From the NCBI RefSeq assembly GCF_025950095.1, contig NZ_JAPDDR010000001.1, positions 620,001-684,000 on the forward strand: a DNA stretch of 64,000 nucleotides, given 5' to 3'. Under the pieces are notes generated by a model. It was not told the origin of the DNA. It did no database searches and worked only from the letters and a program-made list of their open reading frames with translations. Below are positions 1 to 64,000 of this stretch, piece after piece (the first letter of the stretch is position 1; every line of letters begins with the position of its first letter). The position numbers and the translations under genes are program-made. This DNA is from Luteolibacter rhizosphaerae (GTDB taxonomy: Bacteria; Verrucomicrobiota; Verrucomicrobiia; Verrucomicrobiales; Akkermansiaceae).

Positions 1-828
1 GCCGCGGCTCATCCCTTGCTGCCCGGTGCGCAGTGGCAGGTCCCCATGAGTTTTGGCACCGGGCCGCTTACCATGGCGAATGGAGTCGGAATCGACCCCG
101 CCCTCGTCTCGGCCGGCCTGCCCGCCTCCGCACAGACCGGCCTCGGCCTGAAGATCGTGAGCTTCAGCGGCCCCGGGAACTTCGCCTTCCTCGATGGCAG
201 CACCGCCTTGGCCGACGGGGTGGGGGATGTCCTGCCACTCGATCCCGGAACTACGAGGAACCTCGTAGCAGCCTTCACCGCAAAGGGAATCTTTCGCCTC
301 GGCGTCTTGGTAGAAGGCGTGCCGGAAAGCACGGGGCCCTTCACTCTCGTCTTCGGCTCCGGACTCGGCGTCGATTTTACTTATCAGGATTGGAGCGCGA
401 GCTTCGAGGCAGCGGCCAACTTGGCGCCGGGAACCCTTGCCGATCCCCAAGCCGATCCGGATCGCGATGGCCTCACCAATTCCGCGGAGTTCCTCCTCTT
501 CTGGCATGGCCTTGACCCTTCCAGGCCGGATGCCCGGCTCCAACCGGCGTTGACGCGCGACGGGGCGGGGCGTCCGGCCTTCCCTTTCCTGAGGGATACT
601 TACAAGGACCCTCTCAATGGCTCCTCATGGCAACTCAGGCCGGGCCGCTCCGCGGATCTTCATGCGTGGCACTACCGTTCGCCACAGTCCCCCGGCTTCC
701 CCATGGAGCTCTTCGAGAATGGCGCGGAGGAGGGGAATGCCTGGGGCCGCATCATGAAGCGCCGCCTCGATGATCTTTCCGCGAATCCTTCGCGTGCCTT
801 CTTCCGGTTCGATGTGACCGGGCCCTGA
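1..828 (+). CDS. C-terminal part of a secreted protein with a calcium-loop motif (partial)
   Basis: The frame is open from the first base of the window, so the gene starts upstream and only about 275 residues are visible. The visible part is rich in Gly, Ser and Pro with short beta-type segments. It contains an acidic D-x-D-x-D-G loop (DPDRDGLTNSAEF, near residue 155), the pattern of thrombospondin type 3 and dockerin-like calcium-binding loops that is common near the C-terminus of exported Verrucomicrobia proteins. No sorting signal or membrane segment follows it; the protein ends in FFRFDVTGP. It stops 11 bases before the next gene, so the two may be cotranscribed. The function is not recognised. 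Export is inferred from the motif and from the PEP-CTERM neighbour. Confidence 0.6.
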   Translation, partial: AAAHPLLPGAQWQVPMSFGTGPLTMANGVGIDPALVSAGLPASAQTGLGLKIVSFSGPGNFAFLDGSTALADGVGDVLPLDPGTTRNLVAAFTAKGIFRLGVLVEGVPESTGPFTLVFGSGLGVDFTYQDWSASFEAAANLAPGTLADPQADPDRDGLTNSAEFLLFWHGLDPSRPDARLQPALTRDGAGRPAFPFLRDTYKDPLNGSSWQLRPGRSADLHAWHYRSPQSPGFPMELFENGAEEGNAWGRIMKRRLDDLSANPSRAFFRFDVTGP

Positions 829-839
829 CAACACCAACC

Positions 840-1565
840 ATGACCATGAACATGACAACTCCCCCTTCGCTCCGCACCCTGCCTGCTCTCTGCTCGGCCA
901 TGGCGCTCTTGTGCCTGCCTTCCTCCGCCGCGCTCTACACCAGCGGTCACGGCGACTTCGGCGTGGCCTATGAAGCGGGCGACTTCCATTTCCACTTCCA
1001 TGCCGATGGCGCCACGGTCGATGGCTCCGTGACGGGGGATGTCGAGTATGACATCCCCGATGTCACCGTCATCGCCAGCACCTCGTCCTCGCTCGTCCTA
1101 CCCATCGATTTCCCGGCCTTGGGTGCCGGCACCGGTCAGACCATCTGGGTGCTCCCGGAGGTTCAGGATCCCGATCTTCCTTTCCTGGGCTTGGCCACGG
1201 AAGAGCTCGAACTCTCCGAGTGGGGAAACATCACCTTCACCTTGGGCAATGTGACCTCGCCCAGCGGCAATGGTGAATTCGCCCTCTGGCAGTCGGGCTC
1301 CTTCGGCGAGGTCCTCTTGCGCATGTCCACTGCCGATCCCGGAAGCGATTCCCTCATCCTGCCGCCCGGCAGCCACGCTCACTACAACTGGGGCTTCACC
1401 GAGGCCGGCACTTGGCAGATCGAGATGACCGTGAGCGGTACTCACGTGACCGATGGGTTCCAGTCCTCCACGGAGACCCTTACCTTCCACGTGGTGCCTG
1501 AGCCCGCCTCCGCCCTGTTAGGGAGCTTGGGCATGCTCGGCCTCCTTCTCCGCCGTCGCCGCTGA
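840..1565 (+). CDS. PEP-CTERM protein with choice-of-anchor M type domain
   Basis: This 241-residue exported protein has an N-terminal signal peptide (hydrophobic stretch at about residues 14-30, ending SSAALY). The segment after it (GHGDFGVAYEAGDFHFHFH and on) resembles the choice-of-anchor M / actinobacterial surface-anchored repeat family, which has a His-rich HxHxH stretch. The C-terminus is a textbook PEP-CTERM signal: VPEP at about residue 221, a short hydrophobic helix, then RRRR. In this family the tail is recognised by an exosortase and the protein ends in the outer envelope or extracellular matrix; no exosortase gene lies in the window. The ATG follows the previous stop by 11 bases. 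The ligand is unknown. Confidence 0.75.
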   Translation: MTMNMTTPPSLRTLPALCSAMALLCLPSSAALYTSGHGDFGVAYEAGDFHFHFHADGATVDGSVTGDVEYDIPDVTVIASTSSSLVLPIDFPALGAGTGQTIWVLPEVQDPDLPFLGLATEELELSEWGNITFTLGNVTSPSGNGEFALWQSGSFGEVLLRMSTADPGSDSLILPPGSHAHYNWGFTEAGTWQIEMTVSGTHVTDGFQSSTETLTFHVVPEPASALLGSLGMLGLLLRRRR

Positions 1566-1572
1566 TCGCATC

Positions 1573-2163
1573 ATGGCTACGCGGAACATGGCGATTCCAT
1601 CCCGCCTGCCGGATCTCTTCCGGGACCTGGCAGGCGGCTTCAAGCAACAGATGTTCTTTTGGGGCCTAGATGTGGTGAACCCGGGTGGAAACCTGCTCGT
1701 CCGGCAGGGCTTCTGTCGCGAGCCGTCCGCGGGGCTGAAGGGCACCAGCCACTACAAACTGCCGTGGCAGGGCGGCAGCATCGAGCTGCATGGTGCTTGT
1801 GCAGGCTGGTTCTCCCGGCAGGGTCAGGGCTTCATTTACGTCCGGCCCTTGGGTCGTTGCCATGTCTGGAACGGCGGCCAATCCGCCATCCCGGGCGAGT
1901 GGCCCTCTCCCTTCCTGAAGACGGATGACCTGCAGCGGATGCATGCGCTGGCCGCACCCTTCATCGCGTGGTGGCTGCACTCGGAGGACTGGATCGCGCG
2001 TGAGAAGGGCCCGGCCTATCGCCCTGCCTGCCATCGCCAGTTCAAGCGTCTCCCGGGTGCCCGCCCGTGGCTCCGCCCGCCCCTCGATCGCGACTGGCTG
2101 CGAGACTTCCTCGCTGCCCCGGAATCCCTCTCCCGCGCCAAACGCTTTGCCTCACATCGCTAG
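1573..2163 (+). CDS. hypothetical protein coupled to the COG0523 gene
   Basis: I do not recognise this 196-residue protein. It has no signal peptide or membrane segment and is rich in Trp, Arg and aromatic residues (MFFWGLDVVNPGGNLL near residue 27, IAWWLHSEDW near residue 130). It is probably soluble and cytoplasmic. The stop codon is followed one base later by the ATG of the metallochaperone gene, so the two are almost certainly cotranscribed and translationally coupled. A role in metal homeostasis is suggested only by that partner. The ATG at 1573 lies 7 bases after the PEP-CTERM stop, and no better upstream start exists. Confidence 0.6.
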   Translation: MATRNMAIPSRLPDLFRDLAGGFKQQMFFWGLDVVNPGGNLLVRQGFCREPSAGLKGTSHYKLPWQGGSIELHGACAGWFSRQGQGFIYVRPLGRCHVWNGGQSAIPGEWPSPFLKTDDLQRMHALAAPFIAWWLHSEDWIAREKGPAYRPACHRQFKRLPGARPWLRPPLDRDWLRDFLAAPESLSRAKRFASHR

Positions 2164-2164
2164 C

Positions 2165-3363
<1,199 letters not shown>

Positions 3364-3418
3364 TTCGCTCGCACCACGAACTCCTTGTCGCTTGCGGGGA
3401 GGCGCCTAGGCTGGCGCG

Positions 3419-3769
3419 ATGACCGTCCCGCCGAAGCTGAAGAAACCCCTCAAGGTGCTACTGGCTGTGATCGCCTTCTTTACGGTATCGGTGCTGGTCG
3501 ATCAGCTTTGGTGTCTGCGGAAATTGAGCGGAAGAGCCTTCGAGGCGCAGGCGGAGCAAATCACGGAGATTAATAGCGCCTGCTGGACCACCTACATCGG
3601 CACCGCCGGTGGCCGGGCTTACCTTGAGTTCGGCACTCCCGGACGATGGCGGCCCATCGTCTTTTGGACCAAGCTCTCCGAGCTGCCACCCGACCTATCG
3701 GCACGTTTGAGAAAGGGCGATGTCCCTTGGGCACCGTGGATGGAGCGGGCCAAGCGCGAGCGCCCCTGA
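3419..3769 (+). CDS. small hypothetical protein with one N-terminal membrane segment
   Basis: A 116-residue protein with a basic N-terminus (PPKLKKPLK), one hydrophobic helix at about residues 12-30 (LLAVIAFFTVSVLVDQLW), and then a polar domain rich in Trp, Arg and Pro. The topology suggests a single-pass inner-membrane protein with the C-terminal domain outside. I do not recognise a family. It sits 55 bases after the metallochaperone gene and 77 bases before the antiporter, all on the same strand. The ATG at 3419 is the only good start; a weak GGGAGG lies about 20 bases upstream. Confidence 0.55.
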   Translation: MTVPPKLKKPLKVLLAVIAFFTVSVLVDQLWCLRKLSGRAFEAQAEQITEINSACWTTYIGTAGGRAYLEFGTPGRWRPIVFWTKLSELPPDLSARLRKGDVPWAPWMERAKRERP

Positions 3770-3846
3770 GTGGGATTCCCCCGAAATTTCCCAATCCGAG
3801 CCTTTTTCCTTGGCGGGTTTGCGCTCTGCCGGGAAAACCTGCCACG

Positions 3847-5622
3847 ATGCTTGTTTTTTCGGTTCTCGCAGCCGGGGCGGCGGATGTTTCGCCCCTCTTC
3901 GGTGTAATCAGCATGGTCCTCCTGATGGCCGTGCTGATGGCCCTCCTGCTGCACCGGCTGAAACAGAACTTCCTCGTGGGTTACATGATCTGCGGGATCA
4001 TCATCGCGAATACCTCGCTGCTCGGTTCCTTCGGCAGCGCGGATACCCAGATGGATGGCGTCATCGCCCACCTCGCGGAGATGGGCGTCATCCTGCTCAT
4101 GTTCACGCTCGGCATCGAGTTCTCCCTCGGCGAGCTGAAGCATCTCTGGCGCGTGTCCTTGATTGGCGGCGGCATCCAGGTCGGAACCATCTCCGCCATT
4201 GGCGGAGCCATCTGCTGGTTCTGTGGCATCCGTCCCGCCTCGGAGGTCGTGGTCCTCGCCGTCTCCGTGGCGCTCAGTTCCACCGCCGTCGCCATGAAGT
4301 CCTTCCAGGACATGGGGCAGCCGAACAATCCCTCGGCTCGAACGGCCCTGGCCATCGCCCTCTTCGACGACATTGTCGTCATTCTCTTCCTCATCATCCT
4401 GCCCGCACTCTTCGGGAAAGGGGAGGGGTCCATCGGCGGCGATATCGCGCTCGCGCTCGGGAAGGGCATCCTCTTCCTCGGCGGCACCATGCTGCTCGGC
4501 CGCTACGGCATCACCCCGCTCCTCCACGCGGTGGCCCGCACCCGCAGCAGCGAGCTTTTCACCCTGGCTGTCGTCGCCCTCTGCGCGGGTGTCGCGGTTC
4601 TCGGCGCCTTGCTCGGACTCTCGCCCGCACTCGGTGCCTTCGCCGCCGGCCTCATCGTCAGCGAGTCGATCTACCGCCACCGCATCATGGCGGACATCAT
4701 GCCCTTCAAGGATCTCTTCCTCGCGATCTTCTTCGTCTCGGTCGGGCTGCAGATCGATCTCGGCATCGTGATGAACGATTGGATGCGCATCCTCGGCTTC
4801 AGCATCCTGATCCTGATCGTGAAGGGCACCATCGCCTTCAATGTCGCCCGCCTCTTCAAGCTGCCCCTGCGCCCGGCCCTCCTCACCGGCGCCGCCCTCT
4901 CCAGCTCCGGCGAGTTCTCGCTGGTGCTCTTGGGCAAGGCTGCCGACTACCGCCCGGCCGATCCCTCCATCCAGCAGCTCCTCCTCAGCTGCGCCGCCTT
5001 CACCATGGCCACCGTGCCCCTGCTCATGCGCGGCAGCGGTCACGCCGGCCGCATCCTGGAAGGCACCGGTTTCTTCAAGCCGAAGAAGAAAACCGTGGGG
5101 GAAAACCTCACCCCCACTCTGGCGATCAAGGAGATCTCCGATCACGCCATCATCTGCGGCTACGGTCCCGTCGGTCGCTCGCTCAATGAAGCCCTCCGCC
5201 AGAGTGCCGTGGACACCCTTGTGCTCGAGCTCAATTCGGACACCGTGCGCGCGCTCAAGGCCGCCGGTCAGCCCGTCCTCTTCGCGGATGCTTCCCACTC
5301 GGAAGCTCTCGATCTGGCCGGCATCAGCCGCGCCCGCATGGTCGCCTTCACCTTCCCCGCCGTGGAGCTCACCAAGGCCGCCGTGCCCATCGTCCGCGAA
5401 CACAATCCCGGCATCGTGATCTTCGCCCGCGCCAAGTTCGCCGCCGAGATCGAAGAACTCCGCGCCCTCGAAATCGAAGTCATCCACGACGAACGCGAAA
5501 GCGCCGTCGCCATGATCGATGCCGCCAAAGGCGTCTACCAACGCATCGATCTGTCCGACGAGGACGTGCGTGAAATCGTGGACGGCAAGCAAACGCCGCC
5601 GATCGATGCGCGGCATTCATAG
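3847..5622 (+). CDS. CPA2-family cation:proton antiporter with TrkA-N domain (KefB/YbaL type)
   Basis: This inner-membrane transporter exchanges K+ or Na+ for protons. The start chosen (ATG 3847) gives 591 residues; the frame is open further upstream but that stretch overlaps the preceding gene and lacks transporter sequence. Residues 15-400 form about 12 hydrophobic helices typical of the Na_H_Exchanger fold (GYMICGIIIANTSLLG, GVILLMFTLGIEFSLGEL, LSPALGAFAAGLIVSES). A cytoplasmic TrkA-N/RCK domain begins near residue 430 (HAIICGYGPVGRSL) with the Rossmann glycine motif GxGxxG that binds NAD(H) and gates transport. There is no separate TrkA-C domain, as in the YbaL/KefB lineage. The exact ion cannot be read from the sequence. 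Confidence 0.88.
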   Translation: MLVFSVLAAGAADVSPLFGVISMVLLMAVLMALLLHRLKQNFLVGYMICGIIIANTSLLGSFGSADTQMDGVIAHLAEMGVILLMFTLGIEFSLGELKHLWRVSLIGGGIQVGTISAIGGAICWFCGIRPASEVVVLAVSVALSSTAVAMKSFQDMGQPNNPSARTALAIALFDDIVVILFLIILPALFGKGEGSIGGDIALALGKGILFLGGTMLLGRYGITPLLHAVARTRSSELFTLAVVALCAGVAVLGALLGLSPALGAFAAGLIVSESIYRHRIMADIMPFKDLFLAIFFVSVGLQIDLGIVMNDWMRILGFSILILIVKGTIAFNVARLFKLPLRPALLTGAALSSSGEFSLVLLGKAADYRPADPSIQQLLLSCAAFTMATVPLLMRGSGHAGRILEGTGFFKPKKKTVGENLTPTLAIKEISDHAIICGYGPVGRSLNEALRQSAVDTLVLELNSDTVRALKAAGQPVLFADASHSEALDLAGISRARMVAFTFPAVELTKAAVPIVREHNPGIVIFARAKFAAEIEELRALEIEVIHDERESAVAMIDAAKGVYQRIDLSDEDVREIVDGKQTPPIDARHS

Positions 5623-5772
5623 TAGCCGGAGAATCGTCCCCAATGTGACGATTTTTCCTTATTATTGGACGTGAATTGGCACGACCGCAGCTTCTAATGG
5701 ACCCACATAGGCTGTGGCGAGCGGAGTGATTTCTTGGGTTTCTTCACTCCAGTTTGTAGCAGCCGATCAAAA

Positions 5773-5818
5773 TACGGCCGGCACGGGGTTTCTTGGGTTT
5801 ACCCCCGTGCCGGCCGTA
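5773..5818 (+). terminator. 16-bp perfect inverted repeat, terminator-like
   Basis: The left arm at 5773-5788 (TACGGCCGGCACGGGG) is the exact reverse complement of 5803-5818, with a 14-base loop. The right arm is followed by ACGATTTT, a weak T tract, so it could act as a terminator for the antiporter transcript although it lies 150 bases after the stop. The loop contains TTTCTTGGGTTT, which also occurs just upstream at 5730-5741. That duplication is not usual for a simple terminator. Confidence 0.6.
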
Positions 5819-5875
5819 ACGATTTTCAGCCCGAGCACCATGTTGCCACGAAGCCATCCCTACGGCTTCCCGCCC

Positions 5876-5993
5876 AAGGGTATGTAGTCCCGCTTTCAAG
5901 CGGACGAAGCCATCTTTCGTTCCGCCTCACCTTACCGCCTCTTCTCCCGCGGCTCCGCCGCCTTGGACTGCGGCAGCCCTGCTGCCGTGAAGC
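5876..5993 (+). repeat. interspersed intergenic repeat, copy 1 (modules C then A-B)
   Basis: Module C (AAGGG..GTAGTCCCGC-TTTCAA-GCGGACGAA, 5876-5910) contains a small stem of CCGC/GCGG. Module A (CGCGGCTCCGCCGCCTTGG, from about 5948) runs into module B (CAGCCCTGCTGCCGTGAAGC). The same modules recur at 12157-12337, 12471-12631 and 20448-20575, always in the same orientation. Here the module order is C before A-B, whereas the other copies have A-B before C. Confidence 0.8.
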
Positions 5994-6040
5994 ACCCTCA
6001 CCGCCGATAATCCCATGCGCGCTCAGATCTCTCTCCAGAT

Positions 6041-6070
6041 TTTCGCGCCTTCTCGCGCCTTTTTGCGGCG
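6041..6070 (+). repeat. three degenerate 10-base repeats
   Basis: The sequence reads TTTCGCGCCT / TCTCGCGCCT / TTTTGCGGCG, a ten-base period with a pyrimidine run followed by a GCG core. Similar tracts occur at 10361-10400 and 13448-13474, all intergenic. Confidence 0.6.
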
Positions 6071-6147
6071 AAGAATCCCCACACCCATCTCCCGCCCAAA
6101 CATCTCAAATCCTTTGCGCCCGCCTTCACAGGCACTAGATCTAGCTC

Positions 6148-7731
6148 GTGCCGCCGAAAGACCACGAAACCAAGCTGGGCTCCGTTCTCGTTCGCAATCC
6201 CACCGTCGCCGACATTCCCGCCATCCTCGCCCTCCATCGCCGTTGCTTCCCGCAGGAAGGCGATGCCGGCGGCCCGTGGAATGAGAAGCACCTCCGCTCG
6301 CATATTCACGTATTCCCGGAGGGCCAGCTCCTCGCGGAGAAAGACGGCCAGATCCTCGGCGTGGCCTCTTCCCTCATCGTTTCGCTCGGGCGCAATCCGC
6401 TCCGCAAGCACACCTACGACGGCATCACCGACGACGGCTACTTCTACAATCACGACCCCCAGGGCGACACCCTCTACGGCGCGGACGTCTATGTGGATCC
6501 CGATGCCCGCAAGTTCGGCGTCGGTGCCGCGCTCTATTCCGCCCGCCGCGATCTCTGCCGCCGCCTGAATCTCCGCCGCATCCTCGCCGGCGCCCGCCTC
6601 TGGCACTACGACGAACACGCCGCCCGCCTCACTCCGGAGGAATACGTCTGGCAGGTGCAGGACGGCAAGATCCCGGACCCCGTCCTTGGCTTCCAGATCA
6701 AGCAAGGCTTCGCCGTCCGCGGCATCATGCCGAATTACCTCCACGATCACCGCTCGCGCGATCACGCCGCGCTGATCGAATGGATCAACCCGGAGTTCCA
6801 GGCCAACGATGAGACCAGTAACAAGGTCCGCGTCGCCTGCGTTCAATATCACATGCGCAAGGTCACCGACTTCGATGACTTCGCGAACCAAGTCCGCTAC
6901 TTCGTTGAGACGGCAGGGGAGGACTATGGCGCGGAGTTCGTCGTCTTCCCGGAGTTCCTCACCGTGCAACTCCTCAGCGCCCTGCCGCCGCTCGGCTCGC
7001 GGGAGGGCATTCGCAAGCTCTCGGAATACACCCCGCAGTTCATCGAACTCATGAGCGGCCTCGCCCGCCAGCAGGGTCTCTACCTCATCGCAGGTTCCCA
7101 TCCCGTCGCTCAACCCGATGGCCGCTTGGAGAACACCTCCATGATCTTCAAGCCGGATGGCACCCACGTTTCCCAGCCGAAGCTCCACATCACCCCCTCC
7201 GAGAAGACCTGGTGGGGCATCTCCGGCGGTGACTCCCTCATCGTGCTCCAGACCCCTAAGGCGAAGATCGGTGTGTTGATCTGCTACGACGTCGAGTTCC
7301 CTGAGGCCGCCCGCTATCTCGCCGATCGCGGCGTGGAAATACTATTCATCCCGTACTGCACGGACAATCGCCAGGGCTACCTCCGCGTCAGCCTCTGCGC
7401 CGCCGCCCGCGCCATCGAGAATCAGATCTACGTTGCCACCGCAGGCGTCGTCGGCAATCTGCCGGATGTCCCCGCCATGGACATCCACTACGGCCGTGCC
7501 GCCGTCTTCACCCCCAGCGATTTCGAGTTCGCCCGCGATGGCATCCAGGCCGAAGCCGACCCGAACGTGGAGACCATGCTCGTCACCGATCTCGACATCT
7601 CGGACCTTTATCGCTCCCGCCTGAATGGCAGCGTCACCCCCGTCACCGATCGCCGCACCGACCTCTTCGAATTCCATAACAAGCTCGCGAACGAAATCAT
7701 CGCTCCCGGTGTCCAGGAAGGGCATCTCTGA
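6148..7731 (+). CDS. GNAT acetyltransferase fused to carbon-nitrogen hydrolase (nitrilase superfamily)
   Basis: A 527-residue cytoplasmic two-domain protein starting at a GTG. Residues about 10-215 form a GNAT fold (VADIPAILALHRRCFP, ADVYVDPDARKFGVGAALY as the acetyl-CoA loop region). Residues about 228-520 are a nitrilase-superfamily domain with the Glu-Lys-Cys triad visible: Glu in FVVFPEFLT, Lys in PKLHITPSE, Cys in GVLICYDVEFPEAAR. The same architecture is known as a bifunctional GNAT/carbon-nitrogen hydrolase family; its substrate is not established to my knowledge. An amidase acting on an N-acylated or amide-containing metabolite, with the GNAT half acylating or recognising it, is inference. 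It stands alone, with repeats upstream. Confidence 0.88.
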   Translation: MPPKDHETKLGSVLVRNPTVADIPAILALHRRCFPQEGDAGGPWNEKHLRSHIHVFPEGQLLAEKDGQILGVASSLIVSLGRNPLRKHTYDGITDDGYFYNHDPQGDTLYGADVYVDPDARKFGVGAALYSARRDLCRRLNLRRILAGARLWHYDEHAARLTPEEYVWQVQDGKIPDPVLGFQIKQGFAVRGIMPNYLHDHRSRDHAALIEWINPEFQANDETSNKVRVACVQYHMRKVTDFDDFANQVRYFVETAGEDYGAEFVVFPEFLTVQLLSALPPLGSREGIRKLSEYTPQFIELMSGLARQQGLYLIAGSHPVAQPDGRLENTSMIFKPDGTHVSQPKLHITPSEKTWWGISGGDSLIVLQTPKAKIGVLICYDVEFPEAARYLADRGVEILFIPYCTDNRQGYLRVSLCAAARAIENQIYVATAGVVGNLPDVPAMDIHYGRAAVFTPSDFEFARDGIQAEADPNVETMLVTDLDISDLYRSRLNGSVTPVTDRRTDLFEFHNKLANEIIAPGVQEGHL

Positions 7732-7773
7732 ATTGGGACGACATTTCTCAACATATCAGATAGACCTGCTGCC

Positions 7774-8877
7774 ATGAAGATCCTTCGCAAGCGCTCCTCG
7801 CCTTGGGTCAAATGGGCCGCAGTGGCAGGCCTCTCCACCGGCGTCCATGCTGCGGATGTCCTCTCCGTGGCTCACCCCGATGAGGACTTTGCCACCGATC
7901 GGACCGTGGTCTGGACTCCTCTTTTCCAAGCCGCATGGGACCGGATGAACTCCGACTTGGGCGGCGTTCCGGTGAAGGTCGAGCCACCCAATGCGCTCAT
8001 GGCGCGTCTCGATGCCTTCAAGTGGCAGGCCGGGTCGGTCATGCCGGAGGGGAAGTGGAAAGTCTGGTCGGGAGCGGCCACTCCGGATTTCGTCGCGATG
8101 GCTAACGGGGAAGCCGCACGCATGACGGGTGACGCCCAAGGCCCGTTCTCCGCAGCGCCCGAACACCCGGACGCCCGGCCCGGCCGCCGTCTGGTGCTGG
8201 CTTTGCTGGATCGCGAACTGAAGTTCCTGAAGCCGCTCCACCGCTCCACCTCGATGCCACTCGCGTTCCGCGGGGGTGAGGAGAGGGAGCAACCGGTGAA
8301 GTTCTTCGGCGTGCGCGGGAATCTCTCGGGCGGCTTCGGCGGAATGGTGAAGATCCTTTCGCGGGACGCGGACTCGCATGCGTTGGAGATCCGCTCCGAT
8401 GAGAAGGAGTCGCTGGTGCTCTATCTCCCCAAGGAGCGCGAGAGCTTCGGCGCCGCATGCACGAAGCTGCAGGGCTGGCGCAAGGAGCGGCTGAAGGGCG
8501 AGCATGGTTCAGCGACGGATCCTTCGCTGCATGATAAAGATGACCTGCGCATCCCCTACCTCGATCTGGAGGCTCGGGCCGACTTCCTCCCGGCGCTTGA
8601 CGGGCTGCGATTCCATCCCGGCACCAGCGTTCCTTACACGATCGTGAAGGCCGAGCAGCGGACGAAGTTCAAGATAACCGAAAAGGGGGCGAAGGTTCGT
8701 GCGAAAGTGGAACTCAGTGCGGACCCCTTCGGCGAAGCGCCGCCGCCACCGCCGATGACTCCCCGCGATTTCCATTTCGACCGACCCTTCTTCGTTTTCA
8801 TGTGGCGCGAGGGCGCGGAGTTGCCCTACTTCGGAACGTGGATCGGGGATGCTTCCGGAATGGAAGCTTGGGAGTAA
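7774..8877 (+). CDS. secreted serpin-like protein with atypical hinge
   Basis: A 367-residue protein with a signal peptide (WVKWAAVAGLSTGVHA, cleavage near residue 26). Three places resemble serpins: DRTVVWTPLFQAAWDRMNSD near the start (serpin NxxxSPLSI..AL region), FKITEKGAKVRAKVEL near residue 305 (the strand-5A/hinge motif, normally VNExGTEAAAAT), and FDRPFFVFMWREGAELPYFG near residue 340 (serpin signature before the C-terminus). Inhibitory serpins need small residues in the hinge; here Lys and Arg occupy those sites, which argues against a trapping inhibitor. Overall similarity is weak, so this is a fold-level proposal. It lies 42 bases after the GNAT-nitrilase gene. Confidence 0.55.
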   Translation: MKILRKRSSPWVKWAAVAGLSTGVHAADVLSVAHPDEDFATDRTVVWTPLFQAAWDRMNSDLGGVPVKVEPPNALMARLDAFKWQAGSVMPEGKWKVWSGAATPDFVAMANGEAARMTGDAQGPFSAAPEHPDARPGRRLVLALLDRELKFLKPLHRSTSMPLAFRGGEEREQPVKFFGVRGNLSGGFGGMVKILSRDADSHALEIRSDEKESLVLYLPKERESFGAACTKLQGWRKERLKGEHGSATDPSLHDKDDLRIPYLDLEARADFLPALDGLRFHPGTSVPYTIVKAEQRTKFKITEKGAKVRAKVELSADPFGEAPPPPPMTPRDFHFDRPFFVFMWREGAELPYFGTWIGDASGMEAWE

Positions 8878-8961
8878 AGTTGCCAGATAACTTCTGATCA
8901 ATACTCCGGCTTCCCGACCGGGCATCTTCAACCATCATTGGGCAGTCAACGCGCAAGAAAG

Positions 8962-9366
8962 ATGAAATCCTCTTCAGGTTCTCCAGAATCCGAACGGCAA
9001 CGCCGTCTTGAAGCTAGAATTTCGGGTGCCCGCGCGTGTTTGATGAACAACACCAAGTGGCGCGAAGTTCTCGCGGTCCTTGCGAATTCGGAGAATTTGA
9101 GAAGTCCGATCCGGTGGCGCTTCGTGGATGACGAACGAATTTTCTACCAGCCGGTTCCCCCGGCTGGATCCTTGTTGGTATATAGTCTTCCGGACATGCT
9201 TCCTGCCCCCTTTGCTCTTTATAACGAGATCGACTGGATCGAGGTCCCCTCTCAGGAAGATGGCAGAAACGATTTGGACAAACTTTGGTCGGAGCTTTGG
9301 GGCCTCGGGTTTCTCCCCTTGAGTAGGAGCAATTCTTGTCTGCGGATAACGGGCTACATCTGGTGA
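8962..9366 (+). CDS. DUF6678-like protein
   Basis: A small soluble protein of about 134 residues. The block MNNTKWREVLAVL, the middle segment ALYNEIDWIEVPSQ and the end LRITGYIW match the DUF6678 pattern I know (MNNTKW near the N-terminus, an IEWxxI segment in the middle, and a final [RK]I.GY). The frame is open back to a TTG at 8938, but the ATG at 8962 is a better start. The function of the family is unknown; members are often found singly in accessory regions. It faces the GH25 gene convergently with only 17 bases between the stops. Confidence 0.55.
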   Translation: MKSSSGSPESERQRRLEARISGARACLMNNTKWREVLAVLANSENLRSPIRWRFVDDERIFYQPVPPAGSLLVYSLPDMLPAPFALYNEIDWIEVPSQEDGRNDLDKLWSELWGLGFLPLSRSNSCLRITGYIW

Positions 9367-9383
9367 ATCGGGCGGCCGTTGTA

Positions 9384-10247
9384 TCACCACCAAGCCCACC
9401 CGTGCCGGTCCCAGAAGGAATTCAGCTCGCCCATGTCCCCCTTGAAAACATTCCGCTCCATCGGGTGCCCCATGCTGCCGAAGTATCGCGGGCTTGCCCA
9501 TGAGCCGGTGTTGTAGTGCTTCGCTTGCGAGCGGCCGCCCTGCCAGATCACACCGCCGTACTGCCACATCGCCCACTCGTCCCAGATCCCGTACTGCTCC
9601 ATCAGTCCGTCCGGTGTCAGCGCGCCGCCCATGCTCCGCTCCGTCCCTGCTGGGCTATAGAGCGCGATCCAATACGGCGAGCGCCGGATGATCGATTTCT
9701 GCGCCGGGCTCGCATTGCTTAGGCTCGCCCTCAGCTTCGCGCTGTTCTCCAGGTAGGTGACGGGAGTGACACCCGTCCGCTGCTCCACCCGCTGGATGAA
9801 TTTCACCAGCCGGTCCGGCGATGACGCCGTATCGAAATCTCCCACCAGCAGGATCTTCCGCTGCGAGATCCCCTGCGCCCGCGCCACCGACCGTACCCGG
9901 TCCACGAAGGAGTCCGCCTGATACGCCGGGTCCTGATCCATCGTTACGAAGTGGTAGGCCCCCAGCAGCATCCCGCTCCGGTCGGTGGACCGCAGGAAGG
10001 CCGGGAACTTCTCATCCAGCAGCGGCCCCTTCGCCGAGCGTGCGATCAAGCCCTGCGCCCCGTTCACCCGCAGTGCGGACACATCGTGCTCCGAGTAGCT
10101 CGCCCCGCCGCGCTGCCGCTCCTTCGGATCCCAGCCGGAGACATTCAGCACCGCCGGGGAATCACTTACACTCGTCCCGCCGAATCCCCCGCCACCGCAG
10201 GAACAAAGGCCGAGCGCAAGGACAGGGAGCAGGACGGAAAGTTTCAT
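9384..10247 (-). CDS. GH25-type muramidase lipoprotein
   Basis: A 287-residue protein starting at ATG 10247. The N-terminus MKLSVLLPVLALGLCSC followed by Gly-rich sequence is a lipoprotein signal peptide with a likely lipobox LCSC. The body resembles GH25 (Lyc25) lysozymes: LNVSGWDPKE as the first strand with the catalytic-side Asp, GLIARSAKGP, GAYHFVTMDQDPAYQADSF (the GxYHF motif typical of the family), LLVGDFDT with the second acidic site, and WAMWQYGG near the C-terminus. It would cleave peptidoglycan from a membrane-anchored position. The frame is open well upstream through the FKBP gene on the other strand, which is a high-GC shadow. Confidence 0.8.
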   Translation of the reverse strand: MKLSVLLPVLALGLCSCGGGGFGGTSVSDSPAVLNVSGWDPKERQRGGASYSEHDVSALRVNGAQGLIARSAKGPLLDEKFPAFLRSTDRSGMLLGAYHFVTMDQDPAYQADSFVDRVRSVARAQGISQRKILLVGDFDTASSPDRLVKFIQRVEQRTGVTPVTYLENSAKLRASLSNASPAQKSIIRRSPYWIALYSPAGTERSMGGALTPDGLMEQYGIWDEWAMWQYGGVIWQGGRSQAKHYNTGSWASPRYFGSMGHPMERNVFKGDMGELNSFWDRHGWAWW

Positions 10248-10360
10248 TTCCCGAGCCAAACACGGCCCGGCAGCCACTGTCCAGCGGAGGAAGAAATGCC
10301 CCTCCGCCAAATCCACGCCCATCCTCTCCAGCATCCGCGCCATCCGCAGTAGACCCATCT

Positions 10361-10400
10361 TCCTCTCCGCGTTCCTCCGCGATCTCTGCGCCTCCGCGGT
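10361..10400 (+). repeat. four degenerate 10-base repeats
   Basis: TCCTCTCCGC / GTTCCTCCGC / GATCTCTGCG / CCTCCGCGGT lies in the gap between the divergent GH25 and FKBP genes. The period is close to one DNA helical turn. It is not part of any reading frame I can support. Confidence 0.65.
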
Positions 10401-10523
10401 ATCCCCTCCATCCACCCCCGGAAGCCACCCTTCACCTCGCCCCAAACCCGGCAAAAAGCTCCCCCAAACGGTCAGAAGGGCGGCTAGACAAGTGCCATTT
10501 CTCCCCCTAGCGTCCGCGCCGAC

Positions 10524-11375
10524 ATGAAACTGTATCTTACTCCCGGCGTCCTGGCTTTCGGCCTCGCCACCCTGATCCCGGCGGCCGCCCAGAATGAAGG
10601 TGCCGCGGAGAAGCCCGCTACCGAGACGACCCCGGCCGCTCCCGCCGCCCCGATCGACCCGGCCAAGGTGAAGTCCGATTCCTCCTACGGCCTCGGCTTC
10701 CGCACCGGCGGTGAGTTCGCGCAAAATTACGGCCAGTTCGGCATCACCGCCGAAGACATCGATACCGAAGCCTTCCTCAAGGGCTTCCTCACCGCGTTCA
10801 AGGGCGACAAGCCGGAAGTCGCGGAAGAAGCGCTCAAGGCCTCCATGCAGGCCCTCGGCGATCTCCTCCAGACCCGCGAGAAAGAACGCGCCGCCAAGAA
10901 CCTCGAAGCCGGCAAGGCCTTCCTCGCCGAGAACGGCAAGCGCGAAGGCGTGACCACCACCGCCAGCGGCCTCCAGTACGAAGTCCTCGCCAAGGGCGGC
11001 GACAAGAAATACGTCGCCCCGAAGGAAGGCGAGCCCGAGAAGCAGTTCCTCGTGAACTACAAGGGCACCCTCATCGACGGCACCGAGTTCGATGCCTCTC
11101 CCGCCGGTAGCCCCGTCCCGATGACCCTCCAGGTCATCGATGGCTGGAAGGAAGCTCTCACCACCATGCCGATCGGCGCGAAGTGGAAGCTCTTCATCCC
11201 GAGCGAGCTTGCTTACAAGGACCAGCGCCGCAGCGCGGAGATCGCACCGAACAGCGTCCTGATCTTCGAACTTGAGCTCACCGAGATCAAGGACGCCCCG
11301 GCCAACCCGCACGGCGGCCTGCCCTTCCCGATGCCGGAAGGTGCCGCTCCCGGCGGTGCTCCGGAAGGCGAGTAA
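10524..11375 (+). CDS. FKBP-type peptidyl-prolyl isomerase, exported (Mip/FkpA type)
   Basis: A 283-residue protein with a signal peptide (residues 1-22, ending PAAAQ) and an Ala/Pro-rich linker. A helical dimerisation domain follows at about residues 48-140 (SYGLGFRTGGEFAQNYGQFGI, EEALKASMQALGDLL), the layout of Mip and FkpA. The FKBP domain spans about 145-265 (VTTTASGLQYEVL, FLVNYKGTLIDGTEFDAS, IGAKWKLFIPSELAY, LIFELELTEI). It would help fold proteins in the periplasm. It ends in a Pro/Gly-rich tail and is followed by a strong terminator, so it is probably monocistronic. Confidence 0.93.
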   Translation: MKLYLTPGVLAFGLATLIPAAAQNEGAAEKPATETTPAAPAAPIDPAKVKSDSSYGLGFRTGGEFAQNYGQFGITAEDIDTEAFLKGFLTAFKGDKPEVAEEALKASMQALGDLLQTREKERAAKNLEAGKAFLAENGKREGVTTTASGLQYEVLAKGGDKKYVAPKEGEPEKQFLVNYKGTLIDGTEFDASPAGSPVPMTLQVIDGWKEALTTMPIGAKWKLFIPSELAYKDQRRSAEIAPNSVLIFELELTEIKDAPANPHGGLPFPMPEGAAPGGAPEGE

Positions 11376-11404
11376 GCTTCCAGCGGCATAGATTTATGTG
11401 CTCG

Positions 11405-11440
11405 GGCCCGCGGGGAACTTGATCCCCGCGGGCCTTTTCT
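11405..11440 (+). terminator. rho-independent terminator after the FKBP gene
   Basis: An 11-bp perfect stem (GGCCCGCGGGG at 11405-11415 with its reverse complement at 11424-11434), an 8-base loop and the tail TTTTCT. It sits 29 bases after the FKBP stop and just before the UPF0173 gene. Confidence 0.9.
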
Positions 11441-11453
11441 ATGTCCTGATCGC

Positions 11454-12137
11454 ATGAAGCTCACCTACTACGGCCACTCCTGTTTCAGCGTCGAACTGGC
11501 CGACGGCACCAAGCTCCTCTTCGATCCCTTCATCACCGCGAACGAGCTCGCCAAGGACATCGACATCGAGGCCATCCAGGGCGACTACGTCCTGCTCACC
11601 CACGGGCACTTCGACCACATGGCGGATGCCGAATCGGTCCTCCAGCGCACCGGTGCCAAGCTCATCGCGAATTTCGAGATCGTCTCTTGGTACAATGGCA
11701 AGGGCATCTCCAATGCCCACCCGCTGAATGCCGGCGGCGCCTTCCACTTCCCCTTCGGTCGTGTGAAAGGCGTGAATGCCATCCACTCTTCCGTCCTGCC
11801 GGATGGCACCTACGGCGGCGGCCCCATGGGTTTCATCGTCGAATCCGGCGGCGCCTCCTTCTATGTCTCGGGGGATACCGCCCTCACCATGGACATGAAG
11901 ATCATCGGCGAGCAGCACCAACTCGAGTTCGCCGTCCTTTGCATCGGGGATAACTTCACCATGGGTGCCGAGGACGCCGCCCTCGCCGCGAACTGGACCG
12001 GTGCCCGCACCGTCATCGGCGTCCACTACGACACCTTCCCGCCCATCAAGCTCGACAAGACCGCCGCCCACGCCGCCTTCACCGCAAAGGGCGTCGAACT
12101 CCTCCTCCCCCGCATCGGCGAAACCATCGGCGTCTGA
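11454..12137 (+). CDS. UPF0173-family metal-dependent hydrolase (metallo-beta-lactamase fold)
   Basis: A 227-residue cytoplasmic protein of the size usual for the YtkL/UPF0173 family. The hallmark HxHxDH motif is at residues 50-55 (LLTHGHFDHM), preceded by MKLTYYGHSCFSVE, which is diagnostic of this family. Further metal-site residues lie in SGDTALTMDMK (Asp) and VHYDTFPPI (His). It binds two metal ions and hydrolyses an unknown substrate. The terminator just upstream separates it from the FKBP gene. Confidence 0.92.
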   Translation: MKLTYYGHSCFSVELADGTKLLFDPFITANELAKDIDIEAIQGDYVLLTHGHFDHMADAESVLQRTGAKLIANFEIVSWYNGKGISNAHPLNAGGAFHFPFGRVKGVNAIHSSVLPDGTYGGGPMGFIVESGGASFYVSGDTALTMDMKIIGEQHQLEFAVLCIGDNFTMGAEDAALAANWTGARTVIGVHYDTFPPIKLDKTAAHAAFTAKGVELLLPRIGETIGV

Positions 12138-12156
12138 ACTACGGGGGAACTTGTAT

Positions 12157-12337
12157 TCCCGCGGCTCCGCCGCCTTGGACTGCGGCAGCCTGCTGCCGCT
12201 TTTGGCAGGCAGCCCTGCTGCCGTGAAGCCACGTAAATCGCCCGCCACCAAGGGTAAGTAGTCCCGCCTTCAGGCGGACGAATCCACCCTCACCGCCGTC
12301 GCACCCTCATGTAGCGGATGGACTTCGTCCTTCCGGC
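12157..12337 (+). repeat. interspersed intergenic repeat, copy 2 (modules A-B, C, D)
   Basis: Module A (CGCGGCTCCGCCGCCTTGG, from about 12160) runs into an expanded module B, where CTGCTGCCG occurs twice around TTTTGGCAGGCAGC. Module C is at 12249-12282 (stem in CCGCCTTCAGGCGG). Module D is at 12310-12337 (TGTAGCGGATGGACTTCGTCC and on), with a GGAC/GTCC stem. Confidence 0.85.
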
Positions 12338-12417
12338 TTCTCGCGTCCTCCCCGGAGAAGGCCATCGACATCTCCGTCTAAGGCCTCGAACTCCGCGCAG
12401 CGAGAAGGCCCGGCGCC

Positions 12418-12451
12418 AAGGTTAGGCAGTTCCGCCTTCAAGCCGAGGAAT
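12418..12451 (+). repeat. degenerate copy of repeat module C
   Basis: AAGGTTAGGCAGTTCCGCC-TTCAA-GCCGAGGAATCC matches module C with several substitutions; the stem is weakened. It lies between copies 2 and 3 and suggests the cluster grew by local duplication. Confidence 0.6.
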
Positions 12452-12470
12452 CCACCTGTTGCTCCCAGTC

Positions 12471-12631
12471 TCGCGGCTCCGCCGCCTTGGACTGCGGCAG
12501 GCAGCCCTGCTGCCGTGAAGCCACATACATCGCCCGCCATCAAGGGGAAGTAGTCCCGTCTTCAGGCGGACGAACCACCCCTCACCGCCGTCGCACCCCA
12601 CCTGTAGCGGAAGGACTCTCGTCCTTCCGGC
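12471..12631 (+). repeat. interspersed intergenic repeat, copy 3 (modules A-B, C, D)
   Basis: Module A begins near 12471, module B ends near 12527 (GCCCTGCTGCCGTGAAGCC), module C is at 12542-12575, and module D at 12603-12631 contains a perfect GGAAGGAC / GTCCTTCC stem around TCTC. The spacing matches copy 2 closely, so copies 2 and 3 form a tandem duplication. Confidence 0.85.
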
Positions 12632-12749
12632 GGCTCGCGCCTCCCCCTAGAGCGCCATCCGCTTCCCACAAAATATGTCCCCGACCACACCCTGCCGCCG
12701 CCCTCTTCTAAAGACATCTCAAGCAGGGCAGGGGAAACCCACCCCATCA

Positions 12750-13370
12750 TCATTCGAAGAGCCCCTTCACACTCGCCTCATCTCCCTTCCACCGATCGGA
12801 GATCGCCCCGCGCTGCTCCACCTGTAGCGCATCGTTCGGCCTTAGCGGCAGGTTCTTGTGCTTCAGATTCAAGTAATCCAGCCAATACGACTTCCCCTCC
12901 CGCACCAGCATCACGTTTCGTCCTCCGAACTCATTTCGTCCACCCGCGGCATTGATCGCTTGGAGCAGGGTCAGCCCCTTGCGGTATTCGGAGTCTCCCG
13001 CATTCTTCACCTGCCCTCCCACGCTCACCATGCTCGCGGCTTCTCCCTTCTCCCCACCTACTATCGCCTCGATCTCAATTGCCGGTTGGGTGTAGATCCC
13101 TTGCTCCCGATAAGCCTTCTCGGCACTCCGCGCGAATTGCTCCGGAGTCAGCCCTTTCGCGTTGAGCAGCGTCTCGAGCATCGGAAGGCGCACCCCTCCG
13201 GATTGGCCCAGCTTGTAGTTCCCGTTCACTTTCTCCTGCTCCTCGCTACCCACACCGCGCAGCGTCAGCTTGATCGAATCGCCCGGGGCCAGCCCTTCGC
13301 CGAATCCATGGTTCAATAGAAGAAAACCGATGAGAAATTGGCGGCTTAGAGATGAACTGATGCTTCGCAT
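12750..13370 (-). CDS. Wza-like polysaccharide export protein with SLBB domain
   Basis: A 206-residue exported protein with a signal peptide ending near HGFGEG. The Poly_export domain is recognisable at about residues 25-115 (LAPGDSIKLTLRGV, YKLGQSGGVRLPMLETL, YREQGIYTQPAIEIEAI). An SLBB-type beta-grasp follows at about 117-190 (VSVGGQVKNAGDSEYRKGLTLLQAINAAGG). Such proteins form the outer-membrane export pore for capsule or exopolysaccharide. It lacks a lipobox Cys and is shorter than full Wza, as often in this phylum. No tyrosine kinase, polymerase or glycosyltransferase accompanies it, so its cargo is unknown. Confidence 0.85.
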   Translation of the reverse strand: MRSISSSLSRQFLIGFLLLNHGFGEGLAPGDSIKLTLRGVGSEEQEKVNGNYKLGQSGGVRLPMLETLLNAKGLTPEQFARSAEKAYREQGIYTQPAIEIEAIVGGEKGEAASMVSVGGQVKNAGDSEYRKGLTLLQAINAAGGRNEFGGRNVMLVREGKSYWLDYLNLKHKNLPLRPNDALQVEQRGAISDRWKGDEASVKGLFE

Positions 13371-13447
13371 GTAGAAGCTTTGTCGCGCAAAGTAAATATG
13401 GCAAGATCCAAGTTCTACCAGTTCCTCCGCCTTCCAAATTTCTACCC

Positions 13448-13474
13448 ATCCGTGCCATCCGCGAAATCCGCGGT
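13448..13474 (+). repeat. three degenerate 9-base repeats
   Basis: ATCCGTGCC / ATCCGCGAA / ATCCGCGGT in the gap between the divergent Wza-like and sigma-factor genes. It resembles the tracts at 6041 and 10361 but with a nine-base period. Confidence 0.6.
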
Positions 13475-13588
13475 CGATTTCCCCCGGCTCTCCGCTGCTC
13501 GTTTCCGCCCCACCACCAAATCAAACAGACATCCCGCTAAGAAAAATGTCACAAAGGGGGTCACTGGTTTCAACAACTGTCGAACGCC

Positions 13589-14116
13589 ATGCAAGCCCTC
13601 GCCATATCCCCACCCGAGCCCATGGACAGGAGCCGCTTCTCCGAACTGATCCGTCAGCACCACCTTACCCTGCTCTCCTACGCACGGGCGGTTGCCGGGA
13701 ACGACGCCACCGCGCGCGAACTCGTCCAGGACTCCTTCGTCGCCGCCTGGCAAAATATCGGCCGCTTTGAAGTCACCCGCGACTTCGCCGCCTGGATGCG
13801 TGGCATCCTCCGGAACAAGTGGCGCGAGCACTGCCGCACCCATGCCCGCGAGGTCCCCTTCGATGAGGCCGCCCTCTCCGCCTTGGAAGAGACCCTCTCA
13901 CCGCACCCTCAGGGGGATGCCGTGATCTTCGTCCGCCTGGAAGCCTGCCGCGACAAGCTTCCTCCGCCCATGGCCGAGGCCCTCCGCGTCTGCTACGATG
14001 AAGGCCGTACCAGCGAGGAAGCCGCCTCCCTTCTCGACCTGAATCCCGCCGCGCTCCGCAAACGTCTGGAGCGCGCCCGTGAAACCCTCCGCCTCTGCCT
14101 CTCCCGCAAGGCCTGA
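13589..14116 (+). CDS. ECF-type RNA polymerase sigma factor
   Basis: A 175-residue sigma-70 family protein. Region 2 is at about residues 15-85 (FSELIRQHHLTLLSYARAVAGN, ARELVQDSFVAAWQN, DFAAWMRGILRNKW). Region 4 lies at about 115-170 (LPPPMAEALRVCYDEGRTSEEAASLLDLNPAALRKRLERARETL), a helix-turn-helix that reads the -35 element. An alternative start is the ATG at 13622. The next gene begins 21 bases downstream on the same strand and encodes a membrane-anchored VWA protein, whose cytoplasmic N-terminus could hold this sigma factor. That partnership is inference from gene order. Confidence 0.9.
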   Translation: MQALAISPPEPMDRSRFSELIRQHHLTLLSYARAVAGNDATARELVQDSFVAAWQNIGRFEVTRDFAAWMRGILRNKWREHCRTHAREVPFDEAALSALEETLSPHPQGDAVIFVRLEACRDKLPPPMAEALRVCYDEGRTSEEAASLLDLNPAALRKRLERARETLRLCLSRKA

Positions 14117-14137
14117 ACCCTTTTCCCGTTCCTTTCC

Positions 14138-16927
14138 ATGAATCCTTCTGAAGATCCCTCCGACCGCTTGGTCGATTCCCTTTTGCGCGAGCAGGCCCGC
14201 CGCTCCGCCGATGAGGAACTCCTCAAGTCCATCGAGGAGAAGCTCGACGCCGTAAGCCCCGCATCCGCCCAAGCCGAGCGTCCGCGCTCCGTCCTCAGCA
14301 ACCCCGCTGTCATCGGAGCCTTGGCCGCTGTCGTTACTCTCGGCATGCTCATACTCGGTTCAGCCAATATGGCGATGAACAAAGCCAAGCGTTCCGAGCA
14401 GGTGGCGGCTCCCTCATATCGCGAGTCACAATTACGCGAACAGATCGTCCCCGAGAACGACCTCAAGGAGCTCCAACGCTCCGTCGCCTCCGCCAAGCCG
14501 GCTTCTCCACGTATCACCTCCAGCGATGCGGAGGGCTCGCTCGTCGTCCCGGATTCCTCCCTCAAGCTCGAGACCCTCGAAGCTCCACCCGCTGCCGCCC
14601 CTGCTGTTTCGAACCAATCCTTCGCCGATAACTCAGGAAGCGGTCGCGGCTCCGGTTCTGCCATGGGTGGCCCGCGTCATGATCTCTCTCAAGCTCCTGC
14701 TAAGGGAGACTCAAAGGACATCGAACAGAATATGCTTCTTTGGGGAACACCAACCGCTCCGTCGGATGCCCTTGCCGGTGCCGCCGCGGATAGCTTCGTC
14801 CTCCCCTCCGAAGCTCCCCTCGCCGAATCTCTCTCGGAGCCCGAGGCCAACGAACTAACGCAGCGCTCCAAAAATCTCCCCGGCAAGGCCAGAGCCCGGA
14901 CCGACAGCGGACCCTCCCGCGAAAACTACGGCCGACTCATCGACCAGCCCTGGAAGTACCCGTGGCAGGAAGCGCTCTCGACCTTCTCCATCGATGTCGA
15001 CAACGCCTCCTACACCAATATCCGGCGCATGATCGCCGAGGGCCGCCAGATCCCCGCGGATGCCGTCCGCATCGAGGAACTCGTGAACTACTTCGACTAC
15101 CGCTACGCAGGCCCGCAGGGCGATGGCCCCTTTGCCGTCACCGGCGATCTCGCTACCTGCCCTTGGAAGCCCGGACACCTGCTCGCCCGCGTCGCCATCA
15201 AGGGTAAGGAGATCCCGAACAACTCCCGCCCTGCCTCGAACCTCGTCTTCCTCATCGATGTCTCCGGCTCGATGCAGTCGCCCGACAAGCTCCCGCTGCT
15301 CAAGCGCTCGATCCGCGTGCTGATCGACCAGCTCGATGAACGCGACCGCGTCGGCATGGTCGTCTACGCCGGCACCGAGGGCGTCGTCCTCGAACCCACC
15401 TTGCTCGATGAACGCGGCAAGTCCCAAGCCATCCAAGCCCTCGAGAAGCTGGAAGCAGGCGGCTCCACCAATGGCGGTGCAGGCATCCAGCGCGCCTATC
15501 AGATGGCTGCCAAGCACCTGGTCCAAGGCGGCACCAATCGCGTGATCCTCGCCACCGATGGCGACTTCAATGTCGGCACCACCGGCCAGGGCGCCCTCGT
15601 GAATCTCGTCAAGAACGGCTCCGGCAACCGCATCTACCTCAGCGTCCTCGGCTTCGGCACCGGCAATCTCAACGACGCCATGCTCGAAGCCATCACCAAG
15701 GATGGCAACGGCAACTACTTCTACGTCGACAACGACGGCGAGGCCCAGCGCGTCTTCCTCCAGAAGCTCACCGGCACCCTCGTCACCATCGCGAAGGACG
15801 TGAAGATCCAGGTCGAGTTCAATCCCGGCAAGGTCAAGGGCTACCGCCTCATCGGCTACGCGAACCGCATCCTCCGTCACGAGGATTTCAACAACGACAA
15901 GGTCGATGCCGGCGACATCGGCGCGGGCCACACCGTCACCGCCTTCTACGAGATCGTCCCGGATGGCGTGGACATGCCGGCCACCGGCTCGGTGGATCCC
16001 CTCCGCTATCAGAAGCCCCTCGAACGCGACGTCGTAGCCAGCGATGACTGGCTCACCCTCAAGCTCCGCTACAAGCATCCGGAAGGTGATAATAGCTCGC
16101 TCATCGAAACCACCGTCAAAGGCGAGCCCGTCGCTTGGCAACAGGCCGGAAACGACTTCCGCTTCGCCTCCGCCGTCGCCCTCTTCGGCATGAAGCTCCG
16201 CCAGCTCCCGGATGTCGCCGATGTCCCATGGGCCAAGGTTGAATCGATCGCCCGCCCGGGACTCGCCGATGACGCCCGCGAGCAGCGCAGCGAGTTTGTC
16301 TCCATGGTCCGGAAGACCGGTGACTACGATCCTTCCGTGGTGGAAGCGGAAGAGTCTACCCGTATGACCCCCGTCTGGACCGCTGCTGACCTCAGCTTCC
16401 TCGAAATGCGCAGCACCAAGTGGTACGTCACCTTCGGCCTGCAGTCGGAAGGAAAGTGGGCTCCCAAGCTTCTCGGTCAGGATCATCTTAAGAAACCCTT
16501 TAATAACCGCGTCAACCCCGCAACCATGCTCAACCCCGGTGACACCTTCTTCGGCGATGGCGCGATGCAAGGCCGCTTCAAGCTCATCGGCTTCACCGAG
16601 AGGGAAGTTTTCTCCAGTCTCACCGGCACCAGCCAGAATGTACAGGTCGCCATCTACGAAGACCTCAGCCCCGGTAAACTTGGCAAGCGCTACGAATCCC
16701 AATACGGCCTCCTGGATGCCGAGATCGACGCCGCCGCCTATGCCGATCATTCCGCCGTCATTGCCGTAAAAGGCTCCGAACGCACCCCCCTCGTCATCGG
16801 GGAAGGCAGCACCTTCGGCGCGAACAACCGCTACCTCCTCAAGCAAGTCACCGCCGACCACGCCAGCATCGAATACACCGACCAATCCGGCACCCTCAGG
16901 CTCCTCAACCTGCCTCTTCAAAAGTAG
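14138..16927 (+). CDS. membrane-anchored VWA protein of the YfbK/DUF3520 family
   Basis: A 929-residue protein. Residues 1-52 are polar and probably cytoplasmic (DRLVDSLLREQARRSADEEL). A transmembrane helix follows at about 56-75 (PAVIGALAAVVTLGMLIL). After a low-complexity stretch, the YfbK N-terminal region is at about 264-350 (YPWQEALSTFSIDVDNASY, RIEELVNYFDYRY). The VWA domain has an intact MIDAS DxSxS at residues 374-378 (LIDVSGSMQSP) and a later ATDGDFNVG. A DUF3520-like region follows, ending near LSFLEMRSTKW. About 170 extra C-terminal residues are not part of E. coli YfbK. The gene sits 21 bases after the ECF sigma gene. The layout (short cytoplasmic head, one helix, sensor domain outside) is that of an anti-sigma factor; this is not proven. 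Confidence 0.85.
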   Translation: MNPSEDPSDRLVDSLLREQARRSADEELLKSIEEKLDAVSPASAQAERPRSVLSNPAVIGALAAVVTLGMLILGSANMAMNKAKRSEQVAAPSYRESQLREQIVPENDLKELQRSVASAKPASPRITSSDAEGSLVVPDSSLKLETLEAPPAAAPAVSNQSFADNSGSGRGSGSAMGGPRHDLSQAPAKGDSKDIEQNMLLWGTPTAPSDALAGAAADSFVLPSEAPLAESLSEPEANELTQRSKNLPGKARARTDSGPSRENYGRLIDQPWKYPWQEALSTFSIDVDNASYTNIRRMIAEGRQIPADAVRIEELVNYFDYRYAGPQGDGPFAVTGDLATCPWKPGHLLARVAIKGKEIPNNSRPASNLVFLIDVSGSMQSPDKLPLLKRSIRVLIDQLDERDRVGMVVYAGTEGVVLEPTLLDERGKSQAIQALEKLEAGGSTNGGAGIQRAYQMAAKHLVQGGTNRVILATDGDFNVGTTGQGALVNLVKNGSGNRIYLSVLGFGTGNLNDAMLEAITKDGNGNYFYVDNDGEAQRVFLQKLTGTLVTIAKDVKIQVEFNPGKVKGYRLIGYANRILRHEDFNNDKVDAGDIGAGHTVTAFYEIVPDGVDMPATGSVDPLRYQKPLERDVVASDDWLTLKLRYKHPEGDNSSLIETTVKGEPVAWQQAGNDFRFASAVALFGMKLRQLPDVADVPWAKVESIARPGLADDAREQRSEFVSMVRKTGDYDPSVVEAEESTRMTPVWTAADLSFLEMRSTKWYVTFGLQSEGKWAPKLLGQDHLKKPFNNRVNPATMLNPGDTFFGDGAMQGRFKLIGFTEREVFSSLTGTSQNVQVAIYEDLSPGKLGKRYESQYGLLDAEIDAAAYADHSAVIAVKGSERTPLVIGEGSTFGANNRYLLKQVTADHASIEYTDQSGTLRLLNLPLQK

Positions 16928-16942
16928 CCACACCGGGAGCGT

Positions 16943-16994
16943 CAGGCTCCAGCCTGGCCGAACCCACACTGATAGCTACTATCTCCATAGTAGC
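16943..16994. terminator. two hairpins between convergent genes
   Basis: First, CAGGCT-CC-AGCCTG at 16943-16956. Second, an 8-bp perfect stem GCTACTAT (16975-16982), loop CTCC, right arm 16987-16994. There is no T tract, so termination is only suggested by position, just after the VWA stop and facing the small gene on the other strand. Confidence 0.45.
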
Positions 16995-17021
16995 GATGCC
17001 TCCCGCCCCGGCCGCCGGATC

Positions 17022-17174
17022 TCAATTCATCACCAGCGTCACCCACACGGCCAGAACCGCGCCGATCACGGCCAATAGGAAAAAGGCAAGATGCTGCCAG
17101 AGGCTCATCGGACGCTTGTGAGGCAGCGTCGAGGCACTCCGACGGATACGGTACACCGGGGGAGGGGTGTGCAT
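17022..17174 (-). CDS. small single-pass membrane protein, 50 residues
   Basis: The minus strand encodes MHTPPPVYRIRRSASTLPHK followed by one strongly hydrophobic helix (FFLLAVIGAVLAVWVTLVM) and the stop. A basic, polar head and a single C-terminal helix suggest a tail-anchored or N-in membrane peptide. An internal ATG (MSLWQH) would give 28 residues. It lies 171 bases after the large TPR gene on the same strand and may share its transcript. It is too short to assign to a family. Confidence 0.5.
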   Translation of the reverse strand: MHTPPPVYRIRRSASTLPHKRPMSLWQHLAFFLLAVIGAVLAVWVTLVMN

Positions 17175-17345
17175 GGGGGCAGGCGGGTGGGGGATTGGGG
17201 AGCGAGGGAGATCGCGCGGGCAGCGCAGGGAGAGGGTGGGGGAGTGGCAACGCCGGATCCCCCCGGAGCCTGCGCTGCTGGCGGCCTTCTAGCAGAAATC
17301 CTGCCGCAGCCAAGATTTTTTTAAAATTCCGCCCTGTTACCCGAC

Positions 17346-19736
17346 TCACTCCGGAGCCTTCCACTCCGGGAACTTCTCCTTCAGCTCCTTCCGGTACTTC
17401 TCCGCATCCGCCGTCTTCCCCACCGCCTCCAGCGACCTCGCCAGATGATGATACGCCAGCGGCGTCAGCTCGCGGTCGTTCGGATCGGCGAAGGTCACGG
17501 CCACCACATACGCCTCGTTCGCCTTCGCCGGATCCTTCTTCAGCATATAGGCGTCGCCCAGCAGCAGCCGCACCTCCATGTTCGCCCGGCCCTGCGGCCG
17601 CAGATCCTGCGCCTCCCCCGCGATCGCCAGCGCCTCGTCCGCTCGCTTCAGCGCCAGCAGCGCCTTGCCCTTCTCCACCATGATCTCCGTCTTCAGCGTC
17701 GGGTGCTCCTCCGCCGCCAGCGCATGATCCAGCGAGGCAAGCGCCGGTTCCGGGTTCCCTGTCTCCAGCTGCGCCTTCCCCAGCATCCGCCACACCGCCT
17801 TCGGCGTCGATGCCGCCTGCTTCGGATCCGCTACCATCTGCAGATATGTCGCCGCCCGCTCGTAGCCTTTCGCTTGGAAGGCCTGCGTCCCTGCCCAGGT
17901 CACCAGCGCCGGGGGTAGCTCCGCATCATACCCCTCCTTGATCGCGCGATCGATCTCGTCGCCCGTCGCCTTCGCATCCTGCAGCGAGTAATGTCCGGCC
18001 GCGATCATCAGCCCCGCCGGCTTCGCATAAGTCTTCGGATCCAGCTCCCGCGAGAGCTCGGCCAGCGGCAGCGCCTCCTTCACCTGCTCGCTCTTCACCA
18101 GCGCCCAGGCGACCCGGTAGCTCGCCAGCGCCCGCCGCTCGCTGCTCGCCTTCGGGAACTTCTCCAGGAAGCCCCGATAGCGCACGATCATTTCCGGCAG
18201 CTTCTCCTCCTTCGCCAGGATCTCCCCGGACTCGAAGTAAGCTGTCGCCTTCAGCTCGTCCGGCCCCTCGCTCGCGATCAGCGCATCGAAGTCCGCCACC
18301 GCCTTCGCCGTGTTCCCCGCCGCCTGATGCGTCAGCGCCCGGCTGAAGAGCGCCTGTGGCAAACGCTTCTCCTTCGGGAATCCCGCGATGAAATCGTCGA
18401 AGGACTTCAGCGCCCCCTTCAGATCCCCGATCTCCTTCAGGCACCGCGCGCGGTTGTAGAGCATCCCCGCTCGGTTCTCGCCGGATACCAGCTCCGCATT
18501 GATCGCCCGGTATGCCTTCGCCGCCTCCTCCGGCTTCTTCGCTTCCAGTAGCGCCTCCGCTTTGATCAGCAGCGCCGTGTGGATCTTCGGATCTTCCGCA
18601 TGATCCTTCTGGTAGCGGTTCAGGAAAGCATCCACCTCGGCCATGTCGTGCGAGCCCTTCCCGCGATACGCGGAGAGCAGCCGCAGATAGCTCGCCTCGT
18701 AGGCCCATGCACCACCCGCCGGGTGCTTCTCCACCTCGTTGAAAAGTCGAGCCGCCTCCTCATACTGCTTCAGCTCGTAGCTGGATCGCGCCGCCAGCAT
18801 CAGCCGCCGCGCATCCTGCTCGCTCGTTCCCGCAGCCGGGTCCGCCTTGTAGATTTCCAGCACCTTTGCGAAGTCCTTGCGATCGAAATGCGCCGCCATC
18901 AGCGCGAAGCGCGCGTTCTCGCGCGAGCCCTCCATGCCCGGCGTCTTCAGCACCAACTCCAGATACTTCGCGGACACGTCTTCCTTCCCCAGCTTCGCCG
19001 CCACCGCCGCCGCCTGCAGTGCCGCAGGCCCGCGCACCTCCGCCGCGCTACCGGCCCCCGCCGCTTCTTCCAGATAGGGCAGTGCCTCCTCCAGCTTCCC
19101 ATCGTTTGTTAGAATCCTCCCCAGCGCCAGTTGGCTCGCAGTGCGGAAGCTGTTGTCCTTCGACTTGTCGGCCAGCACCTCGCGGTAGTTCGCCGCCGCC
19201 TTCGCATTCCCGTCCTTCACATGGTCGTAGGCCACCGCGGCGAAGTAACGGCCCTTCAGCCGGTCCCCCGGCGTGCTCGCCGCCTCCGCCATCAGCTCGT
19301 AGAGCGGTGCCGCCTGGGCGAATTCCTTCTTCTTGTAGTGTTCCACCGCCAGCCGGTTCGCCGCCACCATCGTGAAGGGCGACTTTCCGCCCCGCTTCAC
19401 AATCTCGCGATAGCACTTCCGCGCGCTCTCCTCCTTGCCCAGCGCCGCATGGCTCTCGCCCAGATACCAGGAAGCTGCATCCGCATTCGGATGATTCGCG
19501 AACTGCCCCAGATACCCGCTCAGCACCTCCACCGCACGGCCGTAGATCTCCTTCCTCTGCCCCTCGTTGGCCGTCGCCTTCGCCGAATCGTAGAGATTCT
19601 TCCCGCGCTCGTACCAATCCTGCCCCGCATTGCCCTCCAGCGCCGGGTTCACCGGCTCCGCCTTGGGCGGTGCCGGTTCTTCCTGAGCCACGGCAGTGCC
19701 GGCAGCGGCGAGGCAAAGTAAAAGGCGAATCGTCAC
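17346..19736 (-). CDS. large periplasmic TPR-repeat protein, paralogue of the ExbBD-linked one
   Basis: Starting at GTG 19736 the protein has 796 residues with a signal peptide (MTIRLLLCLAAAGTAVAQ). It then consists almost wholly of helical TPR-like repeats: DAASWYLGESHAALGKEESA, LPYLEEAAGAGSAAEVRGP, AYRAINAELVSGENRAGMLY, PQALFSRALTHQAAGNTAKA. It aligns end to end with the protein at 44541-46928: shared blocks include VRGPAA, VAAKLGK, a TPGME motif, DPKIH.ALL.KAE, and the ending KYR/EYR..LK.K.PEW. It has no exbBD beside it. It probably acts as a periplasmic scaffold; partner proteins are unknown. The frame is open further upstream, but that part lacks the signal peptide. Confidence 0.85.
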   Translation of the reverse strand: MTIRLLLCLAAAGTAVAQEEPAPPKAEPVNPALEGNAGQDWYERGKNLYDSAKATANEGQRKEIYGRAVEVLSGYLGQFANHPNADAASWYLGESHAALGKEESARKCYREIVKRGGKSPFTMVAANRLAVEHYKKKEFAQAAPLYELMAEAASTPGDRLKGRYFAAVAYDHVKDGNAKAAANYREVLADKSKDNSFRTASQLALGRILTNDGKLEEALPYLEEAAGAGSAAEVRGPAALQAAAVAAKLGKEDVSAKYLELVLKTPGMEGSRENARFALMAAHFDRKDFAKVLEIYKADPAAGTSEQDARRLMLAARSSYELKQYEEAARLFNEVEKHPAGGAWAYEASYLRLLSAYRGKGSHDMAEVDAFLNRYQKDHAEDPKIHTALLIKAEALLEAKKPEEAAKAYRAINAELVSGENRAGMLYNRARCLKEIGDLKGALKSFDDFIAGFPKEKRLPQALFSRALTHQAAGNTAKAVADFDALIASEGPDELKATAYFESGEILAKEEKLPEMIVRYRGFLEKFPKASSERRALASYRVAWALVKSEQVKEALPLAELSRELDPKTYAKPAGLMIAAGHYSLQDAKATGDEIDRAIKEGYDAELPPALVTWAGTQAFQAKGYERAATYLQMVADPKQAASTPKAVWRMLGKAQLETGNPEPALASLDHALAAEEHPTLKTEIMVEKGKALLALKRADEALAIAGEAQDLRPQGRANMEVRLLLGDAYMLKKDPAKANEAYVVAVTFADPNDRELTPLAYHHLARSLEAVGKTADAEKYRKELKEKFPEWKAPE

Positions 19737-19966
19737 AACGACCCGATCATGACCGCGATCCGCCCCTTTGCCAAGGGGCGAGGAACCCTCCCTCGCCCCG
19801 CTAGTCCGACCGCCCCTCCGGCCCCAAAACCCTCGGAAACTCAATTCCCTCTCTTCTCTCCTGTTCAATTCTCCTCCCCGGATCCCAAACCACAAATTTC
19901 CCAATTGCGGCCGGCAAGCCTCTTTTCCTCACGGTTCCGCCCTCCTTCCTGATACCCTGAGCGGAA

Positions 19967-20443
19967 ATGGACGACCAACCGACCCGATCCCAAAAGCCCC
20001 GCCCCATCAGCCCGCGCCAGCTCCAGTTCGCCCGCCTCGTCGCCGACGGCACCACTCAGACCGCCGCCTACTTCCAGGTTTACGGCAAGAAATCCAGCAA
20101 GGCCGACGCCTCCGCCCTCGCGCATCACCCCAACGTCGCCGCCGAGATTGCCCGCCGCCAGCGCGAGGCCGAAGCCCGTGCCGACTTCAAGCGCGAGGAC
20201 ATGATCCGCTACCTCGTCTCCATCCTCCACACCCCCATGAACGAGCTCAGCGATGCTCACCCTCTCGTTCAGGAACTCAACATCACCCGCCGCGGCGATG
20301 CCGACTTCATCCGCATCAAAGGCCTCGCCAAACTCGAAGCCGCCCGCCTCCTCTCCCAGATCATGGGCTGGCTCAAACCCGCCCCCGAACCCACTACCCC
20401 CGAAGAACCCGTCACCATCGTCCTCAAGAAAATGTGGGACTAG
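19967..20443 (+). CDS. phage terminase small-subunit-like protein (orphan)
   Basis: A 158-residue protein whose N-terminal half reads like terminase small subunits: ISPRQLQFARLVADGTTQTA, AYFQVYGKKSS, ALAHHPNVAAEIARRQREAEA. That is a helix-turn-helix DNA-binding start followed by a helical region, then residues RADFKREDMIRYLVSIL. In phages this subunit recognises DNA packaging sites with a large ATPase subunit. No large terminase, portal or capsid gene is near, and a copy of the interspersed repeat begins five bases after the stop. It may be a domesticated DNA-binding protein or a phage relic; the frame is intact. Confidence 0.65.
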   Translation: MDDQPTRSQKPRPISPRQLQFARLVADGTTQTAAYFQVYGKKSSKADASALAHHPNVAAEIARRQREAEARADFKREDMIRYLVSILHTPMNELSDAHPLVQELNITRRGDADFIRIKGLAKLEAARLLSQIMGWLKPAPEPTTPEEPVTIVLKKMWD

Positions 20444-20447
20444 CCAC

Positions 20448-20575
20448 TCGCGGCTCCGCCGCCTTGGACTGCGCGCAGCCTGCTGCCGCTTTCGGCAGGC
20501 AGCCCTGCTGCCGTGAATCCACCCCTGCCGCCCGCCACCACAAGGGTAAGTAGTCCGCTTTCAAGCGGACGAAGC
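20448..20575 (+). repeat. interspersed intergenic repeat, copy 4 (modules A-B, C)
   Basis: Module A (CGCGGCTCCGCCGCCTTGG) begins about 20449, module B contains the doubled CTGCTGCCG around CTTTCGGCAGGCAGC, and module C is at 20541-20575 with the stem CCGC-TTTCAA-GCGG. Module D is absent. It follows the terminase-like gene with almost no gap. Confidence 0.85.
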
Positions 20576-20696
20576 CGTCTCCCATCCTGCTGACCCCGCG
20601 CCGGTCCCACCTCACCCAAGTCCCGGACCAGTTGCAACTATCCTATCCATCCCGGTCCCTATCCCTGACGGAGATTCCATCCTCCTCCCCGGGATC

Positions 20697-23183
20697 TCAC
20701 TCCACGTTCGATCTCTCCCTCCCCGCATTCGCCACCTCCACCTCCACCGGCACCCATACCATCTCCACCTTCCTGAAATCCCGCGGCACCTTCACCCGGT
20801 ACCTCCCATCATCCCCCCGCAGCGCCGCACGCTCCGCTCCATCCACGCTCACCACCAGCTCCGCCTCCGCGCTCCCGATCCCGCAGAAGCTCACCTCCAC
20901 CGACTCATATCCCGGAGTCCAGGAACCCTTCCACTCCCGCGAGATCGCCACACGCCCCTCCTCACCCTCTAACAAAATCGTCGAGTCCCGGTAGACCTCC
21001 TCCTTCCACTGCTCCCCATCCCCCTCGTCCTCATACCAGCGGCTCGTCTCCTTACCGTTCTTCCACCAAGCCCGCAGCTCCGGCTCCGGATTCGCGATCT
21101 CTCCCACATGCTGCTGCAGTGGCCAGTGCGGCACCACCGCCCCGCCGCGGACAAACACCGGGATCCGGTCGATCGGACACTCGATCCAGATATCCGTCGC
21201 CACCGCCTTCGGCCGCGAGTCGTCGTGATACGCGAACCAATCGCCCTTCGGCAGATACAGGAAGCGACCTTCCTCGCCCTCCGCCATGATCGGCACCACA
21301 TACAGATGGTCGCCGAAGAAAAACTCCGCGCTGCGCCAGTAGGCATCCGGATTCTGGTGATCCACCAGCGGCAGGGATCTCAGCATCGGCGTGCCCTCGC
21401 TCACATACTGCCAGAAGGCCGTGTAGATCGTCGGTAGCAGGTGGTAGCGCATCTCGATCGCCCGCCGCACCCAGTCTGTCGTGTCTTCGCCGAAGCTCCA
21501 CGGCTCCTGCTCCCCGTGATCACCCGAGGAATGCGTGCGGAAGAACGGATGGAACACCGCCAGCTGCACCCAGCGCAGATAGAGCTCCGGCGTCGGTGTC
21601 TCGATGAAGCCGCCGATATCCGAACCGATGAAAGACATCCCCGAAGTGGCGAGCCGCTGGCATTGCGTGTTCGCCATGTTCAGGTGCTCCCAGCTTGCCA
21701 CGTTGTCTCCCGTCCACGCACAAGCGAAACGCTGCGTCCCCGCATAGGCCGACCGCGTGATCGAGAATGCCCGCCGCCCCTTGCCCCACAGCTTCAGCCC
21801 TTGCCGCGTCGCCCGCACCATCTGCATGCCGTAGATGTTATGCGCCTTCCGGTGCGAGCAGGGATGCCCGTCGTAGTCGTGGCGCACATCGTGCGGGAAG
21901 GTTCCTTCTTCGAACACCGCGGGCTCGTTCATGTCGTTCCAGATCCCGCGCACGCCGGTCTCGCCGATCAGATCCTTGAACAGGGTCGCCCACCATTCCC
22001 GCACATCGGGTCGCGTGAAGTCCGGGAAGTGACACAGGCCCGGCCACACCGAGCCCTTCGCCAGCGCGCCGTCCTGCCGCCGGCAGAAGTAGTTCCTGTC
22101 GATTCCCTCGACCCACGCCGGGTAGTTCGGGTCGATCTTCAGCCCCGGGTCGATGATCGCCACGGTCTTGAAGCCCTCCGCCTCCAGCTCGCTCACCATC
22201 TTCTTCGGATCGGGGAAGCGCTCCGCATCCCACGTGAAGCAGCGGTAGCCATCCATGTAGTCGATATCCAGGTAGATCGCATCGCAGGGAATCTTCCGCT
22301 GCCGGAAGCCCCGCGTGATGTTCCGCACCGTCGCTTCCGGATAGTAGCTCCACTTGCACTGGTGGTAGCCCAGCGCCCACAGCGGTGGCATCTCCGCCAT
22401 CCCTGTTAGACGCGTGTAGCGTTGCACGATCTCCAGCGGCGTCTCGCCGTGGATGAAATAGTAATCCATCTCACCGCCCTGCGCCTTGAAGCTGGTCACG
22501 TTCGGCTTGTCGTTGCCGAAGTCGAAGCCCGTGCGGAAAGTGTTGTCGAAGAAGATTCCGTAGCACAGGCCCCGGCACAGGCTCAGGTAGAAGGGCACGT
22601 TCTTATACAGCGGATCGGTGTCCCGTCCGTAGGCATAGGTGTCGCTGCCCCATAGCTCGAACTTCCGGCCTCGCAGGTTCAGGTCGCAGCTCTTGTCGCC
22701 CAGCCCGTAGAAATATTCCCCGTTCTGGCAGACCTTCGCCATCTTCACCACCTCGCCGCCGAAGATCTTGTTGTCCTCCCAGTGGAAACCTTTCTCGTCC
22801 TGGCAGAGAATCTTCCCCGAAACCGTGTCGGTGATCGTCGTCTTCAGCCCCTGCCGTGCAATCCGCACCGACAGCCTCCCGGTTTTCAATGCATAACCGT
22901 CCGCGAACTCGATCAGCTCGTGCGCCGGTAGCTCGCCCCGGAATGCCGGATCGATCGCATAGGAGAAGTCATCCTCGAAGCGCCCCTCCGGCGTGAAGCG
23001 GAATCTCACGATTCCCTCCGCCACCAGTTGCATCCGCATCAGCACCCCGTTGTCCGTCACGAACTCGAAGATCCCATTCCCCGGCCGCCGCGCCTCACGG
23101 ATGCCACCGGGCGAGAAATCCACCACCGCCACCGCGGTCGTGTGCTTCTCCATGTAGTTGCCGGAAAACTCTTCGGATGCCAT
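20697..23183 (-). CDS. GH31 alpha-glucosidase
   Basis: An 828-residue enzyme without a signal peptide, so probably cytoplasmic. The N-terminal beta domain precedes a TIM barrel from about residue 265 (PPLWALGYHQCKWSYYPE). The catalytic nucleophile is Asp417 in GIWNDMNEPAVF and the likely acid/base is Asp493 in ACAWTGDNVASWEH. LDIDYMDGYRCFTWD and FIGSDIGGF are further GH31 signatures. The family removes terminal glucose (or xylose) from alpha-linked glycans; the WNDMNEP motif fits alpha-glucosidases. It could act with the GT4/GH57 pair at 33-35 kb in alpha-glucan turnover, but it is not in their operon. The length is normal for the family. Confidence 0.93.
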   Translation of the reverse strand: MASEEFSGNYMEKHTTAVAVVDFSPGGIREARRPGNGIFEFVTDNGVLMRMQLVAEGIVRFRFTPEGRFEDDFSYAIDPAFRGELPAHELIEFADGYALKTGRLSVRIARQGLKTTITDTVSGKILCQDEKGFHWEDNKIFGGEVVKMAKVCQNGEYFYGLGDKSCDLNLRGRKFELWGSDTYAYGRDTDPLYKNVPFYLSLCRGLCYGIFFDNTFRTGFDFGNDKPNVTSFKAQGGEMDYYFIHGETPLEIVQRYTRLTGMAEMPPLWALGYHQCKWSYYPEATVRNITRGFRQRKIPCDAIYLDIDYMDGYRCFTWDAERFPDPKKMVSELEAEGFKTVAIIDPGLKIDPNYPAWVEGIDRNYFCRRQDGALAKGSVWPGLCHFPDFTRPDVREWWATLFKDLIGETGVRGIWNDMNEPAVFEEGTFPHDVRHDYDGHPCSHRKAHNIYGMQMVRATRQGLKLWGKGRRAFSITRSAYAGTQRFACAWTGDNVASWEHLNMANTQCQRLATSGMSFIGSDIGGFIETPTPELYLRWVQLAVFHPFFRTHSSGDHGEQEPWSFGEDTTDWVRRAIEMRYHLLPTIYTAFWQYVSEGTPMLRSLPLVDHQNPDAYWRSAEFFFGDHLYVVPIMAEGEEGRFLYLPKGDWFAYHDDSRPKAVATDIWIECPIDRIPVFVRGGAVVPHWPLQQHVGEIANPEPELRAWWKNGKETSRWYEDEGDGEQWKEEVYRDSTILLEGEEGRVAISREWKGSWTPGYESVEVSFCGIGSAEAELVVSVDGAERAALRGDDGRYRVKVPRDFRKVEMVWVPVEVEVANAGRERSNVE

Positions 23184-23234
23184 GCGTCTTATTTAGCACC
23201 ATAGCCACTACAATGCCAACTCCTCCTGCCATCG

Positions 23235-23639
23235 CTACTCCTCCGCCTCTTTGATCCGCTTTAGAAGTTTCTGATACGACTCGAAATCCATCTTCATCGC
23301 GTAGCCCGGGAAACGCAGCAGCAACCCTGTGAATCGGTTTACCTCGTCTTCCGCCTCACCGGGCATCACGCTTGCCTTCAGAAAGCCTTCCATTTCCTTT
23401 CTTTCCTCTTCCGGCAGCGCCGCCGGATCCGCCACGAAGGCGAAGGCCATCTTCACCTGAACCGCCGCCCTCAGCTCGCTGCCATACTCCAGCAGATCCT
23501 TCCTGAATTGCTCCGATACCCCCTCCTTGTAGGGACCGCCGAATTTGGCGGCGAAGGGGTCTTTCTCCGCAGCCTTCAAAGGGGATGGTAGCAAGAACAT
23601 CAGACCGGATACCAATGCGGTGAATACACGCTTCTTCAT
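23235..23639 (-). CDS. small secreted hypothetical protein
   Basis: From ATG 23639 the protein has 134 residues and a signal peptide (KKRVFTALVSGLMFLLPSPLKA). The mature part is acidic and helical (FRKDLLEYGSELRAAVQVKM, LPEEERKEMEGFL, YQKLLKRIKEAEE). An upstream in-frame ATG at 23660 would add seven residues without improving the signal peptide. I do not recognise the family. It shares the strand of the GH31 gene, with its stop 51 bases before that gene's start, so cotranscription is possible. Confidence 0.6.
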   Translation of the reverse strand: MKKRVFTALVSGLMFLLPSPLKAAEKDPFAAKFGGPYKEGVSEQFRKDLLEYGSELRAAVQVKMAFAFVADPAALPEEERKEMEGFLKASVMPGEAEDEVNRFTGLLLRFPGYAMKMDFESYQKLLKRIKEAEE

Positions 23640-23811
23640 GATGGAAGGATCATTCGGCACTTCCCCAACTATGGCAAGTTAGAGCGCGCTGAACCCCTTG
23701 CCGAACATCATCGCCGGGACCATGCCAACTCCTAGATCCACCGCTACCCGGCAGCGCGCCGATCCCGGGTGGCTCTCTCCGCCGCTTTCCCGCCCTCCTC
23801 CGGAAGCCCTT

Positions 23812-24969
23812 TTAGTCCGGAAGAAGGCTGAACTCGTAGACCTTGTAGAAGCGTCGCGCGGGTGTCGGCTGTGGCAGCGTCTCCGTATAGCTCATGGTCC
23901 CGTTTCCTGTCGTGGGCAGTCCCAGCTCGAGCAATTCCCACACCGGGGCGGGATCTCCCGCGAGGGTGTCCGTGGCATACACGTCGTACTCGCAGTCCGC
24001 CCGGGAGTGCCACTCGATGGTCATGGTGGTGGCAGTCCTCACCAACGAAGAAACCCTCACTTTCCGCTCCTGCACCACGCTGAAGGAGATGGGGCCCTGC
24101 TCGACCACGTAGCCTTCATCCGTGAAGAGGACGGCGTAGTACAAACCCGCGGGCAGATTGAACTGCATGGAACCCTCCGGCACGCTTCCGCCGGCCGTCC
24201 GGGTTCCGTTCAGATAATTCCACTGGTCGGACACCTGCGCGCGAGGCGTCGCCGTGGCCTTGTAGATGCCGATCCACGAGTCCGGATTCGCCGTGGCGCC
24301 GGACCAGCTCACCTGCACCTGCTGACCCACCTCGTACTCCAGCCGGTTCAGCGAGAAGGCCGGGCTGTTCGCGCCCGCCACCATCACCAGCCGGTCCGCG
24401 GTGGAGACGCCGCCGTTTACCTTGAGCACATAGGTGGTGTTCACCGCGGGATTCACCGCCAGCGAGCTTTGCCCCAGCACGTCCACGGGCGGATTCGTTC
24501 CGTCCTCGATCGTCAGGCTCGTGACCAGCCCGGGATTTGTGATGGTCCAGGATAGTGTCACCGGAGCACCGCCGGCGAAGTTCGTGCTTGAGGTGAATCC
24601 CGTGATCTGCGGGTTCGGATTCACCACCGCGAAGTCCACCGGCGCGCTTCCCGGCATCACCCCGTAGCCGTCGTTCGCTAGGAACCATGCGGTCCATTCA
24701 CCGACCCCGATCGGTGTGGGCGTCGTGAAATTGCGCGAGCCGCTCGCCCCCGTCACATAACCCCAACTGGTGGAAACCGGGTTTCCATCCGGCACGATCC
24801 CGCGCGGATAAATTCCGATCCAGTCTTTCGTGTTCGTGCTGCCGGTCCAGGAGCTGACGATCGTTTCACCGGGAGCGTAGCTTGCCTTATCGAGCTGGAA
24901 CGTGGCCTGCGCGAACAAGGAGGAGATCGATGCAACGACAAATGCGAGCGATAAGAGGAGGGCCTTCAT
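23812..24969 (-). CDS. secreted beta-sandwich protein with two SKICH-like domains
   Basis: From ATG 24969 the protein has 385 residues and a signal peptide (LLLSLAFVVASISSLFAQ). Two similar modules, at about residues 20-115 and 205-305, each carry a W-x-G-x-x-x-x-D-W/SWIGIY core (NTKDWIGIYPRG; NPDSWIGIYKATATP) followed by a W-x-Y strand. That pattern resembles the SKICH/CALCOCO beta-sandwich. Between them lies an Ig-like module (ITGFTSSTNFAGGAPVTLSW). The C-terminal 85 residues form a fibronectin-III-like domain (LVRTATTMTIEWHSRADCEYDVYATD) as in many Verrucomicrobia exported proteins. It is probably a carbohydrate- or surface-binding protein. No catalytic motif is seen. Confidence 0.65.
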   Translation of the reverse strand: MKALLLSLAFVVASISSLFAQATFQLDKASYAPGETIVSSWTGSTNTKDWIGIYPRGIVPDGNPVSTSWGYVTGASGSRNFTTPTPIGVGEWTAWFLANDGYGVMPGSAPVDFAVVNPNPQITGFTSSTNFAGGAPVTLSWTITNPGLVTSLTIEDGTNPPVDVLGQSSLAVNPAVNTTYVLKVNGGVSTADRLVMVAGANSPAFSLNRLEYEVGQQVQVSWSGATANPDSWIGIYKATATPRAQVSDQWNYLNGTRTAGGSVPEGSMQFNLPAGLYYAVLFTDEGYVVEQGPISFSVVQERKVRVSSLVRTATTMTIEWHSRADCEYDVYATDTLAGDPAPVWELLELGLPTTGNGTMSYTETLPQPTPARRFYKVYEFSLLPD

Positions 24970-25005
24970 GACGACGGGTTTGGTCGGGGTCATCTCAAGA
25001 TTGGG

Positions 25006-25152
25006 ATGACCGCCCCATCTCGGGTAGGTGCATTTTCGCCGCCAGGGGCAGCAAAACGGACGGACTCCGAGCGCTATATCGATCTCATCGGCGAGATTGC
25101 CGATCGGGGGCGCTTCGCCAAGGTCTTCGGCAAGCCTCCATCGTGGCGCTGA
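25006..25152 (+). CDS. possible small protein, 48 residues
   Basis: ATG 25006 opens a frame coding for MTAPSRVGAFSPPGAAKRTD followed by an amphipathic helix-like stretch (ERYIDLIGEIADRGRFAKVF) and a stop at 25150-25152. The composition is protein-like, with acidic and basic residues balanced, and it fills the gap between two minus-strand genes. There is no recognisable homology and no clear ribosome binding site. Confidence 0.3.
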   Translation: MTAPSRVGAFSPPGAAKRTDSERYIDLIGEIADRGRFAKVFGKPPSWR

Positions 25153-25161
25153 CTTCCGGGC

Positions 25162-25557
25162 TTACTTCACCTCGATCTTCAAGATGTCTGGCAGGCGCTT
25201 GGACTCCGAATGATTCTGGTCGGAGGACCCGATGCTCCCGTAGAGTTCTCCCTTCTGGGCGGCGGCGGAAGTGGCATAGCCGCTGCGGGTGGTGATTTGG
25301 AACGAGCCATCGGCTTTTGAGGTTCCGGTGCCGATCAGTTCTGGGGTCTGAACCGCGGCCCAGCCACCGAGCAAGCTTTTCGAGAACTTCTTCCCTCGCC
25401 GCTTCAACTCGATCTCCGCACCGCCGACCGGCTTCCCGGTGGACTCTCGCAGTATCCGGCCACTGTATGTTTCCGCCTTCATGCCGGCAGGCCAGTTGCG
25501 TTCGATCGAGCATGAGGCGAGCGGCACGCAAAGCACGAGGGGGGTCAGTCGTTTCAT
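25162..25557 (-). CDS. small lipoprotein, hypothetical
   Basis: From ATG 25557 the protein has 131 residues. MKRLTPLVLCVPLASC is a lipoprotein signal with lipobox LASC at residues 13-16. The mature part contains a CarboxypepD_reg-like beta segment (YSGRILRESTGKPVGGAEIEL) and a later KADGSFQITTRSGY strand, a pattern typical of exported carboxypeptidase-regulatory-like folds. It probably sits on the membrane facing the periplasm. The function is unknown. Confidence 0.65.
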   Translation of the reverse strand: MKRLTPLVLCVPLASCSIERNWPAGMKAETYSGRILRESTGKPVGGAEIELKRRGKKFSKSLLGGWAAVQTPELIGTGTSKADGSFQITTRSGYATSAAAQKGELYGSIGSSDQNHSESKRLPDILKIEVK

Positions 25558-25809
25558 GGCTCCCCATCCTCTTCTGCCGGAAAGGGGACGGCAAGCGAGA
25601 GCTGTCACAAGTCTGAGGGCTATTTCAATATGGTATAACGCAGTCGGTAATGGAGGTTCTGTGCCTAGGTCCCCCTTCAGACCAGTATCCTCTCTTACTC
25701 GTCCGATCAGGACCTCCGCCTGATAACGCCCTGGCCATATTCGAGGAGGCTGGTAGTGCGCCGGGGACCTTGCTGCAGCTAGAGGTTCGCCCGGAGCATC
25801 ATACCGGCC

Positions 25810-25962
25810 TCAGGCATACATCCGGTCGATAGTCAGCTTCAGAGGCGTCAGTGACCCAATGATGATGAGGATGCTCCCAACGACCACCCCGGCAATGAAG
25901 AGAATCGCGAAGCTGCCTGCATGCCGAATGGTCCTCTCGCGTTGTGCGGTTGAGGTAGTCAG
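25810..25962 (-). CDS. possible small membrane protein or remnant, CTG start
   Basis: The minus strand reads TTSTAQRERTIRHAGSF and then a clear hydrophobic helix (AILFIAGVVVGSILIIIGSL) and ends LKLTIDRMYA. The only upstream start in frame is a CTG at 25962, and a stop lies just before it. The helix is convincing, the start is not, so this may be a real 50-residue membrane peptide or the tail of a decayed gene. Confidence 0.3.
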   Translation of the reverse strand: MTTSTAQRERTIRHAGSFAILFIAGVVVGSILIIIGSLTPLKLTIDRMYA

Positions 25963-25999
25963 GCCCCCTCACCGGTTCCGTCTGCTTAAATAGACGGCG

Positions 26000-26794
26000 T
26001 TATGGAGTTTCCTTCACAGAGTTGATCGCGGCTTTCTCGATGACCTCAGCCACATTCTTCGGCTTGGTAATGAATGGGACGTGGCTGGTTTTGACTTCCA
26101 CCACCTCTGCACCGATGCGTTTGGCCTGCTTGTGCAGAAGCTTGGGAGCAATGGCCTTGTCCTCGGTCGCGACGATGAACCAGCTCGGTTTGGTCCGCCA
26201 CGCGGCCTTCGTGAGCTTGGTCCCAAAGATCGCCATGTTGATGGGCACCTGTGAATCCCTCAAAAAGGCCGCGTCGGCATTGGAGGTATCGTTCGCGAAT
26301 CCGAGTTTGATCTTCTCGAAGTTCACAAACCCGAAACCGTCGGCCCCCTGTTCGATCACGAACTCGGGTGGAGCGGGGATCTCCGCAAATTGATCGGCAG
26401 TTGACTCACCGGCGTCCGGCGCGAGGGCGGAGATGTAGACGAGGCCAGCCACCTTCTCATCGACTCCGGCCTCCGTGATCACGCTGCCACCGTAGGAATG
26501 TCCCACGAGGATTGACGGGCCATCCTGTCTGGCGAGGACACGCCTGGTAGCGGCAACGTCGTCTTCAAGCGATGTAAGGGGGTTCTGCACGATAGACACA
26601 CGATACCCCTTGCGAGTCAGGATGTCATAGACGCCTCTCCAGCCCGAGCCGTCGGCGAAGGCTCCATGCACCAGCACTACATTCCTTACCGCCGGTGCAT
26701 TTCCGTCCGACTGTGCGGCTGCGGGCTCGGCACCGATGTGGAAAAGAGAGGCCGCGCCCAGCGCCGACCATAGGGTCAAATCTTTCGCTTTCAT
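26000..26794 (-). CDS. exported alpha/beta hydrolase
   Basis: A 264-residue protein with a signal peptide (LTLWSALGAASLFHIGAEPAAAQ). The alpha/beta-hydrolase core shows VVLVHGAFADGSGW with the oxyanion loop, the nucleophile elbow GHSYGG (Ser100), a likely acid in IVATEDKAIAP and the His in SHVPFI. It belongs to the EstC/salicylate-esterase-like group often annotated as alpha/beta hydrolase. It is the last gene of a minus-strand set with the SDR and NTF2 genes and is probably controlled by the divergent LysR regulator. The substrate is unknown; small esters are likely for the group. Confidence 0.88.
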   Translation of the reverse strand: MKAKDLTLWSALGAASLFHIGAEPAAAQSDGNAPAVRNVVLVHGAFADGSGWRGVYDILTRKGYRVSIVQNPLTSLEDDVAATRRVLARQDGPSILVGHSYGGSVITEAGVDEKVAGLVYISALAPDAGESTADQFAEIPAPPEFVIEQGADGFGFVNFEKIKLGFANDTSNADAAFLRDSQVPINMAIFGTKLTKAAWRTKPSWFIVATEDKAIAPKLLHKQAKRIGAEVVEVKTSHVPFITKPKNVAEVIEKAAINSVKETP

Positions 26795-26872
26795 TTTGTC
26801 GTAATTGGATCCCTCCGGTTGGGCGGAGGGGACTGCTGTTTGGTCGATGATCGATTGCGATCAGAGCGGCGG

Positions 26873-27664
26873 TCAGATCGTGGGGACCGTTCCTCCGTCG
26901 ATGACGTAATCGGTGCCGTTGATGCAGGCAGCGCGATCCGAGAGAAGGAATGCGACGAGTTCCGCCACTTCTTCCGGCTGATTCGGTCGCCCGATAGGAA
27001 TGCCGCCAAGGGCGGCCATCACATTCTGCTTTGCTTCCTCGATGGTGATGCCACCGCTTTCTGCCAGCCGCTGGAGAAAACCCGTAACATTCTCGGTGTT
27101 GATCCAGCCGGGAGATACCGACATCACGCGCACTCCCTTTGGCGACACCTCTTTGGACAAGCCCTTGCTGTAGGTGGTTAGTGCTGCCTTGGCTGCTGCA
27201 TAGGCCAGCGTGGATTCAAAGAGAGGCAGGATGCGCTGGATGGAGGAGATATGGATGATGACGCCTCGCTTCTGTTCAATCATTCCGGGCAGGAGCTGCT
27301 TATCCAGCCGGACAGCGGCAAGGAAATTGAGGTTCAGCTCATGCTGCCAGAGGTCGTCCGTAAGGGCAGCGAAGCCACCGCCCGGCACATTCGAACCTCC
27401 GACGTTATGAGCGATCATGTCGATGCCGCCCCATGATGCTTTCACAGCATCCACCACTTTTGCGATTCCTTCCGGAGACGTGACATCAGCCGCGACGAAG
27501 TGGTCTGCGATCAAGCTGTCAGGTTCCTGCCGGGCGGTCACCATCACCTCTGCACCGCCACGCTTCAGGCGCTCGGTGATGGCTTTGCCGGTGCCTTGCG
27601 TGCCGCCGGTGACAAGAATGCGTTGCCCTTTGAACTCGTCAGGGATGTAAGCGAATTGGTTCAT
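26873..27664 (-). CDS. short-chain dehydrogenase/reductase (SDR)
   Basis: A 263-residue classical SDR. The cofactor motif TGGTQGTG is at residues 19-26, the NVGG element (usually NAGG) is at 87-90, the catalytic Ser is at about 140 (IHISSIQ), and Tyr155-x3-Lys159 lies in LAYAAAKA. The C-terminal GTDYVIDGGTVPTI is typical of the FabG-like group. It reduces or oxidises a small carbonyl/alcohol with NAD(P)H. It lies between the NTF2 and hydrolase genes on the minus strand, with gaps of 70 and 78 bases. Confidence 0.9.
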   Translation of the reverse strand: MNQFAYIPDEFKGQRILVTGGTQGTGKAITERLKRGGAEVMVTARQEPDSLIADHFVAADVTSPEGIAKVVDAVKASWGGIDMIAHNVGGSNVPGGGFAALTDDLWQHELNLNFLAAVRLDKQLLPGMIEQKRGVIIHISSIQRILPLFESTLAYAAAKAALTTYSKGLSKEVSPKGVRVMSVSPGWINTENVTGFLQRLAESGGITIEEAKQNVMAALGGIPIGRPNQPEEVAELVAFLLSDRAACINGTDYVIDGGTVPTI

Positions 27665-27734
27665 GATTATTTTCCGAAGCTAAGGTTGCTTTTGCGATGA
27701 TGTAGGGTTCAGCGATAGCCGTGGTTGGCCCGAC

Positions 27735-28067
27735 TCAATGAACCGCGAGTTCGGCGATTTTCTCGCCACTCAGGAGAAACTCGAAATCGAGTTCGACCGG
27801 ACTTCCGGGGAATTGACCGGTGACGTTGACCGTGACCGCCAGCTTATCCCCCTTTTGCTCAGCTCCGACGACGCTTGCTTGAGGTTGATACGCTTCGCTC
27901 GAGTGCGAGACCCAGCTCCTGATTTGCTCGGTTCCGACGTGAGTTTTCCCTTCGTCGCGAACGGTCGCTTCGGGCGTGAAACAGGCGGCCGCCGATTCCG
28001 CATCGAAGCGGTTGGATGCTTCGATGTATCGGGTTACTGCCTCTGGTAGTTGTGTGTCTGCTTTCAT
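27735..28067 (-). CDS. NTF2-like / SnoaL-like domain protein
   Basis: A 110-residue single-domain protein: VTRYIEASNRFDAESAAACFTPEATVRDEG is the classic N-terminal helix-strand of SnoaL/NTF2-like proteins, and LDFEFLLSGEKIAELAVH the end. The cone-shaped fold binds or isomerises small hydrophobic molecules; many members have no known activity. It is the first gene of the minus-strand operon, and its start lies 56 bases from the palindrome shared with lysR. Confidence 0.8.
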   Translation of the reverse strand: MKADTQLPEAVTRYIEASNRFDAESAAACFTPEATVRDEGKTHVGTEQIRSWVSHSSEAYQPQASVVGAEQKGDKLAVTVNVTGQFPGSPVELDFEFLLSGEKIAELAVH

Positions 28068-28123
28068 CGACCGGAGAATACCTGAACCGCGGTTTCACAC
28101 TCCAATGCCGTGTTTTTGGGCTT

Positions 28124-28144
28124 GCTCATACTTTTAGTATGAGC
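28124..28144. promoter_or_regulatory. perfect 21-bp palindrome, probable LysR operator
   Basis: The left arm GCTCATACT and its exact reverse complement are separated by TTT. The site contains the T-N11-A type core expected of LysR-family operators and lies in the divergent gap between the lysR-type gene and the NTF2-SDR-hydrolase operon. An in-frame ATG (28139) sits inside the right arm, so binding would block that start or its promoter. This position fits autorepression together with control of the divergent operon. Confidence 0.75.
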
Positions 28145-28156
28145 TCGGCTGAGAGG

Positions 28157-29050
28157 ATGGAACTTCGTCATCTGCGTTATTTCATAGCCGTCGCGAAGCA
28201 TGGTTCCTTCAATCGCGCCGCGCAGACCTTGCACCTCACGCAGCCTGCGCTCAGCAGGCAGGTGAAGGATCTGGAGGAAGAGCTTTCCGTGCCGCTGTTC
28301 GTGCGGGGGACAAACGCGGTGACGCTGACGGCCGCTGGCGATTCATTTTACGAGGAGGCGCGGGAGATCATTGCCCGCGTGGACTTGGCGGTTCAGCGCA
28401 TCCGTAACCAGCCTCACACCGAGATCTTGCGCGTCGGCTACGCGCCTTCAGTCACAGCCGGCCTCCTTCCAAGTGTGCTGCAGAGGTTTCACGCGGAGTA
28501 TCCACGCGTGCGCGTTGAGCTCACGGACCTTTTCCCGAAAGACATGATGAACAAGGCCAGAGACGGGGAGCTGGACATCGTCATCACGCTGGAAGCTCCC
28601 GGGTCGCCCGTGCCCCAATTTAGGTGGGAGGAACTTTCCAGGATACGCATCGTCCTGGTGATGCCAGCCAACCACGCGCTCGCTAAACTAAAGCGCATAC
28701 CCCCATCCCGCCTGCGTGATATTCCACTCGTCGGCCTTGCCCCGGAGAGTTTTCCGGAACACGTGCCTTACGTTAAGAAGATCCTGAAGCCCTTCGACGT
28801 CCGACCCCATTTTGTGGCCTTGGAGCGGGACGGCGTCTCGACCATGTTCGCGAGCATCGAGGCTCTCAACGCAGCCGCCATTTTGGCAGAAAGCGCCGTG
28901 AGTTTCATGCCGCGGTCACTGGTTTGCCGCCCCTTTTTCCCGGCGTTTGACCCGGTGATTGCGAAAATCGGATGGTCCCAGAAGAACCCCAAACCTCACA
29001 CGAGCGCGTTCATCGAGCTTTTGCGGAAAGCTAGCCGGCGCAAGAGATGA
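28157..29050 (+). CDS. LysR-family transcriptional regulator
   Basis: Starting at ATG 28157 (MELRHLRYFIAVAKHGSF) the protein has 297 residues, the usual size. The winged helix-turn-helix occupies residues 1-60 (AAQTLHLTQPALSRQVKDLEEEL). The effector domain follows from about 88 (ILRVGYAPSVTAGLLPSVL) with the two-lobed periplasmic-binding fold. An alternative start at 28139 adds MSSAER but lies within the palindrome. It is divergent from the NTF2-SDR-hydrolase genes, which are its likely targets. The inducer is unknown. Confidence 0.92.
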   Translation: MELRHLRYFIAVAKHGSFNRAAQTLHLTQPALSRQVKDLEEELSVPLFVRGTNAVTLTAAGDSFYEEAREIIARVDLAVQRIRNQPHTEILRVGYAPSVTAGLLPSVLQRFHAEYPRVRVELTDLFPKDMMNKARDGELDIVITLEAPGSPVPQFRWEELSRIRIVLVMPANHALAKLKRIPPSRLRDIPLVGLAPESFPEHVPYVKKILKPFDVRPHFVALERDGVSTMFASIEALNAAAILAESAVSFMPRSLVCRPFFPAFDPVIAKIGWSQKNPKPHTSAFIELLRKASRRKR

Positions 29051-29072
29051 ATCCTAAAAGCCTTGTAGGATT
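29050..29072 (+). terminator. weak hairpin right after lysR
   Basis: AATCCTA / TAGGATT, a 7-bp stem with a 9-base loop that begins within the stop codon and is followed by GTAATTGG. The T tract is poor. Confidence 0.4.
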
Positions 29073-29280
29073 GTAATTGGTTCCCGGTGCCTGCGCTGAC
29101 GCCATTCGGCTCTCTTTGAATTCCACTTGGAACTCGTGGTTTGCCGAACGGTTCCCCGGTCTGGTTCTCCGCGAAAAGGTGACCTCTCCGGGATGCGTCC
29201 CCGGTCCATGCCGGTTGCTACGTCAATGAACGAACACCGCTCGCGCTTGCACCCTAGGCGGAATGGGCAAGGCTCCTCCA

Positions 29281-30321
29281 ATGGAAATCGGTATCGATAG
29301 CTTCGTTATCAACTCATCGGCGGCACCTGATGGCGGTGGACTCACCACCGCCGACCGCATGAGCAACCTTCTCGAAGAGATCGAGTGCGCGGACCAAGCG
29401 GGGCTCCACGTCTTCGGAATCGGAGAGCACCATAGGCCTGACTTTGCGGATTCGGCACCCGCGGTCATCCTCTCGGCAGCAGCGGGCCGCACCCAGCGTA
29501 TCCGCCTCACCAGCGCTGTTACCGTTCTCAGTGCGCACGATCCGGTGCGCGTTTTCCAAGACTTCGCGACCCTCGACTTGGTTTCGAAAGGTCGCGCTGA
29601 GATGATCGTCGGGCGCGGTTCTTTCGTCGATGCCTACCCGCTGTTCGGTCTCTCCTTGGACGACTACGACTCGCTCTTCACCGAGAAGCTGGAGCTTCTG
29701 CTCAGGATCAGGGAGAACCCGATGGTTCACTGGTCCGGCAAGCATCGCCCGCGGCTCACCGGACAGGGAATTTATCCGCGTCCGATCCAGAACCCTCTGC
29801 CCGTCTGGCTCGGGGTCGGAGGCACGCCGGAATCCTTCATCCGTGCCGGTGTTTTAGGCCTTCCCCTCATGGTCGCGATCATCGGCGGCTCCCCGGAGCG
29901 CTTCCGTCCCTTGGTCGATCTTTACCGACAGGCAGGGGCACAGGCCGGTCATCCGCCCGAGCGTCTCACCTTGGGAGTCCACGCGATCGGCTACGTAGCG
30001 GAGAACAACGAACAGGCGGCGGAAGACTTCGCGCCCGGCTACCTCCGCAGCTTCAACGAAATTGGCAAGGAGCGCGGCTGGGGACCCACCACGCGGGCTC
30101 ACTTCAACGCTGGAGCTTCGCCCCGAGGAGCCCTGATGGTCGGAGATCCGGAAACCGTCGCGAAAAAGATCCTCTCCTACGACGCCGAGCTCGGCGGCAT
30201 CTCCCGCATGACCTTTCAGATGAGCGTCGCCTCACTACCCCACGATCAAGCGCTAAACTCCATCAGGTTGATCGGGAAGGAGGTGATACCTTTGCTGAAG
30301 GGGACGCACAGTGAAGTCTGA
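29281..30321 (+). CDS. LLM-class flavin-dependent oxidoreductase
   Basis: From ATG 29281 (MEIGIDSFVINSS) the protein has 346 residues. It shows the luciferase-like TIM-barrel pattern: ECADQAGLHVFGIGEHHRP near the start, RIRLTSAVTVLSAHDPVRVFQDFATLD, GRAEMIVGRGSF, and PVWLGVGGTPES. Such enzymes use reduced flavin (FMN or F420) to oxidise small organic molecules. The gene follows lysR on the same strand after 230 bases. The upstream in-frame ATG at 29263 is also possible. It probably belongs functionally with the adjacent SDR/hydrolase set, but this is inference. Confidence 0.9.
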   Translation: MEIGIDSFVINSSAAPDGGGLTTADRMSNLLEEIECADQAGLHVFGIGEHHRPDFADSAPAVILSAAAGRTQRIRLTSAVTVLSAHDPVRVFQDFATLDLVSKGRAEMIVGRGSFVDAYPLFGLSLDDYDSLFTEKLELLLRIRENPMVHWSGKHRPRLTGQGIYPRPIQNPLPVWLGVGGTPESFIRAGVLGLPLMVAIIGGSPERFRPLVDLYRQAGAQAGHPPERLTLGVHAIGYVAENNEQAAEDFAPGYLRSFNEIGKERGWGPTTRAHFNAGASPRGALMVGDPETVAKKILSYDAELGGISRMTFQMSVASLPHDQALNSIRLIGKEVIPLLKGTHSEV

Positions 30322-30440
30322 CGCAACCCGAAGTAATTTTCCGCCCTCGGCCGTGGCTCGCGGGGTGAAATGTATTCCGCACGGTTTCGTGTCGTTCTGC
30401 ATCGCCTAAGCAGCTCCTGGTTGCGGCTGCCATCGCGCCG

Positions 30441-30530
30441 CACGTCGGTGATCTTCTTGCCGCCATCGGCCTGCCGCAGGATGCGGGTCTTCTCCTCGGG
30501 CGTGTAGGGTTTTCCTTTTATGGTCGTGTT
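30441..30530 (-). pseudogene. remnant of IS3-type transposase OrfA
   Basis: The minus strand reads KGKPYTPEEKTRILRQADGG then KKITDV, which matches the N-terminal helix-turn-helix of IS3-family OrfA (R.YTPEEK..IL..AD.G..I..V). After that point the match ends and the frame becomes Arg-rich nonsense. No OrfB, inverted repeat or target duplication is visible. It marks the right edge of the 25-30.6 kb block. Confidence 0.55.
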
Positions 30531-30614
30531 TAATCCGTGGGCTACGCTCCCAGACAAACACTCTCCTTGGCCCGAAGAAGCGAGGTCACGTTATGCCGAA
30601 ATGGCCCAGCAGTT

Positions 30615-32072
30615 TCAGCCCGCGGGATACCCGAATGCGTCGAGCAGCGGCTCCAGCCGTTCCAAGTGCGGTTCCAGCCAGGCTTGGTAGTTCCGCCATC
30701 GCCCGCGGGCCCGGGTGTAGAGGGGTTTGGACACGTCTTCGTAGGTCGGCGTGCCGCCGCCGCGGACTGCTTCATGACGGTGCGGCGCCAGCATCTCCTC
30801 GCGCCAGTCTAGCCCGAGGAAACAGGCGAGCTCCCGCGTCCGCTGCTCGGGTTCCGCCAGCAGGTCTTCGTAGCGCGATTCCATCCAGCGCTCCGGAGCC
30901 AGCCTTTCCCGCAGGAAGAGCCAGTGGCCCATGACCTCTTCCAGATAGAGGCAAGAGTCTTCCGGATTTGCCGCGGCCACGCTGTTCGGAGCCAGCGGCA
31001 CAATCGTGAAATAGAAGCTGATCAAAACATCGCGCGGATCGCGCAGCGGCATCAGGATCTTCGCCTCCGGAAACAGGCGCAGCGGCAGTGCCAAATCCGG
31101 CGTCAGCAGCGGGTCCTTCTCGATCAAGACCCGCTCTCCCGGTTCTTCCCCCAGCACATCCGCGGTACAGCGGAAGTATTCGGCCCGGCCTGCCGCAAGA
31201 TCTTCCGCCTCGTAGGCGTCCAACTCCGCCAGCACTTCCGCGGACGATCCGGCTCCGAACACGATCGGATCCCGGAACTGCGTGGCCAGCACCCCGGACT
31301 CATCCGTTCCGATGCATTCGGGATGTGACACCAGCACTCGCTCCAGCAGCGTGGTTCCCGAGCGCGGGAAGCCCGCCATCAGGCAGATGCGCCTCTCGTC
31401 GACAGGATCCCTTTGCCAGCGTGCCAGTCGCTCCGGGTCTAGCCCTTCCAGCACCTCCCGCTGGCGTGCGGAAATAGCCCGCCACAGTGGCCGGTGCTTC
31501 GCTGCCTCCGGCAGCAACTGCCTCTTCGCGAGCTCGAGCTCCCGCATCGCTCCAGAGTAGTCGCCGGTCCGGTCGAGCACGGCTGCCAGTTCGTAGCGCA
31601 GGCGCCAGTCTTCCGCACCGGGGAAGCGCCGCAGTTGTTCCTTCAGCCGCTCCTCGGCCACCCCGAAGGATTCGCGGCGCCTTTCGATCCGTGCCAGCTG
31701 CCGCACTAGCCGCGCGTGTCCCGGATGACGCTCTAACATCTCCGCGGCCACCCGCTCTGCTTCCTCCACTTCGCCCGCACGCTCCAGCGCCGCGGCATGC
31801 AGTGCCGCGGTGTCCGCAGCCCCGGGTTCCATCGCCAAAGCGCGCGCGGTGAAGCGCGCGGCTCCCCGGAACCGTCCTGCTTGGAACCACTGCCTCGCCG
31901 CCGCCAGCAACTGCGCGCTATCGGCCCCCTGGTGCTCCAGTAGCCGCTCCCACAGTGGGCCGGCATCCCCGGAGCGATACAGGCGCTGGAGGAGAGTCGC
32001 CTGTTCTAACAGGCCGTCGGGCCCGGATGGCGGCAGTGCTTCCTTGTTCACCGCACGGAACCCTGCATCCAT
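30615..32072 (-). CDS. TPR-sulfotransferase
   Basis: A 485-residue protein with no signal peptide. Residues about 20-210 are TPR-like helices (LLQRLYRSGDAGPLWERLLEH, AARFTARALAMEPGAADTAAL, LRYELAAVLDRTGDYSGAM). The C-terminal half is a sulfotransferase with the 5'-phosphosulfate loop CLMAGFPRSGTTLLERVL near residue 230, a 3'-phosphate region (MPLRDPRDVLISFYF), and the terminal RWRNYQAWLEP motif. It transfers sulfate from PAPS to an unknown acceptor, likely a glycan or peptide bound by the TPR part. TPR-sulfotransferase fusions are common in proteobacteria and Verrucomicrobia. A sulfatase lies at 62.5 kb but is not linked. Confidence 0.88.
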   Translation of the reverse strand: MDAGFRAVNKEALPPSGPDGLLEQATLLQRLYRSGDAGPLWERLLEHQGADSAQLLAAARQWFQAGRFRGAARFTARALAMEPGAADTAALHAAALERAGEVEEAERVAAEMLERHPGHARLVRQLARIERRRESFGVAEERLKEQLRRFPGAEDWRLRYELAAVLDRTGDYSGAMRELELAKRQLLPEAAKHRPLWRAISARQREVLEGLDPERLARWQRDPVDERRICLMAGFPRSGTTLLERVLVSHPECIGTDESGVLATQFRDPIVFGAGSSAEVLAELDAYEAEDLAAGRAEYFRCTADVLGEEPGERVLIEKDPLLTPDLALPLRLFPEAKILMPLRDPRDVLISFYFTIVPLAPNSVAAANPEDSCLYLEEVMGHWLFLRERLAPERWMESRYEDLLAEPEQRTRELACFLGLDWREEMLAPHRHEAVRGGGTPTYEDVSKPLYTRARGRWRNYQAWLEPHLERLEPLLDAFGYPAG

Positions 32073-32136
32073 TCTGAAAAAGGAAAAGCCCGCATCTCGC
32101 GCGGCATGCGCGGATGCGGGCTGGAAGTGGAACCCA

Positions 32137-32805
32137 TCACTTCCGGCGGCGGCGCAGGGCCAGAGCCCCTAGACCTGTGGCCGCCAAGATTGCCGCCGAG
32201 GGCTCCGGCACGGTCACCTGGTCGAAGCTCAAGTTGTCCACCGCGAAGTAGGATCCGGAGCCACCCGTCGGCGTCAAAGCCAGCGTCAGCGTCTCGCCGC
32301 CCGCGCCTTGGAGACCGAAGTTCAGCGCCTGCACCGTTCCGTTGCTTACCACCAGTCCTGTCCCGCTTCCGAGCAGACCGGAAACGCTTCCGGTCACGCT
32401 CCAGTTCAGCGTGGTGTTTTGCAAGCTCACCGTCGTCGGCCCGACCCAATCGTTCAGGTCGATTGACGTCAGGACCACCGCGATCGTCGCGGACGAGGGG
32501 GTCAAGGCGATGTTGTAGGTCGTCGTCCCGAGGTAGCCGCTGCCCGGGGCATCGAGTTGATAGACCTGCCCGCCGCCTGGCCAGGCATTGTAGGATTCCC
32601 AGCCCACGGCCGGACCCACATCGCTCCAGTTCACGGCGATGTCCGGGGTGCCGGGCGCGTTGCTGCCGTGAGCGGCCGGCACCGCGGTGTTATTGGCGAG
32701 TCCGGTTCCGCTCAGGATCGTGGCGGCGTGCAAGGATTGGGCGAGGGCCAGACCGGTCCCGCCCATGGCGGAAAGACGGAGCAGCTTGGAGGCATGAAAC
32801 TTCAT
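32137..32805 (-). CDS. PEP-CTERM sorting-domain protein
   Basis: From ATG 32805 the protein has 222 residues. The signal peptide is SAMGGTGLALAQSLHA. The body is a Gly/Thr/Ser-rich beta sandwich (NNTAVPAAHGSNAPGTPDIAVNW) ending in SGSYFAVDNLSFDQV, a strand usual before PEP-CTERM tails. The tail is VPEPSAAILAATGLGALALR then RRRK. It would be exported and processed by an exosortase encoded elsewhere. The partner and ligand are unknown. The frame extends upstream of 32805 without a signal peptide and is ignored. Confidence 0.8.
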   Translation of the reverse strand: MKFHASKLLRLSAMGGTGLALAQSLHAATILSGTGLANNTAVPAAHGSNAPGTPDIAVNWSDVGPAVGWESYNAWPGGGQVYQLDAPGSGYLGTTTYNIALTPSSATIAVVLTSIDLNDWVGPTTVSLQNTTLNWSVTGSVSGLLGSGTGLVVSNGTVQALNFGLQGAGGETLTLALTPTGGSGSYFAVDNLSFDQVTVPEPSAAILAATGLGALALRRRRK

Positions 32806-33060
32806 GGGGAGTCGTGGGGATTCGGGTTGAGAGGAAATGAATGGGAAACCGTCGTCATCCCAAGCATCCGCGCCTTTTCCAACAACGGGCAAAATCGGCG
32901 GCGACCGTGGCAAAATCGCTTCCCCCCGCCGCGAAACCGGACATCTCCCCGGACCTCCGCACAACCCGCCCCTTGCAATGAATGTTTTCAACGGCAGCGT
33001 GGCCAACCCGTTACGTGTATCCTCGTATTTTCCCTCGACATTGGCCCGCCCATTGCTCAG
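32806..33060. other. divergent intergenic region
   Basis: This is the left part of the 315-base gap between the PEP-CTERM gene (minus) and the GT4 gene (plus). I see no gene, no repeat module, no AT-rich stretch and no TTATCCACA-like DnaA box. Promoters for both genes must lie here. The strand composition of the window changes near this point. Confidence 0.5.
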
Positions 33061-33112
33061 GCACTTTGGTGGCCCCGGAGTGCCTGAAAATCAGGCCCCC
33101 ACGGTGCTTTTT
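33061..33112 (+). promoter_or_regulatory. nested hairpin leader with T tract just before the GT4 start
   Basis: The innermost stem is GCCTGA-AAA-TCAGGC (33082-33096). It can be enclosed by GTGG/CCAC (33070-33073 with 33099-33102) and GCAC/GTGC (33061-33064 with 33104-33107), followed by TTTTTCTT. An alternative stem pairs GGCACT (33060-33065) with AGTGCC (33079-33084) and excludes the first. The T tract ends 8 bases before the ATG, so this could be an attenuator or a start-site-masking structure. Confidence 0.45.
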
Positions 33113-33120
33113 CTTCGCTC

Positions 33121-34419
33121 ATGAATCGTCTTCGCGTGCTCAAGTTGGGCTGGGAGTTCCCCCCATTGATTAACGGCGGTCTGGGAGTTGCCTGCCTCGG
33201 TCTTTCGCAAGCTCTCGCCAAGCATGTCGACCTCCGGGTGGTCGTCCCGCGCTCCGCGCCCGAAGCGAACTTCGATGGCTTTCAGCTCACCGGCCTGAAC
33301 AATCTCCGCGTGGAAGAGCTGCAGACCGTGGAGGGAAAGTACCGCTACGAGAGTTTCGCCCAGATCGACCGCGTTCCGATCCACCTCGATCCCTACGATA
33401 CCAGCGAAACGACCGTGGAGCAGATCCGCATGGAGCCCGGCGGCGAGATCAGGTTCTCCACCACCACGCGGAACCAACTGGAGCAATTCAAGATGGGAGA
33501 ACTCTATGGTGCCGACCTCGGCACGAAGGTGGTCGAGTTCTCCAAGATCGCGGCGAAGCTCGCGATGCTGAGCGAATTCGATATCGTGCACGCTCACGAC
33601 TGGATGACTTTCCTGGCCGGAGTGGAGGTGAAGAAAGCCACCGGTAAACCGCTCGTCCTGCATGTCCACGCTTCGCAGTATGACCGCGCCGGTGCCGATG
33701 CCCGAGGATGGATCTACGACATCGAAAAGTATGGCATGGAGGAGGCTGATGCCGTCATTCCTGTGAGTCGCTATACCGGTCAGGTCTGTGCCGGCCACTA
33801 TGGGATCGATCCCGCGAAGATTCACCCGGTTCACAATGGTGCCGAGTCGGTGAAGGTCTTCAGCACGAAAAAGAAGTTTCCGGAGAAGCTGGTTCTCTTC
33901 CTCGGTCGTCTCACTGCGCAGAAGGGGCCGGAGTTCTTTCTGGAGATCGCTTCCAAGGTTCTTGATGTGAACAAGAACGTGCGTTTCGTGATGGCCGGTA
34001 CGGGCGAACGCTTGAAGCCATTGATCGAAAGCGGGGCCTTCCGCGGTCTTGGCGGCTACTTCCACTTCACGGGTTTCCTTAACAAGGAGAAGGTCAACGA
34101 GCTTCTCTCGATGACCGACATCTATTGCATGCCTTCCGTCTCCGAGCCCTTCGGCTTGTCCGCCTTGGAGGCGGCCCAATTCGGGATCCCCGCGGTGATC
34201 TCGAAGCAGTCCGGCGTTGCCGAGGTGCTCAAGGGCGCGCTTAAGGCCGATTTTTGGGATGTCGACCTGATGGCCAAGCACATTATCGATCTCCTTGAAG
34301 ACGACGAGCTTCGAGAGCGAGTGGTCAAGCAAGCCGAACAGGACATGGCTGCCTCGACATGGGACGCCGCAGCGGAGAAAGTCGTCTCGATTTACCGCGA
34401 TCTCCTCTCTTCCCGCTGA
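33121..34419 (+). CDS. GT4 glycosyltransferase, glycogen-synthase-like
   Basis: A 432-residue GT-B enzyme. The N-terminus LRVLKLGWEFPPLINGGLGV with the Gly-rich nucleotide loop and the IVHAHDWMTFLAGVEVKK segment match GlgA-like GT4 proteins. The C-terminal domain carries LFLGRLTAQKGPEFF and the E-x7-E motif in SEPFGLSALEAAQ. It would add glucose (from ADP- or UDP-glucose) in alpha linkage. The GH57 gene begins 18 bases downstream, a pairing I recognise from several bacterial phyla and usually connected with alpha-1,4-glucan synthesis or modification. Expression may be controlled by the hairpin leader. Confidence 0.88.
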   Translation: MNRLRVLKLGWEFPPLINGGLGVACLGLSQALAKHVDLRVVVPRSAPEANFDGFQLTGLNNLRVEELQTVEGKYRYESFAQIDRVPIHLDPYDTSETTVEQIRMEPGGEIRFSTTTRNQLEQFKMGELYGADLGTKVVEFSKIAAKLAMLSEFDIVHAHDWMTFLAGVEVKKATGKPLVLHVHASQYDRAGADARGWIYDIEKYGMEEADAVIPVSRYTGQVCAGHYGIDPAKIHPVHNGAESVKVFSTKKKFPEKLVLFLGRLTAQKGPEFFLEIASKVLDVNKNVRFVMAGTGERLKPLIESGAFRGLGGYFHFTGFLNKEKVNELLSMTDIYCMPSVSEPFGLSALEAAQFGIPAVISKQSGVAEVLKGALKADFWDVDLMAKHIIDLLEDDELRERVVKQAEQDMAASTWDAAAEKVVSIYRDLLSSR

Positions 34420-34437
34420 TCATCGCTTCCGGATTCC

Positions 34438-35643
34438 ATGCCCGACGTCTGCCTCTACTTTCAGGTGCATCAGCCGAACAGGTTGATCCCATACGATTTC
34501 TTCCGCATCGGTGAACACGCTTTCTACGAGGATGATGGGCTGAACGGTGAAGTTCTCTCGAAGGTTGCCGAGAAGTGCTATCTTCCTGCGAACGCACTCT
34601 TCCAGAAGGCGATCAAGGAGACGAAGGGGCGATTCCGGATGGCCCTGTCCATCAGCGGGACGGTCATCGAGCAGATGGAGCACCATCGCCCGGATGTGCT
34701 GAGGTCGTTCCAAGATTTGGTGGCCACCGGCAATGTCGAGTTGCTCGCCGAGACCTACTACCACTCGCTTGCCATCCTTCATTCGAAGAAGGAGTTCGAA
34801 CGGCAGGTGGAGCTTCACTTGGACAAGCTGGAAGAAGTTTTCCACGTGCGGCCCCGGGTCTTCCGCAATACCGAGCTTATCTACAACAATGCCATTGCCG
34901 CCCAAGCGGAGACGATGGGCTTCGACGGCATTCTTGCTGAGGGAGTGCCTTGGGTTCTCAACGGGCAATCGCCGAATTTCCTGTATCGCGCGCCGCACGT
35001 CTCGCAGCTCAAAACGATTCTCCGCAACATCGGGCTCTCCGATGATCTGGGCTTCCGCTTCTCCGACAAGAGTTGGTCCGAATGGCCGCTGACTCCGGAG
35101 AAGTTTGCGAAATGGCTCAAGAAGGCTCCGGGCGATGTGGTGAATCTCTTCCTCGACTACGAGACGATCGGTGAGCACCAGTGGAAGGACACCGGGATCT
35201 TCGAGTTTTGGGAGGCTTTACCCGAGGCAGTGCTTGATGAGGATATCAAATGGGTCACTCCCGGTGAGGTGGTTGATCTCTTCCGCGCCTCCAAGGACTA
35301 CGACTGCCACTGGCCTACTTCATGGGCAGATGCCGAGCGCGATCTCAGCGCTTGGACTGGAAACGTCATGCAGCAGGAAGCGATCGCCAAGATTCATCGC
35401 CTGGAGGAAGAGGTTTTGGCGGCGAAGGACCCGAGCCTCAGCCATGTCTGGGCGAAGATGCAGACCTCCGATCATTTCTATTGGATGTCTACCAAGGGAG
35501 GGACGGACGGGAGCGTTCATCAATACTTCTCGCCCTACGGCAGCGCCTACGATGGCTACATCTATTTCATGAACGCTCTTGCCGATCTTCAGATCCGGCT
35601 CAAGCGGCCCCAAGAGAAGAAGGAGTCGCCCGAGGAGGAATAG
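34438..35643 (+). CDS. GH57 glycoside hydrolase (alpha-amylase-like)
   Basis: A 401-residue protein, the short type of GH57. Conserved elements are visible: FQVHQPNRL at residues 8-16 (His11 in the active site), the nucleophile Glu146 in FRNTELIYN, and the acid/base Asp240 in LFLDYETIGEH. The C-terminal helical domain follows (SHVWAKMQTSDHFYWMSTKG). GH57 members hydrolyse or transfer alpha-1,4 (or create alpha-1,6) glucan bonds; the exact activity cannot be read. It forms a two-gene operon with the GT4 enzyme. The charged tail (KRPQEKKESPEEE) is probably disordered. Confidence 0.9.
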   Translation: MPDVCLYFQVHQPNRLIPYDFFRIGEHAFYEDDGLNGEVLSKVAEKCYLPANALFQKAIKETKGRFRMALSISGTVIEQMEHHRPDVLRSFQDLVATGNVELLAETYYHSLAILHSKKEFERQVELHLDKLEEVFHVRPRVFRNTELIYNNAIAAQAETMGFDGILAEGVPWVLNGQSPNFLYRAPHVSQLKTILRNIGLSDDLGFRFSDKSWSEWPLTPEKFAKWLKKAPGDVVNLFLDYETIGEHQWKDTGIFEFWEALPEAVLDEDIKWVTPGEVVDLFRASKDYDCHWPTSWADAERDLSAWTGNVMQQEAIAKIHRLEEEVLAAKDPSLSHVWAKMQTSDHFYWMSTKGGTDGSVHQYFSPYGSAYDGYIYFMNALADLQIRLKRPQEKKESPEEE

Positions 35644-35645
35644 GT

Positions 35646-35663
35646 GCCCGCTCTCAGGCGGGC
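35646..35663. terminator. hairpin between convergent genes
   Basis: GCCCGC-TCTCAG-GCGGGC starts three bases after the GH57 stop and overlaps the last codons of the EcsC-like gene. No T tract follows on either strand, so it is at best a weak shared terminator. Confidence 0.45.
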
Positions 35664-36322
35664 GGCAAGGGCGGAGGAAGCTTTGGGGATGGGTTGTCGC
35701 CGAGAGTGATCGATGGGGCTGAGTCCTCTTCAAGAAGAGAGGCATCGCTGCTGAAGAACTCAATGGCGGTGAGCGCAACCTTGCGGGTATCGGCATAGGC
35801 ATAGCCGCCGACTCCGATCGCGCCGGCGACGGGGATCCAACGTGAGAGGGATTTGCGGATGCTGGTCTGGGTGATCTTTACTCCAATACGGCTGGCTACC
35901 TTCTGAAGGGTCTGAAAGGAAGCCTGCCGCACAAGGTAGCGCTCTCCCACGCGGACAACGAGATCACGCATTGCCTGAGCGGCGGTATGGCGGAAGAGGC
36001 AGTAGAGCATGCGCTCCTTGGACAACTCTCCGGACTTGCCGAAGACTGCAGCGATATCGGCGACCATCTGTTGCTGGATTTTCCAGACGCCGATGAGTTC
36101 GGGTAGGATTGTGAGCCAAGCGAGAGGTCCGGGCGGGAGCGAAAGCATCCCTGCTGTCGTTCCTGCCTTGAGGGCGGCGGCGTTAGCGAGGGAAAGTGCT
36201 TTTGACTTGGGCGTGAAACTAGCGACCTGCGTGCTCGCGGGGACCTCACCTACAAAGCGCAAGATGGCATTGGCGATCTTCTCGGCTGGAGTAGGCTCCG
36301 GCGGCTTGATGGCTTGGGTCAT
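35654..36322 (-). CDS. EcsC-family protein
   Basis: A 222-residue protein. The central block MLSLPPGPLAWLTILPELIGVWKIQQQMVADIAAVFGK is characteristic of the EcsC family (shown here as positions about 79-116; key features PGP, LP.L..VW..Q..MV..IA). Two hydrophobic stretches (79-95 and 164-176) suggest membrane association, and the Pro-rich ends are likely disordered. EcsC lies with an ABC transporter in Bacillus, but in many bacteria the family is solitary and of unknown role. It converges on the GH57 gene. Confidence 0.8.
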   Translation of the reverse strand: MTQAIKPPEPTPAEKIANAILRFVGEVPASTQVASFTPKSKALSLANAAALKAGTTAGMLSLPPGPLAWLTILPELIGVWKIQQQMVADIAAVFGKSGELSKERMLYCLFRHTAAQAMRDLVVRVGERYLVRQASFQTLQKVASRIGVKITQTSIRKSLSRWIPVAGAIGVGGYAYADTRKVALTAIEFFSSDASLLEEDSAPSITLGDNPSPKLPPPLPPA

Positions 36323-36394
36323 TGTGGGAATTGTAGCCGAGATGAAGAGAAGCTGCAGGGGAATTTAATGGGCGGATTGTAGGGGTGGAAGAGG

Positions 36395-38854
36395 TTAGCG
36401 GGGGAGGTCTTGAAGCCAGCGGCGGAGCTGGTTGAGGTCGGCGGGTTTCACGAGGTGCTCATTGAAGCCGGCGTCCTTGGCCCGCTGGCGGTCCTCGGAG
36501 GTGCCGTAGCCGGTGAGTGCAACAAGAAAAGCATCCGTTAGGTCGGGGAGGGCGCGGAGTTGGCGGGCGACTTCGTAGCCGTCCATGCCGGGGAGGCCGA
36601 TGTCGAGAAGGACGACCTCGGGGTGGAACTCGGTGGCGGCGAGGATGGCTTCCGGGCCGGTGTGGGCGATGCGGGTGAGATGACCGGAGAGTTCCTGCAG
36701 CATGGCCATGCTCTCGGCGGAATCGCGGTTGTCGTCCACGATGAGCATGCGCAGTCCCTTGGGTGAGGAGGTGTACGCCGGCGTGGCCCGCGAATCGGTC
36801 GACGGAGCATCCCGGACAGGGAGGCGGATGGTGAAGGCGGTGCCGCGGCCCAATCCGTCGCTATGTGCCTCAATGAAGCCGTCGTGCATGGTGACGAGGC
36901 GCTGAACGATCGTGAGGCCGATGCCGAGACCTCCGTGAGCTCGGTCGAGGGTGCGACTGGATTGGACGAAGAGATCGAAGATGCGGGGGAGAAGTTCGGG
37001 GTCAATGCCCGCTCCGTCGTCCGCGACGCGGATGAGGACCAGGTTGCGCTCCGGCTCCAGTTCCGCGCTGATCGAGATGTGGCAACTGCTGCCGGCGTAC
37101 TTGGAAGCGTTGCCCAGCAGGTTCCCGAAGACTTGTTCGAGGCGGGTGGGGTCGGCGTGGACGTAGACCGGCTGCGAGGGAAGCGAGACCGTGAGCTGCT
37201 GGCCCTGCGAGGTGCAGGCGGGGCGGATGAGATTGGCGGCGGACTGGAGAATGCCGGCGAGGGGGATGGTCTGCTTCTGCAAGGTGATCTTGCCTTCGGT
37301 GATGCGCGAGACATCGAGGAGGTCGTCGATCATGCGGCTCATGTTCTCGATCTGACGGCCAATGAGACGCTGGGCGGCCGCGCGGTCGATCGGCTTGGTG
37401 TCGTCGATCTGGAGAATCTCCGCGGCGTTGCGGAGCGGGGCGAGCGGATTGCGCAGCTCATGGGCGAGCATGGCGAGGAATTCGTCCTTGCGACGGTCCG
37501 CTTCCTCGAGAGCCGTGGTCTGGGCGAGCAGCGCGTCCTTGAGCCGGATTTCCTCGGTGATGTCGCTGAAATAACAGACCACGCCGTGGCTGCCACCGGG
37601 GAGGGCGAGGCGCTGAAGTTCCCATTCGTAAGACTGAACCACGCCGATGTCCTCGCGGGTTTGGGTGAAACGCGGAGACACGAAAGGCTCGCCAGTTTCC
37701 AAGGTGTGGCGGAAGCGGGCGGTAATGGATTCGGCGAGATCCTCGCCCCAGAGGATGGAGAGCGCTTCGAGCAGGGGTCTGCCGATCACAGGTTCCGCTT
37801 CGGAGAAAACAGGCCGACCCTTCTCATTCACCTCTACGATATCCAAGTTTTCATCGACAACATAGACGCCCCCCGGGGCGCGGCGAATGATCTCCACGAA
37901 GAGCGCTTCATTTCGCCGCAGGGCTTCTTCCGCTTCCTTGCGTTGGGTGATGTCGTTGAAGACGATGGCGACGAGATTCTGGCCCGGCTCGCCGACGCGC
38001 ATGGCATAGAGGTCGTAATGTCGGCGCAAGGTGGGGGCGAAACGCTCGAAGCGCAGGGCCTCCCCGGTGAGTGCGACGTTCCCGTAGATTCCATACCACT
38101 CATCCGATTGCCCAGGCATGAGTTGGCGGGAGGTCTTGCCAACAACGTCTTTCAGTCCGGTTTGATGGAGGAAGGACGGATTGGTCTCCAAGAACAGGTA
38201 GTCGTAGGCTTCGCCGTCCGGAGTGAAGAGCACTTCAACCACGCAGAACCCTTCATCGATCGAGTTGAAGAGAGTGCGGTAGCGCTCTTCCGAAGAGCGC
38301 AGGGCTGCCTCCGCTTGACGTCGTCCCGTGATGTCGCGAATGACGGCGAGAAGTCCACCGGGCATTCCATCGCGATCGATCAGCCGGCTGACGGAAGACT
38401 CAACATGAATGCGGACGCCATCGCGGCGGATGTGGATGTTCTCGCCGCGCCAATGGCCTGTGGATGCGATTTCCGCGAAGGAGAGGGCTTCGTCTTCCGG
38501 TCGCACCCAGAGATACTGGTAGAGCTCGGTGAGGGGGCGTCCGAGCGCTTCGGAGGTGGGAATGCCATACTGCTCCTCGGCGGCAGTGTTGAAATAGATG
38601 ACCTTGTTGTTCGCATCTAGTGCGACCACCGCCTCGCTGACCTTTGAAAGGATATCGCTGCGAAAACGGTTTGATTCGGCGTCCGAACTTTGGAGGATGT
38701 AGACTTGGGGGCCGGGTTCGCCCTCAACGATCAGGCCGTCCACCTCGCCATGCCGGATCGCCCGCAGCGTATCTTCCGCCTCTTCAAGCCGTGCGTGCAG
38801 ATCGGCGTTCTCGGCGCGGAGTTTCTGCAGGATAGTGGAATCTTCCGCACTCAT
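36395..38854 (-). CDS. PAS hybrid sensor histidine kinase with receiver domain (Kai operon)
   Basis: An 819-residue soluble kinase. A short coiled coil (residues 5-32) is followed by three PAS domains (about 65-180, 185-310, 315-435; SSEERYRTLFNSIDEGFCVV starts the second). The HisKA phospho-acceptor is His465 in MLAHELRNPL. The HATPase runs about 562-680 (VADDGAGIDPELL, HGGLGIGLTIVQ). A C-terminal receiver has Asp751 in VVLLDIGLPGMDG, with TGYG and VKP also present. It has no transmembrane helix, so it senses a cytoplasmic signal. The ATG directly abuts the stop of the kaiB-like gene, placing it last in the kaiC-kaiB-kaiB operon as a probable output. Unlike cyanobacterial SasA it lacks an N-terminal KaiB-like domain. 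Confidence 0.92.
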   Translation of the reverse strand: MSAEDSTILQKLRAENADLHARLEEAEDTLRAIRHGEVDGLIVEGEPGPQVYILQSSDAESNRFRSDILSKVSEAVVALDANNKVIYFNTAAEEQYGIPTSEALGRPLTELYQYLWVRPEDEALSFAEIASTGHWRGENIHIRRDGVRIHVESSVSRLIDRDGMPGGLLAVIRDITGRRQAEAALRSSEERYRTLFNSIDEGFCVVEVLFTPDGEAYDYLFLETNPSFLHQTGLKDVVGKTSRQLMPGQSDEWYGIYGNVALTGEALRFERFAPTLRRHYDLYAMRVGEPGQNLVAIVFNDITQRKEAEEALRRNEALFVEIIRRAPGGVYVVDENLDIVEVNEKGRPVFSEAEPVIGRPLLEALSILWGEDLAESITARFRHTLETGEPFVSPRFTQTREDIGVVQSYEWELQRLALPGGSHGVVCYFSDITEEIRLKDALLAQTTALEEADRRKDEFLAMLAHELRNPLAPLRNAAEILQIDDTKPIDRAAAQRLIGRQIENMSRMIDDLLDVSRITEGKITLQKQTIPLAGILQSAANLIRPACTSQGQQLTVSLPSQPVYVHADPTRLEQVFGNLLGNASKYAGSSCHISISAELEPERNLVLIRVADDGAGIDPELLPRIFDLFVQSSRTLDRAHGGLGIGLTIVQRLVTMHDGFIEAHSDGLGRGTAFTIRLPVRDAPSTDSRATPAYTSSPKGLRMLIVDDNRDSAESMAMLQELSGHLTRIAHTGPEAILAATEFHPEVVLLDIGLPGMDGYEVARQLRALPDLTDAFLVALTGYGTSEDRQRAKDAGFNEHLVKPADLNQLRRWLQDLPR

Positions 38855-39205
38855 TCAGCCCGGGTAAGAGGGGTCGAGACCGAGTCCGGAGAGGATCTTT
38901 CTCGTATCCGACATATCACCGATGAAGCGGCGCAGCGGAAGCGGTCCGATCTTCACGAGCGTGGGCGCCGCAATGATCTGATCCACGGCCGCCAGCTCGG
39001 GATGCTCCCTTAGATTGAGAATATCGAGGTGGTAGCGGTCCGCCAGATGCTCGTTGCAGATCCGGCGGGTGTTTACGATCGCGCGGTTGGACTGCTGCGT
39101 ATCGCCGATTACGTAAAGCCGGAGCTTGATGCAAGCAGCGGCATTTTCCGCAGAAGCGGCCTCCATGGCGCGGAGATTCTCGTCGGTAGAGGAGGCTTTC
39201 TTCAT
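38855..39205 (-). CDS. divergent KaiB-family protein
   Basis: A 116-residue thioredoxin-like KaiB relative. IKLRLYVIGDTQQSNRAIVN and DILNLREHPELAAVDQIIAAPTL and RRFIGDMSDTRKILSGLGL are recognisable, but it differs from canonical KaiB at many positions (for example Asn/Glu-rich in place of the ID-L-NPQLA motif). It has a 25-residue polar N-terminal extension. It lies 6 bases after the canonical kaiB and directly before the kinase. KaiB binds KaiC and, after fold switching, output kinases. Two unequal copies suggest divided tasks: one for KaiC, one for the kinase. That split is inference. Confidence 0.88.
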   Translation of the reverse strand: MKKASSTDENLRAMEAASAENAAACIKLRLYVIGDTQQSNRAIVNTRRICNEHLADRYHLDILNLREHPELAAVDQIIAAPTLVKIGPLPLRRFIGDMSDTRKILSGLGLDPSYPG

Positions 39206-39211
39206 CGGATC

Positions 39212-39541
39212 TCAGTCCGTAAGCGGCTGGACATCGAGGCCGACAAGGACACGCTCCTCATTGGAGAGATCGCCGATGATCTTCTTGATCGGCTCCGGAA
39301 GGCGCCGGACCAAGGTGGGTACAGCCAAAATCTGATCTCCGGCGGCAAGTTGCGGCGTCTTGAGCAGATCGATCAGCTCAATGCGATACTGGCCGGCGAG
39401 ATGAGTCTCACAAATGCGTTTCAGGTTATTGAAGGCAGCGAGCGACTTGGATGTTTGGCCCGCGACGTAGAGACGCAATTGGTAAGCCGGGACGGTTGCC
39501 CCCGAAGATGAAGGTTTGGAAGAGGATTTCGGCTCTTTCAT
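39212..39541 (-). CDS. kaiB: canonical KaiB circadian-clock protein
   Basis: A 109-residue Kai[41 protein letters not shown] and [18 protein letters not shown] match the family closely, including the IDLLK-PQLA and IGDLSN.E.VL.GLD signatures. KaiB binds the CI ring of KaiC, in cyanobacteria after switching from its tetramer fold to a thioredoxin fold. Its ATG overlaps the kaiC stop by four bases (ATGA), so the two are translationally coupled. A Ser/Lys-rich 18-residue N-terminal extension precedes the domain. Confidence 0.93.
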
Positions 39542-41301
39542 CGCTTTCCTTTTTTTAGACTGTCTTTCGCGGACAGCTGGCTACCGCGGCGTATCGCCAT
39601 TTTGTCCAAGTTGCGGCGATCATTTTCAATGCGGGCCGCTTCTTCTGCAACGGAGAAGTCCAATTCCGCGGATTCCACATCCAAATCGGCTTGGAGGGCG
39701 GCGATCTGAGACTCGATCGTCTTCCGTTTGCTGGCAAGCTGGCGGAGCTTGCGGGCGTGGGATTGGAGGCGCAGTTCTGCATCGGAGCGTTCGCGAGCTT
39801 CCTGAGCCACGCGGGAGGTCCCGGTAAGCACGCCGTCCGTGCCGATGTAGACATCGACGAGCGAAATGCCACTATCGTTAAGGAGAAACTCGCGAACCTG
39901 ATTCGAATGGGACATGCCGCGAGCCTTGAGGACGTAGATAGTCCGATTGCGTTCGCCGTTCATCTCATGGTTGCGGAGGAGCAGCCAGACATCCATCAGC
40001 GAGGACACCCCGACTTGGGAATCCTCCGGTGCCGTGGTGCTGTTCGCTCCCGAGGTAAGGCTGGTGAAGACCGCGGTGATCTCGTGCTTCTTGAGGTGGT
40101 CGATCAGGCGCATCAAAGTAGGCTTCACCTCGATGTCATCGCGCACGAAGGTGAGGTTGCTGATCGGATCGACTGCGACGACGGAAGGATTGAAGTCGGC
40201 GATAAGATCGTGCATCGCGAGAAGGTGCTGCTCAAGGCCCTGAAGGGTAGGGCGGGAGGCATGGATCTGGAGCAGGCCCTTCTTGATCCAAGGGGCGAGG
40301 TCGAGGCCGATCGAGCGCATGTTCCGGACGATTTGATCCGCGGATTCCTCGTAAGCAAAAAGGATGGCACGTTCGCCCCTGCGGCAGGCCGCATTGACGA
40401 AGCTTGCCCCGATGCTGCTCTTGCCAGTGCCAGGTGAACCGGAGACGAGGATGCTAGCACCACGAAAAACCCCTTTTCCTCCGAGCATTTGGTCCAAGCC
40501 GTCGATGCCCGTTGGGAAGCGCTCGGTGGGAGCAGCGTGATCGAGGCGCAGCGAGGTGATCGGAAGCACGGAGAGGCCATGCTCGCCGATCAGGAAGGGG
40601 TATTCATTGGTTCCGTGGCTGGAGCCGCGGTATTTCACGACACGCAGACGGCGGGTTGAAACCTGCCCGGTTACGCGATGATCCAGAGTGATCACGCAAT
40701 CCGCGACATACTCCTCAAGGCCGTAGCGTGTGAGGGAGGCCTCGCCGGTTTCCCCCGTGACAAGGGCAGTGATGCCGCGCTCCTTGAGCCAGCGGAAGAG
40801 CCGGCGGAGCTCGGCACGGAGAATGGCGTGGCTCGGGAGTCCGGCGAAGAGGGCTTCAAGCGTATCAAGCACGACCCGCTTGGCACCGATGCTACGGATG
40901 GCATGATCGAGGCGGATGAAGAGGCCCTCAAGGTCGTATTCGCCGGTTTCCTCGATCTCGCTGCGTTCGATGCGGACATGGTCGAGGACGATCTTTTTCT
41001 CCGCGGAAAGCTTATCGAGGTCGAAGCCGAGCGAACGAACATTCGCGGTGAGTTCCTCCGAATTCTCCTCGAACATGAGAAAAACCCCCGGCTCGTTGAA
41101 CTGCGTGGCACCGCGCACCAAGAATTCGGTGGCTAGCATGGTTTTACCCGCGCCAGCACTCCCTGAAACCAGTGTCGGGCGTCCCGTGGGGAATCCGCCT
41201 TCCGTGATCTCGTCCAAACCCGTAATTCCCGTGGGGGCCTTTGGGATAGAGAGCTGCTTGGCAGATAGAGACTTCCGAGGAGGATTATTGCGATTCGCCA
41301 T
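39538..41301 (-). CDS. kaiC: KaiC clock ATPase with C-terminal coiled-coil extension
   Basis: A 587-residue double-RecA ATPase. CI has Walker A GSAGAGKT at residues 47-54 and catalytic Glu78-Glu79 (FEEN). CII has Walker A GSPGTGKS at 288-295 and Glu318-Glu319 (YEES). The dual phosphorylation site, Ser431-Thr432 in Synechococcus (ISTITD), aligns here with Ser433-Ser434 (VSSLMD). Residues about 500-575 form a long heptad-patterned coiled coil rich in Glu, Arg and Lys, in place of the short KaiA-binding tail. Similar coiled-coil tails occur in the Rhodobacter KaiC that runs a KaiA-free timer. No kaiA is in the window. It is first in the operon; an inverted repeat lies 19 bases before its ATG. 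Confidence 0.94.
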
Positions 41302-41319
41302 GGCCTAACGGAGCCCACG

Positions 41320-41336
41320 GTGGACCTAAAATCCAC
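41320..41336. promoter_or_regulatory. inverted repeat upstream of kaiC
   Basis: GTGGA and TCCAC (41320-41324 and 41332-41336) flank a 7-base spacer, and a second overlapping palindrome CCAC-G-GTGG lies at its kaiC-proximal side. The site is within the 117-base gap before kaiC, a possible operator or promoter element. Confidence 0.35.
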
Positions 41337-41418
41337 AAAGCCAAGTGAAGATTGTAACGGTCGCAACAGGTTTCCGCATTTTGCCGGGCCGGATGAGCGG
41401 TCGGGGATCAGGACGATC

Positions 41419-43089
41419 TCAAGCAAGCCAGTCTAGGATGGCCGCGGCTGACTTCCCGGAGATGCCGGGGAGGGCAGCGATTTCCTGGACGCTGGCCTTA
41501 CGGATGCGATCGACGCTGCCGAACTTGGCGAGCAGGGTCTGCTTGCGCTTGGGAGAGATGGCGGGGCAATCGTCGAGGAGGCTTTCCTTCATCCGGCGGC
41601 GGTAGAGGAGGGCGTTGTAGCCGTTGGCGAAGCGGTGGGCCTCATCGCGGATGCGCTGGAGGAGTTTCAGGGCACCGCGGTCGTGGGGGATGAGCAAGGG
41701 GTCGCTTTTCTCGGGGAAGAACACTTCCTCGCGTTGCTTGGCGAGGCCGACGACAGGAAGATCGTGAAGTCCGAGGTTGTGAAGCTCGCGAACTGCCATG
41801 GAGAGCTGCCCCTTGCCGCCGTCGACGATGACGAGATCGGGCAGAACGATCTTGGCGCGGCCTTCGCGAGCGAAGCGGCGCTGCATCTCCACGGGATCTT
41901 CCTGAGAGTATTCTTCTTCGGGATTCGCTTGGGAGTTCTCACCAAGGATGCGCGAATAGCGGCGACGGATCACCTCCGCCATCGATGCGAAGTCGTCCTG
42001 CCCGGCGACGGTGCGAATGCGGTAGCGGCGGTAGTTCTGGTTGTCCGGCTTGCCCTCGGTGAAGCGGACCATGGAGGCCACGATGTGATTCGAGGAGACG
42101 TTCGAAATATCGAAGCACTCCATCACGCGCGGCGGGCCGGGCAGGCCGAGGGCTTCGCCGAGATCGGCGAGGTCTTCGGTGGGCTTGACGGTGGTGGGGA
42201 CGCCACGACCACGGGTAAACTGGCGGGTCGGGTTGAGGGTCTTCTTGAGATTGTCGACGACATCGCGGAGCAGGGCCGCTTTCTCGAAGTCGAGTCGCTC
42301 GGCGGCTTTGGCCATGTCGGCTTCGAGGTCGCTGAAGATTTCGCGGCGGCCCTTGCCTTCAAGAACCAGGCAAGCCTCATCAATGCGGCGCAGGTAGTCC
42401 TCGCGGGTAGTGCGGAGGATGCAGGGGGCGGAGCAATTGCGGATGATGTCCGCATTGCAGTGTTTGTAGTCGTTCTCGCCGGGATTGAGCGGGCGGCAGG
42501 CGCGCAGGCCGAACTTGCGGTTCAGCCAGGAGATGGTGGCGCGGAGTGCTCCGGAGTGGGCGAAGGGGCCGAAGTAGCGGGCACCATCGTCCTTCTTCAT
42601 GCGGGTGAGCACGAAGCGCGGCCATGGCTCGCTCGGTTGGATCTTCACCAGCAGGAAGCGCTTGTCGTCGCGGAAGGCGACATTGTAGCGCGGGCGGTAA
42701 TCCTTGATCAGCTTGCCTTCCAGCAGCAGGGCCTCCGCCTCGTTGCGGACGAGGTGGAACTCGAAATCGACGATGGTATCGATGAGGGCGCGGGTTTTGA
42801 GATCAGCGCGTGTCTTGCGGGAGGCGAGGAAGTAGGAGGAGAGTCGCTTGCGGAGGTCGCGGGCCTTGCCAACGTAAATGATGGAGCCGAGGCGGTCCTT
42901 CATGAGGTAGACGCCGGGCTGATGGGGGACGGTCCTGAGTTTCTCCTTACATGCCGCGGTGGCCACGGGAGGAATGGAAGCTGTCGGGATAGGGGATGCA
43001 AGGGGGAGAATCGAGGATTCTCGATTTCCGGCGGGGGAATTGGAAAGGCCGGGGGGGGCTGGCTGCGTAGATGCGCCGCTTTTCGTCAT
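41419..43089 (-). CDS. uvrC: excinuclease ABC subunit C
   Basis: From ATG 43089 the protein has 556 residues. The GIY-YIG nuclease domain that makes the 3' cut is near residues 50-125 (QPGVYLMKDRLGSIIYVGKA). The UvrB-binding UVR motif follows (KAAERLDFEKAALLRDVVDN), then the RNase H-like nuclease for the 5' cut (ECFDISNVSSNHIVASMVRF, LPDLVIVDGGKGQL, DEAHRFA) and C-terminal helix-hairpin-helix (LLAKFGSVDRIRKASVQEIA). It acts in nucleotide excision repair. The N-terminus carries about 40 low-complexity residues before the nuclease domain; an alternative ATG at 43158 would lengthen that tail. It is divergent from exbB. Confidence 0.95.
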   Translation of the reverse strand: MTKSGASTQPAPPGLSNSPAGNRESSILPLASPIPTASIPPVATAACKEKLRTVPHQPGVYLMKDRLGSIIYVGKARDLRKRLSSYFLASRKTRADLKTRALIDTIVDFEFHLVRNEAEALLLEGKLIKDYRPRYNVAFRDDKRFLLVKIQPSEPWPRFVLTRMKKDDGARYFGPFAHSGALRATISWLNRKFGLRACRPLNPGENDYKHCNADIIRNCSAPCILRTTREDYLRRIDEACLVLEGKGRREIFSDLEADMAKAAERLDFEKAALLRDVVDNLKKTLNPTRQFTRGRGVPTTVKPTEDLADLGEALGLPGPPRVMECFDISNVSSNHIVASMVRFTEGKPDNQNYRRYRIRTVAGQDDFASMAEVIRRRYSRILGENSQANPEEEYSQEDPVEMQRRFAREGRAKIVLPDLVIVDGGKGQLSMAVRELHNLGLHDLPVVGLAKQREEVFFPEKSDPLLIPHDRGALKLLQRIRDEAHRFANGYNALLYRRRMKESLLDDCPAISPKRKQTLLAKFGSVDRIRKASVQEIAALPGISGKSAAAILDWLA

Positions 43090-43192
43090 GTCTTGCTTGG
43101 AATTCGGAACTTCTGACTGGGAACTTCCCGCCGGAGGCGGGCGCGCGGGGCTTGCCATAGGGGGGCGCTTGGCTAAGCTCCCGGCCTTGAAA

Positions 43193-44032
43193 ATGACGTG
43201 GCGCACGATTTTACCGGGGGCGGCGGGCTTCCTGCCGGGCCTCGCCTCGGCTCAGGAGACGGCCACGCCGCCGAAGCAGGAGATCGACCTGATGCACCTG
43301 TATGAGGCCGGCGGCTTCACGATGCCGGTGCTGGCGATCATGTCCGTGCTGACGGTGGTGCTGGTACTGCTCTACCTGCTGCTGCTGCGCCGCAATGCGG
43401 TGGTGAGCGACCGCTTCATGAATAATGCGGAGGCGCTGATCCGCCGGAACGATTTCCTGGGCCTGATCAGCTACTGTCACCGCCGGAACGAGTGCATCGC
43501 GCGGATCACGCAGCGGGCGCTGGAGTTCATGACCAAGAACAGCGGTGCGACCTTCTCCGAGGTGCGCGATGTCGCGGAGGCGGAAGGATCACGCCAAGCG
43601 AGCATGCTGACCACGCGGGTTTCCTATCTGGCGGACATCGGTGCGATTGCGCCGATGGTGGGTTTGCTGGGCACGGTGATGGGGATGATCAAGTCCTTCT
43701 ACCATGTGTCCGATGGCGGCTTCCAAGGAGCGCGGCAGATGGCCTTCGCGAGCGGTGTGTCCGAATCTCTGATCGCGACTGCGGGAGGTCTGGCAATCGC
43801 GCTGCCGGCACTGATGTTCTACGCCTATTTCCGCGGCAAGGTGCAGAAGCTGATTTCCGACATGGAAGGTGCGGCGACGCATTTGATCGCGGTACTACGC
43901 GCGCAGGTGGATCGCCATGCGGCGCCACAGGCGGCAGGTCCGGCGGCTGCCCAGCGCCGCGGGCGCGAGGACTACGCGATGCCGGTGCCGTCCCCGCTGA
44001 CGGAGGATCGCCCGGATCTCCACGGTATCTGA
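43193..44032 (+). CDS. exbB: ExbB/TolQ/MotA-family proton channel
   Basis: From ATG 43193 the protein has 279 residues with an N-terminal signal-like hydrophobic stretch (ILPGAAGFLPGLASAQ). The first channel helix is MPVLAIMSVLTVVLVLLYLL. The conserved double-helix region is at about 150-215 (YLADIGAIAPMVGLLGTVMG, ESLIATAGGLAIALPALMFY), the hallmark of ExbB and TolQ. With ExbD it forms a proton-driven motor in the inner membrane. It heads an operon with exbD (12-base gap) and a large TPR gene. There is no tonB, tolA or pal nearby, so the energised partner is unclear. The C-terminus is a Pro-rich tail. Confidence 0.92.
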   Translation: MTWRTILPGAAGFLPGLASAQETATPPKQEIDLMHLYEAGGFTMPVLAIMSVLTVVLVLLYLLLLRRNAVVSDRFMNNAEALIRRNDFLGLISYCHRRNECIARITQRALEFMTKNSGATFSEVRDVAEAEGSRQASMLTTRVSYLADIGAIAPMVGLLGTVMGMIKSFYHVSDGGFQGARQMAFASGVSESLIATAGGLAIALPALMFYAYFRGKVQKLISDMEGAATHLIAVLRAQVDRHAAPQAAGPAAAQRRGREDYAMPVPSPLTEDRPDLHGI

Positions 44033-44044
44033 AGCCGCGCGCCG

Positions 44045-44458
44045 ATGAAATTCCGCAATCACAAGATGGCGCCGGCGGAGCTGCAGCTCGCGCCGATGCT
44101 CGACGTGGTGTTCCAGTTGCTGATTTTCTTCATCGTGACCTTCGAGTTCCATCGTTCGGAGATGGATCTGAAGGTTTCAGTACCGAAGGCACAGGAAGGG
44201 GCGGATGCGAAGCGCGCGCGGGGCGAGATCATCGTGAACGTGCGGGCCAACGGTGACGTGGTGGTGGAGGGTCAGACGATGAGCCAGGACCAGCTGCGGA
44301 CCAAACTGACGGCGATCGCCAAGCTGCACGAAAATCAACCGATCCGCCTGCGGGGGGACAACGAAGCGAGCTACCAGACGATGGTGACGGTGATCGATAC
44401 CTGCCAGAAGGCGGGGATCTGGAACATCTCCTTCGCCACGCAAAGGCCGTCGCAGTAG
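44045..44458 (+). CDS. exbD: ExbD/TolR-family protein
   Basis: A 137-residue protein of the usual ExbD size. The N-terminal cytoplasmic stretch PAELQLAPMLDVVFQLLIFF contains the conserved Asp at the start of the single membrane helix (APMLDVVF), which takes up protons in the motor. The periplasmic domain follows (DLKVSVPKAQ, EIIVNVRANGDVVVEG, IRLRGDNEASYQTMVTVIDTCQKAGI). It pairs with the ExbB protein encoded directly upstream. The following TPR gene starts 82 bases downstream. Confidence 0.93.
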   Translation: MKFRNHKMAPAELQLAPMLDVVFQLLIFFIVTFEFHRSEMDLKVSVPKAQEGADAKRARGEIIVNVRANGDVVVEGQTMSQDQLRTKLTAIAKLHENQPIRLRGDNEASYQTMVTVIDTCQKAGIWNISFATQRPSQ

Positions 44459-44540
44459 CGGGAGCGGATGAAATGCTGGTTTTGCGGCAAAACGGTTCCT
44501 TGGCAAACGGCGATCGAGGGGTGATGATCCGCCTGCCGTG

Positions 44541-46928
44541 ATGACCCGCCTCTTTCTTTGTCTAGCCGCTACGGCGACCGCGATCGCCCAAGACGAGGTG
44601 CGACGGGCGGAACCGGTGGAGGAGCCGGAAGTGCAAACGGCCCCGGATCCGGCGGCGGATTTGTTCGCCCACGGCAAGCGCCTGCACGACTCGGCCAAGG
44701 CGAGCTCGGTGATCGACCAGCGTCTGGATCGTTATGCGGCGGCGGTGGAGGTCTTCTCGCGCTACCTGAGTGAGTACTCGAACCGGCCGGATGCCGAGGC
44801 CGCCTATTGGTACCTCGGCGAGAGCTACTATGGCGGCGGCCGGGTGGATGATGCCCGGCGCTGTTATCACGGGATCCTGAGCCGCTATGGCAAGGGTGGC
44901 TATGCGAGTGCCGCAGCCTTCCGTCTGGCGGTGGATCATTTCAACAACCGGCAGTATGCGCTGGCGGCCCCTCTATTTGAAAAGATGGTGAGCGCGGCAA
45001 CGAGCGCGGACCACCGGCTGAAGGGGCTTTTCTATTCGGCCTACGCGTATGAGTTGCAAGGGCGGACGCGTGAGGCGACCGAATACTACCGCAAGGTCAT
45101 CGACGAGCCGGAAGGGGCGAACCCTTTCCTGCACAAGGCACAGTTGCATCTGGGCCGTCTCTTCGCACGAGCGGAGAGGCTGGAGGATGCGATGCCGCTG
45201 CTGGATCAAGCGGTGATGTCCAAGAGCGCTTCCGACGTGCGCGGACCTGCGGCGGTGGAAGCCGGGATCGTGGCGGCGAAACTGGGAAAGAAGGAGAACT
45301 CCGACAAGTACCTGATGCTGGTGCTGAGCACGCCCGGAATGGAGACTTACCGGCCGGATGCTCAGATCGCGCTGATGGTCTCGCGCTATGAGAGCAAGGA
45401 GTATGGCGAGGTGATCGCGCTCTTCCGGCGGAGCGAGGAGAAGGCGCAGGGCGAGCAGGAAGCACGGCGTCTGATGGTGGCGGCGAAATCCTACATGGAG
45501 CTGGAGAAGAACGTGCAGGCGCTGGAGCTCTTCCGCGAGGTGGAGAAGCTGATGCTTCCCAACAACATCCACGCCTTCGAGGCGAACTACCTGCGCTTGC
45601 TGTGCTTCTACCGGATCGAGGGTCGCCATGTGCCAGACCAGGTGGACGGCTTCCTGGACATCTACCGGAAGAACCGCCCGCGAGATCCGAAGATCCATTC
45701 GGCGCTGCTGATGAAGGCGGAGACGCTGATGGACGAGAAGAAGGCGTCCGAAGCGGCGAAGGTTTACAACGAGATCGATGCGACGACGCTGAGCGCGGAG
45801 AACCGGAAGGGGTTGCTCTACAAGCGGGCCTGGTGCCTGCTGGCTGCGGAGGATCCGCAGGGAGCGGTGCGTTCCTTTAGCGAATTCATCGCGGACTATC
45901 CGGATGATCCACGTGCGGCGGAGGCGCTCCTACAGCGTGCACAAGCCTACAAGACGAGTGGCGAGGCGGTGAAGGCACTGGCCGACTACGATTTGGTGAT
46001 CAAGCAGAACCTGACCAAGGAATTCACCGCGACGGCTTATCTGGAGTCCGCGGACATCGCCAAGCAGGAGGGCAGCGTGGAGGACATGATCGGGCGCTAT
46101 CAGCGCTTCCTCGATCAATTCCCGGACGCCTCGAATGCGCGGAAGGCGAAGGCGAACTATTGGCTGGCTTGGGGGCTGGTGAAGAAGGACCGGTTGAAGG
46201 AGGCGTTGACCCATGCGCAAACGGCACGGGAACTGGACTCCGCGACCTATGGCAAGAATGCCGGGGCGCTGCTGGCACTGGCCCACTGGACGCTACAGAA
46301 CCCGACGGAGCTCTGCGACGACGTGGATCGCGCGATCAAGGAAGACTACATCGACTACCTGCCCGAGCAGCTCATCGATTGGGCGGCGATGCAGGCCTAT
46401 AGCGCCGACCGCTTCGAGCAGTCGGCGCGCTTCTACGGGTTGATCGCCGACGAGGACGAGCCGCGGAGCACGGCGAAGCAGACCTGGCGCTATCTGGGCA
46501 AGGCGCTGCTGGCGGCGGGTAAGGCGGAAGAAGCCCTGCAGCCGATCGCCAATGCGCTGGATGTGGAAGACAGCGGGATGTGGAAGGCGGATGGTCTGTT
46601 AGACCGGGCCAAGGCTTTGATCGCGTTGGGTCGCCTTGATGAGGCGTCGGCGGCTGCGGCGGAGTGCCGGGCGCTACGCCCGCAGGGACGGACGAATGCC
46701 GAGGTGATGATCGTGAACGGCGACATCCAGATGAAGCGGAACGATCCGGCGCGGGCGGCGATGGATTATGTGGCGGCGGTGGAGCAACTGGACGACAACG
46801 ACCGGGTGCTGAAGCCGGAGGCGATCCACAAGGTGGCGGTGGCTCTGGAGAAAAAGGCAGATCCCTCCGGGGCCCAAGAGTACCGGATGATGCTGAAGTC
46901 GAAGTATCCGGAGTGGCGGGAGAAGTGA
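44541..46928 (+). CDS. large periplasmic TPR protein of the ExbBD operon
   Basis: A 795-residue protein (796 if the overlapping GTG at 44538 is used) with a signal peptide (MTRLFLCLAATATAIAQ). TPR-like helices fill the rest: AEAAYWYLGESYYGGGRVDD, LAAPLFEKMVSAATSADHRL, FTATAYLESADIAKQEGSVE, AKQTWRYLGKALLAAGKAEE. It is colinear with the protein at 17346-19736. It shares a transcript with exbB-exbD, as small TPR/coiled-coil CpoB does with tolQRAB in proteobacteria. A role as periplasmic partner or load of the proton motor is inferred from that context. It has no enzyme motif. Confidence 0.88.
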   Translation: MTRLFLCLAATATAIAQDEVRRAEPVEEPEVQTAPDPAADLFAHGKRLHDSAKASSVIDQRLDRYAAAVEVFSRYLSEYSNRPDAEAAYWYLGESYYGGGRVDDARRCYHGILSRYGKGGYASAAAFRLAVDHFNNRQYALAAPLFEKMVSAATSADHRLKGLFYSAYAYELQGRTREATEYYRKVIDEPEGANPFLHKAQLHLGRLFARAERLEDAMPLLDQAVMSKSASDVRGPAAVEAGIVAAKLGKKENSDKYLMLVLSTPGMETYRPDAQIALMVSRYESKEYGEVIALFRRSEEKAQGEQEARRLMVAAKSYMELEKNVQALELFREVEKLMLPNNIHAFEANYLRLLCFYRIEGRHVPDQVDGFLDIYRKNRPRDPKIHSALLMKAETLMDEKKASEAAKVYNEIDATTLSAENRKGLLYKRAWCLLAAEDPQGAVRSFSEFIADYPDDPRAAEALLQRAQAYKTSGEAVKALADYDLVIKQNLTKEFTATAYLESADIAKQEGSVEDMIGRYQRFLDQFPDASNARKAKANYWLAWGLVKKDRLKEALTHAQTARELDSATYGKNAGALLALAHWTLQNPTELCDDVDRAIKEDYIDYLPEQLIDWAAMQAYSADRFEQSARFYGLIADEDEPRSTAKQTWRYLGKALLAAGKAEEALQPIANALDVEDSGMWKADGLLDRAKALIALGRLDEASAAAAECRALRPQGRTNAEVMIVNGDIQMKRNDPARAAMDYVAAVEQLDDNDRVLKPEAIHKVAVALEKKADPSGAQEYRMMLKSKYPEWREK

Positions 46929-47003
46929 GAGGGGGCGAGCTTCCGAATGCGGGAAGCGGTCGTCGGGCTTGTCGGAGACGGCATTGAGCTTTAAGGGCTG
47001 GCC

Positions 47004-47747
47004 GTGCTTTCGAGTCCTACCGATCTGACGCTGGCCCTGGTGGCGGCGTTTTGTATCGGCATGTCGAAGGCGGGGTTCACTGGGATTTCGTTGATCTCGG
47101 TGTTCCTGATGGCGGACCTGTATGGTGCTGAGACTTCGACGGGGGTGGTGCTGCCGCTGCTGATCGTGGCGGACCTGGTGGTCTACCCGGCATTCCGGAA
47201 GCATGCGAGCTGGGCCCCGGTGTGGAAGCTGCTGCCAGCGACGGTGGTGGGCCTGCTGGCCGGCTGGTGGCTGCTGGGGGTGATCGAGGAGGATCAAGTG
47301 GCGCGGAAGGTGATCGGCGGCTGCATCCTGACGATGGTGGCGCTACAGTCGGTGCGAGCGTGGCGGCCGGAGTGGTCAGCCCGGCTGGCGGATTCTCGGG
47401 GCTTCGGAACGGCAGCGGGAGCTGCCGGCGGGGTGACGACGATGATGGCGAACGCGGCGGGGCCGGTGATCCAACTCTACCTGCTGTCCCGGCGGCTGCC
47501 GAAGATGGAGCTGTTAGGGATCGGGGCGAGATTCTTCCTGCTGGTGAACATCCTGAAGCTGCCCTTCAGCGGGAGCCTGAACCTGATCACGCGAGACTCG
47601 CTGATGGATAACCTGAAGTGTCTGCCCGGGGTGCTCGCGGGGATCTGGATCGGGAAGTGGCTGGTGCAGCGGGTGCCGCAGCGGGCCTTCGAGTGGATGG
47701 TGATCGGGTTCTCGGTCGTGGCGGGCTTGCGGCTGCTCTTTTTCTGA
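47004..47747 (+). CDS. TauE/SafE (TSUP) family anion exporter
   Basis: A 247-residue membrane protein starting at GTG 47004. It has about eight hydrophobic segments; GMSKAGFTGISLISVFLMAD and GAAGGVTTMMANAAGPVIQL are the two half-repeats of the TSUP family. The family moves sulfite, sulfoacetate or other small organic anions. It follows the TPR gene by 75 bases on the same strand and may be the operon's last gene. A second, distinct family member is at 54640-55422. Confidence 0.88.
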   Translation: MLSSPTDLTLALVAAFCIGMSKAGFTGISLISVFLMADLYGAETSTGVVLPLLIVADLVVYPAFRKHASWAPVWKLLPATVVGLLAGWWLLGVIEEDQVARKVIGGCILTMVALQSVRAWRPEWSARLADSRGFGTAAGAAGGVTTMMANAAGPVIQLYLLSRRLPKMELLGIGARFFLLVNILKLPFSGSLNLITRDSLMDNLKCLPGVLAGIWIGKWLVQRVPQRAFEWMVIGFSVVAGLRLLFF

Positions 47748-47961
47748 GTTGTCGGACGGCCTGTCTCTCCGCGTGGGTGCGTGTTTTGCCAATTTTGCGA
47801 CTGTTGATTCGAGGGAGTTGTCTTATTGTGTGGGAGTGTGCCGTTCGGATGACGGTCGTTCTATCAAAAAAGCAAGTGATCTAACCGAATCGTGATTGCA
47901 TAGATCATGGCCGGGGCCGATAACGCGCTTCCCCCCGCACTCCCCTGATTGAAGTTTTTCC
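47748..47961. other. intergenic region before the LuxR gene
   Basis: This 214-base stretch is more AT-rich than its surroundings (for example TCTATCAAAAAAGCAAGTGAT near 47860-47880) and must carry the luxR promoter. I see no gene, repeat module or clear terminator. Confidence 0.4.
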
Positions 47962-48768
47962 ATGTTGTTTCCGGAGCTTAGCGAGGCAGACGTGCGATCC
48001 ATGATCCGCCTCGTCGGCGATGTCGGGGCTTCGCGTGGAGGCCCGCACGAGAAGCGGCGGGTGCTGATGGATGGGCTGATCCGGCTGGTGGACGCGCACC
48101 GGTGGTTCTGGACCTTGTCCTCCCGGGAGCGGATTCAGCCGGGCAAGCAGCCGCTCTATACCGCGGTGGCGCACGGTGGATTCGAAGATGGACAGTTTCC
48201 GAAACTGTTAAGAGCACTCGATCATCCGGGGAGTTGGGGGATCTTCACCAGCATGAGCCGGGAGATGAAGGAACGGAGCCAGCATCTGACATGGACGCGG
48301 CGGCAGATGGACTCCGAAGGATACTTCGTCCGCGAGGAGGTGAAGGAGCTTTGGCATGATGCGGGGATCGGTGATCTGATGATCTCGGCATGTCCGCTGC
48401 CCGATGGCGATCTGAGCGCGGTGGGTATCTACCGCCAGGTGGGTGAGGATTCGTTCGATGCGCGTGCGGCACGGATGGCGCACATCGTTCTCGCGGAGGT
48501 GCCGTGGCTGCACGAGACGGAGTGGCCGGAGGAGAAGAAGGCGCTGCTGCCGAGCCTTTCGCCGCGGCGACGGACGGTGCTGCACCTGATGCTGGAAGGG
48601 CAATCGCGCAAGGAGATGGCGGCGACGATGGGGATCTCGGTCCACACCATCGATGGCTATGTGAAGGACATCTTCCGTCACTTCAGGGTGCATTCGCAAG
48701 CGGAGCTGATTGCGCGCTTTCGCTCGGGTGATGCGGAAATACCCCCTGATCCGGGGACTGGTTCTTAG
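47962..48768 (+). CDS. LuxR-type helix-turn-helix transcriptional regulator
   Basis: A 268-residue protein. The C-terminal 60 residues form a LuxR/FixJ helix-turn-helix (LSPRRRTVLHLMLEGQSRKE, MAATMGISVHTIDGYVKDIF) with the usual T-[IV]-x-x-[YH]-[VL] recognition-helix pattern. The N-terminal 190 residues are a sensor-like domain without an Asp phosphorylation site (FWTLSSRERIQPGKQPLYTA, DLMISACPLPDGDLSAVGIY), probably PAS- or GAF-like. It is a stand-alone regulator; no autoinducer synthase is nearby. Its targets are unknown. Confidence 0.87.
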   Translation: MLFPELSEADVRSMIRLVGDVGASRGGPHEKRRVLMDGLIRLVDAHRWFWTLSSRERIQPGKQPLYTAVAHGGFEDGQFPKLLRALDHPGSWGIFTSMSREMKERSQHLTWTRRQMDSEGYFVREEVKELWHDAGIGDLMISACPLPDGDLSAVGIYRQVGEDSFDARAARMAHIVLAEVPWLHETEWPEEKKALLPSLSPRRRTVLHLMLEGQSRKEMAATMGISVHTIDGYVKDIFRHFRVHSQAELIARFRSGDAEIPPDPGTGS

Positions 48769-49042
48769 TGTCTGGCGGGGCCAAGTTAGTTTGCGTCAAC
48801 TTTTGGTAAGTCGGTCTCCACGGAGGCTGAGTCCAGCCGGATGTCCCGTCGTCGCGTCACTTTGTCGCCGGATCGCTCATGATACGGAGACTTTTCAGGC
48901 GCGACGGCGGGCAATTTTTTTGCCATCGCTCAACCGCGGATGAAAAGGGTTTGGACCGGGATGAGTCCGATGGATGGGATGAAGGCGCAGTGCCTCCATT
49001 TTCTCCCTAAGCTCCTGTTTGAGAAGTCTCGGGAGGCTTTGT
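48769..49042. other. intergenic region, nothing coding seen
   Basis: The 274 bases between the luxR stop and the small minus-strand gene hold no credible gene. The only structured element is GGCAA-TTTTT-TTGCC at 48910-48924, a weak stem with T-rich loop that could terminate luxR. Confidence 0.4.
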
Positions 49043-49171
49043 TCAGGGCGCGGCGGGGGCTTCCTTGCGGGAGAACTCGGCGGTGCCGCTGAGATACCAG
49101 ATGGCCGCTCCGGTGCCGACGACCGCTACCAATATCAGGAGGGTGAGGAGAAGGCCGAGGCAGGATTTCAT
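49043..49171 (-). CDS. small single-pass membrane protein, 42 residues
   Basis: The minus strand from ATG 49171 encodes MKSCLGLLLTLLILVAVVGT, then GAAIWYLSGTAEFSRKEAPA and a stop. It is one hydrophobic helix with a short polar C-terminal tail. It lies 80 bases after the rsmB stop on the same strand, so it is probably cotranscribed with rsmB. Codon use follows its neighbours. The family is unknown; similar short proteins often follow rsmB in related genomes as far as I recall, which I cannot verify here. Confidence 0.6.
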   Translation of the reverse strand: MKSCLGLLLTLLILVAVVGTGAAIWYLSGTAEFSRKEAPAAP

Positions 49172-49251
49172 CGTGGAGCGCTGGGCAGGGAGTGTTCAGG
49201 TTTTGAGGGGATGGGCAAGAAGCCTCTTTCCCCTTGGTTGCGCGGTCTGGC

Positions 49252-50484
49252 TCAGCGGAGGCGGAGCAAGGCGGCGTAGGCACCGTCGGTCTGGTCGCGA
49301 TGAGGCAGGGCCTGGCGGGAGTCGACGAGTTCGAGCTCGGGATGGGCTCCGAGCAGGGCGGTGATGAGATGCTGGTTTTCCTCCGCTTCGATCGAGCAGG
49401 TGGAGTAGACGAGGCGGCCGCCGGGCTTCAGGCAGGGCAGGGCATTCTCGATGATGCTGCGCTGGAGCTTGGTGAGCTCGGTGATGTCGGAGTGGCGGAG
49501 GCGCCAGCGGACATCGACACGACGGCGGAAGACGCCCGTGTTTGAGCAAGGGACGTCGAGGAGGATGGCGTCGAAGGCGGCGTGCCACTTCGCGGGAGCC
49601 GGGGTGGCCCAGTCGTGGACTTCCACGGTAGCGCCGGAGCATTGGAGGCGCTTGAGGTTGTCTTCCAGGCGCGGGAGGCGCTTCTCGTTGGAGTCGGTGC
49701 AGGTGAGGGTGCTGGCACCGCCTTGGGCGGCGGCGATGAGGAAGGCCTTCCCGCCGGGAGCGGCGCAGGCGTCGAGGATCTGCTCGCCGGGCTGCGGGGC
49801 AAGGAGCTCGACGCAGTGGCGGGTGGCGGTGTCCTGGATGTAGATGGCGCCCTTCTTGAGCCATTCGCCGGGGATGGGGCCCTCGATGCGGATGAAGCCG
49901 GGCGGAAGTCCCTCGGGCTCGCTGCCTTCGGCGGGCTCTGGGATCTCGATGGCTTCGGCCAGCGGATTGAGGCGGGCGTAGACGGGAGCGGGCTCGTTGT
50001 TGAAGGCCATCAGGGCGATCGCGTCCTGCTTGCCGAAGGACTTGCGCCAGCGCTTGTAGAGCCAATCGGGGTGGGAATAGAGGACCTCGGGAGGAAGCTC
50101 ATCGAGATCGAAGAGCTTCTTCTTGGAGGAGGCGGCGCGGCGCATCACGGCATTCAGCAAGCCGCGGACACCGCTCTTGCCGAGTTCCACGGTTTCGAAG
50201 ACCGCGGCGTGATCGGGAAGCTGGAGGATCAGGAGCTGGCAGAGGCCGACACGGAGGATGTCGCGGGTCTCGTCATCGAGCTTGCCCTTGCGGAGCTCGG
50301 CGATCCAGTGGTCGAGCAGGCGCAGGTTCCGCAGCACGCCGAGCACGATGGCATTGAGCAGGGCGCGGTCGGCGGAGGAGAGATCGTTCCGCGAGGCGTG
50401 GCGCTCGATCAGGTTCTCGGCGTAGGCATGGCCCTTCGACCAAGCACGGAGAATGGAAACGGCGGCGCGGCGCGGGGATTTCAT
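49252..50484 (-). CDS. rsmB: 16S rRNA (cytosine-967-C5)-methyltransferase RsmB
   Basis: A 410-residue protein. The N-terminal NusB-like RNA-binding domain spans residues 1-130 (RRAAVSILRAWSKGHAYAEN, DRALLNAIVLGVLRNLRLLD). The methyltransferase domain has the SAM motif ILDACAAPGGKAFLIA, motif IV with DVPCSNTGVFRR, and the catalytic Cys in motif VI (LVYSTCSIEAEEN). It methylates C967 of 16S rRNA using S-adenosylmethionine. It is somewhat shorter than E. coli RsmB (429). It probably heads an operon with the 42-residue membrane protein. Confidence 0.93.
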   Translation of the reverse strand: MKSPRRAAVSILRAWSKGHAYAENLIERHASRNDLSSADRALLNAIVLGVLRNLRLLDHWIAELRKGKLDDETRDILRVGLCQLLILQLPDHAAVFETVELGKSGVRGLLNAVMRRAASSKKKLFDLDELPPEVLYSHPDWLYKRWRKSFGKQDAIALMAFNNEPAPVYARLNPLAEAIEIPEPAEGSEPEGLPPGFIRIEGPIPGEWLKKGAIYIQDTATRHCVELLAPQPGEQILDACAAPGGKAFLIAAAQGGASTLTCTDSNEKRLPRLEDNLKRLQCSGATVEVHDWATPAPAKWHAAFDAILLDVPCSNTGVFRRRVDVRWRLRHSDITELTKLQRSIIENALPCLKPGGRLVYSTCSIEAEENQHLITALLGAHPELELVDSRQALPHRDQTDGAYAALLRLR

Positions 50485-50780
50485 ACGGGAGACTCAGGAC
50501 TTGGAGACTCAAGCCACAAGACTTGAGGTGCGGGAAGGGGAGGGAAGCCCGGCTGAGCCGGGGATTCAAGTCTTCTGCCGAGGGAAATGCGGGATGAAGG
50601 GCGGTCCGCGGCTCCCGGCGGTGCGCGGTGATTCAAACATCTTACTCTGCAAAGTTTGCAAAATGCCGGGTTCCGCAATATTCCGGGTTGATGGATTGTT
50701 AGGTGATTGTTAGAGGCGGGCACCGACGGGGTAGTCCTGCAACTGCTGCCGCGTCGTTCACCCTGCAATTACACCCTTAC
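50485..50780. other. divergent intergenic region with small inverted repeats
   Basis: The 296 bases between rsmB and the PEP-CTERM gene contain CTCAAG-CCACAAGA-CTTGAG (about 50508-50527) and several related AGACTTGA-type words, plus a TTGTTAGGTGATTGTTAG direct repeat near 50696. The start of the PEP-CTERM gene is at its right end. No gene is seen. Confidence 0.45.
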
Positions 50781-51518
50781 ATGAACTACACGTCCTGCCC
50801 CGGTCGTGGCCTGAGCCCCTTGGTTCTGGCTGCGTCCCTTGCCCTCGCATCACCCGCTTTCAGTGCCATCGTCTTTACGAATGCCGATCTGGAAGGCACT
50901 CCGGCAGCCCAATCTACTGTTCCCACCGGTTGGGAACTCATTCCCCACGACGCCCCTTACAGCTTGGCCACGGTTTCCTCGGGAGTTACCGGTGATATCC
51001 TCGCCGCGGATGGTCCTTCCTTGGCTTCGGGGTTGTTCGGCGCTGCGAACTCCGGAACCACTTTCTATGCCGGTGTCCACGGCTTTATCAGCCCGCACAC
51101 GCTTCAGGAGGGACTCCAGCAGACCGTGAGCGGATTCACGGTGGGACAGGAGTACTCCTTCAGCTTCTTCCAAGCGGTTGTGGGGCACACCAACCGACGG
51201 GACGACGCTGGAAGCTGGCAGGTGTATGCGGGTGGAGTTCTGGTAGGAACCACGATTCCAACCACGAGTACCTTGGCATGGGATGATCCGGACAAGGCTA
51301 CGGAACTCAACTGGGAGGAGCGCATCATCACCTTCACAGCCACCTCCGAGTCGATGATGCTCAGCTTCCTTCCCTATGATGCCGACGGGGATATCGGGGC
51401 GCAGAATGGCGTTTACATGGGCATCGACACCTTCTCCGAAATCACCGCCGTGCCGGAACCGGCTGCGGCGATGCTGGGCGCTTTCGGTTTGCTCGGACTG
51501 ATGCGCCGTCGGCGCTAG
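50781..51518 (+). CDS. PEP-CTERM sorting-domain protein
   Basis: From ATG 50781 the protein has 245 residues. A signal peptide (LSPLVLAASLALASPAFSA) is followed by a beta-sandwich that begins FTNADLEGTPAAQSTVPTGW and contains LQQTVSGFTVGQEYSFSFFQ, a pattern common to PEP-CTERM lectin-like domains. The tail is VPEPAAAMLGAFGLLGLM then RRRR. It would be exported and anchored or released by exosortase. An upstream ATG at 50703 adds a non-signal stretch and is rejected. A strong terminator follows. Confidence 0.83.
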   Translation: MNYTSCPGRGLSPLVLAASLALASPAFSAIVFTNADLEGTPAAQSTVPTGWELIPHDAPYSLATVSSGVTGDILAADGPSLASGLFGAANSGTTFYAGVHGFISPHTLQEGLQQTVSGFTVGQEYSFSFFQAVVGHTNRRDDAGSWQVYAGGVLVGTTIPTTSTLAWDDPDKATELNWEERIITFTATSESMMLSFLPYDADGDIGAQNGVYMGIDTFSEITAVPEPAAAMLGAFGLLGLMRRRR

Positions 51519-51536
51519 GCTACGTCATTCTCCAAG

Positions 51537-51563
51537 CCCCCGGCGACTTCGCCGGGGGTTTTT
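51537..51563 (+). terminator. rho-independent terminator
   Basis: CCCCCGGCG (51537-51545), loop ACTT, CGCCGGGGG (51550-51558) and then TTTTTC. It lies 18 bases after the PEP-CTERM stop. Confidence 0.92.
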
Positions 51564-51611
51564 CATTTTGGAAGCGGTTGCTTTGGAACCGCCTAAGGGC
51601 GCTCACCAAAT

Positions 51612-53123
51612 TCACCACCAGATGTCATCTTTCTGGCGGCGCTTGCTCTTGGAACGTGCGCTGTCATCAGTGCCATTGGCACCGACCGAGTAAACTTCGA
51701 AGCCTCCACCCGGCTTCAGAAAATACGCGAAAGGTCGGGAAAAACGGGGATCCTCCGGGATATCAGGCGGCAGGAGCTCCGGGTAGGCCTTGTCCTTCAG
51801 GCAAGATCGTTCGATCAAGCATGCCGCCACCATAAGGTCAAGCAGTACCATTGCATTTGCTCCCACCGTTAGCGGCCAGGTCGCGTGGGGAAAGGCGATC
51901 AGGAGGTGGTTCTTTTTCGTTACGTCAGGATAATGAGCACTTCTCAGATCCGCCGCCCCCTCCGTCCAAGCACTGACAGGACCGGGCGAGATTGCAATCC
52001 TGCGGCACTCCATGGTCGCTCGCAGAAATGCCGCCGCGTTCCAGTCGAACCAGCCGCCGGGAAGCAGATAAGCTCCGAAGTCGCTCACCAACGCGTATTC
52101 GATCGGGCGAGCGTCGGTGACCTCGAAAGCCAGATGAACTTGACGCCGAAAATCGTGACGATCGTTCCTCCACTTCTCCCATAGAGGCAGCATGAGGAGG
52201 GTGGCTTCCACATCCCTTTTCACTGCAGCCCGGAGATCCATGGATTCCAACTCGGCCACGATCCGATGGAGGTCATCCTCTCTCCACTGCCGACGTGCGA
52301 TTCCAGTCCTGAGCGGCTTTGCGATGACTCTCAGCGTGCGGGACATCGTCCATGTTCCGCTCGGTCCCCGGGAGCCGAGGGCCTCGGTCAACTTCAGACT
52401 CAGTAGGATGCTATCGGTTGCCAGATCCGGCTGGTCCGTTTGGAGCGCTGCTTCCGCTCGCAGCGCCAGTGCTGCGTGAATGCTCTCGCAGCGATAGGCG
52501 AGACGATCACGAACGAGGTCGGTGACCAAGGGAGTGGTATCAGCCAATTGTCGCCGGAGATTTGGCAAGGCCGAGAGATCATGGCGGAGGCGTGAGAGTG
52601 TTGCGCCATGCCTGCTCTCGAATTCGGCCAAGAAACTTGCCGGATCCCGACCGTAGCCATCGGCCTTCTTCAGTAGCCGGAAGTCCGCCGAGCCGACCGA
52701 TGGAAGAGGGTGCGGAGGACCTATGATCTCCAAGCTTCCCTTCGGCTGTTTCGGTTTGCGGTGCTTGGAAGCGCTCCGTGCGATCTTGGGCTCGCTCCAA
52801 GGTGTGTCCCACTGGGGGCCGATGAAGGATCTCAAAGAAGCAAGCCGGGCATCGCGTCCTTGGATGGGAGGCCTAGCCATCGCAGCTTCCCACTCTTGAA
52901 GGATGCCGTGCAGAGCAGCGTTGAGCTGCTGCGGGGGCATGTCCGATTCAAGTTCTTCACGACTGATCGGGATGCCCTCCGTCCGCGCTTCTTCCAAAGC
53001 CCTACGCAATTCCTTTGCGCCCCGGCGGTTCGCAGCAGAGATGCCAGCTGCCAACAAGGCGAGCAGGGCCGCGACGCAGTATGCGACAACGCGAAACCGT
53101 TTTCTCCGGAGCAAATGTTTCAT
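51612..53123 (-). CDS. hypothetical single-pass membrane protein
   Basis: From ATG 53123 the protein has 503 residues. One membrane helix near residues 14-32 (VVAYCVAALLALLAAGISAA) is followed by a long, mostly helical domain (RDRLAYRCESIHAALALRAEAALQ). The last 60 residues read PPDIPEDPRFSRPFAYFLKP then GGGFEVYSVGANGTDD, an ending seen in many Planctomycetes/Verrucomicrobia pseudopilin-like and hypothetical proteins (DPxxG.P..Y....GGF.lYSvG.NG.DD). The function is unknown. The GC content is slightly lower than in its neighbours. It lies downstream of ugd but beyond that gene's terminator. Confidence 0.65.
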   Translation of the reverse strand: MKHLLRRKRFRVVAYCVAALLALLAAGISAANRRGAKELRRALEEARTEGIPISREELESDMPPQQLNAALHGILQEWEAAMARPPIQGRDARLASLRSFIGPQWDTPWSEPKIARSASKHRKPKQPKGSLEIIGPPHPLPSVGSADFRLLKKADGYGRDPASFLAEFESRHGATLSRLRHDLSALPNLRRQLADTTPLVTDLVRDRLAYRCESIHAALALRAEAALQTDQPDLATDSILLSLKLTEALGSRGPSGTWTMSRTLRVIAKPLRTGIARRQWREDDLHRIVAELESMDLRAAVKRDVEATLLMLPLWEKWRNDRHDFRRQVHLAFEVTDARPIEYALVSDFGAYLLPGGWFDWNAAAFLRATMECRRIAISPGPVSAWTEGAADLRSAHYPDVTKKNHLLIAFPHATWPLTVGANAMVLLDLMVAACLIERSCLKDKAYPELLPPDIPEDPRFSRPFAYFLKPGGGFEVYSVGANGTDDSARSKSKRRQKDDIWW

Positions 53124-53181
53124 GCCAGGAAGCCGCATGAGGCGGGCATCAGATAAAATGCCCGAGCGATGCCGGCTGACG

Positions 53182-53217
53182 AAAGAAAAAAGAGGCGCGA
53201 GCTGATGCCCGCGCCTC
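53182..53217 (-). terminator. rho-independent terminator of ugd
   Basis: On the minus strand GAGGCGCG / CGCGCCTC form an 8-bp stem around a 10-base loop, followed by TTTTTTCTTTC. It begins 29 bases after the ugd stop. Confidence 0.85.
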
Positions 53218-53245
53218 CTTGTTCAAGACTTGTCTTGGATCGGGC

Positions 53246-54553
53246 TTAGCGACCGATCGAGTGGTATTCGAGACCGGCGGCCTTGGCGTCCTTCGGGTCG
53301 ATGAGGTTGCGGCCGTCGAAGACGAGGGGGGTGCGAAGGCGCTTTTTGATTTCGGCGAGGTCGGCCTTGGCGAAGGCGGGCCATTCGGTGCCGATGACGA
53401 GGGCGTCCGCGCCATCAAGGGTGGCATACATGTCCTCGTGATAGGTGATATCGCCGGTGAGCTCGCCGAACTTCTGGGCGGTGCCGAGAGCCTCCGGATC
53501 GGTGGCGGCGACGACGGCGCCTTCCTTGAGCATCTTCTGGCAGAGCTTGATGGCGACGGACTCGCGGACGTCATCGGTGTTCTGCTTGAAGGCGAGGCCC
53601 CAGAGGGCGATCTTCTTCTCGCGGAAGACCCAGAGTTTTTCGCGGATCTTGTTGAGGAAGCGCTCGAGCTGGTGGGCGTTGATGCTTTCCACTTCCTTGA
53701 GCAGACCGAAGGGTTGGCCGAGGGTCTCGGAGATGTGGATGAAGGCCTTGATGTCCTTCGGGAAGCAGGAGCCGCCGTAGCCGAGGCCGGCATTCAGGAA
53801 GGCGCGGCCGATGCGCTTGTCCATGCCGATGCCTTCGGCGACCTTCTCGACGTCGGCGCCGGAGGCTTCGCAGATGTTGGCGACGGCATTGATGTAGGAG
53901 ATCTTGAGGGCCAGGAAGGAGTTGGCGGCGTGCTTGATCAGCTCGGCGGAGTTGATGTCGGTGACGAGCACTGGAGCCACGAAGGGCTCATAAATCTTCT
54001 GCATGTAGGCCAGCGCGCGGTCGTCGTTCGAGCCGATGACGACGCGGTCCGGGTGGAGCAGGTCATCGACGGCGCAGCCTTCGCGCAGGAACTCGGGATT
54101 CGACACCACGCCGAACTCGACACCCGGAGGGGCGTAGCGGCGGACGGTCTGCTCGACCTTGTCGCCGGTCTTCACGGGCACGGTGGACTTGTCGACGATG
54201 ACGCGGTAGCCGAGCTCCGGAGTGAGGCACTGGGCGATCTCGCGGGCGACTTTCTCGATGAAGGAGAGGTCCACGGAGCCATCCGGCTGGGGCGGGGTGG
54301 GAACGGCGATGAAAATGACATCGCTGTTCTTCACGCCTTCCTCGGTGGAGGTGGTGAATTTCAGGCGACCGGCGGCCACGTTGGACTTCACCAGTTCTTC
54401 AAGGCCCGGCTCGTAGATCGGCACTTTGCCGGCGAGGAGGGTGGCGACTTTCTCCGGATTGTTGTCAACGCAGGTGACCTCATGGCCGACCTCGGCAAAG
54501 CACGTTCCGGAGGTAAGACCGACATAGCCGGTCCCGATGATGCTGATCTTCAT
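53246..54553 (-). CDS. ugd: UDP-glucose 6-dehydrogenase
   Basis: A 435-residue enzyme of normal length. The NAD-binding motif GTGYVGLTSG is at residues 7-16, and the catalytic Cys263 is in LGYGGSCFPKD. Other signatures are STVPVKTGDK, NPEFLREGCAVDD and GLAFKQNTDDVRES. It oxidises UDP-glucose to UDP-glucuronate with two NAD+, feeding exopolysaccharide or glycan synthesis. No glycosyltransferase operon surrounds it; the upstream neighbour is a TSUP exporter on the same strand with an 86-base gap. Confidence 0.95.
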   Translation of the reverse strand: MKISIIGTGYVGLTSGTCFAEVGHEVTCVDNNPEKVATLLAGKVPIYEPGLEELVKSNVAAGRLKFTTSTEEGVKNSDVIFIAVPTPPQPDGSVDLSFIEKVAREIAQCLTPELGYRVIVDKSTVPVKTGDKVEQTVRRYAPPGVEFGVVSNPEFLREGCAVDDLLHPDRVVIGSNDDRALAYMQKIYEPFVAPVLVTDINSAELIKHAANSFLALKISYINAVANICEASGADVEKVAEGIGMDKRIGRAFLNAGLGYGGSCFPKDIKAFIHISETLGQPFGLLKEVESINAHQLERFLNKIREKLWVFREKKIALWGLAFKQNTDDVRESVAIKLCQKMLKEGAVVAATDPEALGTAQKFGELTGDITYHEDMYATLDGADALVIGTEWPAFAKADLAEIKKRLRTPLVFDGRNLIDPKDAKAAGLEYHSIGR

Positions 54554-54639
54554 GGATGTAGGGGGGGTAGGGTGGACGGGCGTCGTCTAGCAGCCTTTGG
54601 CGAACGGCGCAAGTCCCGCGAAAGCGTAATTCGGGCCGA

Positions 54640-55422
54640 TTATGCTGCGATTTGCCCCCAAAAGAGCTTTCCGGCGATTCCGAGTCCGATGACGGCCACA
54701 ATTATTCTCACGGCGGTGGCGGGGATGCGCTGGGCGAAATGGGCGCCGAGGAAGTAGCCGGGGATGGAACCGAGCACCAGCCAGCCGGCGAGGCGCCAAT
54801 CGACGCTGCCGCGGGAGATGAACCAGACGACGGAGGCGACATTGCAGACGACGGCGAGGAGGGCCTTCAGGGCATTGATGCGGTTGACCTCGCGCAGGCC
54901 GAGCAGGCTGAGACCGGCCATCATCATGATGCCGATGCCAGCGCCGAAGTAGCCGCCGTAGACGGCGACGAGTGATTGGAAGACGATGCCCCAAGGGCGG
55001 GGGCGCTCCGGCTCCTTTTCATCGGCGTGCTCGCCGCGCTTCTTCTTGAGCCAGCGCTGGATCGGGGCATTCAGCAAGAAGAGCAGGGTGGCCATGAGCA
55101 GGAGCCAGGGGACGACCCGCTCGAAGACGGAAGGCGGGAGGGCGAGGAGCAGGACGCCGCCGCCGAGGCCGCCGAGGAAGCTGACGATGGCGAGGGGAAG
55201 GATCCACGACTTCACCTCCACGAGGCGCTTGCGGAAGGCCCAGACGCTGCCGGGCATGCCGAGGAAGAGGGCGACGGTGGAGGTGGTATTCGCCAGGACC
55301 GGCGAGAGACCGGCCGCCATGAGGGCGGGGAAGGTGAGCATGGTGCCACCGCCGGCGACGGCATTCATCACCGCGGCGAAGAAGCCGGCGGCGAGGACGA
55401 GCCATTCGTGGTGGGTGGGCAC
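54640..55422 (-). CDS. TauE/SafE (TSUP) family transporter, second copy
   Basis: From GTG 55422 (PTHHEWLVLAAGFFAAVMNA) the protein has 260 residues with about eight membrane helices. FFAAVMNAVAGGGTMLTFPA and YGGYFGAGIGIMMMAGLSLL are the paired TSUP motifs. A charged cytoplasmic loop (RWLKKKRGEHADEKEPERPR) lies in the middle. The frame is open further upstream but without hydrophobic sequence. It differs clearly from the TSUP protein at 47004. It may be transcribed with ugd. The substrate is unknown; sulfite or organosulfonates are typical. Confidence 0.87.
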   Translation of the reverse strand: MPTHHEWLVLAAGFFAAVMNAVAGGGTMLTFPALMAAGLSPVLANTTSTVALFLGMPGSVWAFRKRLVEVKSWILPLAIVSFLGGLGGGVLLLALPPSVFERVVPWLLLMATLLFLLNAPIQRWLKKKRGEHADEKEPERPRPWGIVFQSLVAVYGGYFGAGIGIMMMAGLSLLGLREVNRINALKALLAVVCNVASVVWFISRGSVDWRLAGWLVLGSIPGYFLGAHFAQRIPATAVRIIVAVIGLGIAGKLFWGQIAA

Positions 55423-55493
55423 GGGGGGAAGTAGCGAGTAGCAAGTAGCGGTAGCGAGGGAAAAAGAGGGAGAGGTGGCGGGGAGCGCAGGGG

Positions 55494-58211
55494 TCAGGGA
55501 GCCGGCTGCCAAGTCACGTGGAAGCGGAAGTAGAGCCTCGGCACCTCCTCGTCGATGGACACCGGAATGCCCCACTGGAGAATCTCCCACTCCGGATGCA
55601 GGGAATCGACCATGATCCGGGCCGCTTCTTCCACCGGCTGCCAAGTCTTCAAATCCGGAGAGCTCTGGAGGATAACCTCGACCGCGGAACCGTCGGTCAG
55701 GCGTGGCCGAGGAAACCGTGCGGTCAACCGGTAGTGGTCCGTCACATCGATGGCCGCCGTGAAAGGGGCGGTGCTGCCTGCCGTTGCATGCATCCCGCCG
55801 GCGTAGGCGAGGATATTGGCAACTCCATCATGATCGGCGTCCGCATCGGGGCTACGATCCTCCGGCGGCAATGTGGCGGCCCATTCGTCATATCCCGGCA
55901 GAGCGGGGATGCTATCGTGCGTGAAGATCTCGATGCTACCGGTCTTCTCGGAGGCGACCACCAGGTCCACGAGTCCGTCGCCATCGTGGTCTGCGGCGAG
56001 GATCTGACTGGCGATGCCGATGGTCCGGCCGAGTGTCACCGGCCGGGCAAAGGTTCCATCGCCTTGAGAACGATAGAAGTGGAGTTCGAGGCCGCCGCAG
56101 ATCAAGTCGTCCAAGCCGTCCTGGTCGAAGTCCGTCACGGTCACGGCGTCTCCTTCGGCCAATACGGTGGGAGCCAATGCCGATACATCACCACCGGTGC
56201 CCTTCAATATCCGGGCGGTGATGCCCAGGTGGCCCTGTTGGCAGAAGGCGAGCATTTGGAAAGGTTCCCCGGAGCTGAGGAAGCTACCCTTGAGCAGATG
56301 GCTGGGAATGCCATCAGAGGCAAGGTCAGGGCCGAAGGGTTCGATGGAGAATCCGGCAGCACCAAGATTCCTGTGCAGGGCGAGGCGATTTCCCAAGGCA
56401 GACGGCGCGGTGATGATGTCGATGTCAGCATCGCCATCCGCATCCGTGGTCAAGACCTGGTCCTGAGTGAGCCAGCGATAATGGCCGGCAACTCCGTCTT
56501 GCGGCGGAATCCAAGTGCGTCCCGCGACCGAGATGGACTCCGCGGCGGACAGGGTGCCACCGGCCGAGTTTCGTGACCACGCGAGCGTTTCATCCGGACG
56601 GCGGATGAACAAGGGATCGAGATCGCCATCGCCATCGAAGTCTGCGGCGCCGAGCACGCGACTGGGAACATTGGTGCTGCCCGTGCCGGACCAATCGATT
56701 CCCGAGCGTTTGCGGAAGAATATCTCGGGCCAGCCGGGCTCTTGATTGATCGTTTCCACGACGGCCACTCCATTCTGGCTAGCTCCCAGCGGGTCGGCCA
56801 CGCCATCACCGGTGAAGTCGGCAAGGAGCAGGCTGTCCGCGCCCCAGAACTCCCGTGACCACGGACGATATTCGTTCACCGCCGGGAGCAGAGGCCCGAG
56901 GTAAGCTTCCAATTCCAAGCTGTCCGCACCCATCACGACGAGGTCCGGAAGCGAGTCCTTGTCCAGCTTCGCCGAGCCAATTCGGCCGGGGGTATTCTTG
57001 ATGGGAACGTTCCTGTCGGTGGCATATCCCGTGAAAAGCGGAGACAGGCGTACCGCTGGCTGCAATCCATGGCCCGGGTGCCAGAGATCGAAGCCGACGA
57101 AGTAGCGCAAGCACATGAGCGATCCACTATGAAGTGCGAGCAGGGAGCGTCCCAAGCTGGGCACGCGGACCTCGCTGAGTCCGATCAAGGGACGTGCCGA
57201 TTCGGGGAGGTTCACCAAGCTTGAAGCCGCTGCGGTGGAGCTGCTGCGAAGCACCTGCAGGCGCTTCTCGCCGGGTGAGCAAACGTAGAGCTCTTGGCGT
57301 CCATCGTTGTCCGCATCCAAGACTGCCTGCTCCGGCGGATAGGCGGGAAAGGGGGAGCCGGAGCCGAGCGAGGAGACCTCGGTCCAAGCACCGGAACTGA
57401 GGCTGAAGACGGGATAATGAACCGTGCCTTGGATCGGGTTGTGCTCGATGCCGAAGAGTTCCGGCGGTGCTTCTCCATCGAGTTCCACGAGGGTGCCAAA
57501 CTTGTGAGTGTCTGCCACGAAACTTATGGTGCGGTCCTGTCCGGCGACATAGATACGCACGGTGCCGCCATGGAAGCTGCCATCTCCGGAAACCAAGGTG
57601 GGAGAGCCTCCAGCTGTCCAAGGAGGACCAACCCGTGTGGCTCGTGAGTCCTCCGGCAACCCGACCAGAAGCGGAGTGGCGGTGGTGAATGAGAAGATGA
57701 TGCTGGCGCTACGAAGGCCCGGCTCCTCCGGAAGGAATAGATCGGGGCTGCCATCGCGGTCCAAATCAGCGAGGACAGGGGGATAGGAGCCTTGGATCAC
57801 TCCGGACGGCAATTCCCGGTCGATATCCGGAGCGGCAGCGGTGAGGCCCGGGCGGCTCCGAGACTTCCAAACCCGGAGCCGGGTGCCATCGACCAAGATC
57901 AGGTCTGACTTCGCATCGCCATCCGTGTCTGCCGAGAAGCTGACCGCGGCGTGGTCCAGTCCGGAAGCGAGGGCGGTGCCTTCTCCGATATACATCCCCG
58001 GGAAGTCCACGCTGCCGAGATAGAGGCGCGACTTGACGCTATCCACCCCGGCTACCTCTTCCTTGCCGTCGCCATTCCAGTCGAAGAAAACGAAGCTGGA
58101 GTAGTTAACGGAATCGGTGATGTCCGTGCCCGGGCCGAGGATGTCGAGGGTGCCTGCCGAGGCATGACCCGCGGCGGCGAGAGAGAGAAGGGCAAGGGTG
58201 GGGCGGAGCAT
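55494..58211 (-). CDS. large secreted FG-GAP/VCBS-repeat protein
   Basis: From ATG 58211 the protein has 905 residues with a signal peptide (RPTLALLSLAAAGHASA). Many FG-GAP/VCBS repeats with calcium loops follow: FFDWNGDGKEEVAGVD, SADTDGDAKSDLILVDG, LADLDRDGSPDLFLPE, LDADNDGRQELYV, DFDGDGDLDPLFI, TTDADGDADIDI, DFDQDGLDDLICG, DHDGDGLVDLVVA. These form an integrin-type beta-propeller. The C-terminal 120 residues resemble the Verrucomicrobia tail with DADHDGVANILAY and a final beta domain. It is probably a surface or extracellular binding protein. No enzymatic domain is visible. Confidence 0.88.
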   Translation of the reverse strand: MLRPTLALLSLAAAGHASAGTLDILGPGTDITDSVNYSSFVFFDWNGDGKEEVAGVDSVKSRLYLGSVDFPGMYIGEGTALASGLDHAAVSFSADTDGDAKSDLILVDGTRLRVWKSRSRPGLTAAAPDIDRELPSGVIQGSYPPVLADLDRDGSPDLFLPEEPGLRSASIIFSFTTATPLLVGLPEDSRATRVGPPWTAGGSPTLVSGDGSFHGGTVRIYVAGQDRTISFVADTHKFGTLVELDGEAPPELFGIEHNPIQGTVHYPVFSLSSGAWTEVSSLGSGSPFPAYPPEQAVLDADNDGRQELYVCSPGEKRLQVLRSSSTAAASSLVNLPESARPLIGLSEVRVPSLGRSLLALHSGSLMCLRYFVGFDLWHPGHGLQPAVRLSPLFTGYATDRNVPIKNTPGRIGSAKLDKDSLPDLVVMGADSLELEAYLGPLLPAVNEYRPWSREFWGADSLLLADFTGDGVADPLGASQNGVAVVETINQEPGWPEIFFRKRSGIDWSGTGSTNVPSRVLGAADFDGDGDLDPLFIRRPDETLAWSRNSAGGTLSAAESISVAGRTWIPPQDGVAGHYRWLTQDQVLTTDADGDADIDIITAPSALGNRLALHRNLGAAGFSIEPFGPDLASDGIPSHLLKGSFLSSGEPFQMLAFCQQGHLGITARILKGTGGDVSALAPTVLAEGDAVTVTDFDQDGLDDLICGGLELHFYRSQGDGTFARPVTLGRTIGIASQILAADHDGDGLVDLVVASEKTGSIEIFTHDSIPALPGYDEWAATLPPEDRSPDADADHDGVANILAYAGGMHATAGSTAPFTAAIDVTDHYRLTARFPRPRLTDGSAVEVILQSSPDLKTWQPVEEAARIMVDSLHPEWEILQWGIPVSIDEEVPRLYFRFHVTWQPAP

Positions 58212-58319
58212 GCGCGCGGCCCATAGCACGACCGGGCGGGCGCGTCCAATGCTGTTGGAGATTCTGGTGTGGTGCGGAATTCTGCGCTTGAGCGACTGCA
58301 CGGGCACGACGGCAGGAGT

Positions 58320-59489
58320 TTACTCCGCGCTGCCAAGGGCTTCGGCGGCCTTCTCGAGGAAGGCATCGCGGGCCTGCCATTGGTCGCCGCTGGTGCATTG
58401 GACCATGAAGATGGCGATCATGCCGGTGACGGGGTTGACGGAGAGGTCGGTGCCGTAGGCTCCGTCGTGGCCGAACATGCCGTTCCGGAGATGATAGCCG
58501 AGGCTGTAGTTCACCTTGGTGGTGCCCGTTTGCTCCTTGCGGAGTTCATCCATGGCGGCGGGGGAGAGATAGCGTTTGCCCGCGAGCTCGCCGTTATTTG
58601 CGAGCATCAAGCCGTAGCGGAGGATATCTCCGGTGGTGGAGAAGAGGCCGCCGCCGGGCTCCGGGAAGCGGCGGGCGCGATCGCTGTAAGGTTTGGTGAG
58701 GAACCAAATGTCGCCGCGGACACAAGCGGAGCCGTCCTGGTTCGGGCCATAGGCGCCGGCAAGGCGGGTGAGCCGGGCCTCGCTGGGCCAGAAGCCGGTG
58801 TCCTTCATGCCGAGGGGATCAAAGAAGCGCTGCTGGAGGAAATCCTCGTAGGACATGCCGCTGACGATCTCGACGATGCGCGCGGCGATGTTCATGCCTT
58901 GGTTGCCGTAGGCGTAGCGTTGGCCCGGCTGGGACTGGAGCGGACCGGTGACGGAGGGGATGGAACGGGCCTTGATGGAGGTGGTATCGGCACCGGCGAG
59001 ATGTTGGAGCTCGGCGAGGGGCTCGAGCCCGGCAGTGTGGCTGAGAAGATGCCGGAGCGTGACAGGTGTTGTTAGAGGCTTCAGCAGGGTGTGCTTGGCA
59101 TCCTGCTCGGTCACGACCCGCCAGCGGTCGAACTCGGGGATGAACTTGGTGGCAGGGTCGTCGAGGGCGAGCTTGCCTTCATCGACGAGCATCATGATGG
59201 AGGCCCCGACGAACATCTTGGACATGGAGGCGACCCAGAAAAGGTTGTCCTCGGTCAGAGGCTTGCGGGCCTCGACATCGGCGTATCCGGCGGTGTTCCG
59301 GTAGCGGATCGTGCCTTCGCGATCGGCGACGATGCCGATGAAGCCGGCGAGCTTGTGGGTGGTGAGATAGGGCTCGAGAGCGGTGGCGACGGCGGGGTTG
59401 GGAGGGGACTGAGGCTCTGCCCCATGGCTGGAGAGAACCACGAGGATCTGCGCGAGAGCGGCGATCCCGACAGTGCGGAGAGACGTCAT
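58320..59489 (-). CDS. serine hydrolase of the beta-lactamase/EstB (class C-like) family
   Basis: From ATG 59489 the protein has 389 residues with a signal peptide (VGIAALAQILVVLSSHGAE). The SxxK nucleophile motif is at residues 88-91 (VASMSKMFVG) and YxN at 194-196 (YAYGNQG). The third motif is likely FGHDGAYGT near residue 350. The sequence LRHLLSHTAGLEPLAEL is typical of this esterase and beta-lactamase-like group. Members are esterases or D-Ala peptidases, seldom true beta-lactamases. It lies in a minus-strand set between the FG-GAP gene and the TPR-like gene. Confidence 0.9.
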   Translation of the reverse strand: MTSLRTVGIAALAQILVVLSSHGAEPQSPPNPAVATALEPYLTTHKLAGFIGIVADREGTIRYRNTAGYADVEARKPLTEDNLFWVASMSKMFVGASIMMLVDEGKLALDDPATKFIPEFDRWRVVTEQDAKHTLLKPLTTPVTLRHLLSHTAGLEPLAELQHLAGADTTSIKARSIPSVTGPLQSQPGQRYAYGNQGMNIAARIVEIVSGMSYEDFLQQRFFDPLGMKDTGFWPSEARLTRLAGAYGPNQDGSACVRGDIWFLTKPYSDRARRFPEPGGGLFSTTGDILRYGLMLANNGELAGKRYLSPAAMDELRKEQTGTTKVNYSLGYHLRNGMFGHDGAYGTDLSVNPVTGMIAIFMVQCTSGDQWQARDAFLEKAAEALGSAE

Positions 59490-59561
59490 CGCCGATCTAC
59501 CGAGAGAGCGGCCGGCTTGTTTCACGGAGAGGTCCGTGAATGGAGGAGCGTGCGCTTCCCA

Positions 59562-62375
59562 TCAAGGTTGCAGGAGATCCTCCGCGAAGGGGGTCCACTT
59601 CGCTTGAAAACGAGATTCCAAGGCGATCTTCAAGCCATCGCTAGGAAGATCGCCCGAGGGGAACACCTGAAGTCGCATGCGGGTCTCACCGGATCGAAGC
59701 TGGATGTCGGGGCTTCCATCCCGGTCCTGATCCTGATGAACGACATCTCCCGGATCGCCAAATTCGCCGTTGCCATTTGCGTCGACATAGACCGGCCGGT
59801 TTTCCGCATCGTAAAGTTCGACCCGGGCCGGGATGGAACAGATTGCGCGGATTGGAGCGCTTCCGTCATCAGCGGCCGGGCTTTGGTAGTGGTGGTGAAC
59901 CGGCACCCCGTAGAATGCATTCCGCTTGAACACTCCCGCGTCCACAACAGCGGCAGCGACTGCGGCCTCGGTGTCCTCGATGGTCCACACCGAAATCTGA
60001 TCCTTCTGTCCCGGCGAACTCCAGATCACGGAGAGTTCTCCCGGGGCGAATTGGTCCGGAGGCGAAGTGAGGTCGATCACAGCGAAGCTACCGGCTTCGA
60101 CCCTGACATTGGCAAGTTGGTTCGTGCCGGTCTTTCCCAAGAGCACTGTCGCTTCCCCGCTGGCCTGCTTCCATGCGGCATCCACGGGTAGGCCGGAAAA
60201 CGAAAGAGTGCCTTCGACTGCCTGGGCGAAGGGATTCGAGAGAGTGAGTCGCCCGCGCAGCGGCCTGCCTTTCACCGGAACCATGGACGCGTTCAGAGGC
60301 TGAAGGTCGACGAGAAGAGACTTCGGGGCGGCCACCGGCTTGGAGGCGGCGCGTTGCTTCAAGATCCCGGCGATCTCCGCCTGCACGCGCGGTGGAAGGC
60401 GGTCCTTGGCATCACCGAGCCGGGTCGCTTCATCGGCTGAGGAAGCGGAAGCCGGGGCATCCCCGCACTTCGAGAGCAGGACCGAAAGCCGTGCGAGTTC
60501 CTGCGGGAGTTGGACGAAAAGGTCGAAGCTCCGCATCAGGCGTACCGCTTCGCGGCGCATGGCGAGCGCTTCGGGCAAGCGTCCGTTGTTTGTCAGAAAG
60601 TCGGCATAGAGCGAGTAGAGAGCGGCCTCATCCAGCTTGCGGCCCCAATCGCGGGTGAGTTCGAGGATCGCGAGTAGCTCTTCTTCGACACCCTCGATTT
60701 TTCCGGAACGGATCTGTGTTTTGAGTATGGCGAGGCGGGCGGGGTGGCTGCCATCATCGGCGAGACGCTTGAGGATCTCATTGCATTCTGCGTCGCGGCC
60801 GAGTTGTGCGAGACATTTTGCCTTGGTGATCTCCACCGCTTCCCACGCCCGGCGATGGCAGAAGGGATTTTCCTTGGTGGCTTTATGGATTTCGTCGAGT
60901 TCCTCCAGCATACGGGGATCGGCTTGGCCGAGTTCCAGTCGGATCGAGATTCTGTTCCCCCGCGCCGCGAGCTTGCTGCGGTTCTGGTAGATATCGGGCC
61001 AATCGTGGGAGAGAGCGGTTTCATATTGTGCATCGGCCAGTTCCAGGAGGCCGAGATCGAAGAGGGCGTCGGCGATCCCGATCTGACTGCCGTACCAAGA
61101 GCCTTCGGGTTCGAAGATTTTCTCGCGCATGCGTTCCGCCCAAGCGCGGACCCAGAGGTTCCGCTCGATCGCCGTGCGCCACTCACCGCCCATCAGTTCG
61201 AGGGCGGCAAGATTGTGCATGCACGCGCCAAAGGCATTCGGCATTTCGCGACGGGTGCCGATCATGCCGTTGGGTGCCACGTAGGATGCCCCTTGCAGAC
61301 CCGCGACGGGAAACTCCCGCATCCTCACATCGGGAAGGGATGCGAAGGCCGGGCCGGAGTCTGGATAGGACGTGGGATCAAGCGACAACTTGCGGCGCTC
61401 CATTTGCCCGTGGAATGGAATCAGCGTTGAACGTGCGCTGCCGTATCGATAGACGTTCATCAAGGAGGTCGCTCCATTTGAGCCGAGCTGGACGGCGAGA
61501 TCGGTGGCATCGAATTCCAGACAGCGCTCTTGGAGCCAGAGGTTGAGTGCTGCCGCCCATTCGCGTTCCGAGCGGCCGCTGCCGGTTTGCGCTTCCCGCC
61601 AGATCGTCACCCAGAAATCCTGGAAGGGTGCTCCGGCGTCGATATTCCGGCGCAGGCCGAGGTCGAGTTCTTCGAGTGCGGGAGCGATGCCCTTCTCCTT
61701 GAAGGTCTTCATCCCGGCAGCTAGGAGATCCTTGGGAGGGACCGGTTTGAGATCGGGCGACTTGCGGAAGCATTCGAGCGGACCGATGTCCGGATAGCCG
61801 CTCGGGAGCATCCCGAATTCCGCGATACCGCGTTTGGAGCCGACCGTCAGAGCGAAGCGCAACTCGCGGGTTTGGGGAGTGGGGTAGGAGAACCAAACGA
61901 TATAGCGAGAGGATGGCTTGAGGAGCTCGCCATCGAAAGTTTGCTGGACCATGGATCCGCAGCCGGGAAAGAGTTCGCGGAAACGGGGATAGAAGCGCGC
62001 TCCCTGACGAGAGGTCACGAGCCGGAACTCCTCCTCCTGAGCTTGCTCCGGAACGATATACCAGTGGAAGTCCGGCTGGGCGGAGAAATCGCCCGGCATG
62101 CCGAACATCCAGAACACATGGCCTTCATGCCACTCCGGGGTGGTGAAGCGAAAACCGGTGAAGTAGCGGTCCTTCCATTTTAGCTGGGATTTGATGGGCG
62201 GCATGGTGTGGACACGCGCGAAGGGGATCTTGTCGCGACCGAATCCAACCATGGGGAAGCTCTCCCGGTTCTCCCGCAGCCAGCTTTCGAAATGGGCCCT
62301 ATTATCCTGCGCGGAGGCGAAACCGCTGCAGAGGATGCAGATGAAAGCCGCGAGGCGATGAAAGGGAATGGGCAT
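59562..62375 (-). CDS. large secreted hypothetical protein with helical repeats
   Basis: From ATG 62375 the protein has 937 residues with a signal peptide (LAAFICILCSGFASAQ). Residues 20-300 are beta-rich (FTGFRFTTPEWHEGHVFWMF, SRYIVWFSYPTPQTRELRFA). The middle (about 400-680) is helical and TPR-like (ALFDLGLLELADAQYETALS, KCLAQLGRDAECNEILKRLA, LYSLYADFLTNNGRLPEALA). The C-terminal 200 residues are beta domains with a D-x-N-x-N-G and DQDRDGSPDIQL calcium loop. I do not recognise the family. It may bind or process an extracellular substrate; the sulfatase is divergent from it, 116 bases away. Confidence 0.7.
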   Translation of the reverse strand: MPIPFHRLAAFICILCSGFASAQDNRAHFESWLRENRESFPMVGFGRDKIPFARVHTMPPIKSQLKWKDRYFTGFRFTTPEWHEGHVFWMFGMPGDFSAQPDFHWYIVPEQAQEEEFRLVTSRQGARFYPRFRELFPGCGSMVQQTFDGELLKPSSRYIVWFSYPTPQTRELRFALTVGSKRGIAEFGMLPSGYPDIGPLECFRKSPDLKPVPPKDLLAAGMKTFKEKGIAPALEELDLGLRRNIDAGAPFQDFWVTIWREAQTGSGRSEREWAAALNLWLQERCLEFDATDLAVQLGSNGATSLMNVYRYGSARSTLIPFHGQMERRKLSLDPTSYPDSGPAFASLPDVRMREFPVAGLQGASYVAPNGMIGTRREMPNAFGACMHNLAALELMGGEWRTAIERNLWVRAWAERMREKIFEPEGSWYGSQIGIADALFDLGLLELADAQYETALSHDWPDIYQNRSKLAARGNRISIRLELGQADPRMLEELDEIHKATKENPFCHRRAWEAVEITKAKCLAQLGRDAECNEILKRLADDGSHPARLAILKTQIRSGKIEGVEEELLAILELTRDWGRKLDEAALYSLYADFLTNNGRLPEALAMRREAVRLMRSFDLFVQLPQELARLSVLLSKCGDAPASASSADEATRLGDAKDRLPPRVQAEIAGILKQRAASKPVAAPKSLLVDLQPLNASMVPVKGRPLRGRLTLSNPFAQAVEGTLSFSGLPVDAAWKQASGEATVLLGKTGTNQLANVRVEAGSFAVIDLTSPPDQFAPGELSVIWSSPGQKDQISVWTIEDTEAAVAAAVVDAGVFKRNAFYGVPVHHHYQSPAADDGSAPIRAICSIPARVELYDAENRPVYVDANGNGEFGDPGDVVHQDQDRDGSPDIQLRSGETRMRLQVFPSGDLPSDGLKIALESRFQAKWTPFAEDLLQP

Positions 62376-62491
62376 GATGGGATGAAGCCCAAAGCGGCTG
62401 ACCGGGGCAAGACCAACTAATTTCATCGGGGAAATGCAGGAAATCAGTGGCACGCTTTCCCTTCCGACGAAATCACTGCATGTAGCTCCTT

Positions 62492-63901
62492 ATGAAAGTT
62501 AGAATCCTCGCGTCGTTTCTCATGCTCGTTCCCCCACTCTCCGCGGTGGAGCGGCGGCCGAATGTCGTGGTGGTGTTGATCGACGACATGGGTTGGGGGG
62601 ACTTCTCCTGCTTCGGGAATACGGAGGCGAAGACGCCGAACATCGACCGGCTGGCGAGCGAGGGGCTGAGGTTCCGGCAATTCTATGTGAACTCGCCGAT
62701 CTGCTCGCCTTCGCGTTGCGCGCTGACGACGGGGCAGTATCCGCAGCGCTGGAAGATCACGTCCTTCCTGAACAACCGCGCGGACAACGAGCGGCGCGGG
62801 ATGGCGCAGTGGCTGGATCCGAAGGCTCCGACGCTGGCGAGATCGCTGAAGGCGGCGGGCTATGCGACCGGTCACTTCGGCAAGTGGCACTTGGGCGGCC
62901 AGCGGGACGTGGCCGAGGCACCGGCGATCACGGAGTATGGCTTCGATGTGAGTCTGACGAACTTCGAGGGAATGGGGCCGAAGCTGCTGCCGCTGACGCT
63001 GAAGCCGGGCGAGACGACGCCGGGGAAGATCTGGGAGGATGCGGAGCGTCTGGGAGGACCGGTGACTTGGATGCAGCGCTCGAAGATCACGACCGGATTC
63101 GTCGATGCGGCGATCCCGTTCATCGACAAGGCGGCGGAGGCGAAGAAGCCTTTCTTCATCAACCTGTGGCCGGACGATGTGCACTCGCCCTTCTGGCCGC
63201 CGGTGAACCAATGGGTGGAGGGGAAGCGCGGGATGTATCTCTCGGTGCTGAAGGAAATGGACCGGCAATTGGGCAAGCTCTTCGACCACATCCGGGCCAC
63301 GCCGGAGCTGAGGGACAACACGCTGATCATCGTGCTCTCCGACAACGGGCCGGAGCCGGGTGCGGGGAAGGCGGGAGAATTCCGCGGAGCGAAGGGAACC
63401 CTGCTGGAAGGCGGGGTGCGTTCGCCGCTGGTGGTGTGGGGCCCGGGTTGGACGGAGAAGGCGAAGGCGGGGAGTGCGAACGATGCTTCCGTGTTTGCGG
63501 CCTTCGATCTCGCGCCCTCGCTCTTGAAGATCGCGGCGGTGGAAGCACCGGAGGTGAAGTTCGACGGAGAGGATGTTTCGCCGACGCTGTTAGGGAAATC
63601 GCAGGACTCGCGGAAGGGTGCGATCTACTGGCGGCGCCCGCCGGACCGGAAGAATGCGAACGGGCCGAAGCCGGATCTGGCGGTGCGGGAGGGCAAGTGG
63701 AAGCTGCTCTGCGAGTATGATGGCACGAAGACGCGCCTGTTCGACGTGGTGGCGGATCCGGGTGAGGCGAAGAATCTGGCAGGCGAGGAGAAAGGGACGG
63801 CGGAGCGTCTGGCGAAGGCTGCGGTGGCGTGGCACCAATCGATGCCAGCGGACAAGGGGCCGGAGCTGGGACGTGAGGCGCCGAAGAAGAAGGCGCGTTA
63901 G
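62492..63901 (+). CDS. secreted sulfatase (arylsulfatase type)
   Basis: A 469-residue enzyme with a signal peptide (ILASFLMLVPPLSA). The metal-binding start is PNVVVVLIDDMGWGDFSCFG (two Asp at 31-32). The formylglycine motif C-x-P-x-R is Cys71-Ser-Pro-Ser-Arg75 (PICSPSRCALTTG), so it needs a formylglycine-generating enzyme. GHFGKWHLGG and LSDNGPEPGAG are further sulfatase signatures. It removes sulfate esters from a glycan or aromatic substrate in the periplasm or outside. Such genes are abundant in Verrucomicrobia that degrade sulfated polysaccharides. The exact substrate cannot be read. The Lys/Arg tail is short. Confidence 0.93.
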   Translation: MKVRILASFLMLVPPLSAVERRPNVVVVLIDDMGWGDFSCFGNTEAKTPNIDRLASEGLRFRQFYVNSPICSPSRCALTTGQYPQRWKITSFLNNRADNERRGMAQWLDPKAPTLARSLKAAGYATGHFGKWHLGGQRDVAEAPAITEYGFDVSLTNFEGMGPKLLPLTLKPGETTPGKIWEDAERLGGPVTWMQRSKITTGFVDAAIPFIDKAAEAKKPFFINLWPDDVHSPFWPPVNQWVEGKRGMYLSVLKEMDRQLGKLFDHIRATPELRDNTLIIVLSDNGPEPGAGKAGEFRGAKGTLLEGGVRSPLVVWGPGWTEKAKAGSANDASVFAAFDLAPSLLKIAAVEAPEVKFDGEDVSPTLLGKSQDSRKGAIYWRRPPDRKNANGPKPDLAVREGKWKLLCEYDGTKTRLFDVVADPGEAKNLAGEEKGTAERLAKAAVAWHQSMPADKGPELGREAPKKKAR

Positions 63902-63973
63902 ATCCGATGATGATACGGGTGGGTACCAAAAGGTGCCCGCTTGACCCCCGGCGCGGGCTTGAGAGAATGCGGC

Positions 63974-64000
63974 ATGCTGATCTTGGCGCTCCATACGGCA
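63974..64000 (+). CDS. start of a gene, possibly tsaB (partial)
   Basis: The last nine codons read MLILALHTA. This resembles the N-terminus of TsaB (MLILALDTA type), the scaffold for tRNA threonylcarbamoyladenosine synthesis. A GC-rich GCCCGC..GCGGGC hairpin lies at about 63932-63955, between the sulfatase stop and this ATG. Nine residues are too few for a firm call. Confidence 0.3.

Follow-up and report, generated by a model that had tools for sequence, protein, structure and literature searches.

KaiBC timers are widespread outside cyanobacteria, and how their state reaches the rest of the cell is an open question. We analyzed a window of 64,000 nucleotides (the whole stretch of DNA under study) from Luteolibacter rhizosphaerae, in which kaiC, two kaiB genes and a gene for a PAS-containing hybrid histidine kinase follow one another (Table 1). 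The four genes and their boundaries are as a preliminary description had read them: kaiC and kaiB1 overlap by 4 bases in an ATGA, a gap of 6 bases separates kaiB1 from kaiB2, and the ATG of the kinase gene directly abuts the kaiB2 stop. We think it fairly probable that the operon encodes a KaiA-independent timer of KaiC2 and KaiB with a dedicated output kinase, which would read the timer through a module at its N terminus.

Table 1. Features of the kai operon, with positions in the window
Feature	Position	Strand	Description
kaiC	41301-39538	-	587 aa; KaiC2/R. sphaeroides type: two ATPase domains, Ser433-Ser434, C-terminal tail starting at about residue 492
kaiB1	39541-39212	-	109 aa; first-copy KaiB subfamily; nearest solved relative is R. 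sphaeroides KaiB (8fwj, 105 bits)
kaiB2	39205-38855	-	116 aa; second-copy KaiB subfamily; best structural match is Legionella KaiB 4kun
Hybrid histidine kinase	38854-36395	-	819 aa; N-terminal module, three PAS, HisKA (His465), HATPase, receiver (LLDI at 749)
Unnamed N-terminal module of the kinase	38681..38812	-	residues 15-58; predicted helix (3-34) and beta hairpin (40-45, 48-53)

The KaiC protein (362 bits in Pfam) keeps both Walker A motifs (at 47 and 288) and both Glu-Glu pairs (78-79 and 318-319), and its two phosphorylation-site serines align with the serine pair of Rhodobacter sphaeroides KaiC. It aligns with the solved structure of that protein (PDB 8DBA) over residues 17-585 at 637 bits. 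The alignment spans the C-terminal extension of about 50 residues, which is homologous to the R. sphaeroides extension. This tail had been described as a heptad-patterned coiled coil. The long tail stands, but a plain heptad test on it alone gave no significant pattern (its value was equalled in 471 of 5000 shuffles), and it is homology that suggests a coiled coil. The R. sphaeroides type is also defined by a dodecamer and by phosphorylation that needs no KaiA and is driven by ATP/ADP.

Genome-wide profile searches found one double-domain KaiC and two KaiBs in the genome, all of them in this operon. Two further PF06745 matches occur in the genome, both weak. The preliminary description had named a kaiA elsewhere in the genome as evidence against its reading; we found no match to the KaiA profile PF07688 in the genome, which is 98% complete, and this profile detects KaiA in Synechococcus elongatus. 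Homology supports a system that works without KaiA, like that of R. sphaeroides, and for which the PAS kinase is the likely dedicated output. A cyanobacterial KaiABC clock would be recognized by KaiA, Ser-Thr sites, a short KaiC tail and kaiB before kaiC, and the locus has none of these.

The operon might instead sense energy or stress, with KaiC reporting ATP/ADP or stress without measuring time. The ATP-to-ADP ratio is given as the cue in R. sphaeroides (PMC10076222), and KaiC1 and KaiC2 of Methylobacterium extorquens are reported to govern temperature-dependent UV resistance (PMC8069551). However, KaiBC-only systems are described as having a basic, hourglass-like timekeeping (PMC10076222), and the KaiC of the window shares its architecture with the R. 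sphaeroides protein. We regard a sensor that keeps no time as somewhat unlikely.

Both kaiB products match the KaiB family far above the cut-off of 27 bits (PF07689; 88 bits for kaiB1 and 79 for kaiB2), so both contain true KaiB domains, including the second gene, which had been called divergent and KaiB-like. In a tree, first and second KaiBs form one clean split, with a single change if the count is restricted to the 89+89 tandem rows. This rules out a recent local duplication; the two are old paralogues. The layout had been proposed to be distinct, but it recurs across many phyla. Tandem KaiBs occur in 22 of 38 loci from the window's own class, on an annotated plasmid, and in 66 of 69 named loci with a KaiB, a set that is biased because it was fetched by KaiB2 homology. 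A kinase 3′ of kaiBC has also been described (PMC3164672), and kaiC1-kaiB2-kaiB1-kaiR1 is the published gene order of M. extorquens (PMC8069551).

An AF2 model of KaiB2 has a predicted N-terminal helix of low confidence and a thioredoxin-like topology. Its order of elements is strand-helix-strand-helix-strand-strand-helix, which we take to be that of the fold-switched state, and structural matches agree. The model is not decisive on the state, because AF2 by default also gives the fold-switched state for Thermosynechococcus KaiB (PMC10808063). Three changes reported to flip R. sphaeroides KaiB in the same source are not the common residues in KaiB2, where positions were matched with an inferred numbering shift of one.

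The kinase has PAS, HisKA, HATPase and receiver domains in Pfam, and all three PAS domains that had been read in it were recovered with a custom profile. It begins with a module of 44 residues, absent from the preliminary description, that is predicted to form a long helix (with high confidence) and a beta hairpin. The module has no name in Pfam or NCBIfam. Its top Pfam match, LysR_substrate, is below the cut-off (E 0.007-0.03), and the best sequence match of its profile in the PDB has an E-value of 0.054; we took both to be chance. By Pfam it is not a KaiB domain, and its predicted structure is a helix and hairpin. We found no description of it in open-licence PMC text, where such a motif is hard to search for as words and absence from print is not implied. 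The module may be new.

The module is closely tied to kai genes. A profile scan of three bacterial classes found it in 40 of 895 genomes, once in each (29/285 in the window's class, 4/289 and 7/321 in the others). In 38 of the 40, a kaiB on the same strand immediately precedes the match; two of these are weak (G040, 25 bits and partial; G741, 35 bits), and in G682 the adjoining kaiB has an internal stop. The remaining two matches are partial (G045, 33 bits; G853, 24 bits) and are the only ones among 814 genomes that lack a KaiB match at E 1e-3. In most larger genomes of these scans at most 22-25 candidates were scored, and diverged copies outside kai loci may have escaped detection. Conversely, many genomes with a KaiB over the cut-off lack the module: 7 of 35 in the class of the window, where four of the seven have a diverged form, and 6 of 10 and 17 of 23, respectively, in the two other classes.

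Starting from 48 of the 70 named kai loci, we reached 47 genomes, including four that the class scans had covered. They contain 49 module matches, of which 47 fall at the queried locus; of the other two, one belongs to a further kai operon and one to a kai locus in decay. A single-sequence search matched four of 72,556 plasmid records, each directly after a KaiB, and the module also occurs in a record titled Candidatus Methanoperedens (archaea). Some of the loci counted with A1 and the mod profile had also served to build them; the R. sphaeroides kinase and the matches in G376, G636, G645, G658, G682 and G741 come from outside the profile-building loci. Locus counts include duplicates (L095 and L108 are the same genome place, and L035 and L036 are near copies), and kai regions from the class of G308 cover 14 of its 23 KaiB genomes over the cut-off, plus L066, with eight weaker ones, including G682, left out.

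A helix preceding a PAS domain is a usual arrangement, and the Foldseek matches shown for a model of the module with its PAS are mostly PAS/LOV-containing proteins, among them LOV proteins with N-terminal helices. The module could be only a dimerization helix that caps the PAS, inherited with the operon and making no contact with Kai proteins. Yet a generic cap would be expected in other PAS kinases of the same genomes as well, whereas in the class scans the module occurs once per genome and almost always beside kaiB. It is also kept while the output domain changes. We consider a mere cap improbable.

The output domains joined to the module are HisKA, HisKA_3 and HWE kinases and GGDEF-EAL enzymes; among 112 proteins, five with HATPase only, two others and three cut by contig ends were not classed. 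A KaiC tree of 91 rows, made with FastTree, requires at least 9 changes of output class, although its well-supported branches force fewer (6 for HisKA versus the rest). Most likely, the module couples the state of KaiB and KaiC to interchangeable output enzymes, presumably by binding. Co-inheritance of a compact operon could account for part of its association with kai. We see about an even chance that the module is a dedicated, transferable output adaptor of KaiA-independent clocks in many bacterial phyla and archaea, one that reads the KaiB/KaiC assembly, has repeatedly been joined to different effectors and is the non-cyanobacterial counterpart of the clock-reading domains of SasA and CikA.

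The module might contact one Kai protein in particular. One candidate is the C-terminal tail of KaiC, whose coiled-coil bundle the long, confidently predicted kinase helix might join or read. Of 88 examined loci whose KaiC is long-tailed and has Ser-Ser sites, 85 have the full module (L118 and L124 lack it, and L052 shows only its end), as against none of 14 with a Ser-Thr KaiC. Module distances also correlate best with those of KaiC (partial r 0.50, 0/500 permutations), but this Mantel test, which favors KaiC as the partner, is confounded by phylogeny. Against the tail, heptad enrichment in the module helix is marginal (195/5000 shuffles reach it), and G137, a 100% complete genome in one contig, retains KaiB2 and the module kinase without KaiC. 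Moreover, six loci keep the module beside a Ser-Ser KaiC of short or cut tail, though some of these may be assembly errors; the module therefore probably has a partner other than the tail. Docking on the tail is in our view quite unlikely.

The other candidate is KaiB2, which had been proposed as the adaptor between KaiC and the kinase: KaiB1 would serve KaiC timing, and KaiB2 alone would relay the KaiC signal to the module as its docking site. This division of labor agrees with the clean split of the two KaiBs, with G137, and with a lone KaiB2-type copy beside module kinases in L097, L099, L130, L134, L137 and L217 (also L126, by a small margin, and L216, at a contig end). When KaiC and the other KaiB are controlled for across 75 loci, the distances of the module track KaiB2 (partial r 0.13, 1/500 permutations) and not KaiB1 (0.03, 137/500). 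However, the KaiB2 value is small and confounded by operon co-inheritance, and KaiC distances explain the module best. The module also occurs with a single KaiB1-type copy in R. sphaeroides, L204 and L206, and, in a weak form, in L199. An exclusive role for KaiB2 is partly supported, but we lean against it.

We favor a timer that the module reads more broadly. KaiC would autophosphorylate Ser433 and Ser434 without KaiA and be regulated by its C-terminal tail, as R. sphaeroides KaiC is; the likely cue would be the ATP/ADP ratio of the cell. KaiB1 would bind phosphorylated KaiC and drive its return. The module would read the state of the KaiC-KaiB assembly by docking on KaiB, KaiC or both, changing kinase activity, and the receiver of the kinase itself might then relay phosphate to a target unlinked to the operon. 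KaiB2, as a specialized paralogue that may stay in the thioredoxin-like, KaiC-binding fold, would either take part at the docking site or compete for it. Because the module marks clock outputs and is present in R. sphaeroides, whose KaiC and KaiB are solved, the output question becomes directly testable. The module also provides a tag by which clock-driven kinases and c-di-GMP enzymes can be found in sequences.

Cyanobacterial SasA is likewise a kinase with a clock-dedicated N-terminal piece. That piece is a KaiB-like thioredoxin domain, whereas the module is a predicted helix and hairpin, and Pfam finds no KaiB domain in the window kinase, which is therefore not of SasA type. RtaNt kinases, encoded beside kaiC, carry a conserved domain at the N terminus for which KaiC binding has been proposed (PMC3164672). 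As described there, this domain is distantly KaiB/SasA-like and its genomes lack kaiB, unlike the window; the module, with no KaiB match in Pfam and its predicted helix and hairpin, is probably a different domain.

M. extorquens AM1 has kaiC, two kaiBs and a fourth gene, kaiR1 (PMC8069551), which we compared by order alone; its KaiC1 is phosphorylated on two serines (S432 and S433), and the KaiC of the window has a serine pair as well. R. sphaeroides KD131 (PMC10076222; PDB 8DBA, 8FWJ) shares the KaiC type, the Ser-Ser sites and the tail, and is described there as lacking KaiA, for which the genome of the window gave no match either. It has one KaiB instead of two and an HWE kinase instead of a HisKA hybrid kinase, but its plasmid order kaiC-kaiB-kinase is that of the window and its kinase (WP_012643402.1) bears the same N-terminal module. 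Plasmid p3 of Pararhizobium qamdonense has one PAS found in the kinase versus three in the window, and carries the same arrangement of kaiC, two kaiBs and a hybrid kinase with the module.

As the preliminary description had it, the operon is a tightly packed run of kaiC, two kaiB genes (kaiB1 and kaiB2, in order after kaiC) and a hybrid kinase gene. Both small genes encode a KaiB domain (88 and 79 bits with Pfam; cut-off 27), and KaiC has the residues previously listed for it: two Walker A motifs, Glu-Glu at 78 and 318, and Ser433-Ser434. In the 6.2 Mb, 98% complete genome, we found no KaiA (PF07688), no KaiB beyond the operon's two and no second double-domain KaiC. Nearby sugar-polymer genes face the operon, with one gene between, which may be chance.

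Features of the operon and its flanks (window coordinates)
Feature	Position	Strand	Remark
Four-gene run	36395-41301	-	kaiC, kaiB1, kaiB2, hybrid kinase
kaiC-kaiB1 junction		-	4-base overlap
kaiB1-kaiB2 junction		-	6-base gap
Hybrid kinase, 819 residues		-	ATG abuts kaiB2 stop
Module, kinase residues 15-58	38812-38681	-	conserved consensus stretch
Gene directly 3′ of kinase	35654-36322	-	sole match EcsC, sub-threshold
Sugar-polymer genes	33121-35643	+	glycosyltransferase with starch-synthase-like domain; GH57 glycosidase

The top PDB match of this KaiC by phmmer, by a wide margin, is R. sphaeroides KaiC 8DBA (637 bits over residues 17-585, including the tail); the remaining full-length KaiCs in the PDB score about 324-378 bits. 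In R. sphaeroides KaiC, an extension of ~50 residues is a coiled coil that takes over the work of KaiA, and the phosphosites of its subgroup are two serines (PMC10076222). Because the tail of the window's KaiC, taken by itself, gave no significant result in a simple heptad shuffle test (471 of 5000 shuffles), the earlier coiled-coil claim for this tail rests on homology.

Proteins encoded downstream of kaiB have in common a module that immediately precedes the first PAS and has the consensus ExxxLRxRLxEAEETLxAIRxGEVDALVVxGxxGxQVYTLxGAD. The module profile matches 102 of 104 downstream proteins, a few by fragments only, and was trained on these same proteins. No family in Pfam or NCBIfam covers the module, no PDB chain matches it convincingly, and we found no prior description in open-licence PMC text. 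An AF2 model (54 rows) predicts a helix at 3-34 followed by a hairpin at 40-45/48-53; confidence is high up to about residue 50 (80-97 in blocks of ten) and lower across 51-70 (66-68).

We searched whole genomes with a 47-row module profile. In the window's class, 29 of 285 genomes have one match apiece, and in 28 of these the module lies just downstream of a KaiB (one match, in G040, is partial at 25 bits). The lone exception, G045, is a 74% complete genome with a partial match of 33 bits, and it lacks a KaiC match as well. Seven of the class's 35 genomes with KaiB over cut-off give no match; four have a diverged module (L131/L132, L135, L136, L138) and three have none (L110, L118, L124). The class centred on an Azospirillum genome (G295) has the module in 4/289 genomes, adjoining tandem kaiBs in all four, and 6 of its 10 genomes with KaiB over cut-off are without it. 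The class centred on a Caballeronia genome (G308) has it in 7/321, six beside kaiB, including a weak match (G741, 35 bits) and one adjoining a kaiB with an internal stop (G682); the seventh is a 24-bit fragment in a genome without KaiB (G853). In this class, 17 of the 23 genomes whose KaiB passes the cut-off lack the module. Over the three classes, the module occurs in 40/895 genomes, beside kaiB in 38; the other two are among the 814 genomes that have no KaiB match at E 1e-3.

Through 48 named loci we searched 47 genomes, four of which (G295, G299, G301, G308) overlap the class scans. Of the 49 module matches in them, 47 fall at the locus that led to the genome; the other two lie in a second kai operon (L167) and a decayed kai locus (L104). 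A single module is found on the R. sphaeroides plasmid, in its HWE kinase. A tblastn search of 72,556 plasmids with the window kinase's 79 N-terminal residues gave 4 records, each directly after KaiB; this single-sequence query missed all 9 Cereibacter records that have KaiB, although the profile detects the KD131 copy. The module is highly kai-specific and is the piece that merits testing.

The KaiC classes were compared at 118 loci with a usable KaiC (L095 and L108 are one genome place counted twice). A full module is found in 85 of 88 loci whose KaiC combines the Ser-Ser pair with a tail of >=80 residues, and in none of 14 Ser-Thr loci, five of which have a diverged form and one of which (L141) runs to a contig end. 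Where a Ser-Ser KaiC has a short or cut tail, the full module occurs in 6/11 loci and a weak or diverged form in two more; the remaining three (L200, L201, L209), which lack the module in any form, have low-scoring KaiCs, and in two kaiB precedes kaiC. Therefore, the module accompanies the R. sphaeroides class of KaiC. The single-KaiB loci L131, L132, L135, L136, L138 and L139 have a diverged module (such as QELTGGEVDAV) ahead of multi-PAS kinases, and their KaiCs have Ser-Thr where readable and a different long tail starting LMGTLRWEKE.

Output domains vary. Among 112 downstream proteins are 82 HisKA, 12 HisKA_3 and 3 HWE kinases, 5 GGDEF/EAL proteins, 5 with HATPase only, 3 cut and 2 other; Pfam was run on nine examples. 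A receiver is present in 56 of the 82 HisKA proteins, two of these 56 without the module. A FastTree KaiC tree (91 rows) requires at least nine output-class changes with the module retained, and fewer if only well-supported branches are counted. One Nitrospira genome has separate kai operons (L044, L167), each with a terminal module-bearing GGDEF/EAL protein. In L117 (6349-7404), where the tandem-KaiB operon is normal in other respects, the frame of a module-PAS protein ends before a kinase domain is reached.

The KaiB pair looks old and co-inherited, given fixed-position differences (mostly DIYQQP and IIAAPTLVK in second copies, DLL-NP and ILAIPTLVR in first) and a single first/second change on the KaiB tree. 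That count covers only 89 first and 89 second rows; adding 18 single-copy rows and one middle row requires more than one change, and the tree has 85 columns and many unresolved forks. Class profiles assign 178/178 rows correctly, having been made from those rows. The KaiB2 AF2 model is strand-helix-strand-helix-strand-strand-helix (pLDDT about 90 across the domain, mean 81.6), and its best structural match is Legionella KaiB 4kun (rmsd 1.0), whose crystal form is described as the fold-switched state (PMC10808063). Because AF2 tends towards that state for KaiB (PMC10808063), the model is a weak indication that KaiB2 is fold-switched.

It is possible that KaiB2 is an adaptor between KaiC and the module kinase, as proposed earlier. 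A lone KaiB2-type copy accompanies a module kinase at L097, L099, L130, L134, L137, L217 and L216 (at a contig end), and less clearly at L126. One of these genomes, G137, is 100% complete in a single contig and encodes KaiB2 and the module kinase but no KaiC; it has two PF06745 matches, both weak. This case rests on one genome, because in two congeners with the module KaiC is present or the locus stops at a contig edge. The module also occurs with only a KaiB1-type copy in R. sphaeroides, L204 and L206 (the latter two with KaiC in broken frames) and, in weak form, L199. In distance tests on 75 loci, the module follows KaiC first, KaiB2 next and KaiB1 not at all, although shared descent confounds this ranking. 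At L134 (G137:C1:212500-225000; 4921-7204, - strand), the KaiB2-type gene and a module-bearing HisKA_3 kinase adjoin a response regulator with a LuxR-like tail by eye, perhaps a clock output surviving loss of its clock.

The layout, suggested earlier as distinct, is ordinary and already known. A KaiB2 query, which biases the set, gave 70 named loci, with titles including Verrucomicrobiota, Acidobacteria, Lentisphaerae, Planctomycetaceae, Nitrospira, Bacteroidetes, Hymenobacter, several proteobacteria groups, Gemmatimonadetes, Acidimicrobium and Candidatus Methanoperedens. KaiB is present in 69 by our KaiB profile, in tandem in 66 of those, and tandem KaiBs occur in 22/38 loci from the window's class. 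A Desulfarculales operon has three tandem KaiB genes (L089, 5997-6949) in the genome with the decayed locus L104, and in L119 (6357-6611) the second KaiB is split over two frames, with KaiC, the first KaiB and the module kinase all still readable.

Similar gene orders are in print. In almost all non-cyanobacterial kaiC-kaiB clusters of one account, the gene immediately following kaiC or kaiB encodes a kinase or a GGDEF/EAL protein (PMC3164672), M. extorquens has kaiC1-kaiB2-kaiB1-kaiR1 (PMC8069551) and R. palustris has kaiC-kaiB-PAS kinase (PMC4794148). R. sphaeroides KD131 has a plasmid-borne kaiC-kaiB-HWE kinase, and Pararhizobium has kaiC-kaiB-kaiB-hybrid kinase. The window operon is one more member of this known kind.
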